Assembly: GCF_018873765.1 (NCBI RefSeq) | Contig: NC_057926.1 | Location: 55,317,378 to 55,381,377, forward strand | Origin: Telopea speciosissima | Lineage: Eukaryota > Streptophyta > Magnoliopsida > Proteales > Proteaceae | DNA length: 64,000 nt | Direction: 5' to 3' | Shown: piece by piece, positions 1 to 64,000 of the stretch | Numbering within the stretch: the stretch's first letter is position 1 | How the letters are laid out: each line of letters starts with the position of its first letter | Made by a program: the position numbers and the translations under genes | Notes under the pieces: model-generated | Seen by the model: the letters and a program-made list of their open reading frames with translations, nothing else | Databases searched by the model: none | What the model was told of the DNA's origin: nothing

Positions 1-2356
1 TAATAGAGAGATTCGTTTGAACAACAACTACATATCTATTTTAACATTTTGAAGTATTGGTTGAAAGAACATATGGGAGCTGGTTTTTGAGATCCTGGGT
101 GGAAGACAAATTTCTCTGGTTCAAACCTCAGATAAGTTTCCACTTGGCCACTGCTTGGCCAGTTGAAGCTATGGTAATATCCAACAAACAAAGAAGCAAA
201 AATGTACAATGTAATGACTCAGAGTGTACCTTGGAACTTGGTCTAACTCCTAATGTAGTAAATTAAATGAGCTTTCATATATAAGCTATAAAAGAAGGAT
301 TGCATTATTCATAAAAAAAAATGAGGGGGTGAAGTTTCAGATTAAACTGTCTATCAACAAATTTGTTTGAATCACTATCATTCATAGATAGTTCAAATAG
401 ATAACAATGAAACTGAATATTGGATATTGAGGGTCCTTTGTTTTCCAGTTTTTGCAAGATATATCAACTTATCTTTCCCAGTGGAGTTTCATTATACCTG
501 TTGTGATGTTTCTTTGATTCATGTACCTGTGGGATGCCTTGAGTGAAGTTTTTTGTATGTATAGTGTAAGATGGTTAAAAATAGAAAGCATATAACAACT
601 GAGCTACAATTGGGACACCAAATAATTGTCAGTGCAGTACATAATTTATTTTTAATTCTAAACGTGTATAGAGATCACAACATCAACATGTTAACAACCT
701 TGAGTTCAAATTTGTTGCAACTCTTATCTATAAATTTGACATTGGGTATAGTTGCAAATCTTTCTTGAGGAGCTCCGAGAAGAACAAGACATGGTGACAA
801 TTGTAATGGAGGTAATAGAGAAATATGCAATGATAATCTGTACTTTTGAAATCTTTGCTTGGAGACAAGATCAAGCCCATACTTCTATTGACTTTGTCAA
901 AGGCTTGTTGGCTTTTCTAGCTGCAAAAAGTTATTGCTTGCATTTCCTTAAATTATATGTCATTTAAGATACTATGCATGTGACAGCTTTGATGCATTGA
1001 AATAGAAATCTATAAATACTCCATATTTGTTAATTAGTTTGTAAAAGATAGTTGTAAATTGAGATCCTTTTCTCCCCCTACATTTTAGTTTGTATGAAGT
1101 GGATATATTTGACAGTCCCCATACAATCACAAATACGATAAGATGGGCCTGTACTATACTGTTGACGGGTGTTCTCTAAATATTATCCATCATCAGGACC
1201 ATCTGAACATTCTCTAGAACAGCCAATAGCCCAAAAGACTAACTGATTGAATTATTTGGACAGCCGAAAAAAAGACGGGCTGGGGTTGGGGGTATCAAAA
1301 CAAAACAAGTGGGTTAAAAAGTTCTGTTTCTTTTCTTAAGATGTTTGATATCCTTTGACTGACCTAATATTTGGTGTGGGTGTCCTTTGGTCTGGGGACC
1401 AGAAGCTAAGTAGTTTTGTCTGAAACTCAAATTCACCAACTCTTGTTTTAAGTGCAATGATATCTTTTTCTTTTCCTCTCTTTTACCTAGGGAAATGACT
1501 ATCCTATTCTGTTGTATCAATTCGGTGAAGTGACGTTAAGTTAAAAGTTATTAGTTTGATTCATGTCTGATCTTTACCAGATAAACCGAGAATTGGTCTA
1601 GATTTGCTCCTTTTCAGATCCGGTCTAGAGATATGTTTGCCCTGTGTGGTGCTAAATAGATGGACACAACCTAATAACTGGATCTAGTCTTGTTTTGTGA
1701 CACCTTAGTAACTGTTTGAACACATCAAATGTAAATTTCTATTCAAGTTTTAGCTCCTTACTACCCCCCCCTCCCCAATTTTTTTTTTGTAAGATGGCCT
1801 CAGTTTTGGGATTCTATTATTTAGTCAGATGAGGACCTGAGAACATTTCTGTTAATTCTTTCCAGTTTTTATCGTCTACATTGTTGGACTGCAATGTTTC
1901 TTCTTCTTGCTATATGGATTTTAGCTTGAGATTCTCCTCTACATGATAGTCATAGTTCTAGTCTGCAACATATTTTAGATTTCTGTTTCAATTCTCAAGA
2001 AATATTAGTTTTTTTCCACTAATAAAAGGGCAGGAAAAAAAAAAAAGGAAGACGATAAAGAAAGAAAAAGCCTGTTATGGTATCTGCATTTAACTAATTC
2101 AATTTTGGGTCAAACTCCTGTAGAAACTATGATGGAGTAGTTCTTATTGTGTTATTGTCTACTTAACTAATTGGGTTGAAGACTTATTGCTCAATATTAA
2201 TATTCATTTCTGTTCGGAAATGAAACTAGATTGACATTCTTAAATTTTATGTTGCATATGCTTATACTTATCCCTGTTTATGTTTATACATTTGTTTATT
2301 GGGTTGGTTATTGATATGTGAGCTTTCTGATGCTATTTATTGTGTGACTAAAACAG
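1..2356 (+). other. Intron of the carrier gene (left part)
   Basis: No coding exon is visible here on either strand. The region is AT-rich and ends at the acceptor before the first carrier exon in the window. The expected N-terminal carrier exon, with the first PxDxxK signature, is not present, so it must lie left of position 1. Confidence 0.7.
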
Positions 2357-5300
2357 GAAGTATCATTATTGTGAGCTTACAGAACATAATTACAAATGAG
2401 GGTCTGAGGGGAATGTATCGTGGCCTTTCTCCAACAATATTGGCACTACTTCCAAACTGGGCAGTGAGTATTATCTTTCTTAGGGTTTTTCCAAATGACT
2501 CATGAATTGGGTCCTTTTCAGTCAGTGGAAGGGTTGTCTGGCCTCTTTCTATTTTCTCCCTTTGGTTCCGATAATAATTTCTTAAAAAAAAACAGAGGAC
2601 CCGACACTTCTATCTACTGTAGATCCTCTTACAACTATTTTTCATGTGAAAAGAAATATTATTTATTGAAGGGGCCTTTTGGTTGTAACTAACTGTTAGA
2701 AATTGTTAAACCGACTCAGTTCCTTAAACATACAATCAAATATAGGATAGTATTCACTTATAAAACACAGACCTAAACACATGAAACTTATGTGTATTTA
2801 TGGATACCATCACTACTAATGATATAACCATGAAGAAACAATCATCTTGAAGTATTTGCAATAGGACTCATTAGTGCAGTGCTATCCTGATCACCAGTGA
2901 GATCCAGTGGGAGATCAGCATGTGACAGGATCACAGGGAAAAAGGACAAACCAGATTAGGAGAAAAGTAACAGCTTAATCAAAACAACTAAGATGCTTAT
3001 AAAACTCTGGTTGAAGCGCTTTCCTGTCTTGGGGAACAGTCCAGTAAAGTTGGGTTGAAAACTGATGGCCAGATTTAGAAATATGACAGCAACCTACTTG
3101 GATTAGGAACCAAACTCTGGCAGTAACTTCAGAAGTCGATAGCAGGTTTGTGTAGGTTTAAAATAGAATCAATAGATGAAATGAATTAATGATTAACAGC
3201 AGTTTAATTTCTTATCTGTAATCTGAAATCAGGATCTAAATATTGAGCTTGGAATCTGAGATTTTAGAAATCGGTTTTCAATTATTACTTGTGAAATTGA
3301 TGAACAGGTTTCTGATTTGAAACAGATTTTAGAAACAGAACTGGAAATAGAAATCAGAAAACAATATTGAAGATAGGGCAGACTAATAACTGACAGACTA
3401 TGTTAAGAAAGCAATGCAGAAACAGAAAAAATGGCTGCAGGGTATAGATAGGTAGCAGAAGCTCTCCTGAATTGAAGACTAGAATGGTAGAGAAGAAAAG
3501 ACGGATATAATCAGGATCCCACCTGATTTGCAGGACTGGAGTCTGAACATTACCCCAACCTGGAATCCCATCAAGGTTCACTACTGAATCTCACAACAGT
3601 TAAACACTCTTGAATCCTACAAGAGTAAACACACCTGAATCTCATAGACAAAAAAGCAAAGCAAAAAAGCCTTTCATTAATTCATCAAAATTCGTTGGTG
3701 TGGGGCATAACCTTTATATTTGTTTAAATAAAAAAAATGATCAGGACTCAAACTAAGCTTGAGAATCCTCCAACCATTAGCTTGCTATGGAGGTAGTCTA
3801 CTGCTGCTAAACTCTGAGTAAAATAAGAAAGAAACAACTTAAACAAGGCTGGATTCATAGAGACCTATTCCAGCCTAACTAAAACACTTTAATAAAGGGC
3901 GTACCCAGTGCACGAGGCTCCTGCCACTGCGGAGTCTGGGGAGGGTCATAATGTACGCAGCCTTACCTTTGCTTTCACAAAGAGGCTGTTTCCATACTCG
4001 AACCCATGAACAACACTTGGTCACAATGGAGCAACCTTTACTGTTGCACCAAGGCCCGCCCTCAACTAAAACACTTTAATAACAATTAAAAATAAAGAAA
4101 TAGACTCTAACTAGACTAACTTATAAAGTAAATCCTGTATCCTACCTCCTACCTATATTGTAGGACACCATTAAAGTGGCCTATAACAAAGAAAACCCAT
4201 TAACCAAAGGTCCAACACATATGTAACCTAACCCAAGGGCTTATTATTTCTTCTACATAGTTGTCGAGGCGTTGCCTAGGCCTCAGGCAACTTTGTCTGG
4301 ATTGGCGCCTTGCTGGTGTCGCCTTAAGTTTTGCCCTCCTTGGATGCCTTTGTTTGCCTAGGCGCCATGACAACTATCACCTAGGAGATGCCTAGGTATC
4401 CAGGTGCTTTGGTCGCCTAAGCGAATGCCTTAGTCGCCTTGCGTCTAGCCCCGTCCAACGCTTTCGGTTGCCTAGCCACCTTGACAACTATGAAAATAAA
4501 CCCAATTCTATGTTTTATCTGCATCAATTCTCAAAATTTTCTTGTGATTGGAACGGATGATCGGATATTTTTTTGGTAGTAAAATCTATGAAGTATTTGT
4601 ATATCTTAAATGACTTAATAATAAATGCGCATGCATTGCCAATATTTTAACTTGCTGTTTGAAAAGCTATATTAGGAGGTGGGTATTTTTTAACTTGAAA
4701 ATAAATGCTAAAAAGAGATTTTGAATCAACATTTGAATATAGATCCAGCCTTTTGTAGCAGAATTTTTTTGGGTTACTGTTTCTGACTGCAATTAAATGT
4801 AATTTTATGGTAACAGCTTCTAATTCTTATGCCAAATTGTTTTGAATACCTCATGATGATAGCATGGTATGAAGCATACATCTCAAGTCCTGCAAGAGTT
4901 GTCGTTCTGATGCAATTTCTAAGTGATACCGTTGACACAGTTTGTTGCTTTGATGGGCTATAAGTGGGGGTGCATGGGTTATGGGGTTGCAATATTAATC
5001 TGACAAGCATTTTCCCCCTTATGTTTCTAATCTTCAACTGTTCTTTTTATTAAAAGTTTACAGATGATTTAACTATTCATGGAGTCATCAAAGCGAAAAA
5101 GCATGATGTTGAAACCTAGGTCCTGTAGAAGGCAGTTACCTAGGTATTCGAGTTTGAGATACATACTGCTGAAACTTCCTCTTATTTTATTTTACTTTCT
5201 TTAAATTTCCTGAACTAACGTGATTTACGACAAATATGTTAGTGTCATCCTTAGATTTCTATATCTTGTCTTGCTTATAACAAATAAATGTAAGTATGCA

Positions 5301-8300
5301 TTTTATTTTTTGGTTTCTTCTTTTTATTTTTTATAAATAATTACATCCGGAGCTTGATTTCTAATAAATGATGCTTCTTTTAAGGAAGCGTATTTTTGTA
5401 TGACCCTCTTGAGTAATAAAGTCCTAATTTCCTTATGTAGGTTTATTTCACAGTTTATGAGCACCTCAAGGGCCTACTTCATTCACACGGTTGGTTCTTC
5501 AAGTTTGTTTCCTTAGCAAACTGTTTCTTAATTTTTTTTTTTAGTGGAGATTTATTGTTGGGAGAAGGCTTAGTTGAGTCGAGTTTTCTTGAGACGTATT
5601 ATGTTCTTGCTTAAGCTTAATTATTTGCAAGTTATGAACCTCCATTGAATCCTGTTGGTTTTGTGTAACAAATATCAAATTGGGTTGATGCAGTGGATCA
5701 GAATGAACAACTTACACTTGGTGCAAGTATTGTAGCTGCTTCAGGCGCTGGAGCTGCCACAGCCATTGTGACCAATCCATTGTGGGTTGTCAAGACTAGA
5801 CTCCAAGTATGTCAGATATTATTATATTTGTTGAATAAATGATAATAATATCTTACAAATTCACCTGACTGCAGCCATATCTTTAATCGCTTAAGCACTC
5901 TGAAGTTCTGAAAGTTTTCCTTCTAATCACTTAAATCAGAAACATTTTAATAAAATGTTTGGTCAGGTGGTTGTGGAAGCAGCATTTTTTTTGTGGTATT
6001 AATTTTTTTTCATGATTTAGTTTGGATGATCAAGAACAACAGGCAAAGTTCCTTGTTCCCATGATGCCCAATCATAAGTTCAAAGATGAGGCCTCGGAGA
6101 TAAAGGGGGTGAGGCATCATCATATTTGATTGTTTAATGCACCATGGATCCACCGTAAAACTATATAAAGGAATGGGAAAACTGGGATAAAGAGATGAGG
6201 CCAGGTTCAGGAATGGTGACTACCTGGTTGAGAACCTTGCTTCCACAGAAGTTCTAACTGGCCAAAGGGCCTGTCTGGCTTTTACTATCCCTGTCAGTGA
6301 CAGTAACGACCTAGTTTTCATTGATGTAATCAATTGCTGACATTGAAAAGTTAAAAGAAGGAACAGTGTGTCCAAAGGATCTCTTCCCATCATTGTTTAT
6401 GCAGTCTGTTTTCCATCAGTAATCCCACATGCTATTTAGGATAAAGCAGGAAAAACATCATTTTTTTTAATTGAAAGCATCCCCCCAAACAAAAGAAAGG
6501 AGCCTTCTATGTTTAAGTTTAAATATTGTCAAAATAAAAGTAATCAATGGCTAGGCGGCGATATTTTATCATATATCCTTTGCTTTTGTTTGCGGAGACA
6601 CAATGACAGTAAAAAAGAGAATATTGAAATGCTCTGTAAGTGTTAACAGAAAATATTGCATATGTTCAACTATACCTGGGAATGGTTTCAAGATTTCTTT
6701 GTAGCATTCTGCTGTAAGTTCAGATTGTCTGCATCTGTGGAAATGGTTTTTAATTGTTCGCATTTTGGATTAATATACTCCTTGTTGATGATGGTTACAT
6801 TAGGATTTGTTTTATGGTGCTGGTTCAAACAACCTAACTATAACTTTGTAAATTCGGGACAGTTTAATCCCAGTATCCACCGGCATTTTGACAAGTAACT
6901 AGCATGTATAAGTGTACTCTTTTTGTACTCTTCCACCTGTGCTCAATGTTAAGAGACTTCCTGCTCCTTTTTCCTCTGCAGTTTTACATATCTTAAGCCA
7001 TGGATTTATCACTTGTTTCTTACTAGTTGTGGAATATCCCTGATATCAAGGAGCCTAAAGGCTTCAGTGCTTTTATGAATACACCCTTTTTTTTTTGGGC
7101 TGGTCTCTCATGATGTCCTAGGTATCAAATTCCCTATGGTTTCTGTGAATTAACATTTCATTATGAAAGCAATTATCAGGTTTCCTGACAGGATTTTAAT
7201 GTCTTGTGATGATGTGCTTTTTACTTCATACTTTGGTTCCAATGAACATGTATGATTGATGCAGTTCATGGTCTAATTCCTTCTGTGTCCCATTCTGAAT
7301 TGCAACGGTTTTTTTTTTTTTTTTTCCATTGCTAGATACTCTGATACTGGTTCTCTGACCGGGTTTGGAATGAGACTCTGACTTCCTATTTTTATATCAA
7401 CTCCATGGTTGTGTTCCATGAGATGATTTTTCCCTTCAATTGTATATTTATTTGGGAAATGGAGATTATTGACCATTGGAATTCCTGAAGATACATCCAT
7501 TCTCATCTTTCTTAAGCTTATCATCATGTGCAATCTCCCATCTTCCTCTGCCGATTCTCAGAAATAAAGTGTAGAAATCTATCACACTGTAAGGTTTGGA
7601 CATTGGAAGTTTTTTCATGTACCTTGTATGTTCAATATGACTTGGTATGAATAGTTTCATGTATTTAATGTAAGTCTTGTCTTTGCTATTTTGTGCAATG
7701 TAATGTGATGTGGCCAGAAAAGATATGTTTGACTACAGATGCACTGGTAGCAGCAATAGGGATTAACTTTCTTTGTTTCTTATAATGGTTTTGTTATTTT
7801 CTTCAAATTCATTTGTTTTGCTTCATTTTTCAGACGCAGGGAATGAGATCAGATGTGGTGCCTTACAATAGCGTATTTTCTGCTTTAAGAAGGATTGTGC
7901 ATGAAGAGGGAATCCGAGGGTTGTATAGGTCAGTTGTTTCTTTACTATTTATATTTGAAAGAAAGATTCACTTTTTGGGATCCAACTTGCAAAGGTTCCA
8001 ATAAAGATGATGCATCGTTTCAGATGCCTTGTTCTAATTTTCATATTTGACTCTTTCGAACTCTGTGACTCGTGCTCATCGTAGCTTCTGAATCAAGTTA
8101 ACTCAGAAGCTATGTCATGTTCATACTGTGTTAACTTGGAAGCTGGAGAAGTAGAGTCCTATTGTCTAAGTTGTCTACTCCATCCCAGATAAATGTTTAG
8201 ATTCCGTACTTTCAGTATCATGATGCTATTTTCATGTGGTAAAGCAGTGGTGTTTTGCCTTCATTAGTGGGGGTAAGCCATGTCGCCATCCAGTTTCCAG

Positions 8301-9037
8301 CATATGAAAAGATCAAGTCTTATTTAGCAAGAAGGGGTAACTACGATACTTTCTGGATGTAGTATCTAGAGTTGTTTGTTGGACTGCATTGTTACTGATC
8401 ATGGTAGTTAAAACTTCTCAGATGACACTACCGTTGATAAACTGAGTCCCGGACGTGTTGCCATTGCTTCTTCAATAGCTAAAATACTTGCCTCCACAAT
8501 GACTTATCCTCATGAGGTATGTTATTTGTAGAGTTTCTTAAACAACATGTGATTAGTATGGGTGATCATTCGCCTAACAAATTGTATCACTTCTTGGTTG
8601 TGTCTTTATGTTTCAACCTGTAATTACCATACAATCAGGTTGTGCGTGCGAAGCTGCAAGAGCAAGGGCAAGCCCACAATGCTGAGATCAAGTATGCAGG
8701 TGTTGTGGACTGCATCAAAAAGATCTTTCGAAAGGAAGGTGTCCCTGGTTTTTACCGGGGCTGTGCCACTAATCTGTTGAGAACAACCCCCGCTGCTGTT
8801 ATTACTTTTACTAGTTATGAGATGATCCAGAGATTTTTACGGCGTGTTCTACCTCCTGAGCAGAAGTATACACAAGGCCAACCAAAATCAGGTGGTCATG
8901 TCAACCCCAAGCAAGAAAATGGAGGATCCAGAGAAAAGAATGATGACGGAATGCTCCGAGCTTCACAAATTCAATCTAATAAAAGAACCACCTCAATGCC
9001 TTCAGGGAGCAAGGAACAACTAACAGCAAGACACTGA
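2357..9037 (+). CDS. NDT2: Mitochondrial-carrier-family NAD+ transporter, NDT2-like (3' part, seven exons)
   Basis: Exons read by eye: 2357-2463, 5441-5489, 5694-5806, 7834-7928, 8248-8336, 8422-8516 and 8639-9037 (stop). All have GT donors and AG acceptors and the frame is continuous, giving about 315 residues. Visible hallmarks are [10 protein letters not shown] and [16 protein letters not shown] in repeat 1, [16 protein letters not shown] (signature 2, with the Trp typical of the NAD/folate/pyrimidine carrier branch), [30 protein letters not shown] (signature 3) and [26 protein letters not shown]. From memory, the hydrophilic tail ending [17 protein letters not shown] matches Arabidopsis NDT2 better than NDT1. 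Proteins of this group exchange NAD+ for AMP or ADP across organellar membranes; NDT2 is mitochondrial in Arabidopsis. The first exon, with the start and repeat-1 signature, is outside the window. Subtype is an inference; family is secure. Confidence 0.93.
3896..4063 (-). repeat. Au-type SINE with perfect 19-bp target-site duplication
   Basis: Read on the minus strand, it starts with a tRNA-like head (GCCTTGGTGCAAC, then the B-box-like GGGTTCGAGT) and ends CACTGGGTACGCCCT, the typical 3' end of plant Au SINEs. It is bracketed by perfect direct repeats AACTAAAACACTTTAATAA at 3877-3895 and 4064-4082. It lies in the carrier-gene intron, antisense to that gene. The perfect duplication implies a fairly recent insertion. 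Confidence 0.92.
4256..4492. repeat. Palindromic MITE-like element rich in CCTAGGCG
   Basis: The terminal inverted repeat is CATAGTTGTC at the left and GACAACTATG at the right. The inside holds many copies of CCTAGGCG/GCCTAGGC and an internal GACAACTATC. It sits in the same carrier intron as the SINE. I found no clear target duplication and cannot assign a superfamily. Confidence 0.6.
4500..5440 (+). other. Carrier-gene intron, remaining part
   Basis: AT-rich intron sequence up to the acceptor TTATGTAG at 5433-5440. The introns at 5807-7833 (2.0 kb) and 7929-8247 are alike; I see no further genes or structured elements in them. Confidence 0.7.
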
Positions 9038-9091
9038 TTCTTCCCCCTTCCAATTTACCACTAAGGGGAATCATTTCAAAATGTGCAAGAA

Positions 9092-9097
9092 AATAAA
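9092..9097 (+). promoter_or_regulatory. Poly(A) signal of the carrier gene
   Basis: AATAAA lies 55 bases after the stop codon, in an AT-rich 3' UTR. This is a plausible near-upstream element for the carrier transcript; the exact cleavage site cannot be seen. Confidence 0.5.
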
Positions 9098-9510
9098 AAT
9101 GTATGCATCATTTATTTAGTCACCTTCTTTCTCTTTCTTTCGTTGGTGGAAATTCCTAATTAAGATATTTTTTGTGTACCCGTAGTGAGAGTTATATGGT
9201 TGGATAAGCAAGTATTGCTTAGAAATCAATTTTGTTTTACTAATGAATCCGGGCTTCTTTTCTCAAGTGCATGTCAAATGTCAAAACAATCTTTCTGTGA
9301 AATTGCTTAGGTGCATGCTTACAGATTTACCAAAATAGTAGTGAAGGTTGATTCATTTCCATGAGGACTTGAGGGATTTCGCTTTTCGAGAAAAGGATAA
9401 AATACTATTATTCACACCCTTCTTGGGGCAAAAGGGTAAAATTGTTGGAGGGTAGTCAGTACGCATTGCCAAAATTTTATACTTTTTTTTTTTTTTTTTT
9501 TAAGGAGAAG

Positions 9511-9683
9511 AATGCTACCTGAGTGCGTCCGGTGTGCTGCCCCTGTGCCCAGACATGGGTGGATGAAATGATTGTCATGCCCCCACAGAAAGGTGGAATT
9601 TTTGGGAGCACCACGGTCATTTCACTCACCCTCGTATCTGAGCACAAGGGTAGCATACCGCTCACCCCGAGGTAATGTGTGAC
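9511..9683. repeat. Foldback element
   Basis: The left arm (GAATGCTACCTGAGTGCG... ATGGGTGGATGAAATGA) matches the reverse complement of the right arm (CATTACCTCGGGGTGAGC... GAGTGAAATGACCG) imperfectly, so the unit folds into a long hairpin. It is preceded by a 20-base T tract. It resembles the foldback at 20418-20590. Confidence 0.6.
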
Positions 9684-12665
9684 ACTATGATTGGACTCTT
9701 GGTTCATCATTAATGTTTCCCATTGGGAAAAAAAAACCACCAATGGTGAAATGAGAATGTAACACTATGATTGGACTTTTGGTTCATCATTAACTCCCAC
9801 CCCTTTTATAAGAAGTTGAAAATTCCTTTCTCTAAGTTCTATCACAAGGTCAGGTCCCATGGTTGATGAGATTCTCTTCACTATCGGAGAAAGAGAATTG
9901 GGTCCTTTTAAAAGGAAGTTTTCCTCTACCATAGAAGAAGGAAAATCCACAAATTTAGGTCATTATTTTGGTAAAAAATTTAGGTCATTATTACTTTTAC
10001 GTATAGGAGGAATTCCAAAAATAACTCTCTCATGTATGACACCCATTTCATCCCATTACTCCCCTTGGTGAAGAAGGAATATCTCGTATGTTGTGGTGAA
10101 GGACAAACGCCCCTTCCTTTTACCTATTAAAGTAAAAACGATGAAATTTTCTGAACAATAAAATGTTCTTTATACTTTCCTAAAATTTCTTATCCACTTC
10201 CTCTTCTGTATAAACAAATTGAGGGCAGAGAATAACAAAACCCACTGAAAAGAAAGAAAGGAATGGGTAAGAATAAAATGAGAGGAGTGACAATGTGCAT
10301 ATATGATCTAGAGTAAGAATCAGATGTTGGGAATGTTAGTACATTATTGTTGGTCATCAAATAGGATATAACACCACATGAAGAAAGAACAATACAACTG
10401 GAAAGAGAAGCTTGGGTGCGGTTGTTTCTATGTGCTTTCTTTTATTTATTTGAAAAAAGGGCTTCCTTTGGTTTTTATGAGTGGAGGGAATTCGGCATTA
10501 GCTTCATATCCACGGCCTATTTCATTAATGTTGGTCAATGCTTCTTCCTCTCTCTTTGCCACAGACACTAATGTTACTATGGTCCCTGTAAGTCTTTTTT
10601 ATTTTAGTATGGTTCTTGTAAGTCGTATTCAACATTCATTTTTCCTATAAATGTGTTGTTCCATAGTTTAATTTTCTTTACAAAGTTATTCTTTCCTGAG
10701 TCCTTGATGATTTAAGTATCATAAATGTCCTTCGATTTTGTTTTTTCAGATAGTAAAAATAGTTGTTTTTATCATCTGTGAATATGAAATCAACCTAGAA
10801 TGCATACCAAATGCAGCCTTAGACTTGCTTGATTTTGCCAATCTGCTTTTACATAGGCTGTGTTTGGTTTGAATTCTCAGAATATATTCTCGGTTTTAAG
10901 ATAAGATCACACTAATATCATATTTTGGCACCAACTGTTGGTTTTTAAGCGTGTACGGGTGAGGCTCATTAGCTTTGTTTGAATGAACTTGTAACACGCT
11001 ACTGCAGCTTGTCTGGTTGCAAAGGAAATAAAGGAAAGGGAAGTGAAATTTAATCCAACTTAAAAAGGAATTTACTGAACACTGTACTACAATCTACATA
11101 TCGTTCCTTTTCTTCTATTAAATTTGAAATGATTTGGATTTAGTGAGACAGTGGTGTAAAGTAATGCTTAATGACAACAATTATTTTTCAGGTTTAGTTC
11201 ATATTTTTTTTTCTCATTTTGTGTTCCCTGTTTTTTTGTTTTTGGCCCCCTCTCTACAGAATAGCTGAAAGAATGTAAGAAATTAATTAGCAGTTACTCT
11301 TACTGATGAGTTGTATTCATAAAAAAGTCTGAAAATGCCAAGAGATTTCCTCTCAGGGTCAGGTCAGGGGAGCAAAAAATCTGGAGAGAGCTCTTCATAC
11401 TATGCGAAGTGGTGAGATCCACAGAAACCCATCGGAAGAAGTGGCCATTGCCCATGTAAAGAGTACAGAGCTGGCCTCCTCCATAAAAGTGGTGCTCTCT
11501 ATCCGCCTCCAATTTTTAAAACTCCATAAACTCACTTGAATGCTAATGTGTTGACCTTCTATCATCATTTTGTAGGTCATCGACGTTATTTTCCAAGAAT
11601 AAATGAGGGGGCCCTCGTCCATCGTCCGAGACACTGAGAATCGTGTCTATTATAGATCATACTGGTTGGGTCCCAGGAGAGGGTCCAACGCCATTACAAA
11701 GCTGGGGTGTCACTACAGGTATGTGTTTTAAAGTCTTTGACAGTAAAAATGGTTCTTTTCCTCTTTTCTGACATTTTCTCTGTTCATCACATATACACAA
11801 ATTACAACCATAGGTGAACTGGGTCTTGAATCTAGAGGGTATGGAGGATATGCTGAAAAAAAGAAATCTTTCCATATTGGGAGGCCCAATTGATTGAAAG
11901 CTTCTGTGTTTTGATTTTCCAAGGGACGACTCATGGGAGGGTTAAACTGTAAAGTATTTGGTACAATACGTTTAGAACCATAAAACTCAAATCATCATGT
12001 CCAGTAATGAACAGTATGTTCAGTCTCTTTCGCTCTCTTTCAAGCAACGAAAGAAATCACAAAATGATGCATTCACAGAGTAGGAACAAAAGGAACTGCT
12101 AGAGATAGCTTTTTCTTGTATTTATATCTTTTCCTTTCGGAAAAAAAAAAGAGGCCATTGTCTCCCACTCCACCTTTCTCGCTTGGTCTTGTCTGCCTTA
12201 GATGACCAAAGACCCACTTCCAAATTCGAAAGATCTTCTCTCAAGAAAAGTTCAAAAACCCACAAATTGCATCAAATCATATCATCATATGTACATCATC
12301 TTCAGAGCACCACTACAGCTTCCCTCCTCAGTTCCCACCCAATTTGACCCAAGCAACTAGCAACGCAACTTGGGTTTTTGACACACTAAAAAGAAAAAAA
12401 TAAAAATAAAAATTGGTGGGTCTATTCATACCCATAAACACAAACAAGCCACATCCCGAGATCTTCCAAATCTCTGTTCTGAATCCTCCTCTCATTCCCC
12501 TTTTTGTTTTTCCCGTCTCTCTTTTACAAGATTGGTCATCTCTCAATCCCACAATCCCTCGCACCCGGAGCAGATTAACAAAATCAATTTTCACCTTCAA
12601 ATTAATACATTTTCAGAACCCATAACGAGAGAGAAGCAAAATTAGCAGGTCAGTCAGTGGCTGTA
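9684..12665. other. Intergenic, no gene recognised
   Basis: A 35-bp direct repeat (ACACTATGATTGGACT...TTCATCATTAA) occurs at about 9682-9716 and again at 9762-9794. Otherwise I see only AT-rich sequence with short ORFs that have no recognisable motif. The last 0.5 kb is probably the 3' UTR and downstream region of the minus-strand gene at 12666. Confidence 0.5.
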
Positions 12666-13154
12666 TTAGATTGTTTCGTTGGACTCGGGAATGGCAACAA
12701 GTACGGGTCGCCATGCTCTCCTCAGCAGCCGATACCGATAAACCACCGACAACGGTCTGGGTGAGCCGACAGTTAAGCGCCGATCCGCGCTGCCATTTCC
12801 CCGATTGATGATCGACGAGGGGAAAGATTCCACAATAGCTTTAGTGATCTTCTCCGTAGTGGCCTTGTTGGGATTTTCTTGTAGCGGAGGGGAGGAAATG
12901 AATAAATCCTTAAGGGTGCGGCTCAGCAATTCCTTCCTCTTCTCCGGTGGATGTGAATGGGTGACGATTGCTTGCCGATCCGGCGATTCCTCCCGACGCA
13001 ACCGTCGTCCGCCACCGCCACTACGGCTGAGAAGCATTCGCAGGGATTTACGACGACGGAGATGGATGACTGGGCTGGTGGTTGGGCTTCGTGTTGGGCT
13101 TCCGGCGATGGCGCACTGTGTCGCCAGCAGCTTGAATTTTTGCAATGTTGCCAT
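12666..13154 (-). CDS. Small basic plant protein of unknown function (MATLQKFKLLATQC family)
   Basis: A single-exon 162-residue ORF begins MATLQKFKLLATQC, followed by SPTRSPTTSP and a basic stretch LRRRKSLRMLLSR. The middle is low in complexity, and the end YRYRLLRRAWRPVLVAIPE reads as a conserved C-terminal block. I recall plant proteins with this start and end but cannot name a locus or function, so none is given. No signal peptide, membrane segment or catalytic motif is visible. Coding on this strand is favoured over the overlapping plus-strand ORF (12805-13230) because of the family-like ends and because a TATA box and CT-rich leader lie correctly upstream (13403-13413 and about 13366). 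Confidence 0.72.
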   Translation of the reverse strand: MATLQKFKLLATQCAIAGSPTRSPTTSPVIHLRRRKSLRMLLSRSGGGGRRLRREESPDRQAIVTHSHPPEKRKELLSRTLKDLFISSPPLQENPNKATTEKITKAIVESFPSSIINRGNGSADRRLTVGSPRPLSVVYRYRLLRRAWRPVLVAIPESNETI

Positions 13155-13281
13155 TCCTGGATCTCTTTCTTTTTGGCGTGTGAAGGTTTCCGATTACTCT
13201 TGCTCTCGCACTTTCGCTCACAGGTATTAATGTGGGAGAGATAGTTTTTGGTGGGTTTGCTTCTGGGAGAGGAAAGGACAT
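13048..13281 (-). other. Upstream ORF overlapping the start of the small basic protein
   Basis: A 77-codon ORF in another frame starts 127 nt upstream of the main ATG and ends inside the main coding region, so ribosomes using it would bypass the main start. Its Pro- and basic-rich peptide has no motif I recognise. It may be a translational brake or chance; only conservation would decide. Confidence 0.35.
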
Positions 13282-13402
13282 CTATAGTTTTTCTTCCCCT
13301 CCATGGATTGATTAATGGATTCCTTCACTGTTCTTTACTCCTCCGGGCTTCGAGTTTAGACTTTAGAGAGAGAGAGAATATAAGTAATGGTTTCTTCCTT
13401 TG

Positions 13403-13413
13403 CTTTATAAATA
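13403..13413 (-). promoter_or_regulatory. TATA box and CT-rich leader of the small basic protein gene
   Basis: On the minus strand TATTTATAAAG stands about 30 bases before a CTCTCTCTCTCTC tract (13366-13378), a common arrangement of plant TATA box and pyrimidine-rich transcript start. This would give a 5' UTR of roughly 215 nt. Confidence 0.5.
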
Positions 13414-14553
13414 GAAATGGGAGTGGAATACGGAATCCTGTCTTTAACTCTTCTTTGGTTAGAGTTCCGGTGGGCCACTGATGCTCTCTCCGTGCCTTAA
13501 CTTTCCCATCCATCTACGGCCTTTAATTACACTTGGCATTCATTATTGGCTCTTTCGAAATTTAGTGACTAGGGTAAATTATATTTGAGGTAATTTTCTT
13601 TTACGTTGGGTTAGGGTAACTCAGGTTTCAAATAATAGTATGTTTGGGCCTTTGGGGTGTCTCTTGTTATTTGTTAAGATATGATTTTAATATAAAAAGG
13701 GAGAAAAAGATAGGTTAATTGAACCTTAACCACGGCCAAATGGTTGGGGTTGGAGGATTTGTGGCATAGACACGTTAAGACATGTTTTTAATCATAATCC
13801 ATTTACACTTAAACATGCATTTAATCCAATTAAAGTCTAATTAAAATCAGAGTCTGATCAATAAAATGAAAAACGTACCATGCCTATCCAATGTAAATCC
13901 AATTAGATAAACGATCGGGCACGATGCAGGGCTTCAAAATCGTTAAGCTTGATTAGGCCTCCAGCTCGGCCTAACCCAACTGAGATTGACCTACCCGATC
14001 AATTGATACCCCTAGTCCCATCAAATTGATAGGACTTTACGAAGGAGTGGGGTGGGAGAAACTGTCAACCACATAAGCCCCACAAGAAATTCTGACCAAT
14101 ATGTAATTATTTACTCAAAATTCCAACCCAAAATGCCATACTTTTGGGAAATTTGTAATTTCCCACCCCATTTGGCCCTAAGGAGAAGGCCCAGGCTAGT
14201 TTAGAGACACGTACCTTTTAATGATAATTTATTTTAGCTTCTGTTAAAGTTCTAGATAATAGTGTGTAAATTTTATTAAAACAAGAGATTTATTTAAAGT
14301 TTTACATAACTGGATTAATGGATTAGGCAGATTCGAATTCGGGCCTAACTTGGCTTGGTTCTAATAAGCTTTAGGCGTACGTACGTAGAAATTTAAATAA
14401 TGGATAGTTGAAAATTTAGATTCGATTAGAATTAGACTTCTCATCCACAGGTGCATCTAACATTGTGATTTAGAGACATTAGAGGGCAATTAAGCTACAT
14501 TGTATTGTCTTGTGTAGCCCCATCTCTTATTTTCTGTACTGTCCCCACTCCCT
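13414..14553. other. Intergenic, no gene recognised
   Basis: AT-rich spacer between the small basic protein promoter and the 3' end of receptor kinase A. I see nothing that supports a gene. Confidence 0.5.
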
Positions 14554-14588
14554 CCCAAGCCCAAGCCCAAGCCCAAGCCCAAGCCCAA
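14554..14588. repeat. (CCCAAG)n hexanucleotide microsatellite
   Basis: Nearly six perfect units of CCCAAG, just downstream of the stop codon of receptor kinase A, probably in or next to its 3' UTR. Confidence 0.9.
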
Positions 14589-14644
14589 TAAGAAACAAAA
14601 AAAATCTATATATGAAGTGGTACAATGACAAGAAGGAAATTTAC

Positions 14645-17358
14645 TTAACCACTAGTACTTGGCATAGTTAACGGGCTAATTAATTTCTGAGTCCCCAAAT
14701 CCGGTGAAGCTGGTGGTAGTGCTGGTATATTCATATTCTTGGCCGGCAGATGTTCATCATTATAACTTGGTAGATTAATGTCCTCACCCCCAATTCCCAT
14801 TAAAATTTCCAATACCTTGTCCATGGAAGGTCTCAATTCCTTCTCATGTTGGAGACAACGAAATGCTAACTCTGCGACCAATGTAACAATCTTCCTTCTT
14901 GTGGAATCCGATTCAAACCCCACAAGGCATGGATCAACCAATTCTTGCAAAGCTCCATTTTGGATCTTGTTCATTGCCATGTTTGCCAAATTAATTTCAT
15001 CTCGATGTCTAGTGATATCTACAGCGGGCTTAGATGAAATGAGCTCAATCAAGACCACACCAAAGCTATAAACATCACTCTTGTCTGTAAGCTGATAGCA
15101 TTGGTGATACTCGGGGTCAACGTAACCGGGAGTCCCTTGAGGAGCAGTGGAGACATGGGAGGCATCATTAGGGAACATACGGCATAGCCCGAAATCTGCA
15201 ACTTTCACTTGGAAATGGTTGTCAAGGAGGATATTGCTGGTTTTGACATCACGGTGTATGATATCAGAAGTGTGGAGGTAGGAGAGTGCAGTTGCAGTTT
15301 GTAGAGCAATGCTCATGCGGACAGGCCATGGGAGTGATCCAACCTTCCTTGTATCACCATGGAGATGATCAGCAACAGTGCCATTGGGAATGAATTCATA
15401 AACAAGGAGGAGTTCGTGGCTGTGGTATGAAGTGCACCCATAAAGAGTAACAAGGTTTTGATGGCGCAAACGAGTGAGGATCTCGATTTCATTCATGAAC
15501 CTCTCAACATGCTTGGAGTTGTAACGGTAAAGCCGCTTGATTGCAACAACTCGTCCATCTCGGAGTTTACCTGGTTAGTTAATTGTAAATTAATTAAGGG
15601 CAATCCTCAATATTCAATCAAATGGCACAACATACCTAATTAACAATCTCTCAACAATAAATTAAATTTCACATAAATTTCAGTAGGGAGAAAGAAATTA
15701 AGGATAGGCGCTTTGGAAATTAATAAAAATGGGACGAGATTTCTTTGTTTATTACTTACTATACGTACGTACGTACGTACGTACCATGGTATACAGTACC
15801 AGAGGCACCATCTCCGAGTTCATTAACAGAACTGAAATGATTGGTGGCTTCTTCGAGCTCAGCACAGGAGAAGATGGGGACTCCATAGTGGGAGCTGCCC
15901 TTTTCAAGGTCTGTCTTCAAGGAGAATCTGTGGGATACTGATCCATGGTTATATTGATCCGTCCGGTATTTGTAGACTATGAAGAATAAAAAGGTTGTCA
16001 AAAGGATTCCTGCCGCAACTCCTGCGGGAATACCTGATCGAGAATGGATCGGAAGAGGAAAATACTTAGTTAGAGAAATTTAACTTGTCTAGCTAGTTTC
16101 AATTGTAACATGCATGCATAATAATGGAGAATCCTCCTAAATTTACCTATTCCAATAATCTTGGTTTCGGTCTTGTTACCTGCATCACTCAACATAAATT
16201 ACATCGATCTTTTAGTTTAGACATTAATTATATATGAGTAGAAGAAGAAAAACTAATTTATATGACATAAACATATCATAAATTAACCACCCCCCTCAGC
16301 TCCCACATGTCTACCCATCAACACAAACCGAAGTTATATATATATATTATTGATCATCGATCAGGGCAATAAAGGGATCAAAGAATGAAGAAGAAGAAGA
16401 AGAAGAAGAAGAAATTAAAAGGGTTCAAATAATATAATGTAAGAGTAGTACGTTTTCATTTACCTGTATCTGGATTCCATGTTTTTGGATTGGAACAAAA
16501 CACAGTTTCATCGTCATAGCGGACACAGAAGGTTCCATTCTTTTCACAGTGATGACATATTTGGGGAAGGATCCAGCGAAGACGAAACCCACCAATGAAT
16601 AATTGGGAGATAGGATCAATCGGGCCATATTGGAATGTGGAAGGTAGCGGATCTACGGGAAGATGAACCAGTTTGCAGTCATAGGAAGAAGAAGAAGAAG
16701 AAGAAGAAGAAGAAGAGGTATTTTGATAATCGAGAATAGTGGCGGGTGGAGGAGCTGGCACCAGCTGCAGTGCCTCCACTTTGCAATCATTTATTAATCC
16801 TTCTTGATGATGATGATCATGGAGCTTATTAATGCATACTCTTAGTGTAAGATTGGGGCTTATGACTTGAGTTAAAAGATGATGGAAAATGGGTGGAATA
16901 GTTGTAAAATTGTTGAAGAGGAAGTGGCATTTGTCGTTGTCGGTGAGCAAATCTTGGGTGAATTTCCTGTAACGAGTTAAAACGGTGTTGTTGGTGTAGT
17001 CAACTTTATGAACCTCAAACATATTACTTACATCATTATCCGCCCCGGCATGGATCACTGGAGTGGAAACATTTAAACAATGAAGGCGTTCTAATCCACA
17101 TCCCCAGTTGTCGTTGAAGAAGGGATAACTGATGTTTAACTCTCCGCAGAATTGGTTCTGACCACAATAATACGAGGACTGATGATCTGCTCTAGCTGGG
17201 ATAAGATAAACAAGAGAAAGCTGCAATTTTACAAGCAACAACAGGGGAAAGGCAACATTAACAAACAAGGCATTGAAGGGGAAAAAGATAGCACCACCAC
17301 CCATCCTTTGCACAACTATAACAACTCCCAATACACCAATTGTAAAGCTACAATCCAT
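14645..17358 (-). CDS. LRK10L: LRK10L-type receptor-like kinase A
   Basis: Exons in order on the minus strand: 17304 (or 17358)-16464, 16179-16147, 16033-15785 and 15570-14645, all joining in phase 1. From the ATG at 17304 the product is 682 residues; I prefer this start because MGGGAIFFPFNALF aligns with the start of gene B, while the ATG at 17358 adds 18 residues. It has a signal peptide, a GUB_WAK_bind-like domain (YCGQNQFCGELNISYPF), a WAK_assoc-like Cys cluster (CHHCEKNGTFC), and a transmembrane helix at about residues 296-312. The kinase has VAIK Lys at about 386, HRD Asp at about 482 and DFG Asp at about 500. It is an RD kinase. The glycine loop reads GDGASG, lacking the usual Phe. The family acts at the plasma membrane; its ligand is unknown. 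Confidence 0.92.
15762..15784. repeat. (ACGT)n microsatellite forming a splice donor
   Basis: The donor of exon 3 of gene A reads CATG|GTACGTACGTAC on the minus strand, so the intron begins inside a tetranucleotide repeat of about six units with several overlapping GT dinucleotides. In gene B the same donor reads CATG|GTACGTTAG, without expansion. Confidence 0.85.
16684..16717 (-). repeat. Coding microsatellite giving a poly-Ser tract in receptor kinase A
   Basis: GAA repeats on the plus strand encode 12 consecutive Ser in the hinge between the two ectodomain modules. Gene B has only QSSPPYDC at this place. A second, non-coding GAA tract lies in intron 1 at about 16386-16412. Confidence 0.85.
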
Positions 17359-17568
17359 AAACGAGCTATCCTTTCCTCTTTAATAGGTAATAAAAAGAAA
17401 AAAATGGCAACTAAAGAAGATGGAAAGATTCATAAATAAATAAAAACAAGCTTTTGTATAGAAAGAAAAAAAGTCAAGTCTGTCCTCTTCCCCTTAAAAA
17501 AATCCCTTATGAGATTAGATCATGGGTTCCACAACCCGTCGGTTGACTAGGACAATAATTATTATTGA

Positions 17569-17736
17569 GAAGCAGTTTTCTGTACGAAGTGTGGTTTATG
17601 CTAGTACTCTCATGTGTCTATCTCTCACCTCCTTAAAATAAAAGGCAAAAATGTCTTTTCACATGAGGAGGAGAGAGATAATAGACACATGGGAGTGTTG
17701 GTGTAAGCCACACTCCCCTACAAAAAACTTTTTCCC
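17569..17736. mobile_element. Foldback element with 8-bp target duplication in the A promoter
   Basis: The arms are inverted copies of each other (left GTTTTCTGTACGAAGTGTGG, right CCACACTCCCCTACAAAAAAC; both contain the ATGTGTCTAT/ATAGACACAT pair). The direct repeat ATTATTGA flanks it at 17561-17568 and 17737-17744. It interrupts a promoter stretch that is otherwise shared with gene B (around 33265-33400), so it inserted after that duplication. An 8-bp duplication fits hAT-like or Mutator-like transposition. Confidence 0.78.
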
Positions 17737-17744
17737 ATTATTGA

Positions 17745-20417
17745 ATTTGTCTCCTATTTTGAAGTCAATTGATTAGTTCGGTTTGGTCATTGAATTGATC
17801 TGTTAATGGATCAATCTTAAACCAAAACTATTAAAGAAGTTTTGGTTTCGATTTGATAATTGAATTGATTTCAACTTGTTATTGGGCCAATTTTAAACCA
17901 AACTGTTACGGAAGTTTTTTATTTTGGTTTTGGTTCTTGTCCAATTTTTATCGATTTGTAATCAAACTACTTTTGCTTCGGTCCAATCCAGTTTTGGGTT
18001 TACATGTAAACATAAGGGAAATAATAGGAAAACTTGATTTTCTGTTCCTTTTAAAAAAAATTGCACGCACGCATTTAAGGAAAAAAAAAAAAACCCACTA
18101 CATGACAAAAAATATTCTTCAGCAAAATTTTGTCCAACTCAAATTGAGACGTCTCATCCTCATCTTAGAATGCACCTTATCAAATTTTAGTTTTGATTTG
18201 AAAAGATTTGACTCTTTGACCAGTCAATTGAAGACAAATCAAAGCCAAAGATCAAAGGAGACCCTTGACAAGATTAAAATAAGCAATCAAAGATGATATT
18301 TGAAAAGCAACGAAAGTGAAAACAACTAACAAATAAAAATGATGATACATCAAACAGTTGGGGTAATGAAGGAGGAGGAGGAGGAGATTAGGAGACCGAG
18401 GTCCTAACATGAGGCCAGATGTTTACTCGATTCTATTTTGGTTTTATGAATTATAAGATGGTAAACTATCACAAAGAGTTGTTATTTTTTCAAACATCAT
18501 AAAACATCTATTTTAAAAGAAGTTATCAATTGAGTTTTAGTTTTGAATCAATAAACCATTAATTCTAATTATTTTAGAGTTGATTAAACCTAATAAATCA
18601 TTAAACCAAATACACTCCGAATAAACACGAGTAAAAAATGAAATCATTAAACCGAATAAAATCAATTGTAAATAAAAAAAAAACGGTAAATTGATTACGG
18701 ACCATATAACAAAAATCCAGCAACAGACCAAAACAAACTGATAACAAGCTGTATAACCAGATCCGAGTACAAAATCGATTAATCGAAACCACTTAGTAAT
18801 CGATATTGATTTGGGAAATTGGAGCTGATTAATAATCAATGTGATTTCGGTTTATGTCAATTACAACATGAATCAATTAACACCCTTAGCCTTGTGCTTG
18901 CTTGGAACGTATAGCTTAATTATTGTACATGGGGAGTCGAGGAGAAACGGTAGTTTCTCATCGTGTTGGAAATAGGTGTCAAATTTAGAATTTTTAATCC
19001 AAGAATCATGCCTCCTTTATCGTTAAGAGTATTTCATTCTACCACATAGGACTTAAGGTTACCTGTTAATCTACAAGCATAGATTCTCTAAAGGAATACA
19101 ACACTACTTGAACAATTGATAAACCCCATGAAAGAGCAACTACTCATACAACCTTTGCAAGTGACCAATAGTTAATATCTCTCTCAATACTTTTTATTAG
19201 GTGTCAAAACCCTAACTCTCAAATCATAACAGCGGGAGAGAGAATGGGATGTGTGGGGAAGGAGAGAAAAAAGTGGCAAAGGAGTGAGAGAATAATATAT
19301 GCATAGGTTTTTTTTTTTTTTTTTTTTTTACTCATTTCTTCTACTACCTATTTATAGTTTGGGAAAAAGCTGGACACGCTGCTGGGGTGCCCAGCTTGTG
19401 TCACTCTCTCTCCCTCCTCTTTGTCATGCCCTCGAAAGCAGGCAGCGTGCCCAACCCTCTCCCTTATAGTTTTTAGAAAATTTTATCCTTTGTGTGAAGA
19501 CACTAAGTCATGAGATTCTATTGGATATACGGATATACCTATTAAGTTGTGTTGTTCTTAACAATTAAGGCTGTGTTTGTTTGTCAAGAAATTAATGATA
19601 ATAACAAAGAGAATAGAATAGAATGAAAAACAAGAAAAAAATATTCTTGGTCTTTTACTAGGTTAAAAATCGATCTTGAATTAGGATAGAAAAGAGAAGA
19701 AATAGATTAAAAGAATGAGGAAGTATACTTCAATTGGGGAACGTGGCTCTCGCACACACACGGGAGCCAATGATCGCACACATGAAAGCATAAATAAAAG
19801 CATCATCTTCGCATTTTATGGGATGAGGCAGTCATTCCCCCATGTGTCTAAACACATACGCCCATGCTCCCTCACAGAAACCATTTTCCTTAAAACAAAA
19901 ACAAAAAGAACTAAACTGCAGTAGAGCACCATGTGACTCATCCTCGAGAATAAGCAATGCAAGGATCCAATCATAGTGGTTTGACTATTTAGTACTCTTT
20001 ACTAATTTCATTAAAAAAATTTCCTTTTAATTATAGTGATCCGACTCCGAACAACCACATCTCTACGCAACAGATTTGATCGAGAAACTATCCCCACAAT
20101 TCACTTAAATTATAGTGGTCCCAGGCTCCCAGCAACCACATCTCTACGCAACACCTTTGATCGAGAAACCATTATATCCCCCCCTTCCCTCCCCCCCACA
20201 CTTCATTATGGTGGCCTAGCAACCACATCTCCATGCATCCATGCAAAATAACATTTTTATCAAACCTCAACCGCGCCTGTAAAATAGGTCCACAAGCGGC
20301 CTAAACTCTGATCAAACCCATCTGGACCTAGGGACATGAATCGAAACCCAATTTCAAAGCTAGTCGATGAATATCTAAAGTCAATAATTTATAATAAAAC
20401 ATTGGGAAAGACAATAC
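17745..20417. other. Intergenic; decayed repeats, no gene recognised
   Basis: The first 250 bases, with TTGGTTT-rich sequence, resemble 33360-33500 upstream of gene B and belong to the shared A/B upstream block. A 23-base T tract lies at about 19309-19332, and about 20040-20240 holds a tandem pair of ACCACATCTCTACGCAAC segments. I see no supported gene. Confidence 0.5.
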
Positions 20418-20590
20418 TACCTGGTCGTGTGCGGTGCTTGGTTTCTGTACCTAGACACAAAATTGCATGAAATGACCGTCGCATTCATGGAATTTTTTCG
20501 CTTTTCCATGATGATGCAACGGTCCTTTTACAGGCCTTGTGTTTAGACATAAGAGCCGCATGCCGTACATGATCAAATAACATTCTTTTC
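20418..20590. repeat. Foldback element
   Basis: The left arm (GTGTGCGGTGCTTGG...GACACAAA...ATGACCGTCGCATTCATGG) pairs imperfectly with the right arm (CCATGATGATGCAACGGTCC...TTGTGTTTAGAC...GCCGTACATG). Its layout is like that of 9511-9683. Confidence 0.55.
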
Positions 20591-20959
20591 CCCTAAAATG
20601 TATATGTATGCAATCAAAGAACTCATAAAAGAAGAAGAATGAAATGAGAGCTTCAAGGATCAAGGGGAAAGCGCTTCTAAACTTCAAATAGAGTTCGGTG
20701 CAATTCAATTCATTAACCAACTGAGATCAAACGTCCATAACCCTTACATATTTAAAGAAAAGAAACACTTTATCCCTATTGATCCTATGGTTGAGGCGTA
20801 TTGCAAAATTAAGAAATAAATGTAATATGCAGTAGCAATACTACCAAAAAGCAAGGGAAATAGAGAGATATTAGACCTCTAAGCATCTAAATACGTTTAG
20901 GCAGGAAATATAAGCTTTCCAGTTGGTGGGGTGGGGTGGGGGGTGGGGGGTGGGGAGGG

Positions 20960-21135
20960 ATTCGACTCCTTTACTTTCGCCTAACTAGTACTATTGTGCG
21001 CCCCCACACTCAAGCGCGATGAAAAGTACCGCCTTACCCCCGCTCGGGCAAGGCGCTCATGCAAGGATAAGGCGATATATTCCACGTGTGAGGCGCACAT
21101 GACAATAGAGGCAGACGGAAATAGAGGAGTCGAAT
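20960..21135. repeat. Foldback element, GCCTTACC/GATAAGGC family, copy 1
   Basis: The arms begin ATTCGACTCCT and end AGGAGTCGAAT. The centre has ACCGCCTTACCCC, CGGGCAAGGCGCTC and GGATAAGGCG. The same architecture recurs at 38352-38538 and 45777-45968. Confidence 0.75.
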
Positions 21136-21350
21136 TGGTTGGGGGGGGGGGGGAAATTGTGATTTAAGAAAGAAATCTGCAAATGGGGCAAAGAAGACGC
21201 TAGTTGAAAACTTGGGCCAATTGACCAACCAGGTGAGACGGCCGATCAGTGCAAGAAAATTTCACTCAAGATAGCGTCGGGAAATATAGACATTGCATTT
21301 CTGACACTGTGAGAGAACATCTCAACGATGATTATCAAGGCCTAGTTCAA

Positions 21351-21590
21351 TCGTGGGGCAACAGAATAGAAAAAATATTAATTACCCCTAACCTATTTCT
21401 ACACCCAAACTTCCTAGATAGAGTCAAGAATTCGTGGGGCAATCGAATGGAAAAAATATTAATTACCCCTGACCTATTTCTACACCCAAACTTCATAGAG
21501 TCAAGAATTCGTAGGGCAACCGAATGAAAAAAATATTAATTACCCCTGACTTATTTCTACACCCAAACTTTCTAGATAAATTCAAGACTC
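21351..21590. repeat. Three tandem copies of an about 80-bp unit
   Basis: Units start at 21351, 21432 and 21509 with TCGTGGGGCAA or TCGTAGGGCAA, and each contains ATTAATTACCCCTRAC and TTTCTACACCCAAACTT. Spacing is 81 and 77 bp. No coding role is visible; the flanking sequence is unidentified repeat-like DNA. Confidence 0.85.
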
Positions 21591-22562
21591 TAAAGGATAG
21601 CCTTATTTAATCATTTTTTACCTATGCTCAAAGTTTCATCCAAATCTGCCACCATTGCAAAAATGACTGTTTTGCCTCTAGTACTTAAGTATCTGAACCA
21701 CTTGAATTGGACTGAAAATCTTTTGACAGTCTTAGCAGGCCATTAAGCTCACATGCAAAATTTTATTTAAATCCAATATTGTTTGGACTTCAATTGATGT
21801 GAAACATCATTTTTGCGGATTTCTCAAATTTTGTGACTCTTTTGGCAAAATTCGCCGTAACCGCTGTACAGATGAAAATTACTCGAAGAGAACTTCATGG
21901 TATTATGTGATGCGTCAAAATCAACTATATAGTTTGAAAGTTATTGGCACTTTAATTCGGTACCCTTAAATTAGAACCTCATAAAAAATTTAAAAAAAGA
22001 AACACACATTTTCGGGTCAACCTGAGCCAGCCTGACCCAAGTTGACCTAGCCAGGGCTAGGCCAAGGCCAAGCCCAGCCCCAGCTTTCCCATGCGCCCAC
22101 ACCCGTGCATGCAAGTGCGCCGCGGCCCCACTTGCTCCCATCCCATCACGCCACGCAGCCCACCTGCTCCCACACCCGTACGCATCATGCAGCCACCTGC
22201 TCTCATCTCGTCGTTGCACGCCGTGTGCGCCAAGCCTGCATCAACCCCTATCTTGAGCCTAGCCCTATGCCATAGGGGTAGGGCTGTAAATGGATAATCG
22301 AAAATCCAAATTCGATCCGCATCCATATCTGTTTAGGGGCATCCGTATTCGATTAGAGATATCCGGAAAAAAATTTGAATACTTCGATAAAAATCTGAAT
22401 CCTAATACTTAATTATAAAAAATTAAGTAAATAACGATCTTGAGGGTTTTTGAAGATTCAACAGGTTCTAAAATATGAGGAAAAGAGAATCATGATCTAA
22501 AACTATGGATTGAGAGTGAATTGTATCCACTAGGGGGAGGAAGGTTCGGGTTACACAAGGCA
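21591..22562. other. Intergenic; unidentified GC-rich and repeat-like sequence
   Basis: Around 22015-22260 is a GC-rich block of alternating Pro/His/Ala-like codons that is open in several frames on both strands without a motif. About 22275-22400 holds one arm of the TGTAAAYGGAT element described next. Confidence 0.4.
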
Positions 22563-22712
22563 GAGGTGTAAACGGATGGTCAAAAATCCGAATTCGATCC
22601 GCATCCGAATCCATCCGAATCTGTTTAGAGGTATCCGTATTCGATCAGGAAATATCCGAATCCGATTACATCCGATCCGTATCCGAGCCGAATCCGATCC
22701 GTTTACAGGCCT
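22563..22712. repeat. MITE-like element with TGTAAACGGAT ends
   Basis: The left end AGGTGTAAACGGATGG and the right end GATCCGTTTACAGGCC are inverted, and between them are repeated ATCCGAATCCG motifs. A related, partial copy starts at about 22275 (GGGCTGTAAATGGAT). Confidence 0.6.
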
Positions 22713-23524
22713 ACATAGGGGCCATTCAGACATTTGTTAAACAAGCCAAGGCTATAAATAATAGCCCCTCCCATTTGAAGGTTTGAAAAGGTCCAACAAA
22801 TCTTGCGTGAAGCCCTTAATGGACCTTTATCTCCTGAGGTTTGCTGATCGGTATGGTTGTGCGGTTTCTCTCATAAGGGGTGCTGAAATGACCATTCCAC
22901 CCCTTGACCGAACACACTGCCCGGGTGGGATCCACCCCCTTTTATTAGAGACACTAGGGAACCGTACCGAGCAGGGGAACCGTAGGTGATAAAAATCAGC
23001 CGTTCACCCCCTCTTTAAAATGCACCGTCTCTCACATTCATACCCACGTCCCAATTACTTTTTAAATTCCTAAAATACCCTTGGTTTACAAACTTGGCCA
23101 TTTGGAGCACCTTCATTCAAGGAGGCCTTCGATTGGTCCCGACAGCAGCTATGGAAATCCAAGGGTGCATACACACTGAGTTAAGACCCTCCCACGCTCC
23201 AAGGGTAATTTAAAATTTTTTTGAGTCTTTTTCTATTTATTTTTATATTTATTGTGAAAAATATGCTTAATTAGAGGTTTTCACACAAATTGATACGAGT
23301 CTGGAACCATATTTAGCATGTTTTTGCACTATTCCCATGTGTTTGGAATTTGGATGCATGTCTATGCCTTGCCATGTGTAAACCTCTCTTTTATTTTTAA
23401 AGGGTATTTTAGTCATTTGATTATTTTCAGGCCAAAACTTGCCTTCAAATCTCATAACACTGCAAGTTTAGCCGTTTAGGTGCATCAAATTATTTTAAAA
23501 TGTCTAAAATCATGTGGCGTGTAA
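22713..23524. other. Intergenic, no gene recognised
   Basis: About 22830-22990 resembles one arm of the foldback at 36508-36679 (TCTCTCATAAGGGG, GAAATGACCATTCCACCCC). The remainder is AT-rich with nothing I can name. Confidence 0.45.
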
Positions 23525-24299
23525 TTGTTTCTAGGGAAAATTTCACGGACACCCTTTATAAGTTTATCGTATATCATGGACACCTCAAAAACTATCAAAC
23601 TATCAATCTTTCCATTGTCATTAAGCATAGTTAGCATCCAAAGTTGAAATGTTCATTTTAACCTCATTAGTTATTTAAATAATAACCTCTCATTCCATCT
23701 TTTTCCCTATTTTTACTGTTGGAGCATCTGCTTCCCTGTTTGTACCTTTGGAGAATTGCTGCAAAACCATTCCTAGGCCCATCACCTGCACCAACTCCAG
23801 CTCCAGCGACAATCAAGTGTGGTCAAGGGCATATTCATAATTTTAGTTAACAATGTCATCTTCAACCCACAATCAAAACAGAAATTCAGCGGTGAACCTT
23901 ATCAAAAGAATGAATCTTAACTCACTCTAACAGTATTAATATGGTTTGGGACTTCAGAGGCAGAACTACCTTAGCCTTTTAACAAGGTCCAGGACATAAA
24001 CTATTTTTTAAGCAAGGTTTAGATGGTACAAAGGCCAATTGCAGAAGAAGAAGAAGAAAAAAAAAAAACCCAGAAAAGAAAGCAAGCTACATAATCTGCA
24101 TATGAATTGATTTAATAATAGACAAACAAAGACAGATTTCAAGAGAGCTAAACAAAAAAAAAAGCCAAATATGAAACTTGGGAACAAACCGATCAGTTAC
24201 AAAGACCTGAAATTGCTGAAAGTCGTTAGGAAAACCGAATATCGCTAGTGAGAATGGAAAAAAACGCAAGGAAGAAGAAGGGAATAATGGAGAAGGGGT

Positions 24300-25114
24300 T
24301 GTTGCATCAAGAAATCGTTCGACGGTCCTTTCGAGTGCCGTAACCTGCAAAAGGACAAAAGGTGACAATGGAGAACCGGTGTGGTTCCGGCCTAGGACTC
24401 TCCGATGCCAAAGTTAGATCTCCTAAGCAAACAGATGAATGAATAGCATTCAAGATGATTTTATGGGGTAGAGTACCTTCCCTTTTATAGTGGAGTGTGG
24501 CGGTGTGGAGAGTCCCGGTTGATGGTGAGTAATCTTCGTAGTTGATAGAGTCCCTGAGTAGCAAGGCTCATCCTTGATTGGTTGTCTTCCCAAGAGACGT
24601 AGGGTCATGATAGATTTGATAGTTGTCTTCTCGTGAGACGTAGTGTCATGATAGACTTGGTAGTTGTCTTCCCGTGAGACGTAGTGTCATGATAGACTTG
24701 GTATTTGTCTTTCCTGTAGTGTCATGATAGACTTGGTATCCTTGATGGATAGACCCATCTACGTGGTAGATGAGGTTCCTGGTGTATGAGTCCGTCCAAA
24801 CTACGTGATTGGTAGGCGGTGGCTTAGAGTCCTAGAGACAGTGCGTGTCTTGTAGATGGTGACAGTGGTACTCTGATCTACGTCGGCCCGGTACCCGTGC
24901 CTCAATCCATGCGTGCACATAAGGGTTCGTGCTCAAGGGAGTTGTCGCCCAAGGGGGTTAGCGCCCAAGGGTTGCCGCACCCAAGGAGGTTCGCGTCTGT
25001 GGGTGTCGGTGGTCGGCGCCTGCGCTTGGTCTTCTCTTGGCCCCGATATGGTCCTCCTCCTTGGACCAGGCACGTGGTAGCCTCTAATTGGTTGGTGTGA
25101 TTTTGGGTTTATCA
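24300..25114 (-). repeat. 3' LTR of the nested element
   Basis: 815 bp, TGTTGCATCAAG to GGGTTTATCA as written on the plus strand. It contains the core promoter box TATAAAAGG on the minus strand near 24480-24490, and about four 40-bp tandem units (GAGACGTAGTGTCATGATAG) at about 24579-24742. Confidence 0.88.
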
Positions 25115-27931
25115 TTTACCCCCCACTCTCTTGGGTCAGATTGTCCAAGAGAGTAGACTTTGCATTTTTGCTTTGACCCTTGGCGGTTGTCGAACCTTGG
25201 TGGTCTATGGACCTTACTGGCGTTGTGCTTGATGGTCTATGGACCTTGGTGTCATTGCGCCTTGGTGGTCTATTGGCATTGTGCCTTGGTGGTCAACGGA
25301 CCTTGGTGGCAATGCTCCTTGGTAGTCTATGGACCTTAGTAGTATTGTGCCTTGATGGTCAACGGACCTTGGTGGCATTGCGCCTTGGTGGTCTAAGGAC
25401 CTTGGTGGCCTATGGACCTTAGTGGCACTGCGCCTTGGTGGTCTGCGGACCTTGGTGGCCAACAGGCCTTGTTGGCATTACTCCTTGGTGGTCTACGGAC
25501 CTTGGTGGCCAACGGTCCTTGGTGGCATTGTGCCTTGGTGGTCTTTGGACCTTGGTGGCCAACGGGCCTTGGTGGCATTACGCCTTGGTGGTCTACGGAT
25601 CTTGGTGGCCAATGGACCTTGGTGCCATTACACCTTCGTGGTCTGGCCAACAGACCTTGGTGGCATTGTGCCTTGGTGGTCTACGAACCTTGGTGGCCAA
25701 CGGACCTTGGTGGCATTACGCCTTGGTGGCATTGTGCCTTGGTATTCGAACCATCTCCTACTCCACGAACTTCTCAGACTCTGCCTCTAAACCTCGAACT
25801 CTTGACAAATATGACGTCTCGTACTTCCCCTTTTTTTTTACTTGAATTGGTCTTTGGCCACAGACACATCTTTGCTCGAACCTCAACCTCGAACCTTTGC
25901 GAACTCCGACCTTTGACCTCAGACCTCGATCCTCGATCCTTGAACCTCGAACCTTGAACCTCGAACCTTGTCCCTGCCCATGGCCTGTCGCCAACGGCCC
26001 TTGGCCGTGGCCCCCTTTCTTTTTGGTTGATATTGACTAGAATTGGTCTTTGGCCACAGACACATCTTTGCTCAAACCTTGACCTCGAACCCTCATGAAC
26101 TTTGACCTCAGATCTCGGACCTCGAACCCTCACGAACTTCGACCTTGGACCTTGGACCTCGATCCTCGAACCTCGTCTATGGCCAACTTACGGTTCTGCT
26201 GGCCTCGAACCTTTTTTGAACTTGGTCTTTGCTTTTTGGTGCCCCCAAGTGTTTGCTTTTGGGAGGCAATGAATCATGATGCCTTCTGCATGCTTGCTTG
26301 ATCTCTCTTGGCCATTAGCTTCGCTTTGATGGCTTGCCTATCCTTGTGGCTTACCTCCGCACTTCTTGGCTCCTGTCTTGACGCTCGCTCGATGTGATCC
26401 GTGCCCATGACGTTCGTTCGACTCGATCCACGCCCGGCGAAGCTCAGTTGATTTGATCCGCGCCCGTTGATGCTCGTTCGATGTGATCTACGTATGTGAC
26501 GCTCGTTCGACTCGATCCACACCAGGCGACGCTCATTCGATTTGATTCGCGCCCGTTGACGCTCGTTCGATGTGATTCTCGCCTGTGACGCTTGTTCGAT
26601 GTGATTTGCGCTCATGATGCTCGTTTGACTCAATCGACTCCCGATGACTCTCATTCGATTCAATCCGCGCCTGTTGACGCTCGTTCGACTCGATCCACGC
26701 TAGGGCGACGCTCATTCGATTTGGTCCGCGCCCGAAGACGCTCATTAGATTCAGGCCCATTGACGCCCATTCGATGATCCGCGCCCGTGATGCCCATCCT
26801 CCGCGGTCGGTGCCTGGTGTGGATTCTTCTATTTGTTCCTCTTTCTCTTTCGTTTCTCTCTCCTACTTTTTCTCTCTTCTTCTCTTCTTCTCTTCTTCTC
26901 TTCTCCTCTCTTACTTTTTCTGTTACCTTTTCTCTCTTCTCTCTCTTCTCTCTCTTCTCTCTCTCTTGTCCTTTGGTTTTGGGCGGCAATCAATGTTGGA
27001 CTTATTTTTTTTTAATTTTATCTCCCTCTCTTCGATTGGCGCCCCCTTTCTGTCTCTTCTCTCTCCTACCTTTGCTCTCACTCAAGAGTCCACGCCCATG
27101 GCTTTTTGGGCGTGGACCCTTGGTTGCTTTGTTTTTTTTTTTTCGATCTTTCTTTTCTCTCTTCTCTCTCCTACCTTTGCTCTCACTCAAGAGTCTGCGC
27201 CCATGGCTTTTTGGGCGTGGACCCTTGGTCTTTTTTTTCTTTTTAGGTATGTTCGCTCATGGCCCTTCGTCCGCTGTCCGCGGCCCTTGGCGGTTGTCGC
27301 ACCCATCTGGGTTCCGCGTTCATCGTCTCTGGTCCACGGCTGTGACGCTCGTTTGATTCGGTTCTGTGCTCCTCTCCATTGGTCTATGCCTGTCTTCTCT
27401 GGTATATAAAATATTTGTTGTTCCTTGGTCTTTGGCCATAGACACACCTTTACTTGAACCTTGACCTTGACTCCTCGCGAACTTCATCCTTGGACTTTGA
27501 ACCTCGTCCTTGTCCATGGTCTGTTGTCTACGGCCCTTGGCCGTGGCAAATTTTTTTTTTTTTTTGTCGGACCTCTGGATTCAGCACTTTGGATTGTACA
27601 TATTGTGACGTCTTTCCCTTGCTACTTAAGGTTAAATTCTCATCTTCTTCGCGTACTGTTCCTCGTTGTTGATGCGTATGGTCTATTGACCTTAGTAGTC
27701 ATTCGATCTTGGCGACCTAGGGTTTCGATGGTTACCTGGGACCTCCCTCTCCTGAGAGACAGGGTTATTGGCTCTGCGATGCGAACTCACTGAAGGAGGT
27801 GATCCGTTCCCCTCCCTCGCAACATTGTTGGTGGAGGGAGCGGTCTTCTTACCCCGTGGTGCCATTGAGTAATTATGGAAACAAGCTAGTAGGTACGATG
27901 GCTAGCATCATTCCCACAGACGGCGCCAATC
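25115..27931. repeat. Interior of the LTR element: arrays of simple tandem repeats
   Basis: Five blocks are visible. 25195-25750 has CCTTGGTGGTCTACGGAC / CCTTGGTGGCCAAC units. About 25880-26180 is rich in GAACCTCGAACCTT. About 26380-26780 has GACGCTCGTTCGACTCGATC units of about 40 bp. 26830-26975 is a CT tract. At 27056-27121 and 27165-27230 there is a tandem duplication with CACGCCCATGGCTTTTTGGG. Long open frames cross these arrays on both strands but only encode the repeats. Confidence 0.8.
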
Positions 27932-28608
27932 TGTTGCGTCAAGAAATCGTCCGACAGTCCCTTTGAGTGTCGTAACCTGCAAAAGGACTAAGGGTGACAA
28001 TGGAGAACCGGTGTGGTTCCGGCCTAGGACTCTCTGATGCCAAAATTAGATCTCCTGAGCAAACAGATGAATGAATAACATTCAAGATGATTTTATGGAG
28101 TAGAGTACCTTCCCTTTTATAGTGGGGTGTGGCGGTGTGGAGAGTCCCAGTTGATGGTGAGTAGTCTTCGTAGTTGATAGAGTCCCTGAGTAGCAGAGCT
28201 CATCCTTGATTGGTTGTCTTCCCATGAGACGTAGTGTCATGATAGACTTGGTAGTTGTCTTCCCGTGAGACGTAGTGTCATGATAGACTTGGTAGTTGTA
28301 TTCCCGTAGTGTCATGATAGACTTGGTATCCTTGATGGATAGACCCATCTACGTGGTAGATGAGGTTCCTGGTATATGAGTCCGTCTAGACTACGTGACT
28401 GGTAGGCGATGGCCTAGAGTCCTGGAGACGGTGCATGTCTTGTAGATGGTGACGGTGCCCAAGGGTGGCCACGCCCTAGGGGGTTCGCGCCTATGGGTGT
28501 CGGTGGTTGGCGCCTGCGCTTGGTCTTCTCTTGGCCCCGATATGGTCCTCCTCCTTGGGCCAGGCACGTGGTAGCCTCTGATTGGTTGGTGTGATTTTGG
28601 GTTTATCA
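27932..28608 (-). repeat. 5' LTR of the nested element
   Basis: 677 bp, with the same ends as the other LTR and the same minus-strand TATAAAAGG box at about 28111-28121. It has about three of the 40-bp tandem units (28214-28329). The primer-binding site follows directly inside, at about 27912-27930. Confidence 0.88.
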
Positions 28609-29345
28609 GGGGTAGATTAGAAGGTACCAAGAAGAAGAAGAGCTCAACTCAACTTTTCGACTCTTATCCATCAAGCTAAACTCCCAAAGAAGAATCGCTT
28701 AAAGTTTTCCACTTTTTTTATTTCTGTTTACCTCTACTTGCGGTCTTGTATGTTCTTCATATGCGACCGGTAGTGGTTCTCAATGAACTGCTTGGCCGTG
28801 GCCACTCTTTCCCGGGTAAGACTTGAACCCAACTCCTCTTCCCCCGACTATTAATTGAACTTGTCTTCCTCCTCCCGATCCTCCTCCATCTCTACACCTC
28901 TTTCTCTCTCTTTCTGAGCTTCCTCTGATGCCTCCCGAACAAAACCATATTCTCTCTCTCTCTCTCTCTCTCTAGAGTATGTTTATCTATCTGTCAATAT
29001 ATTTGGTATGAGTTTGTCGCAGGTGGAGGAGGAGGGAGAGTGTAGGTTGTCGATGGCGCGTGATGGTCGCCTCCCTCTGAGTTGCAAGTCTCCAACGATG
29101 AAGAGAATGGTTTGTATTTGGGGTTTTACCCTTAAGGGTATTATGGGAAGTTCATCCTGTGGCAAGGGTATTTTCGTCATTGAAAAAGAGTTAACATTGA
29201 TTTAACTGCGCAGACCTAACGGAGTGGACTAAGTTGAAATAAAGTCATATTATAAGGGGTGTCTGTCATATTTTGATAATTTTGGGGTGTCCGTGATATA
29301 CAATAAACTTATAGGGGGTGTCCATAAAATTTTCCCTTGTTTCTA

Positions 29346-29741
29346 TTGCTATTATATACCTCTTTTTACCAAGTCAAAGAGATATGTAATGACTTTTTTT
29401 TTTTCTTACGGGGAAGTTTGAATATTAGGAGGAACTTAATTAGTATTATAACAAGTTTTGTCAACATAGTAGACTAATCATTCTTATGTGGTTAAAATAT
29501 ATGTTTCAAACATATGTGTCAATGAAAATAAGGTAAATTTGGTAAAAATAAAAGATAAAACTGTTTTGTTAATATGACATTCAATACATGTTTCTTTTTT
29601 CTATAACAGCAGAAACAGTTTGTTTCTAGGTTTATCATACAACCTTTGTTGGTAAAGAATTACTATAAAAATCCAGAAACAGAAAATTTGTTTCTAACTC
29701 AAAACCAGTTTTTTGAAATAAAATCATTGCCATACACACCC
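29346..29741. other. Spacer downstream of receptor kinase B
   Basis: AT-rich sequence between the Mutator element and the stop codon of gene B; probably contains its 3' UTR. No other feature is seen. Confidence 0.5.
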
Positions 29742-32700
29742 TTAACCATTGGTACTCGGCGTAGTTGACGGGCTAATTAATTTCTGAGTCCCATAATCGG
29801 GTGAAGCTGGTGGCGGTGGTATGTTCTTGGGCAGCTGTTCATCATCATAACTTGCTAGATTAATGTCCATCACCTTAATTGGGTTATCCACCTTGTACTC
29901 CTCACCCCTAGTCACCATTAAAATTTCCAATACCTCGTCCATAGAAGGTCTCAATTCCTTCTCATGTTGGAGACAACGAAATGCTAACTCTGCAACCAAT
30001 GTTACAATCCTCCTTGTTGCGTGATCCGATTCAAACCCAAGGCATGGGTCAACCAACTCTTGCAAAGCTCCTTTTTGGATCTTTTTCATTGCCATGTTTG
30101 CCAAATTAATCTCATCTCGATGCCTACTGGTATCTATAGCGGGCTTAGATGATATGAGCTCAATCAAGACCACCCCAAAGCTATAAACATCACTCTTGTC
30201 CGTAAGCTGGTAGGATCGGTGATACTCGGGATCAACATAACCTGGAGTCCCTTGAGGAGCAGTGGAGACGTAGGAAGCATCAGTAGGGAACAGACGGCAT
30301 AGCCCAAAATCTGCAACTTTGACATGGAAATGATTGTCAAGGAGGATATTGCTTGTTTTCACATCACGGTGTATGATATCAGAAGCGTGGAGGTAGGAGA
30401 GTGCACTTGCAGTCTCTATGGCTATACTCATGCGGACGGGCCATGGGAGTGATCCAACCTTCCTTCTATCACCATGGAGATGATCAGCGACAGTGCCGTT
30501 TGGAATGAACTCATAAACAAGGAGGAGTTCTTGGCTGCGATATGAAGTGCACCCATGAAGAGTGACAAGGTTTCGATGGCGCAAACAAGTGAGGATCTCG
30601 ATTTCATTCATGAACCTCTCAACATGTTTGTAGTTGTTATTGTAAAGCCTCTTGATTGCAACCACACGTCCATCTTGGAGCTTACCTGTTTGTGAATTAA
30701 GGACGACAATCCATCAAATGGCTAGACGTAATAGTTAACCAACAAAATACTAAGAGATTAGGTGGAGATCGATGACCCAATAGTATATTAAGACACATGC
30801 ATCCAGCAAGGTCCCGGTTGACTAGCTAGATAACTGATGTGGGACTATACCTCTATAACTGCTAAGTACATCTCGATCAATATATATATACTCCCAACTC
30901 ATTTGTATCTTCAATATACACCTGAACATACATCTTAAAGATGGAATGTGGAGATGACCCAATAAAATGTGGGCGTGAATCATGTCGTTGTATAAATACC
31001 GTCCTTGGCCCTTCAGGACAACTCACATGGAATCCACTGTTGTAACCCAAGAGGAGTGGATTCGATCCATGTGAATGGCCCTGGAGGGCCGTGGATGGTT
31101 ACTTGTACAAGAACATGCTCCGGTCTCATAATACGTTAAGACACAGCTAAGGTCCCTAATTACAGATGCAGGTCTATAACTCTATAACTTCTACCAGTCT
31201 CTAAAGAATAATTTTCACATAAATTTCACTAGGGAGAAGGAAAGGAATAACATTGGAGGTTTCTTCTTAATTTCTAACGTACCATGGTATACAGTAGCAG
31301 AGCCACCATCTCCGAGTACATTAACTGAACTGAAATTATTAGTGGCTTCTTCGAGCTCAGCGTAGGAGAAGATGGGGATTCCAAAGTGGCTGCTGCCCTT
31401 TCCAAGGTCTGTCTTCAAGGAGAAAGTGCGGAGTACTCCACGGTTATGTTCAGTCCGGTATTTGTAGATTATGTAGAAAAATATGCTTGTCAAAAGGATT
31501 CCTGCTGCAACTCCTACGGGAATACCTGAGAATGGATGAGGAGAATACTTTGAAATTTTTCATTAACCTTCTATGTTATAGATGTGATCTACTCTGGCCG
31601 GCAGTGTGAGTTTCAATCAACTTTTTTTTTTGAATGAAAAATATATTATGGCACAAGAGCAAAATACAACATAAAGCCGACGGTAAGGGTGAGGGTGAGG
31701 GTGAGGGTGGGGGTGGGGGAGGGGGGCAACTAATTAAAAGTTGATACATCAAAAACAGGGTGGGGAAGAAACATTGAAATACTAATCTTTTGATCAACTA
31801 ATCAAAGAGTAAAAGAGAAAAGGGAGAATATGTAAGTTGTATTTGGTATGTATTCTAGGTCGAATTCGCATTCTTTGATGATAGAACATGGATTATTGTC
31901 TGTGACCTCACACAGTTGGAATAAGGGTTGTTAATTTGAAGTTATGTTTTGAGTTTCAAGTCACATAATAATGGAGAATAAATTACCTATTCCAATAATC
32001 TTCGATTGGGTCTTCTTCCCTGCATCAGTCAACAGAAATTACATCTCTTAGTTTAGACATTTAAGATTAGAAGATAAACTGATGACATAATAAACAGAAT
32101 CCAAAAGTCTACCCATACACACAAACCACAGTTGATATTGATGAGGGCCAAAAAAAGGGATCAAAGAATGATGAAGAAAAGGGTATATAATTAATCTATA
32201 AGATCGAGTCTTGATGATGATCAGCTGTTACCTTGATCTGAATTCCATATTCTATCTTTTGGATTGGAACAAAAAAAGCTTTCATCGTCGTAGCTGACAC
32301 AGAAGGTTCCATTCTCTTCACACTGATTACATAGTTGGGGAAGGATCCAACGAAGACGAAACCCAACAGTGAATAATTGTGAGACATGATCAACCGGCCC
32401 ATATTGGAATGTGGTAGGTACCACATCCACTGGAAGATGAACCAATTTGCAGTCATATGGTGGAGAGCTTTGATTATTATCGAGAGTAGTACTACTTGGT
32501 GGAAGTGGCGCAGGTGCATCTGCTGTTGTTACATCAGCTGGTATTGCCTCAACTTTGCAATAATCTGTGTTAGGAGAGCCATTAATGCATACTCTTAGTG
32601 TAAGATTGGGGCTTATCACTTGAGCTGAAAGATGATGGAAAAAGGTTGGCCCCATAGTTGTAAAATTGTTGAAGAGGAACTTGCATCTCTCATTGTCGTT

Positions 32701-33093
32701 GAGCAAGTCTGCTTGGGTGAACCTCAGGTAATGAGCTAATAAGGTCTTGTTGGTGTAGTCGATGCTATGAACCTCATACATATTATTATTAACACAATTC
32801 TGATCATCCCAGGAATTGATCACTGGAATGGAAACATTTATGCAATGAAGGCGTTCTAATCCACAGCCCCAGTTGTCGTTGAAGAAGGGATAACTGATGT
32901 TTAAGTTCCCGCAGAATTGGGCCTGACCACAACAATATGAGAACTGTTCATCTTCTGTAGCTGCTGAGATAATAATAGGAAGCTGGAGGAATATTCGAAT
33001 TAGGAACAGGGGAATTAAGGCAACATTAAGATTATTAACAAACAAGGCGGCATTGATGAAGGGAAAACAGATAGAACAATCACCACCCATCAT
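29742..33093 (-). CDS. LRK10L: LRK10L-type receptor-like kinase B, altered glycine loop
   Basis: Exons: 33093-32232, 32019-31987, 31525-31283 and 30685-29742; phase 1 throughout; 693 residues. Two ATGs in a row open the protein (MMGGDCSICFPF). The ectodomain begins YCCGQAQFCGNLNISYPF and ends with CNQCEENGTFC. The mini-exon encodes KKTQSKIIGI. The transmembrane segment is GVAAGILLTSIFFYIIYKY. The kinase has VAIK, HRDVKTSN, ADFGLCR and the [10 protein letters not shown] segment, all intact. The odd point is the glycine loop GDGGSATVYHG: paralogues have [11 protein letters not shown], so the tip Phe and the third Gly are replaced by Ser and Ala. Catalysis may be weakened, but the rest of the core looks maintained. 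The intron before the kinase exon is enlarged by a foldback. Confidence 0.92.
30986..31112. repeat. Foldback element in the last intron of receptor kinase B
   Basis: The left arm TTGTATAAATACCGTCC...TCACATGGAATCCACT pairs with the right arm AGTGGATTCGATCCATGTGA...GGATGGTTACTTGTACAA. It accounts for much of the extra length of this intron compared with genes A and C. Confidence 0.7.
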
Positions 33094-33510
33094 CCTCGCC
33101 CTTGCTGCACTATACTAACTCAAAACCCAATTCTAAAACCAAAGCTAATTAAAATCCGGCCATTAAACAAGAGCTTTTTCTTTTTCTTTGGTAGAAAAAA
33201 CAAAAAATACAAAACAAGGAACGACCTACCCCCATTAGCTAGCTAGAAAGAGCCTTAATTAAGAAAGTAGATCATGGTTTTCACGACGACCCGTTAGTTG
33301 ACTTGGAATGATATATATTGAAAGTAGAAACTATTGTATTTGGGTCCTAGCTACTTCAAAGTCAATTAATTGATGATAGGTTCGGTCTGGTTTCAGTCAG
33401 GTTGAATCGGGTTCAGTCTGTTATATATTGAGTCAATCTTAAACCAAACTGTCAGTTTCTTATCAATTTGTAGTCGGTCCATTATTGGATTTGGTTCGTT
33501 TCGATTTTGG

Positions 33511-33541
<31 letters not shown>

Positions 33542-34037
33542 GTAGATAAGAAAATTAATGGGAAAAACCTTATTCTTCGATCGGTTTCTTATCAGGGGCT
33601 ACTATTGGTCTAGTTTCAAGTTTTTACTGGGTTTGATCAGTTTCAGTTACGATTGTGCATTCAGCCACTCCCAATCGATTTTTAATTTTACTAATTCCAT
33701 AAACCCCAATTCAAAACCAAACCAATAAACTGTTATTAATCGATTTAATTAGCAAGATTGAACCGATCGGTTTTGGTTTTGGTTTTGGTCGAACCAACCA
33801 ATCGATGATTCAAGGTGAACTTTACAACCTGCTAACACTACTACATGCCGTGCACACATATATAAAAAAGAATAACAATGCACGACAGAAAATATAGATT
33901 ACCAATAATTTTTCACCGGAATGATCGACTTCATAGAATAATTAATTAAATACTCTAAAGACACATGAGGTAGGCACGATGCTTGGATTAAAAATTATAA
34001 ATTTGGCACTTATTTCATATACAATAATTTAGCTATA
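33094..34037. other. Upstream region of receptor kinase B
   Basis: 33240-33500 is shared with the upstream region of gene A (TAGATCATGG, ACCCGT.GGTTGACT, TCAATCTTAAACCAAACTGT). A (TA)n tract lies at 33518-33542. About 33660-33800 is a GGTTTTGGTTTTGG/AACCAA-rich repeat. No gene is seen. Confidence 0.55.
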
Positions 34038-34066
34038 TACGATTCACCCAAAAAAAAAAAAAAAAT
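34038..34066. repeat. Micro-insertion of poly(A) with 11-bp direct repeats
   Basis: TACGATTCACCC followed by about 16 A, between direct repeats ATTTAGCTATA at 34027-34037 and 34067-34077. It looks like a severely shortened product of target-primed reverse transcription. Confidence 0.6.
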
Positions 34067-34203
34067 ATTTAGCTATACGTTTCAAACAAGTACGTAGAGG
34101 CTAAGGGATCCGATAAGAAGGAAAATTAACTGGTGTACTTGGCATAGTTGGCCGGCTAACTAATCAATTTGTTAGTATTAATCCCGGCCTTAATCGGGTG
34201 AAG

Positions 34204-37200
34204 TTAGAATATGTCCATCACCTCTGTGTTATCCACCTTGTATTCCTCCTGATCAACCCAAGTTGCAGTTAAAATCTCGAATACCTCGTCCATGGAAGGC
34301 CTCAATTCTTGCTCATGTTGGAGACAACGAAATGCTAACTCTGCAACCACGGTTACAATCCTCCTTGTTGTGGAATCCGATTCAAACCCAAGGCATGGGT
34401 CAACCAACTCTTTCAAATCTCCATTTTGTATCTTGTTCATTGCCATGTTTGCCAAATTAATCTCATCTCGATGCCTACTGATATCAACAGCTGGTTGTGA
34501 TGATATGAGTTCAATCAAGATCACCCCAAAGCTATAAACATCACTCTTGTCCGTAAGCTGGTAGGAACGGTGATACTCGGGATCAACATAACCTGGAGTC
34601 CCTTGAGGAGCAGTGGAGACATGGGAAGCATCAGTAGGGAACAGACGGCATAACCCAAAATCTGCCACTTTGACATGGAAATGATTGTCAAGGAGGATAT
34701 TGCTTGTTTTCACATCACGGTGTATGATATCAGATGCGTGGAGGTAGGAGAGTGTAGTTGCAGTCTCCATGGCAATGCTCATTCGGACAGGCCATGGGAG
34801 TGATCCAACCTTCCTTCTATCACCATGGAGATGATCAGCAACAGTACCATTTGGAATGAACTCATAAACAAGGAGGAGTTCACGGCTACGGTATGAAGTG
34901 CACCCGTAAAGAGTCACAAGGTTTTGATGCCGCAAACGAGTGAGGATCTCGATTTCATTCATGAACCTCTCAACATGCTTGGAGTTGTAACGGTAAAGCC
35001 GCTTGATTGCAACAACTCGTCCGTCTGGAAGATTTCCTGATTGTAAATTAAGGATAATCATCAATCAAATCAAATGGTAAGACATAATAATATATATATT
35101 AAATAAAGTAAGATAACCCACGAAATACCATTTTGCTTTGAATTGGGGAATTGGGGTCTAACCTAAAAGATTAAGGCTTTAGGTGATCAAGTGACCAAAT
35201 AATATTATTTTAAGACATATTTAAAGCCCATATAGCTGATGTGGGATTATACATGTATAACTTGTAACATCTCTCAACAATAAATTAAAAAATTCATTAG
35301 ATTGAAGGAAAGGATTGCCTTGCGTTGACATGGCCACCGAGGTTTCTTCTTTCTTACCGTGGTATACAGTACCAAAGCCACCATCTCCAAGTTCATTATC
35401 AGAACTGAAATTATTGGTGGCTTCTTCGAGCTCAGCGTAGGAGAAGATGGGAACTCCAAACTGGGTGCTCCCCTTTTCTAGGTCTGTCTTCAAGGAGATT
35501 AACCTTCGGACTCCGCCAAGTTTACGTGTAGTCCGGTATTTGTAGAACATGATGAAAAATAAGCTTGTCAAGAGGATTCCTGCCGCAACTCCTGTGGGAA
35601 TACCTGAGAATGGATGAGGAGAATACTTAGAAATGGTATTGAGACCGGATCCGCCGTGTTCGTTTCGGCCACGATTCCTGGCCAAAACTCACGGAAACGG
35701 AGAGGGCAAAATGGTCCCACCACCTCCCCCCCCCAAAAAAAAAAAAAAAAAAAAAAAACCCCTCTATATTGGTTTTTTGAGGGTCAACACAGTTTGATCC
35801 GGATACAGCCGATCTGTATCAGTATTGGTGGATTCATATTAGCGCCGATACCATGCACTAAGTTGCAATCCCAAGTTTATAAACCCCAGGGCTGAGATTT
35901 CTAGGCTCGAGGTTAGGCTGGACCGGGCCTGGGCTGAACCTTAGTCTGAGCTTGTCTAACCTTGTATTTCCAAATATATATGTATAGGCTTTTACCCTTA
36001 TTGAAAGAAAAAATATGTTATCCAAAATGGACAAAAAGGTAAGCTTATATCTTTTCAGCAACTATTATAATAAAATTTAGGGTGATTTTATGTCTTTACT
36101 TGGGAGTGTAGGCTGCTGCGTTCAAACACATGGAGCGGCCATTCAGGGGGGCGTGGTGGTTATTTCACCCATGCCCATGTGTCTTGGCGCATACTACGTC
36201 CCCAACACAGGGAACATTTGGCCTAAAATTTAATACTTATATAAATATATAATGGGATCAGAGAGGGAAAGCCACAACGCCAACTCAAAAGTGAAATTGT
36301 AGATCTTCTCGCATATCACTATTCATGTGAGGGATATTTATGTCATAAATAAAAGGGGAAAGGACATAAAGGGCATTTATGACATATCACCCCCTAACAA
36401 GAACAGTGATATATGGGGGTGTGTAATTTCATTTTTGAGCTGACATTGTGATTTTTCTTTTTCCCATATATAATATATATAATTATACATCATACATATG
36501 GACTTAACTCCTCTCAAGTTCCCTGTCCGGTCAGGTTTGTAGGTTCCTCTCATAGGGGGTCAGAAATGACGACCTCACCCCCTGTCTGAACACACTGATC
36601 GGGTGGGGCGAAGTCGTCATTTCTGTCCTCCCTATGAGAGGAACCTATGAACCTGACCGGGCAGAGAACCTGAGAGGAGAAAAATTCCATACATATAGGC
36701 TACTAAGGTTAATCAAGGCAGGCAGTGCTGGACTGGGCCTGGGCTGGGCTGTGTTGTTTAAAAAAAACCCAGTTGAGCCCGGCCCGGTTGCACCACTAGT
36801 TGGAATAAGGGTAGTTTGAAAGTCACATAATGGAGAATAAATTACCTATTACAATAATCTTTGTTTGGATCTTGTGCCCTGCATCATGTGTCAACATAAA
36901 ACACAACATTTATCAATTAGTTTGGACATTAAGACTAGAAGATACATTAAGTAATGACATAAACAGAACCCCACAAGTCTACGTACACAAATCAAAGTTG
37001 TAATTAATTGATGAGGGCAAAATATATTAGTGAGTGATCAAAGAATCATTCAAAACATGCTTAATTAATTTGCCTTGCAAAATAAGAGTCCTCATCCAGC
37101 AGTTTACCTTTTTCTTGATTCCTTCTACCCTTTGGATTGGAGCAAATCACATTTTGATAGCCGTGCACACAGACTGTTCCATTCTTGTCACACTGATGAC

Positions 37201-37981
37201 ATAGTTGGGGAAAGCTCCATCGAAGACGAAACCCAACAGTGAGCAATTGCGAGACAGGATCAACCGGGCCATGGAATTTGGAAGGTTGCACATCCACGGG
37301 AAGATGAACCAGTTTGCAGTGATCATCATATGGATGAGAGTGATGGCGGGAACTGGGTGGTCGAGGTGGAGGTACATCTGCTACATCTGCAGGTATCACC
37401 TCAACTTTGCAGACTTCCTTGCGGTGGGGGACACCACCAACATGATGAGAATCATCATCATTTACTTCTGGATGAGGCCTGCATACTCTTAGTGTAAGGT
37501 TTGGGCTTATCACTTGAGCTGAAAGATAACTGAAAATGGGTGGCATAGTATAATTGTTGAAGAGGGCATTGCATTTGTCATTGTCGCTGTGCCAGTCTCG
37601 GGTGAACCTCCGATCACGAACTAATATGGTCTTGGTGGTGTAATCGATGCTTCGAACCTCATATGTACTTTCAGCATATTCCTCCCCGATATGGATAATT
37701 ACTGGTGTGGAATCATTTATACAGCGAATGACTTCGAGTCCGCAATGCCAGTTCGAGCTGTTGAAGAAGGGATAACTGATGCTTAAGTTTCCGCAGAATT
37801 GCTGGTACGGAGTACAATGATTATAATCTGAGAATTGATCTGCTCTAGCTGAGAGAAGAGGAAGGTGCATTAATAGAAGAAGTTCGAAGAAGAAGAGAAA
37901 GGCAAAAACTAACAAGGCATTGAAGGGCAAAGTACAGATCTTGTTAGAACCCCTCCTCCTCATCATCATCATCATCATCAT
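34204..37981 (-). CDS. LRK10L: LRK10L-type receptor-like kinase C, start in a run of seven ATG codons
   Basis: Exons: 37981-37108, 36878-36846, 35603-35358 and 35036-34204; phase 1 throughout; 661 residues if the first ATG is used. The reading frame upstream of 37981 has no ATG, so translation must begin within (ATG)7 at 37961-37981, followed by RRRGSNK and a hydrophobic signal peptide. The ectodomain has FCGNLSISYPFF and CHQCDKNGTVC. The mini-exon encodes HKIQTKIIVI. The glycine loop GDGGFG is intact, as are VAIK, HRDVKTSN and ADFGLCR. The protein stops at VMDIF, about 35 residues earlier than B; the next codons still resemble the lost tail (NKLIS, then PANYAKYTS), so the tail was cut by mutation after duplication. 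The intron before the mini-exon holds two foldbacks. Confidence 0.91.
36271..36451. repeat. Foldback element in an intron of receptor kinase C
   Basis: The left arm CACAACGCCAACTCAAAAGT...GCATATCACTATTC...GTCATAAATA pairs with the right arm TTTATGACATATCACC...AACAGTGATATATG...ATTTTTGAGCTGACATTGTG. Confidence 0.7.
36508..36679. repeat. Foldback element in an intron of receptor kinase C (second)
   Basis: Strong palindrome: CTCCTCTCAAGTTCCCTGTC at the left and the inverted CTGAGAGGAG at the right. Both arms contain GGTTCCTCTCATAGGG / CCCTATGAGAGGAACC and a TGACGAC / GTCGTCA pair. It lies 56 bp from the other foldback. A related single arm is seen at about 22830-22990. Confidence 0.8.
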
Positions 37982-38351
37982 CCCGGACGCACTAATAAAA
38001 CTCAAAACAAATCAAGTTGTTGGGAATCTCCAAAATCTTTTCCCTCTTTTTAAAGTCTATCCTTTTGCTTGGTTCTCACAAGTTAAGTCACCAAATTGTA
38101 CATTCATTTCCTTGGAATCCTTTCAACGGTTCGAACCCGCTTGACACGTCAATTGACTTTGACTAGAAACTTACAAGTTGGAAACATTTGTGTGGGTCCT
38201 ACCTGAAACAGATATAATAGAAAATGGGGATATTATATGTCACCACCTACTGGTTTCAATTGACCGAGAAGACTTGACTCTTGATAGTCTGGACTCTGGA
38301 CTCTTTGGCGATCTTCGGGGAAATTTATCCTCTAAAGTGCCGTGCACTGCA

Positions 38352-38538
38352 ATTTGGATCCTCTGCTGTCCAGCTGCCCGGTAAGACCGTGTTGTCAAGA
38401 CACGGTGAGATGTACAATGATCGCCTTACCTCAACTCGGACAAGGTGCTCGGGCAGGGATATGGCGGTCATTGTGCGTCTCGCTGTATCTTAGCAGCTCG
38501 ATCTTGTTGGGCAGCTCGACAATAGAGGATCTGGATCT
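38352..38538. repeat. Foldback element, GCCTTACC/GATAAGGC family, copy 2
   Basis: The arms contain GGATCCTCT and AGAGGATC near the ends. The centre has GATCGCCTTACC, GGTGCTCGGGCAGGGATATGG and GGTCATTG. It lies about 370 bp upstream of the gene C start codon, in its promoter region. Confidence 0.72.
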
Positions 38539-40173
38539 ACATTACACTTGAGAATCCAACCGTCCGCGAACCCAACATTTAAGAAAAATAAAAGAAAACG
38601 CCGCTTTTCATGTTTTTATTATTCAGTGTGGAGCCTTGGGAGGATGAAAATCCGATTTTGAATGATAAGTGTATTGTTTTTTCTCTTTCATGTATTTATT
38701 TCTTAGGTTGACAGACGAATAGTGCGGACTGATCAATACCAATACAGTCAAAAAGTAGGTTTTTTTTAGTAAACAAAAATGGCTTTTACTAAAATGAGGC
38801 CCCTTATGGACTGATATTGGCTATGTATCAATGGCGACCGATACTTGTGTCACTAGCATAGACTATAACCATGGGTGATACACATGTCATCACCTAAACA
38901 TACGTAAAGTATATGTTTGGGCAGGTGATCTGGTTTCAATTATTATAGTTGAGGACTATACTCCGAAGAAACCGCTGCTACACCACCGAAAGGAAGAGAA
39001 GAAATGTAATTAAGTTTAAAGGAAGAAGAAAGTTGTTTGGTCACTTGGACCCTGCATCAGCATAGGGCCAAGTGAGGGGATGTGGATGGACATACGTTAA
39101 GAGTTAGTTTAATTTTGTGGGGGTGGGGGGGATTTTTTTCTTGGCCTAATTTTAAAAAGGGTTTCCTTTATGCCTTTGCCTTGTGAAGTATAACACTTCA
39201 TTATGTACCATGTGGCAATACATGGGTTGTTAATTCATGTGCTAGAGGATCTAACAAGCATTTCATGGGCACAATTTCAACTTAAAATGAGTAAAGGAAA
39301 TAGCTAAATTTGTAAAAGATGTTATTTTATATTTTATATTCATCTCCATTTAATGGTATTTTAATAATTTATCTAAAACTTTATCTCATAGTTTGAGCAG
39401 CATGACTTACTCTGAATTAAAATTTTTCCATTGAGATTATTTGTGGGTCCTCTATCACATGGAGCTTTTATAATCATAATTGTAACTCATTAAAATCTTT
39501 TATCAAATTTGATACTTTTGGTTTTCACGTGGAATATTTGTTCTCCTTTTCAAATGTTAAAGTATTGAGTCAATTATCACTTTAGTCCCATACTCCTATC
39601 ACTTCCCCTACCGCTGCTCTGTAACCGTCTTAAGGATTAAGAAATAAGGAAATCTAGCTCAAATCCTCAATATTGGAAACTTCTTTGTCAAGTGAAACCC
39701 TAGATAACTTGCTCCATTATTCATATTATTCTCATCCATGTAATCTCCGCAACCAATTTGGATCCTCTGCAAGATATACCATCTCATTCATCTCCTCTCT
39801 TAACAATGGTAGAGGCACATCGTCACCATAATAGGATTTGTTATTGTGATTTATATTCTTATTTCTTTTTGTTATTTTCTACTGTTCTGTTTTCTCAAAT
39901 TTGGTACTGTCCTGATTTCCAAACCTCAACTTTTGCCATTTTGGCAAACTCTGTTAAGCATAAAATTTAACATATAAGCAAGGTAAATTTAGGCTCCCAT
40001 TGTATCTACCATGTGGAAAATGATTTGAGTCATCGTGATAAGCTAATCAAGAGGGACTCTGTTCTGATTAATTTCTCCAACTTTTACAGACTAAATGAAA
40101 ACTGAAGAGAGAACGAAATTTATGCCAAACTCGTGTACACAACGGTTATGGAGTCTTTGAATGGACCGGCCAA
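38539..40173. other. Intergenic between receptor kinases C and D
   Basis: AT-rich spacer with a G-rich run at about 39117-39131. The last 60 bases (from about 40110) match the sequence downstream of gene E and mark one end of the D/E duplication. No gene is seen. Confidence 0.5.
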
Positions 40174-42686
40174 CTAATTGCTCACTCCCTTATCGTTGAA
40201 AGAATTGGGTGGAGCCGCCGGTGGTGTCCGCAGCGGTGGCGGCGGTGTATTATTATTATTCTTATTCTTGGAGGGCCCTTCTACTGCATAATCCATGGGA
40301 ATATCGATTACCTCTGCTGACCCTTGTCCCCCATCCATCGCATTCTTGTAGTCCTCACTCTCTATTCCTTTCAACACCTCCAACACCTCATCCATGGAAG
40401 GCCTCAACTCCTTCTCTTTTTGCAGACACCTAAAAGCTAAAGCCGCCACCGATGTCATCTTCCCCTTCACTGTAACATCAGTGTCATATCCGAGACATGG
40501 GTCGACCAGCTCGTGCACAGCTCGATTCTGAATCTTTTTGATTGCTAAATTAGCCAAATTAATATCATGATAATCCCTAGTGATATCTACAGCAGGTTTT
40601 GATGATATGAGCTCAATCAAAACCACCCCAAAGCTGTACACATCGCTCTTTTCTGTAAGCCTGTAGCACTGGCGATACTCTGGATCAACGTAGCCTGGAG
40701 TACCCTGTGGAGCAGTGGAGACGTGGGTGACATCGTTTGGGTAAAGACGGGACAACCCGAAATCTGCAACTTTGACATGGAAATTTTTGCATAGGAGGAT
40801 GTTGTTAGTCTTCACGTCACGGTGTATGATATCAGAAGCGTGGAGGTATGAGAGTGCTTGAGCCGTCTCTATGGCGATGCTCATACGGGTAGGCCATGGG
40901 AGTGAACCAGACTCTGCTCTGTCACCGTGGAGATGATCGGCGACGGTTCCGTTGGAGATGAATTCGTATACGAGAAGGAGTTCACGGCTGTGACGTGAAG
41001 TGCAGCCGTAGAGCGTGACGAGGTTCTGGTGACGCAAACGGGCAAGGATTCCGATTTCATTCATGAACTGCTCGACGCGCTTGCAACTGTTCTCATAGAG
41101 GCGTTTCACTGCAACCTCTCGCCCGTCCCGTAGCTTCCCTGTTTGCGCAAGTTGAAAACAGGGGGTGGGTTCATCAAATTTCCAATATATCATGGGAAGA
41201 AGACAGGGGAAGGATGACTCGCGCTGTTCTTGCATAGTGCTTACCATAGTATACAGTGCCAAATCCTCCATCGCCGAGTTCTTGATTGGAATTGAAATTA
41301 TTAGTTGCTTCTTCGAGCTCTTCGTAGGTGAAGACAGGGACTCCGTAGTGAGAATAGGAAGCGATGCTTGCAGAGAGTGGGGTTAAAGAAGGAGACAAGC
41401 TTCTGGTCTTGAAAAGGGGAAAGAGGGCTCCCTTCCGGCGGCGGTAATATATGAGGAAGAAAACTAAGCATATTAGGACGATACCCCCAACTCCTAATGT
41501 GACGCCTGAAAATGGAGGACAGAGCTCAGAGATTATTTGATTGACACCAATTCGAACTTCATAATTCAAAGAGAGAGGAAATTAAGGATAATCCATTAAC
41601 ACAGATACAGATAATAAAACCTATTTTAATTTTCGTTTTTGCCTTGTCCTTGTAGTTACTCTTGTTTCCTGCAACCAAAATAAATAAAAAATATGCCACT
41701 AGTTTAGGCATCATTGATGATTGGAGTTATATAATCATAATAAGCAAAAACTGCAGTCTTAAGTCGACAACCAAAATCCCCATGATTTATATCATGATGA
41801 AAAAAAGAATCAAACTAACGACCATTCAGAAAAAGAAATAACTTTCTACAGTTCGTTCTACAGTACCATTTTGTGGATTTTGATCACCGTGATTCGTGGC
41901 CGTACAAAAGAAACGTCCTTTGTTCTGTATCTGTTCGAGACAGGGTGTACCTTCACACCCTTTACAGTCAAGGGGAAGTTCCCATTGAAGACGAAACCCG
42001 TCAGACAACCGATTCAAGAGGCCGGGATCCTTCCCAGAAAAATCCACGGGAAACTCAATCATTTTGCAGGCAGACGAAGATGGAGATGGAGTTTTCAGGA
42101 AATCGAAACTGGATGAGAAATGAAGATCATAGGCTCCGCAGCGTTTGACACCCGAATATTCGTGACCTTCATCTTTTTCTGTTTCGGAGATACTAAGATT
42201 GGCCTTGCATATTCCAAAGTAAAGAAAGGGGGTTTTCAGTTGGAAGGTAAGATTCCCGGAAATTCGTGGGATGGTGAAGCTGTAGAGTTCATCGCACCTG
42301 TTCTGTTCTATGAGTTCTGAGAAATTTTGGTCATGAATGAAAATCATCTTTTCCTTGTAGTGGATGTTTTTAACCTCCAAACTGTCCTCCTCTGGATCTT
42401 TTGTAGTAGAGTTGATAAATAGTTGTGTTGAGTTGTCAAAACAATGGATAACGCCTAACCCACATTCTTCCTTTGGGTGTATGGAGAAGGGGTAACTGAT
42501 GTTCAATTTCCCACAATTGGAGCGGAAGGGAGCACAACGTTGGATCAAAAGGTATTCTTCTTCATCAACTGATGATCCGAGTGAAAGCTGCGACACAATT
42601 AGAAAGAAGAAGAAGACGAAAGGAAAAGCAAGCCGAACAAACGAAGCATGCATATGGGAAAACAATATTAATGAAGGAGAACCCAT
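40174..42686 (-). CDS. LRK10L: LRK10L-type receptor-like kinase D
   Basis: Exons: 42686-41867, 41668-41621, 41505-41245 and 41138-40174; phase 1; 697 residues starting MGSPSLILFS, with a hydrophobic signal peptide. The ectodomain starts QRCAPFRSNCGKLNISYPF; its C-terminal Cys cluster CKGCEGTPC is shorter than in F and G. The mini-exon is the longest of the array (48 bp) and encodes the basic NKSNYKDKAKTKIKI before the transmembrane helix GVGGIVLICLVFFLIYYRRR. The kinase core is complete: [35 protein letters not shown]. It ends in a Pro- and Asn-rich tail. It is the closest relative of gene E; the two share promoter sequence as well. Confidence 0.93.
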
Positions 42687-43390
42687 CGATCCTACATAGT
42701 ACTACTACTACTACTACCGCTTAATTTACAATCGATTGAAAACCAAGATCATCATCAGCGTGATCATCCCACAAACTACGTATGTAATCCTGTTATGTTG
42801 TTGGTTACTACTAGTCCAATATTCTAACCATCGCCACTGCCAAGATGAAGGAAGGACCACTTGACGCGCCATGAATGATCAATCGTCCCAGCAGAGCAGA
42901 AGTTTCCTCCACACCTTTCCAGTTGACCACCAAGACTTAAGACTCTCGAGTCTTCTCTCTACAAAATAATATCTCTTCTCATCCATTTGGACTTGGCTAA
43001 CGTTACATTGAAAAGTCATCAGCAGCCTTGGGCTTCTTGTCTGAAACGTCTCGCCTGCCTGAGGTGGGACATTTTCTTGGTGAGGAACAGTAGGTAGAGC
43101 TTATTATTCTTGTAATGGAGGATTAATAATTAGGAACTGGTAGTGAAAAATTATACGTCTCATATACTCTTTTTAATACGGTTGATTTCATTCGCTGTTG
43201 GACTAAGCTGAGTGATTAGATGGAAGTAACAGTCAAAAGTCTGAATTATTATATGGTGGAGTGAAAGAAGGTGCAGACGACACAAGAAAAGGAAAAACGC
43301 GTGGATTGTAATGTCGAAAATTGGTAGTGGTGGAGCCATAGATGGAGACGTCGGTCTTTATCTTCACCTCCCCTTGAATTTTTTGAGATT
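42687..43390 (-). promoter_or_regulatory. Upstream region of D, duplicated at E
   Basis: Blocks such as CATTTGGACTTGGCTAACGT, AAGTCATCAGCAGCCTTGGG and GAAAGAAGGTGCAGAC occur in the same order upstream of gene E (about 52690-53060), so the promoter was copied with the gene. An ATAC/TACT trinucleotide run lies just before the start (42697-42719). Confidence 0.7.
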
Positions 43391-43542
43391 TTTCTATTTT
43401 TTGAGTTCTGGGGTCTACTGGGTAATCCAACCATAGGGATGGAAAGAACGTGTCAAATTATGGCAGGTGGAATATGTGCCATGTCGCAGATGGGTTTACC
43501 ACGTGGCTATAATAGCCACTCGTTTTTACAAACGCGTAAGGG

Positions 43543-43570
43543 GTTTTTTTTTTTTTTTTTTTTGGCACAT
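43543..43570. repeat. Micro-insertion of poly(T) with 12-bp direct repeats
   Basis: About 20 T followed by GGCACAT, between AACGCGTAAGGG at 43531-43542 and again at 43571-43582. Read on the minus strand this is ATGTGCC plus a poly(A) tail. Confidence 0.6.
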
Positions 43571-43626
43571 AACGCGTAAGGGTTTGAATCGCCAAGATTG
43601 GATTTGAATTTAGATTATAAATCTTT

Positions 43627-45584
43627 GGGTAAATTACAGTGCCATCCCCTAAGGTTTGTATAAATTACAGCACAATCCCCTGTGTTTTCAAATTATACAA
43701 CTACACCTCCTCAGTTGACGATAAATGGATGGTGTTAACTTATATATTTTATATACCAATTTTGCCCTCGTCTATTATGTTGTTTAAACTTAGTGGAAAT
43801 TCCATCTTTACCCTGATGTAAGATTATAACCCAAACCCTTTTACCGTTTTCTTCCCCAAATGTGAAGTTGCCTCCATCGCTGGCCTGCAAATCCATCACT
43901 GACATGCAACTGCAACTCCATCGCTGACCTGCAAATCCAAATGTGAAGTTGCCTCCATACCCATTGGTGAACTACAACTCCATCGTACAGGTATACATCT
44001 ATTTTTCTCTCTCATCTATTCTCCCTCTATGCTTACTCTCTCCGATTTTTTTTCGTTTCTCTCAGTCATGTGCTATTAACCCTAAAAAAATCTGTTCCAA
44101 AACAAGCAGGTCAAAACTCAAAACTAGAGAAATAAACTTCTCTCGATCATCTCTAGCTATCTAGTTAGTTAATAATTTTCTTCTAACTAGCTCTAATAAA
44201 TTAAGGGGTTTAATTGATTTGAGGTTGCAGGGCTGCAAGGTGTGGAAAGAGTTGCAGACTGAGATGGATTAACTACCTAAGACCAGAGCTGAAAAGGGGT
44301 TCTTTTTCTGAACAAGAAGAAAGAACCATCACTGATGTTCATAGAATTCTAGGCAACAGGTTTGTTTGTGTGATCAAATTCTTTAAAATCCCAACCCATC
44401 AAATTTCTCAGCATTTCCGATTTCTCATCAGATGAAGTTCCTTAATTTATTTATTTTTCACAGATGGGCCCAGATAGCTAAGCATCTACCAAGAAGAACA
44501 GATAATGAGGTGAAGAATTTCTGGAACTCATGCATTAAGAAAAAGCTGATTGCACAAGGATTGGATCCAAAAACTCACAATCTCCTCCCTTCTTATCAGT
44601 TTATCAACAATAAAAATAACAATGCATGCAATAATCTTCATATCTACCAAGAACCCACTTCAATTTTCTCAGTAAATTCATAAATGAGAGATGGACCAAT
44701 GAACACAAGTTCACTTTTTATCACATTGCCACCACCACCACCTCCTCCCTCCTCCTCATCCATCTTTTGCATATACTGCTTCTACTCAAATTCATACTCC
44801 ATTTCATGAAACCATGACAATTATTAATCCCTCCTATGAACACCAAAATCCCAATCTTGCTTGGAATGTTAAAGGCCAAAACTTGCAGGTTTCTTTTGAT
44901 TTTGCTAGTCGATCTTCTATTGATCAGAGTATACCCATCTCCTCATCTCCAATAATTCCATCCGGGTTTGGGTTTTTAGATGAGAATCTCATGTGGGGTG
45001 CTTGTGGTGTTGAACCCTTTGAGCCTCCAAGGCAGGAAGAGATGCAACCATTACAGCAAGAAAAGAGAGCCTAGGAGGTATATGAAGCTGAGTTCGATGA
45101 AACCAATTATTAATCCCTCCTATTAATATTGCGGGAACCTAAATATTAAAACTCCAGATCTGACCATCAGAACTTGATCAGAGTGTGTGGAGTTGCTCCT
45201 ACCTACTAGAGTGACCTTCGGCGTAGGTTGTCGTCGTAGGTTGCAGATCTCGATGATGGCTTTCCAACGTCGCAGTTCTCAAAGATGGATTCACGTCTCT
45301 ACGGTGGTCGCACACTTCTCAAATCGTGTAGCAGGAATGGGGTGGCGATGAACCCTCCCTGTATACATCACCCTCTTCTGAAGTTGCAGAGAACCAGAAC
45401 GGGGAGGGAAGCTCCTTAGTTCGAGTAACAGGGTAAATTAGTCATTTTAGGTCATGAATTACTATCTCCGTACAACATAACGGGAATGATATAACGGAAT
45501 GGGGCAGACTGTAACAAATCATCAAAACTGAGGGGGTATAGCTGTATAATTTGGAAACACAGGGGGTCGCACTGTAATTTTTCC
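43627..45584. mobile_element. Pack-MULE carrying an R2R3-MYB fragment
   Basis: The left end GGGTAAATTACAGTGCCATC is inverted at the right (reverse complement GGAAAAATTACAGTGCGACC). Inside, both ends share CCCCTGTGTTT and AAATTATAC. The left arm holds the terminal motif twice (43627 and about 43662). Perfect 9-bp direct repeats TAAATCTTT flank it at 43618-43626 and 45585-45593. No transposase is seen. The cargo is a MYB gene piece (44231-45077), with short repeated stretches (ACTCCATCGCTGACCTGC) on its left. Confidence 0.88.
44231..45077 (+). pseudogene. R2R3-MYB transcription factor fragment (MYB26/67/103-like), captured in the Pack-MULE
   Basis: An exon at about 44231-44359 reads [20 protein letters not shown] and then [20 protein letters not shown]. 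After an intron with a good donor and acceptor, an exon from 44464 reads [20 protein letters not shown] and [20 protein letters not shown]. That is the end of the R2 repeat plus all of R3, in the style of secondary-wall MYBs. The first MYB exon is absent, so there is no start codon or complete R2. The usual LQRCGK is one base short (GGCTGCAAGGTGTGG). The frame stops at 44683, and tail-like sequence (44814-45074, WNVKGQNLQ, FGFLDENLMWG) continues in another frame. It cannot make a normal MYB protein. Confidence 0.85.
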
Positions 45585-45776
45585 TAAATCTTTCTATCTG
45601 ATTGGCTAGTATCATTGCTGTAGATGGGAGTTGAATGTGATCAAATGGAGATCCAATGATTTGTATTGATCAATCCAAAGTCTGATCTATGGCTGAGATT
45701 AGACATTTTAGATTTGTTAAGCACATGCTTTCACCAGAAGGTCTCAAGTACAAGTCTTCTCCTGGTTGTTACTTTC

Positions 45777-45968
45777 CGAGTCCGGATCCTCTACTCCCGC
45801 CTGCACCTACTTTTGTGTGCGCCCTACACACAATAGGGCACGCAAAGACCGCCTTACCCATGCCCGAGCGCCTTGCCTGAACGGGGATAAGGCAGTCTTT
45901 GCCCGCCTCGTTGTGTGTAGGGCGCACATGGAAGTAGGGGCAGGAGGAAGTAGAGGATGTCGATTCGT
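45777..45968. repeat. Foldback element, GCCTTACC/GATAAGGC family, copy 3
   Basis: The longest and best-preserved copy. The left arm has GATCCTCTACTCCCGCCTGC and GTGTGCGCCCTACACACAAT; the right arm has the inverted TTGTGTGTAGGGCGCACATG and GTAGAGGATGTCG. The centre has ACCGCCTTACCC, GAGCGCCTTGCC and GGATAAGGCAGTC. It lies just outside the right end of the Pack-MULE. Confidence 0.82.
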
Positions 45969-45989
45969 TACCTTCCCCCCTCCCCAGTT

Positions 45990-47689
45990 CCCCCCCCCCC
46001 CACATGCATTTTGAGTACATTTAAGTAGTGCTAGTTGCATTGTCGTGGCCTCATCCGATTGGGTGGATCAGAATCTTCATCTAACGACCATGTCTCAACC
46101 GTGATATCTGATGACAATCGTGCGGCTATTATTACAGGCATTTTAAAACGCATTTTCTTCGTGTTCCATCGATGTGTAGGAATCTTAAAAGATTCTTTTT
46201 TAAGCCTGGTTATTGGCCGAACTTCTCTAGGGCTTTCTGGAGGCTATATAACTCCGAATTAGGCTTGTGAGATGTTGATTTCAATTAATTTTTTGACAGG
46301 AAGACGCTGGTGCTCTCTGCAAAACTCTTTGGTAACTCCAGAAGAAGATATTTGCACCCAGAAGTCGGATTTTCTCCATTATGCATTGATTTGGTGTTGA
46401 AATCGAAGTGGAGACTTCCTTGATGTTCTAAGCTTCTGGCAGGAGTGGAATGCACTTGACGAAGCCCAAGTGAGTTATTTTTCTCTTGTCCTCAATGTGT
46501 TAGATGTATTGTCTAGAAGAGTGAGATTGTGTGACATTGAATGTGTTTGGGTGAGGGATAATTTGTAAGTCACTGTGGGCATGCTAAATGTTTGATAAAT
46601 TGTCACAGTTGACATTGGTGAATCGTAGGGTATTCTATAAACCCTTTTTATTCTTGTTTTGTATTGTTCTGTTTTCTAAGGAGTATAAAGACACAGGCAT
46701 CTGATAAGACCTCAGTGGAAGGCAATCTGTAAATCTCAGTGAGGAGTTACTGAGATTAGCCCAGTGAGCAGTCTGTGGATGTAGGCACATTGTCGAACCA
46801 CGTAAACTAATTGTGTACTGTGGATATCTCTTTTGCATAGAAGTGCTTGTGTGTAGGGTGGTTGAGCACGTTCGGTAGACTCATTTTCCTATTGTGTTTT
46901 ATGTTGCTGGGAAGAGGAGTAGATATGCTGTTGAATATGCATGTGTCTAGAACTACTACCAATGAAAGAATTGTCCATCTAATCCAGAAAGAAAAGTTTG
47001 GTTAGCATTGATTCTTCCCTCCCCTCTCAATGTCTGGGAACTTCACACTTGGTTTTGTTACAGCGTTTCCTAGTACATTTTGCTTGTGAGATGTGAATTA
47101 GCTTGATGGGGTTTCTTCGCATCCAATTTCTAGGCTGGTAGCTAGGAATCCAAATGTAAGAAAAAGATTTTTTACAAACATTGGTTTCTTACACACACAC
47201 ACACACATTTATTTTTGTCAAAAGATTTCTTAAACATAGAGGATGGTTGTTGTACAATGTAAGGTATGGTGTATGAGGCACTGCCAATAATGGTTTATCA
47301 TTTTCGAATTGTCTCCTTGCTCTATGTTATCGTTTTCAAATTAATAAAGGTAATGTGTTCCTTTTGGTTTGGGAGAAACTTGCTTTAAAGTGAAAACCCA
47401 AATTAAGTTCTGTAATTCTTATCTGCGCTTTGAATTTTCATCCTCACCTAAATGAAGAAATAAAAATTAATTAGATAATCTGAAAGTAACATAGAAACAT
47501 GTTCTCGAGAAGGGCAAACATTTTTTCAGTACAATTTTGAATGTGTTTGTTGTATTAATTTATTTGAGAGCTTTGATTTCTAGAAGATGGTTTTCATGTC
47601 TTAGTTATGAATTGTTAGTCTCGATTTGCCGAGAGAAAATAAAAAAGACAATGGAAGAGGGCTGAAAAGAGTTCTGCTCTTCCGCTGAA
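45990..47689. other. Intergenic; possible decayed LTR-like or transcript-derived sequence
   Basis: A TATA-like CTATATAACTCC at about 46244 is followed by sequence with no coding motif. AGTATAAAGACACAGG (46681-46696) and GTCGAACCACGTAAA (46792-46806) are reminiscent of plant LTR R/U5 regions, but I found no matching second copy or target duplication. No gene is supported. Confidence 0.25.
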
Positions 47690-47846
47690 AAAGAATTCTC
47701 TAGCGAGCGTGCCCCGTCCACTGAGTGCCCAGTGTCGTGATGTGTGCCTATGTGGGCCCGATGCACATCCAGCCAACCTAGCCATTGGATGCCTCACTGG
47801 GCACTCCCTGGGCGATGGGCTCGCTTGAGAGGAGCTGGATCCTATG
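47690..47846. repeat. Foldback element
   Basis: The left arm CTCTAGCGAGCGTGCCCCG, ACTGAGTGCCCAGTG and GTGGGCCC pair with GGGCTCGCTTGAGAG, CACTGGGCACTCCCTGGGC and GCCCGATGCACATCC on the right. Confidence 0.65.
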
Positions 47847-47984
47847 GTTCCTAAACCTGTACGTTGGATCGTACAAAATTACCACTCAACCCCTAATGAA
47901 CTAAAAAATCCCATTCAGTTCAAGGCTCTTATTGACCCTGCACTAGTGCAGACACTACATGACCAGATAGCAACATCTTACAAC

Positions 47985-48142
47985 AACAAATGGATCTTTA
48001 TCTTCTCAATTTTGGTGCACCTAAATGTGCATCGAACAATGCACCACACTTGAGAGGATAAAAACCCACTCTCAAGTGGTGTGGTGCACCGTCCAACCTT
48101 AATCCAACTAAATGGGCTCCTCTACAAGGATCCTTGAGAAGA
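47985..48142. repeat. Foldback element
   Basis: The tight core hairpin is ATGCACCACACTTGAGAG / CTCTCAAGTGGTGTGGTGCA with a 12-base loop. Weaker pairing continues outward to ATCTTTATCTTCTC and GGATCCTTGAGAAG. Confidence 0.7.
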
Positions 48143-48467
48143 CAAAATATTAATATTAACTAAAAAAAATGAACACAACACAATAATTACAAATTAACTG
48201 GGGTCTGCTACATGTATCATCGCCCTCCAATAAACTTTATTCGACATCATACTTCAGAGAAGATTCAAACTATGCATGTCTTTCCTCATTACTTCCCCAA
48301 GGGTCATTTTAGACTTGCCCCTTGTTCTTTTATAAGTACCTTCAATTTGAATCAAGTCATTCCTCCAAAGTGGGGCATCCGAAGGCCTCCCATTGAACAT
48401 GTTCATGCCACCTCAAACACCACTTAGTTTGTATAAGACAAGTTAACTATAAATTATACGGTATATG
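48143..48467. other. Intergenic, no gene recognised
   Basis: Short AT-rich spacer; nothing seen. Confidence 0.4.
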
Positions 48468-48483
48468 AAGACGAGAGGGAAAC

Positions 48484-49678
48484 AAGGCCACATCTTAATG
48501 TCAAGACCATACATGTTTACGTGTTAGGTTTTTCCGTTTGCTTAGGGTTTGTTTTTTCTGCCGCTGTGCATGTTAGGTTTTTCCACCGTTAGTGTGTGTA
48601 ATCCTTACTTCCCATCTCCTCTTCCACTTCTTCTGCCATGACCCTTGGAACCGCTACCGGAGATGATGCCGACAACGACGACAACGATGATAACGATGAC
48701 AACAAACCTGCCATCCCCTCGTTCATGAATCATCACCGCCCCACCTTCCACTCTGTTTCAACGCCCTCTGTGCCCCCCCCCCCCACCTGCCGGCTTGCTC
48801 CACCTCCCTTTGTACATGCCCGCTTTCTGTCTTGCTCCACCTCCATCTGCGCCCGCACCCCTTCCGCCCTGCTCCCACAATGGTTGTCACTGCCAATTCT
48901 TTTTGCCCTCCCCCTTTCCCTTCCCTGAAGCTCCTCGTTCTGTGGTTGATTAGGTTTTTTTGCCATCGTCGGCAAACAATTGCAGTTTATGTGCTCCAAT
49001 TTTATGTTTCAATTTATGGGCTCTATGTGGACAACACCGAGGGGCTCTCAATCAAATGAGGTCTTTCTTTGTTCTTTGTTTGTGTGTTTGCAGGTGATGC
49101 TGACTCAGGTGCTAGTGGCATCGAGGTTATCGTCGGCTCCGAAGCTCCAGCTCCCGTCCAATCTTCATCAAATCTCTCCTGTCGTCGGATGAAGCTTCAC
49201 TCGCGGATCCAACAAATCCTTGCAAATCTATTCGAAAGTAGGTTGTGGCAGCGATTCTGGTGGTTTTCTTGTCGTCAATCGAAGCTCCACTCGTCGATCC
49301 AGCAGACCTTTGCCAATCCGGCAAGTCTGTTTGAAAGTAGGTTGTGGTAGCATGTCAGCACGCGTGGGCAGTGTGGCGTTGAACTGATCGGCACGTATGG
49401 GGCTTCCTCTTTTGACACGTATGTGCATGCGCTTAAAATTAGCTGTGTACAGCCTGTTATCTAGGGAAGTGGCTGTAACTCAACCCCTAGTTTGTATGAC
49501 CCAGCCAATGACATGTGAGATTGGATCAATTTACACTCATTGGTTTTGAATACTATATATCTATACCTTGTGTTTATCATGTTCTTTATCTTTTTTATGT
49601 ATTTTGTATTCTTTTGCTAGGCGTTGGGCATGCATGAATGAATATCCCTCTTTCTACACCCAAAAAAAAAAAAACAAA
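48484..49678 (+). mobile_element. Poly(A)-tailed retroposed segment with 16-bp target duplication
   Basis: It ends TTTCTACACCC followed by a 13-A tract and CAAA. It is bracketed by AAGACGAGAGGGAAAC at 48468-48483 and 49679-49694 (the first As are ambiguous with the tail). No intron, reverse transcriptase or known protein motif is visible. The start is leader-like (CTTAGGGTTTG, then a C/T-rich stretch), with a 96-codon ORF at 48638 rich in Asp/Asn and then Pro. An internal repeat of about 85-90 bp (TGAAGCTTCACTCGCGGATCC / CGAAGCTCCACTCGTCGATC) occurs at about 49190-49350. Source unknown: a retrocopied non-coding or lineage-specific transcript, or the 3' end of an unrecognised LINE or SINE. Confidence 0.7.
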
Positions 49679-49705
49679 AAGACGAGAGGGAAACTTACAC
49701 CAAAT

Positions 49706-49742
49706 TTCTTTTTATTTTTTTTTTTTTTTCTTGATAGTAGCT
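49706..49742. repeat. Micro-insertion of poly(T) with 11-bp direct repeats
   Basis: A T-rich 37-base insert ending CTTGATAGTAGCT, between TTACACCAAAT at 49695-49705 and 49743-49753. It is directly next to the 3' target duplication of the retroposed segment. Confidence 0.55.
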
Positions 49743-49851
49743 TTACACCAAATGGCACAATGTCATAAACGCCCAACAAGAGAATGAAATTGATGCCAAA
49801 CTCGAGTACCCAATGGTTATGGAATATGGAGTCTTTGAATGGACCAGCCAA

Positions 49852-52356
49852 CTAATTAGGTGGAACCACCGGCTGAGGCGGAGTATTATTATACTTCGTG
49901 GGCTCTTCTACTGTATAGTTCATGGGAATATAGATCACCTCTGCCCCTTCTTCTCCATCCGCCACATTCTTGTAGTCCTTACTCTCTATTCCCCTCAACA
50001 CCTCCAATACCTCATCCATGGAAGGCCTCAACTCCATCTCATATTGGAGACACCTAAACGCTAAAGCCGCCACCGATGTTGTCATCTCCCTTACTGCAAC
50101 ATCAGTTTCATATCCGAGACAAGGGTCGACCAGCTCGTGCACAGCTCGACTCTGAATCTTGTTGATCGCTAAGTCAGCCAAATTAATCTCATAACGATGC
50201 CTAGTGATATCTACAGCAGGCTTTGATGATATGAGCTCAATCAACACCACCCCAAAGCTGTACACATCGCTCTTTTCTGTAAGCCTGTAGCACTGGTCAT
50301 ACTCTGGATCAACGTAGCCTGGAGTACCCTGTGGAGCAGTGGAGACGTGGGTGACATCGTTTGGGAAGAGACGTGACAACCCGAAATCTGCAACTTTGAC
50401 TTGGAAATTTTTGCATAGGAGGATGTTGTTAGTCTTCACGTCACGGTGTATGATACCAGAAGCGTGGAGGTATGAGAGTGCTTGGGCTGTCTCTATAGCG
50501 ATGCTGATACGGGTAGGCCATGGAAGCGAACGAGACTCTGCTCTGTCTCCGTGGAGATGATCAGCAACGGTTCCATTGGGGATGAATTCGTAAACGAGTA
50601 GGAGTTCGCGGCTGTGGCGTGAAGTGCAGCCATAGAGGGTGACGAGGTTCTGATGACGCAAACGGGCGAGGATTCCAATTTCATTCATGAACTGCTCGAC
50701 GCGTTTACAATTGTTCTCATAGAGACGCTTCACTGCAACCTCTCTCCCGTCCCGTAGCTTCCCTGTTTACGGAAGTTGGACAACAGGGGCGCATAAAATT
50801 TAATTTCCTATTTATGTGAAGAAGACAGGGGAAGGATGACTCGCGCTGTTCTTGCATAGTGCTTACCATAGTATACGGTGCCGAAGCCTCCATCACCGAG
50901 TTCTTGATTGGAATCGAAGTTGTTAGTGGCTTCTTCGAGTTCTTCGTAGGTGAAGACGGGGACTCCATAGTGGGGATAGGAAGGGATGCTTGCAGAGAGT
51001 GGGGATAAAGATGGAGACGAGCTTCTAGTCTTGAAAAGGGCAAAGACGGCTCCCTTCCGTCGGCGTTGGTAGTAGATGAGGAAGAAAACTAAGCATATTA
51101 GGAGGATCCCCCCAACTCCTGAGATGACGCCTGAAAATGGAGGACAGAACTCAGAGATTTTTTGATTGACCCCAACAGAAATTCAAACTCCATAATTCAA
51201 AGAGAAAAGAAATCTAATCAATTAAGCAACACAATAAATGTATTGTGAAATCTAATCGATTAAGCAACACAATAAATCATGCAATTAATACCTATTATAA
51301 TTCTCTTCTTCTCCGTATTCCCTGCCACAAAAACCCAAAAATGACATCATAGCATTAGTTTAAGCATCAATATTGATGATTTGAGATAAATCATAATAAG
51401 TAAATAAATTCATAGAAACTCTTAGCATGTTCAGAAATATATAGTAAAATTAAATTCAACTGAAAGGACTTGTGGAAATTCATATATATATAATTACCGT
51501 GATTCGGAACCGCACAAAAGTAATTTTCTTCCTTCTGTTCGCTATACAGACAGTGGGTACCATGTTCATCACAATGAGGGCATAATTTGGGAAGGTTCCA
51601 TTGAAGACGAAACCCAGCAGACAACCACAGCAAAAGTCCTTCAGTATCCCCAAGGAACTGGCGCTGCCGCGCATCCACGGGAAACTTGACCACTTTGCAG
51701 TGATCAGCGCCTTGAGTGCCAGCAGGAGGAGGAGGAGATGCAGATGGAGGAGGTTCCACAATAGGAGGATATAAGGTGGAGGAAAAGTGCAGACCAGTGT
51801 CTCCGCAGTGTATGTAACCACCCATGAGACCATTATCGTGTTGTGGTATGTCGTGGGTGGTAGTAGGAGGAGGAGGGCATATTCGAAAGGTAAAATTAAT
51901 GGAGTCGATCAGGTTGAAGGAAAGATGACGACCGGAAATGGGTGGGAGAGCGAAATTGTAGAGGTTATAGCAGCTGTACGATTGTATGAGGTGCGTGAAT
52001 TTTGTGTCATGAATTACCATCGTCTCATCATCGTGGTCATTGCCGATGCTGTTAAACACCTCAAACCGGTGTGGATTTTCATCGTCAGACTTGACAAATG
52101 CTGTTGAGTTGTCAACACAATCGATGATGGCTAACCCGCAGTCCACCATAGATGCATTGGAGAAGGGGTAACCGAAGTTGTGTACCCCACAATTGTAGCG
52201 GAAGGGAGTACAGCGTTGGAACAACACGTTATCTTCAGCTGCTGATCCGAGTGAAAGCTGCGAGGACACAAGTAAGAAGAAGAAGAAGAAGAAAGGGAAA
52301 GAAGAAAGAAGAAAGGAAGAGGCATGGGATGAAGACAATATTGAGGGAGAACCCAT
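49852..52356 (-). CDS. LRK10L: LRK10L-type receptor-like kinase E
   Basis: Exons: 52356-51498, 51321-51292, 51130-50867 and 50762-49852; phase 1; 687 residues. The ATG at 52356 (MGSPSILSSS) is chosen because it matches gene D; the open frame continues 21 bases upstream only with GTG. The signal peptide is rich in Phe. The ectodomain starts QRCTPFRYNCGVHNFGYPF, has a Pro-rich hinge (PPIVEPPPSASPPPPAGTQG) and ends CPHCDEHGTHC. The mini-exon is the shortest in the array (30 bp, NTEKKRIII). Transmembrane segment GVGGILLICLVFFLIYY. The kinase is complete with GDGGFG, VAVK, HRDVKTNN, ADFGLSR and [10 protein letters not shown]. The tail is shorter than in D and ends TPPQPVVPPN. Confidence 0.93.
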
Positions 52357-52377
52357 CCTACCTACAAACTCACTCAC

Positions 52378-53090
52378 TCACTCCTCCTCCTCCTGCTATG
52401 TTGTTGTTGTTGTTGTTAGTAATCTAATAATATTTCTTTTCTATTACCACTGCCGGTGGTCAGGAGTCAGACGCGCCAATTTACTGACTGACTGACTGAC
52501 TGACTCGGACCAATAAGAATAACAAAAACAATATGGAGGCTGTTCAGTGGATAGCTAAATGCTTGGATGTGGGTTTTCCTACCTGAAATCGACGGACATG
52601 AATGAAATGATCAATAATCATCCAAGCAGAAATTTCCTCCACACCTTTCCAGTTGACCAGCAAGACTAGATTTTCCAGTCTTCTCTAAAAAACAATATCT
52701 CATCCATTTGGATTTGGCTAACGTTACGTTACTTTGAAAAGTCATCAGCAGCCTTGGGCTTGCATGAAACGTCTCGCTTGGGGTGGAAGGTTTTCTTGGT
52801 GAGAAACAGTAGATAGAGCTTAATATTATTCTTGTAATGGAGCATTGATTACGAATTGGTACGTAGTGAAAAAGTATACTGCTCGTCTACTCTTTTTAAT
52901 ACGATTTATTTCATTTGCTATTGGACTTACCTGAGTGATTAGATGGAACTAACAGTTAAAAGTTTGAATTATAGAGTGGAGTGAAAGAAGGTGCAGACAG
53001 ACAGAGACAGAGAAAAGGAAAAACGCGTCGATTGTATGTGGTGGAAATTTGGTAGTAATGGAGCCATGGATGGAGGGAGACTCCGGTCTT
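52378..53090 (-). promoter_or_regulatory. Upstream region of E, duplicated from or with D
   Basis: It shares ordered blocks with 42700-43390 (CATTTGGATTTGGCTAACGT, AAGTCATCAGCAGCCTTGGG, GAAAGAAGGTGCAGAC, AAAAACGCGT). A (GACT)n-like tract of four units lies at about 52484-52505. No core promoter element can be fixed with confidence. Confidence 0.65.
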
Positions 53091-55166
53091 GATCCCCCGC
53101 CTCAAAACAAAAAACCCAACGTGGACTTAGAAAACCAGAAGTAGCAGTAGAGGGTGAAGTCATGGACGGAGACTTGGGCAATGCTCTTCTCTCCAGTTCC
53201 CAAAATAGCATATCTTCGCTCTTTGGACGCCTACTCCCCCAATTTGTTCATCTGCTCTAAATCAGATTCAACGATGGAAATATTGATTGCTTTCAGAGTT
53301 ATTTCCAGGTGAAAGGATTCTAATAACATCTATCCGAGAAAGGTACGGTAACCATAACTACATTAAAATTTTCTTGGCCATGTCCTTTTTATCCCCTCAA
53401 CCTCAACTAAGTTTTTTTGTGCTCTATTTTTACCTGTTGAACTTGATTTAATTCAGATGTATAGTAATTCTAAAGCTCAACTATGCCTTATTAGTGATGA
53501 GAGTGTGAACAGCATAAAACATTCCTGTTTAATTTTTTCTGAACACTTACCCTTTAAAGGCAAAAGCAACTCCGACGATCCGATCCCCAAACGATTCGAA
53601 TCGGACCGATTCGATCGACTCTTCGAAGCTGCCATTTCTACCTTCTCGGAGCTGAAACGCATCTTCCACGCGTTTGAGAACTCGAACATGGCGACATAAC
53701 CAGGATCCAGACCCAGGAAAGGATTGGATAGTTGCTGGCAATAGTGGTAAGCGAGAGGAAAATACCACCAGAGGAGATGGAGTCGAAGATGCTGACGAGC
53801 AATTTCATGTCGCCGATGGAGACGTTGAGGGGATTGAAGGATTTGCAGAAACCTATGGCGCTGATGATGACCCAGTGGAGGACACCGCTGCGTTTGCACT
53901 TGGTATCGTCAATTTCGCTGGGGATTCCAACAGTGCACCCACATCGGCAACACATTTTTGTCGGAGTCGATGACAGAAACCCTTCCAAGGGACATCATAC
54001 AACGAGGGTCGATGCAGCCAACCAAGGCCAAGCCTGATATTTTATGGTATGAGGACCTCAGATTTCTGAGGAGTTTTCGATCGAGAGCAGCTCAGGTTTT
54101 AGGGGCCGCCGGGAGCAGGACTTTAAAAATAGGGATCAGATCGGCAGGCTTGAATCGGAATCCCTTGCGACCGGACCCGATTCTGGCCGATCCCATTTCA
54201 AAAGCTAGGGTTAGGGTAACTTTGGGCCGATTCTGATTAATTCCTCACTGATCCTAATCGATTTAGGACAGATCCGGATCAGACTTCGGAGAGGGTATGG
54301 GTGTCAATCGGCCAGGCCCTGTCAATTTCCTTCGGATCTAATTGGTCCACACCATTTTAAGGCCCTGGATTGTTTCCGCCTTTTGAGGTAATCAAGCTTC
54401 ATAAGTCAGGGTAGGCACATGTTTCTTTTTGGTTGGTCAGCTACCAAGCTGTAATGGACCTTATTGACTAATTGGTCTATAAATGGTCCTTAAATGGGCT
54501 ATAACGGTCCCAAAACGGGTTATAAGCAAGTTAAAAGGGTTTCAACTGGCTAATCAAATTATAAACATCCAGGTATCCCACTCTTGTCTATCGAAACAAA
54601 CCCGCCAAATCAGTCTTTCACAAAATTTGATCGGTTCCAATCGGGCAATCGTTGGCCCACCACCTTGCACGGAGAACGCTCAATTATCAATCTATCGGTG
54701 CTTGAGCCCGATACGGTTAGTATCCAATCGGGCTAGTCTAGGACGTCAACCGGTTGATTCAGCAATTTATCAATGCCTACCAATACGGGCCAACTTTTGA
54801 CACCCCTAGGGCAGGGGTGGCTCATGGTAGAGGGGAAGGAATGGGTGAGAAGTGGTGGCAAAATGGAGGGCGAGGGAGATGTCGAAGAGAGGTTGTGGGA
54901 ATGGGTGCTAGGAGGGGAGGGAAGGGGAGCAAGGATACTTTAGGGATTTTAAATTTATAGGGGAGAAAGAGAGGTGAGGGTTTGCTCTTTTTTTAGATAA
55001 TTAGAAGAAAAAAAACTTTTAAGTAGGGAGTTTGGGTAACCATAGGGACGTGATTGAAAGTTTCTCAAAATTAACATAGGGGAGCAACAACAACAACTTA
55101 GTACCATACTTATCTGTACCATAGACAAATCATTGTAGACGACATCAGGCATACATTACATACATG
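53091..55166. other. Intergenic; possible decayed gene piece and dispersed repeats
   Basis: Minus-strand frames at 53477-53988 read stretches such as DMKLLVSIFDSISSGGIFLS that look protein-like but continue in different frames and match nothing I can name. 54090-54300 and 54480-54800 are rich in GGATCAGATC, CGATTC and CCGATTCTG repeats. No functional gene is supported. Confidence 0.35.
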
Positions 55167-55178
55167 GCATCAAAATCT

Positions 55179-55203
55179 TTTTTTTTTTTTTTTTTGGATA
55201 AAT
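55179..55203. repeat. Micro-insertion of poly(T) with 12-bp direct repeats
   Basis: Seventeen T plus GGATAAAT between GCATCAAAATCT at 55167-55178 and 55204-55215. On the minus strand: ATTTATCC followed by poly(A). Confidence 0.7.
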
Positions 55204-55215
55204 GCATCAAAATCT

Positions 55216-55860
55216 GAAAACATGAGTGATGGGGTTGAGTCGAGCCACTAGCCCCATCGATCACTCTCCTTAAGATTTTAGATGCCCCAATGATACGAAC
55301 CGGGTCTTTGTGAATTGTTCTTCAAGATGTAACAACCCCTCTAAGCCATTCCAATAGATGTTGTAACTTTTGACTCGGGTAGAGTTACGAGAGCCATAAA
55401 ACCTTTCGAAACATCAGCCAATTCTCTACAGGCTGACCAATTTCATCAAAAGTGAAGTTTCGGGGTCAAATCTCTATTGTTTAAGGGGTCTACTGAGCCT
55501 CTAAAGTTTTGGGTGCAATTTAGAAATCTTAGTTTCCTATTTTATTTTTTCTATATTTGTTTGTTTCCTGTTTTATTTAGGTTTCCTATTCTTTTGTAAT
55601 CCGACCTCCCTATATAAGGGTCGTTTTGAACAATATAAATTATCTTAAAGTTTATGGACGAAATTTCTTTGTATGCTCTTCTTCCCATTGAAATTAGGAT
55701 TTTCTTTACCTTGAGGATTCGAGGGTCGTGAGTGCTATAACAAGATCTAGCCCCCATACTTCCTACTGTATTAGTAACAGTAATGCTCTTGGGAAACTTC
55801 ATCTGGACTATAGCTAGATGATGGTTGGTCAACCGCCTATCTGTTGTCTATCTTCCACCA
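55216..55860 (+). repeat. Possible solo-LTR-like fossil
   Basis: The region looks like the regulatory part of an LTR: a core box CTCCCTATATAAGGG at 55607-55621, then a leader-like stretch and a CTTGAGGATTCGAGGGTCGT segment. I could not define ends, a target duplication or a partner copy, so this is only a suggestion. Confidence 0.28.
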
Positions 55861-56799
55861 GCTAAAAAATGTACAGACTACTTTTGAAACACATTTGTGG
55901 AGAATCAAAAACCTTTTGTAAATCAAAACATACGAACACATTTTTTGAATCTTAAATTCGTTTCAAATACAACACAAGGTTTTAGTGTCAAATGAATTAT
56001 ATAATTCAAATATTAGTGCCAAATGACCTATCTAGAAGAAAGCCTAGCTATGTAGGGATTCCTCCCCCACCCCTTTGAAGGGCTATGTTCTATGCTTCAT
56101 TTTGAAAGAATAATGTTTTTCGTAGTTACATATTTTAAAAAGGTGAGAGGGATAGGCTCATAGCCCTTGTGTAGTACCAATGGGAGTGTTGGATAAGCAT
56201 CATATAGTGGGGCAGGGAACTCATCATGTCAAAAGGGGGAAGAGAAAGATAGATGCAACGGACACTAGCTTATGGTATATCGGCAGTGTGCCCATCTGTT
56301 TCCCTTCAAAAATTATTTCTCTGTAAGCATTCTTTAATATTTTCTGTTTCTTAAATTCCAAGCACCTAATAACTTTTGGTCAAGAGTGAATGCATTTTGA
56401 TGTCTCAATTCTCAAGCATGTAGTTATGTATGTATGTATGCCTGTATCTGTTTTGGAAAACTATGCCACATGACTGAAAAAGCAAAACAGTTTTCGGTTG
56501 TTTACAAAAGAAAAAGGCAGAAAAATCCTTCCTGTGATCAGAAAACACTTCAACAAAATTTTCTGCACATCAAAGTAATCAGGAATGGCACATATACTCC
56601 TTTTAAGTACTATGTACAATGCCCCCAAGCCATAATACTGCTACCAGTGATGTTACTATTGTAATAAAAATACAGGCAGATCGATGACGAAAAGAAGCTA
56701 AATTACAATCTAACTAATTTGAATCTGATTATGACAGTACAACATACTCTTCCCATGTACTTGGAAATCTTGAATGCATAATGTGAAGGGGAATCAAAC
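55861..56799. other. Spacer downstream of receptor kinase F
   Basis: AT-rich; a (TGTA)n tract lies at about 56421-56440. It probably contains the 3' UTR of gene F. No other feature is seen. Confidence 0.45.
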
Positions 56800-59700
56800 C
56801 TAGGCACTGGTATTAGGTGTAGTGGACAGGCTGACCCACTTATCGGTAACGGAATCCGGCGAAAATGGTGGATCAATAGTCTTCAACAACCCTATTTTGT
56901 CTGTCTGAATAACTAACTTTGCCTTCTCCACTTTGTAGTCTTCCTTCTCAATTCCCTTCAAAGTCTCCAACACCTCATCCATGGAAGGCCTCAATTCCTT
57001 CTCAAGTTGCAGACAACGAAATGCCAACTCTGCCACTGATGTTGTCATCATCTTTACTGCATTATCTGATTCAAACCCAAGAGATGGATCAACCAACTCA
57101 TGCAATGCTTGATTTTGGATCTTGTTGATAGCCATGTTAGCCAAATTAATCTCATTATGATGCCTATTGATATCTACAGCAGGCTTTGATGATATGAGCT
57201 CAATCAAGACCACACCAAAGCTATATACATCACTCTTGTCTGTAAGCTGGTAGCATTGATGATACTCAGGGTCTACATACCCTGGAGTCCCCTGTGGTGC
57301 AGTGGAGACATGGGTAACATCTGTGGGGAAGAGACGGGAGAGCCCGAAATCTGCAACTTTAACACCAAAATTGCTGTCAAGGAGAATGTTGGTAGTTTTC
57401 ACATCACGGTGTATAACATCAGAAGCATGGAGGAAAGCCAGTGCACTTGCTGTCTCTATGGCAATGCTCATCCGGGTAGGCCAAGTGACTGACCCAGCTT
57501 CTGATCTATTACCATGAAGATGATCAGCCACAGTACCATTAGGAATGAACTCATAAACAAGGAGGAGTTCACGGCTATGTCGTGAGGTGCAACCATAGAG
57601 CTTGACAAGGTTTTGATGGCGTAAACGAGTAAGGATCTCAACTTCATTCATGAATTGTTCAACTCGTCTGTAGTTGTTTTCATAAAGGCGCTTAACTGCA
57701 ACCTCACGACCATCCTTGAGTTTGCCTGGACAAGAAAATTGGAAGAAAATGATGCTCCATTAATTAAGGTGGTGATCGAAGAAGGGTGAAATATATAAAG
57801 CCTAGCTAGCCATAAAAACACAATAAAAGATGTTGTTTCTAGCTTCTTACTCACCATAGTATACAGTGCCAAAGCCACCATCTCCAAGTTCTTTACTAGA
57901 ATTGAAGTTGTTAGTTGCTTCTTCAAGTTCAGCATAATTGAAGACATGAACTCCGAAGTAGGTGCTGCCCTTTTCAATGTCCTTCAAGGAGGATTTGGAA
58001 GTGAATTTTCTAGAGAGAGAAGTTGTAGAAACAGAGGTGCTTTTGCTTTTGAATGGAGTGAAGAGGCCTTCCTTGGGATGGCGTCGTCGGTAGATGACGA
58101 AGAACAGGCATGATAAAAGGATTACCCCAGCAAGACAGCCAAAGACTAAGAAAGATAATGAAATAGAATGATCAATAAAGGAGTCTTTAGCAATTGGCCG
58201 GAATAGATTTTGGATCTATTAGAATGTATTCTGAAAACTGATTCTTTTTTATTTTTTCGTTTCAGAATGCATTGTAAACCTAGAATCTATCCCGAAAATA
58301 CATACCAAACACAGTCTAAGTCCAAAATAATAGGAAAAAAAAAAATCCATTCTTAGAATTATAACAATGAGTTCGAACATTAAATTCAAATATTGAAACT
58401 ACAAGACGAGTGTTACCTATTCCAAGAATCGCTGGCCAAGGTAGGGTGTTCTCTGCCACAAAATCATGAGAACGAACAGATTATCAGTTTGAATAATCAA
58501 CTCTGAATGTGGATCTCTCACAAAAAATCTCAATCTCATCAGTGATTGAAAAAAAAAAAAATTGAGCTAGACTTGCTTGTTCATGAATTTTACCATAATG
58601 CCCCTCATTCCCATTAAAATACAAACTACTTTATTTAAGTATAGCTTGGTAAAATGATCTATGTAACCTTTGTTTTAATATGTTCTAAATCAGCATGTGG
58701 GGATTAAAACAAAATTGAAAAAAGTTCTACTGTAATCAAGCTTGGTTACACCAAGAATAACTTATAGAAATAATAGGTAAATCATATCCACTAAGCATGG
58801 TGAGGATCATGGTTTTAAATATCCGTATTGGTATTGGTGTTGGTATTGGTCTCTGTCGATAGGCCCGTATCAAACGGTTCTGTCTCATTTTTAAAAAAAA
58901 TAAATTGAATTTTGGACCATTTTACCCTTACCATAGACTGTTACATCAATATGGTATTGGCCAATGGATGGACGGATATCGATTTTCTTAGAAACCACAT
59001 TGAAGATGGCTTGCCCAACACGAATAGGTCTGCTCGGAAAAATAAATTATCTACAGTGTCCTAATCTTCTGGTGCACTGCAGTATGGGCCTGAAAGCTTG
59101 ACACGTGGATGATACGACATCCAACGGTACCGAGCTCAAGAAGAAAGAAAAAAAAACTACCTTGAATCGAATTCGCATCATTGGATAAAGCTTTTTTCAT
59201 GTGTCGAGCTCTTAGGCCCGCACTGCACTATATCACAAGATACCCACATTGTAGAGGATTTTAATCCAAGTCTGCTCATACATTTTGAAGAGAGAAAGAG
59301 AGCCGTATGGAGCATGGTTCATAGTAGGGAGGGAATCAAGAGATTTGCTTTGACTTGGTTTCGTTTCGTAAGACTTACAGCTGTTCTTTCTAGCCAAAAA
59401 AATTTTTAAAAAAAAAGAATTACGGCTGTTGGGAAAGTCACAGCCGTCCAACCTAAGGCAGAGACCATATCTGAGAAAATTTAATATACAACTAAGACTA
59501 TATTATATATATATATATATGTCCCCACAAGTCCCATAGAGACAGAACCGTCCAAGCTATTCAATATATAATATCCTACATATTTCAAATTTGACCTTCA
59601 ACTTTCCAGTCATAAAACTTCTCATCGAAGCCATTCTTTTCTGTCATCTTCTCACAAATGAACAACACCAAAAAATGGGGATAAAAAAAAAGACTTAAAA

Positions 59701-60919
59701 AAGAAGGATGCAATGAAATGAAAAGGACTGATGAGTTATAATTAAATAATATCCTCTAACTAGGCTTTACCTAACCAGTTGATGAATAAGTTTGAATTAT
59801 CTGATTCTGTTCTCATTTTATTCAACTTTGAACAGTGTCTAATCACCTAAGTATTGGAATGACAGAAGATCCTGACCGTTGGATATATGCTAAATATACA
59901 GATGGCAAGATCCTGCATTTTTTTAGGGACCCCTACAGAGAATAGAATAAATGGACCACTAAGGCAGGTAATCTGCCCTCCTTTGACATATCAATCAAAA
60001 ACCTCCAATGGATGCTAAGATGGATTAATGCAAAGAAACAATAAAAGCAAAATGTTAAAAAAAAAAGTTTGATAGATTAATCGAAAAAAATATATACTCA
60101 AGAGAAAGAAGAATTGGGAATGGTGGATGAGGACTTACCTGTGCAGCTTTGGCCATTGGATCCATTGGGGCAAAGGCACAAGAACTGTTTCTTGTAATAT
60201 CCACAGCGACCACCGCTTGCGTCGCATTTACTGCAATTACTACTCTCAGTCCATTCCAACATAAACCCTCTACTTAACAAATCCGAGTAGCTCGTCCCTA
60301 CCAAATCCTTTGAACTCATACCAGTCATGTCTACGGGTGCACTCACTGTAGACTTGCAGGTGTGAAAAGTATAATTCAGGTACGGCCATCCCAAATCGTT
60401 TTCAAACAAGGCGAACGAATGATTCCCAGTAACATTGGTCGAACAATTAACAGGGAATTGATACTCTGAGGAGATGGGTTTTGTGCAGTTATAGAAGAAT
60501 AAGAGATTAGAGGGTGTGTGACCGAACTCGAAAGGAGTATTGTTGAGGGTAAAATTATGCAGAGGAACAGGGCAACTGTTGGACTCTGCTTCGCTGTTCA
60601 CCATCAGAAGCGAGTGGTTAGCATAGAAGATGTCTCTGATGAGGTAGTTTTCGTCGGTAATCAGGAGGGTTGGTTCATTGTCCAAGCAGGTTATCTCGTA
60701 ACCTGGGTTGCCGCAGTAGTTTTTATGCACAAGAGGAATCCAGAAAGGAAAACTTATGTTTGGACCATGGCCACAGCTCTGAGGCTCGCAAGCTTCGAAT
60801 TTTGGGTCTACTGATTTGGCTTCTTGAATTACGGCACTGAAGAGAAGGAGAAGAAGGAGGAAGAGGGTGGTATTCATCAATTCAGGGAAGAAATTCCTGT
60901 CACTGAAAGAGTAACTCAT
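56800..60919 (-). CDS. LRK10L: LRK10L1.2-like receptor kinase F (most canonical member)
   Basis: Exons: 60919-60139, 58452-58417, 58145-57855 and 57725-56800; phase 1; 677 residues from the ATG at 60919 (MSYSFSDRN). An internal ATG at 60877 ([16 protein letters not shown]) would start directly at the signal peptide and is equally plausible. The ectodomain has the full pattern: [29 protein letters not shown], and the complete WAK_assoc end [20 protein letters not shown] followed by [12 protein letters not shown]. Mini-exon: [12 protein letters not shown]. Transmembrane segment at [19 protein letters not shown]. The kinase has [25 protein letters not shown] and [10 protein letters not shown], all intact. 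Intron 1 is long (1.7 kb, with a foldback). In Arabidopsis, LRK10L1.2 is linked to ABA and drought responses; that role is not shown here. Confidence 0.94.
59060..59240. repeat. Foldback element in intron 1 of receptor kinase F
   Basis: The left arm GGTGCACTGCAGTATGGGCC and GAAAGCTTGACACGTGG pairs with the right arm CATGTGTCGAGCTCTTAGG and CCCGCACTGCACTATATCAC. A (TA)n tract follows at about 59502-59520. Confidence 0.68.
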
Positions 60920-63039
60920 TTGGGAAGAAGGGATCAAAGAAAACAGGGGAGGAGAGCGTAAGAAGAGAGGAAATTAGATGGGGGGGAGATGTAAGGAAAA
61001 CGAGGAGAGGAATCATTGTTGAATGGTGAATTGGCGATTGCTCCTTTGTGGGTTGGTGCGAGTTTGACTTCGTGACACCATCTTATTTTAATTTTTAGCT
61101 TCCCTTTGTTCCTCTGGTTTGAACTAATTTCAGGTATGTCTCCATTGATTGGAGATCTAGAGTAGAGAAATTGGGAAAAGTTCCCTCCCAACTAACAAAA
61201 GACAAAAGCATCTATCTATATATATATTTATAATGGTGCATCTGGAAGCAACAGCTCAGTTTCAAGCATATATATGGACCCATGGTGAAGGAAGAATCTT
61301 TTCACCATAGGCTTTTAAATCGTTTAATTGAACTCACGAGATAGGGGTATTTGTGACCATGAATAAATGGAGAATCGAAGTTAACTATGAATCCAAAATC
61401 CAATCATAAGATCGCATCATCAGTGGAGAAGGAATTCTACATCTTCTATATAGTCAAATATGAGAATATGTCTAAAAAGAAAAAGAAAAATAAACTAGAC
61501 TTAATCAAAGCTTCAAAGGAATCATCTTTTGTAACAGATGTTTGAGCATGGACCATCCAATTGGAATAATCTTTTTTTTCTTTATATGGGTTCAAAGTGG
61601 TTATATAGGGGAGGACCAGCCCACTAGGAGAAAGCAATGTTTGTACTCTTTGAGTCTTGACTCTTTAAAATGGTGTTTCCCTTGCCATGCAAGTTAGGGC
61701 AACTGGGAAAATATGTAGTGAAACAGGGGCAATTCTGGTAGTTTGAACTTTGATCTGTTTTGCTTTGTTGAACCGAAGGGTGTTGACTTAGGGAGGGGGA
61801 GGGGGAAATAGAAGAAACGTCTTCTGCTTTCTCAAAGAGACATGGACGGCAAGTATTAATGATGAATTGAGACTTTTGATTACCAAGAATGCCTCTTGCA
61901 TATTCAAAAGGGAATTAGATGAAGAGATGACGACAATACAGAGATTATAAACTTAGAATTGAGATTCGGAATCGGTGTAAAATCAGTTATAATCGGTCAA
62001 AATATGTCCTAACATTATTTTCATTTAAGGATCGACGAGCCGAATGCGATCCCGATTCATAAAAATCCTACCCTGGGACAAGACGAAGGCCAGCTAGTTC
62101 GGCGGTGATCTTACAAGCAAAGACAAATTAATAGGTGTGGAAGTAAGTTAACCCTACCTGAACAAATATTGAAATTTACGTACTTAATAGGTTATTGGTA
62201 TTGACTGTTGAGGAGCTGAGGTAGGTAGATCGCTTCCCACTTTCACAAAGTCAAAAAACACTTCTCCTTCAATCACGGCGGCTCCAATCCAATGGATGGT
62301 TTTTCAATTTGAAATCTATCTTCTTATAATATGAGAATCCAAGAACGGCTAACTCCCACCGTTCTAAATTCTTAACTTCTATTTCTTGCAGATAATCCAA
62401 AGAGGGGAGGCACACATAAATATATCAATGATACTAATTAGGGAAAAGATTCTCTGAGCCAACTACATGTATCACTCTACTCAATGAAATAAGAACCTTC
62501 GACCTTCCCATGTACAAATTCCCGTTTCGCTGTCCCTATGCCATTTGCTCAAAGAACCTTCTTCTTCTTATTATTTAATACGTTATCATATAAATCTCTT
62601 ATCATACATCTTTCTATTTGACATCTACAAGCAGGGATTTAGTTCACCGTATCATGATTGATATTGATCGTCGATGAAACTGTTACTGATAGCATAATGG
62701 ATCCTTAATGTGTATCAATTCACCATTTTTTTTTTTCATTTAACAAAAAAAAAACAATCATATACTTATTGTATCGGGTGATCCGTATGGACCAATTATA
62801 GGTATAGAATACAACCAATACAGACATATATATCAATATGTAAGAAGGTCTTTGGGTGTGAATCAGCGGTGGTGTCGGATTGGTGGAAATCAGGATCGAT
62901 CACAGCTGATTTTGATCCGAATCGATCAATTCCCGATTCTTAAAACCATGGCGAGGAATGAGGATTGCTGAGATAGTATGTATATAAGAAGAAGAATAGG
63001 AAGCAAATGAGACGAAGAGGTGGACGTAGTAATACGTAC
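60920..63039. other. Region between ectodomain exons F and G
   Basis: I searched both strands for transmembrane, mini-exon or kinase sequence that would complete gene G and found none. The region contains the promoter of F, an AT-rich stretch and ATCGGTCAAAATATG / CGATCAATTCCCGATTCT dispersed-repeat sequence near 61970-62080 and 62870-62940. Confidence 0.6.
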
Positions 63040-63874
63040 CTTGGGGTTGGGGACACATAGTATCGTAAGCTTGATCGGTGCAAAAGCAAGTAGGTTTGCC
63101 CAAAGTGGTGTTATAACCACATGTCCCACCCGATTCCATGCACATCGCACAGTCTCCATCAACGATGGCAAACCACTGCAACACGAAACCCCCAACAAGA
63201 ATTGTGCCAAGAGCTGACGAATTATATAGAATCTCCTCTACATTCGTTTCATGAACAGGAACGATGACAATTCTGTTGCAGCCTCCTTTCATGGAAAGTT
63301 CTTCTGCTTGGACTTCATCGAATCCGACTGTAAATGGAACTAAGCCACTACTACCCTCCCCATTATTGACGCTGCAAGTAACATCACCCACTTTAACTGG
63401 TTTCGGATTTCCATTAACCATGACGGAGGAGTTGGAAGCGCAACCGAAGAATAGAGTCAAATTGATGTAACCAGAAGCATAATTGAAGATGGTGTAATTG
63501 AAGGTGGTGTTTACAAGGACTCCTCCGCCGCCGCCGGAAGTGCAAATTGAATCTTCAGATAAACCATTCTTGACGATCTTCATGGTTCGGTTATCAGTAA
63601 TGATATCAAGAACACGGTAGTCTTGTGTTTCAATCGTAATCGTAGCTTTCTGGTTTCCCACGCATTGAAGATCAAATTCTGGGTACCCACAGTAATCTCG
63701 TCTTGTATTTGCATTGAAAGGGTATTTGATCATTTGTGGGATATTTCCACACTTGAACTGCGAGGGTGTGCAGTTTGAATATCTATAGTCATATTCAGGT
63801 AAGGATGATGAGAAGGGGAAGAAGATGAAGATGGCGATGATCAATGGGAAGAACAACATCTGAGGAATATACAT
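63040..63874 (-). CDS. LRK10L: LRK10L ectodomain exon G without its own kinase
   Basis: Starts MYIPQMLFFPLIIAIFIFF (signal peptide), then CTPSQFKCGNIPQMIKYPF and CGYPEFDLQC (GUB_WAK_bind-like). It ends with a full WAK_assoc-like cluster CAMCMESGGTCGYN and CFCTDQAYDTMCPQPQ. After the last codons comes a good donor, CAAG|GTACGT, leaving phase 1. The frame running on past the donor ends at 62900 and has no motif. No kinase exon follows before gene F starts. Three readings are possible: an alternative first exon for gene F (splicing to 58452 would give [17 protein letters not shown] in frame), a secreted ectodomain protein made by reading into the intron, or a remnant of a gene that lost its kinase. 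The N-terminal region is complete, and the 5' UTR runs to the window end. Confidence 0.85.
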
Positions 63875-64000
63875 AAGGAGGAAGGAAACTGGATCAATAA
63901 TACTCTCTCAATACTCAAAAACTAATGAAGAGAAGAGAGACTTTAGATGGAGCTCAAATTATAGAGAATATGTTCAGGAGGAGGAGGAGGAGTTTGGGAT

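Follow-up and report, generated by a model that had tools for sequence, protein, structure and literature searches.

Four ectodomain exons precede one kinase unit

The window, the whole 64,000-nucleotide stretch of Telopea speciosissima DNA analysed here (C11:55317378-55381377), lies within an 822.9-Mb assembly of 1287 contigs. Toward its end, two ectodomain exons, G and F, are followed by a mini-exon, a transmembrane/juxtamembrane exon and a kinase exon (Table 1). Exon G has an ATG at 63874 and another at 63859, followed by a hydrophobic, signal-like N-terminus, and exon F has an ATG at 60919 and a signal-like N-terminus. The open reading frames and the Pfam matches agree with the first-pass annotation, which had described two complete ectodomain exons before a single mini-exon/transmembrane/kinase set, and its description of their phase-1 ends and good donors was borne out (AAG/GTACGT for G and CAG/GTAAGT for F, the slash marking the exon end). 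All donors were scored with a plant 5' splice-site matrix, by which the G donor outscored 99.9% of the 14,763 GTs in the examined stretches of C11 and C2. Pfam identified a Ser/Thr-type kinase domain after the transmembrane stretch, which was located by eye, and no Pfam family matched the transmembrane exon.

The array was found to continue in the genome sequence beyond the window, where a genome profile search detected further GUB_WAK_bind matches upstream of G, at C11:55385286 (exon H) and 55389281 (exon I). GUB_WAK_bind (PF13947) and WAK_assoc (PF14380) both scored above the cut-off in eight of eight exons, namely G, F, H and I and the exons A, B, C and D of a second array on C2, and genome-wide domain searches detected both in exon E of that array as well. 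By its predicted domain content, the C11 gene is a member of the LRK10-like/WAK-related receptor kinase family.

Table 1. Positions of the exons of the C11 array, in window coordinates unless a contig is given, and of the C2 ectodomain exons
Feature	Position	Strand	Evidence
Kinase exon with stop codon, common	56800..57725	-	Pfam
Transmembrane/juxtamembrane exon, common	57855..58145	-	hydrophobic stretch judged by eye
Mini-exon, 36 nt, common	58417..58452	-	phase 1 at both ends
Ectodomain exon F, type T3, kinase-proximal in the C11 array	60139..60919	-	ORF, Pfam, donor
Ectodomain exon G, type T2	63040..63874	-	ORF, Pfam, donor
Window edge, array extends upstream beyond it	63875..64000	-	genome sequence past the window
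Ectodomain exon H, outside the window	C11:55384832-55385612	-	open frame, phase-1 end
Ectodomain exon I, outside the window	C11:55388797-55389592	-	open frame, phase-1 end
Ectodomain exons A, B, C, D, E of the C2 array (CDS starts)	C2:52889991, 52895954, 52900152, 52906308, 52907959		

Inspection by eye of the ORFs in the sequence around H and I (of at least 100 aa and at least 120 aa) revealed no kinase, and none was present between C11:55375136 and I among the matches listed in two genome searches. Because H and I lie upstream and no kinase was found between, the order at C11 is I-H-G-F-mini-exon-transmembrane-kinase. When joined to the mini-exon, transmembrane and kinase exons, each of the four ectodomain exons gave a single open frame of 663-690 aa (I, 682; H, 677; G, 690; F, 663), in line with the earlier proposal that the mini-exon at 58452 takes either G or F in frame. 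From the coordinates, the implied first introns of I, H, G and F are about 13.0, 9.0, 4.6 and 1.7 kb long.

Relics of separate kinase units were sought by tblastn with F's kinase, F's transmembrane exon and the kinase of another subfamily as queries. In the G-F interval, nothing of either kind was detected (E<=1), and the search of ten stretches returned no relic and one spurious match (E 0.59), with the positive control detected. Likewise, no second mini-exon was found in the G-F interval, where the best AG/GT-bounded match was 16 of 36 bases, or in any of the eight stretches between array exons, where the best such matches were 11-17 of 36. By comparison, the three known mini-exons agree with each other at 20-28 of 36 bases, and the same search found 23, 28 and 28 of 36 bases in three positive stretches.

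Since the exons are collinear on one strand, G (or H or I) could conceivably be spliced into F as an internal exon, yielding a receptor with two ectodomains in tandem. Annotations of Arabidopsis include a gene model with two ectodomains of this sort. The structure is barely credible here, as F and the other downstream exons retain their own start codon and hydrophobic N-terminus, and no AG was seen by eye in the 54 open bases before the ATG of F.

A paralogous array on C2 and a damaged third array

The C2 array consists of five ectodomain exons, A-E, upstream of one kinase on the same strand. This kinase, at C2:52910664, is the closest relative of F's kinase in the genome among the matches listed (82% identity in the search), and the two kinase exons are 83% identical over 307 codons. 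No other kinase was found upstream among the ORFs of at least 100 aa in this array. Arabidopsis LRK10L genes have a mini-exon between the ectodomain and transmembrane exons; at this place, homologous mini-exons of equal length (36 nt) are present at C11, at C2 (52909962, in the same phase as at C11) and in a third array, C11b. Since the phases of A-E and of the C2 mini-exon are compatible, the sister C2 gene, on another chromosome, seems able, from its predicted exon structure, to start from any of five sensor exons. To examine synteny, one neighbor gene per locus was searched, and no copy was found beside the other array among the matches listed; an origin of the C11/C2 pair by whole-genome duplication is therefore unsupported.

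The C11b array, at C11:55.24-55.26 Mb, contains exons I', H' and F', the homologous 36-base mini-exon and a transmembrane-kinase unit that belongs to another LRK10-like subfamily. Exon I' is broken by an insert with copia-like frames, which were recognized by eye. BLASTN of the I-H stretch between C11 and C11b gave 86.8% identity over 3,212 aligned bases and 94.8% over 1,106. On this similarity, the I-H part of the two arrays is a recent segmental copy. The three arrays are therefore not independent, which leaves C11 against C2 as the one comparison that is fairly so.

Order and divergence of the ectodomain types

A tree of the ectodomains was built from 21 rows, comprising 18 exons and three of eight distant loci (L001-L008); the exon at C11:55238041, to which no donor was assigned, stayed outside it. 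The tree resolved four types: T1 (I, A and B), T2 (G, C, H, H' and an exon on C1), T3 (F, D and F') and T4 (E and another C1 exon). Support was 98/96 for T2 and 100/99 for each of T1, T3 and T4, with G and C on long branches. Identity across types was 21-39%, and within T2 the exons G, C and H shared merely 32-35%. The four C11 ectodomains were 24-34% identical among themselves. The ectodomain types follow the same order in all three arrays, which read T1-T2-T2-T3 at C11, T1-T1-T2-T3-T4 at C2 and T1(broken)-T2-T3 at C11b.

The estimates of dS were 0.39 for the kinase pair, 0.50 for F-D and 0.55-0.63 for I-B and I-A, values that are consistent with one duplication of these parts. The kinase exon comparison covered six of seven exons, with exon w41 and its two pairs left out. 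For G-C and H-C, dS was about 1.35, against 0.39-0.63 for the pairs just named, and therefore the array was not simply copied as one unit. Given these two values, one-to-one descent of the T2 exons is unsupported by the sequence comparison.

Purifying selection and retention of splice donors

All six T1/T2 pairs (I-A, I-B, A-B, G-C, G-H and H-C) gave dN/dS values of 0.44-0.60, with 95% bootstrap upper bounds of 0.65-0.84. These ratios show the sequence signature of purifying selection on kinase-less exon pairs of T1 and T2. Values for other pairs were 0.47 (0.33-0.68) for E against its C1 relative, 0.56 (0.37-0.83) for D-F' and 0.66 (0.46-0.98) for F-D. The ratio for H against its C1 relative, 0.78 (0.52-1.21), was indistinguishable from neutral, and that for H-H', 1.44, came from very few changes.

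It is very improbable that the extra exons are functionless remnants of tandem duplicates whose kinase parts were deleted. Exon I', split by its insert, shows that such exons can decay, and H is indistinguishable from neutral in the comparison with its C1 relative, but the eight other non-proximal exons (I, H, G, A, B, C, D and H') all have an open frame and a phase-1 GT. The bootstrap upper bounds stay below 0.85 in six of six T1/T2 pairs, and no kinase or transmembrane relic was found by tblastn.

A phase-1 GT was present at the homologous end of all nine exons of the C11 and C2 arrays, the donors having been chosen by eye among phase-1 GTs. The motif GTRNGT occurred at the homologous place in six of the seven non-proximal exons (I, H, G, A, B, C and D), and the donor of exon I is unusual (GTTCGT). 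Composition shuffles of 120-nt stretches produced an in-phase GTRNGT in 1-9% each, which puts the joint occurrence of at least six at 5e-8 if the exons are independent, and as relatives they are not. The donor hexamer kept five or six of its six bases in all six T1/T2 pairs, and the next 200 intron bases aligned at 41-65%. Donor agreement between E and its C1 relative was just three of six bases. Scores ranged from 2.9 to 7.5 for the seven non-proximal exons and from -0.3 to 4.9 for the window's five one-ectodomain genes. For one ordinary exon, w41, the donor was assigned by eye and is uncertain. At a threshold of 4.5, a donor scan passed G, F, A, B, C, D and F' and failed I, H, E and H'.

Ectodomain exons elsewhere in the genome

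Genome-wide, 29 WAK_assoc matches were listed and sorted by hand; the window's five ordinary ectodomain exons are not among them. At least 15 of the 29 were followed on the same strand by a listed kinase before another such exon intervened, a number that is a lower bound because the kinase lists contain the best-scoring candidates alone. Nine matches lie in the three arrays (A, B, C, D, G, H, I, H' and the C-terminal half of I'), and the other five were without a listed kinase. For two of these five candidates (L032 and L033), no kinase was found among the minus-strand ORFs of at least 90 aa within 5-5.5 kb downstream. Kinase-less ectodomain exons thus seem to be present elsewhere, which makes stand-alone ectodomain genes a reasonable rival explanation for the C11 array. 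According to this main rival, I, H and G would be separate small genes for secreted, kinase-less ectodomain proteins, each read through its donor to a nearby stop codon, and only F would be joined to the kinase. In the seven non-proximal exons of C11 and C2, a read-through stop does lie 9-46 codons past the donor, and G and C are alike in frame for about nine codons beyond it (GTYYYVHLFVS and GTYYVHLFS), which could be a hint of translated read-through. The read-through tails are otherwise unlike in length and sequence, and the exons keep one type order upstream of the kinase. A secreted protein needs no donor, yet seven of seven exons retain a phase-1 GT at the homologous place. On balance, we consider separate secreted proteins unlikely.

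Among the matches listed, the five other kinases closest to F's all lie in the window, and each has one ectodomain exon. Three of them match F's kinase at 74-81% over most of the exon and two at 70-72%.

A cluster at C7:7.76-7.82 Mb was considered as a possible eleven-exon array and was rejected. It is ordinary because 10 of its 11 ectodomain matches are each followed by a kinase frame ahead of the next match; the remaining one is a fragment with a stop codon.

Upstream sequences

No TATA box was found within 350 bases of the ATG in any of the seven non-proximal exons. This absence says little because just two of the six kinase-proximal exons of the window have one. The upstream sequences of F and D are alike, and those of I, A and B are alike near the ATG, as judged by eye. 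An upstream alignment of G and C found no clear common block, and neither this nor the TATA search revealed a promoter for G.

A predicted gene with mutually exclusive first exons

Alternative first exons are the best supported explanation because of the in-frame joins, the retention of donors beside drifting introns, purifying selection, the searches that found no own kinase or mini-exon, the second locus and the precedent in Arabidopsis. C11 is thus quite likely to be one LRK10-like receptor-kinase gene with the mutually exclusive first exons I-H-G-F, as predicted from its sequence. The first-pass annotation had proposed two alternative first exons for one kinase; its reading of the arrangement is partly supported, and its number is too small, there being four candidate exons at C11 and five at C2. 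In each of them, a start codon and a predicted signal sequence lead into a complete extracellular domain. In the simplest account, transcription would begin at a promoter before one of these exons, the promoters presumably being separate, and the donor of the chosen exon would be spliced to the sole mini-exon. Any first exons in between would leave with the long first intron, and the single transmembrane-kinase unit would thus carry one of four sensors, which presumably bind different ligands.

More generally, we lean somewhat toward the view that plants have cassette receptor loci. In such loci, four or five widely different wall-sensor first exons, ordered and with separate promoters, would serve one kinase; the arrangement would have been kept at two paralogous loci, and recombination within the intron that follows the mini-exon could carry sets from one kinase subfamily to another, leaving sensor and output to evolve as separate modules. 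If this is true, C11b, with a kinase of another subfamily reached via the same mini-exon, would show module exchange. Counting kinase domains would then underestimate a plant's sensors several-fold where such loci occur, and it would be a mistake for gene models to label G, H or I as kinase-less receptor-like proteins. One kinase with four sensors under separate promoters would also provide a natural experiment on whether different wall or pathogen signals are fed into the same output.

Comparison with known systems

The vertebrate UGT1A and clustered protocadherin loci contain a row of variable first exons that share one constant exon set, every variable exon having a promoter and a donor to itself. 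The arrays described here resemble them in that the single constant part is preceded by a series of candidate first exons longer than two (four at C11 and five at C2), a likeness of genomic layout alone. They differ in that those loci are animal and encode unrelated proteins, and promoter choice, which is known there, is presumed here.

Within the same family, alternative first exons are known from Arabidopsis, as the first-pass annotation had noted, in the two-exon versions of AT1G18390, which we take to be the LRK10L1 locus, and of LRK10L3. These two may be one gene, and each has two first exons, compared with four and five here. For LRK10L3, passages of one report describe peptide support for both first-exon isoforms, which have distinct ectodomains and a common transmembrane segment and kinase (PMC13136898).

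Excerpts of a survey of plant alternative first exons give 137 type I clusters for rice, with 53 that alter the N-terminus and 5 that overlap a functional domain; the corresponding numbers for Arabidopsis are 99, 20 and 1 (PMC2174465). Such type I exons are, like those of C11, mutually exclusive first exons with common downstream exons. The available text of that survey makes no mention of rows of four or five whole ectodomains, and the words "tandem" and "kinase" are absent from it. Partial texts of other studies describe a first-exon insertion in a strawberry LRK10 gene (PMC11899574) and alternative splicing of an unspecified kind in a maize LRK10L gene (PMC9024592). Our literature search, which covered mostly papers outside subscription and the top matches of long lists, found no rows of four or five such first exons. 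As far as this search shows, the kind with two first exons is already known, and what is new is a row of four at one locus and of five at another; database gene models of other plants could already contain such isoforms. The nearest ordinary counterparts are the five one-ectodomain LRK10-like genes of the window and the C7 cluster, which have the same or related domains and kinases and stand in tandem, the window genes having one ectodomain per kinase.

Ectodomain types shared by two kinase subfamilies

The damaged third array, C11b, contains T2 and T3 ectodomain exons (the types of G and F, respectively), followed by the 36-nt mini-exon of the I-H-G-F family; the TM-kinase unit that comes next belongs to another LRK10-like subfamily. 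On contig C1 of the same assembly, a kinase of the other subfamily lies immediately after each of a T2 and a T4 ectodomain exon, indicating that the two LRK10-like kinase subfamilies have ectodomain types in common. The C1 genes with a C11b-type kinase apparently also contain the mini-exon, with one clear case at C1:63714.9 kb, which makes recombination in the intron 3' of the mini-exon likely.

Ectodomain exons and kinases of the other arrangements
Feature	Position
T2 and T4 ectodomain exons, each with an other-subfamily kinase	C1:63700003-63716594
Third ectodomain array (C11b)	C11:55236000-55262000
Exon I', in two halves	C11:55254782-55260574

Copied, interrupted and possibly solitary exons

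Alignment of the I-to-H stretch (L009) with C11:55247929-55260556 gave four pieces of 84-95% identity that covered I and H and represent a recent segmental copy, whereas F and F' were only 69% identical. Exon I' is interrupted at 55255648-55258930 by inserted DNA whose frames look copia-like by eye, and the two halves of the exon align to adjacent parts of exon I.

No kinase frame was seen in the 5-5.5 kb downstream of ectodomain exons L032 (C3:10.02 Mb) and L033 (C4:70.29 Mb), which may be stand-alone ectodomain genes.

Overlapping tandem repeats of many periods (2 to 118) occupy window positions 24581-27244; the several long overlapping open frames within them are probably not genes.
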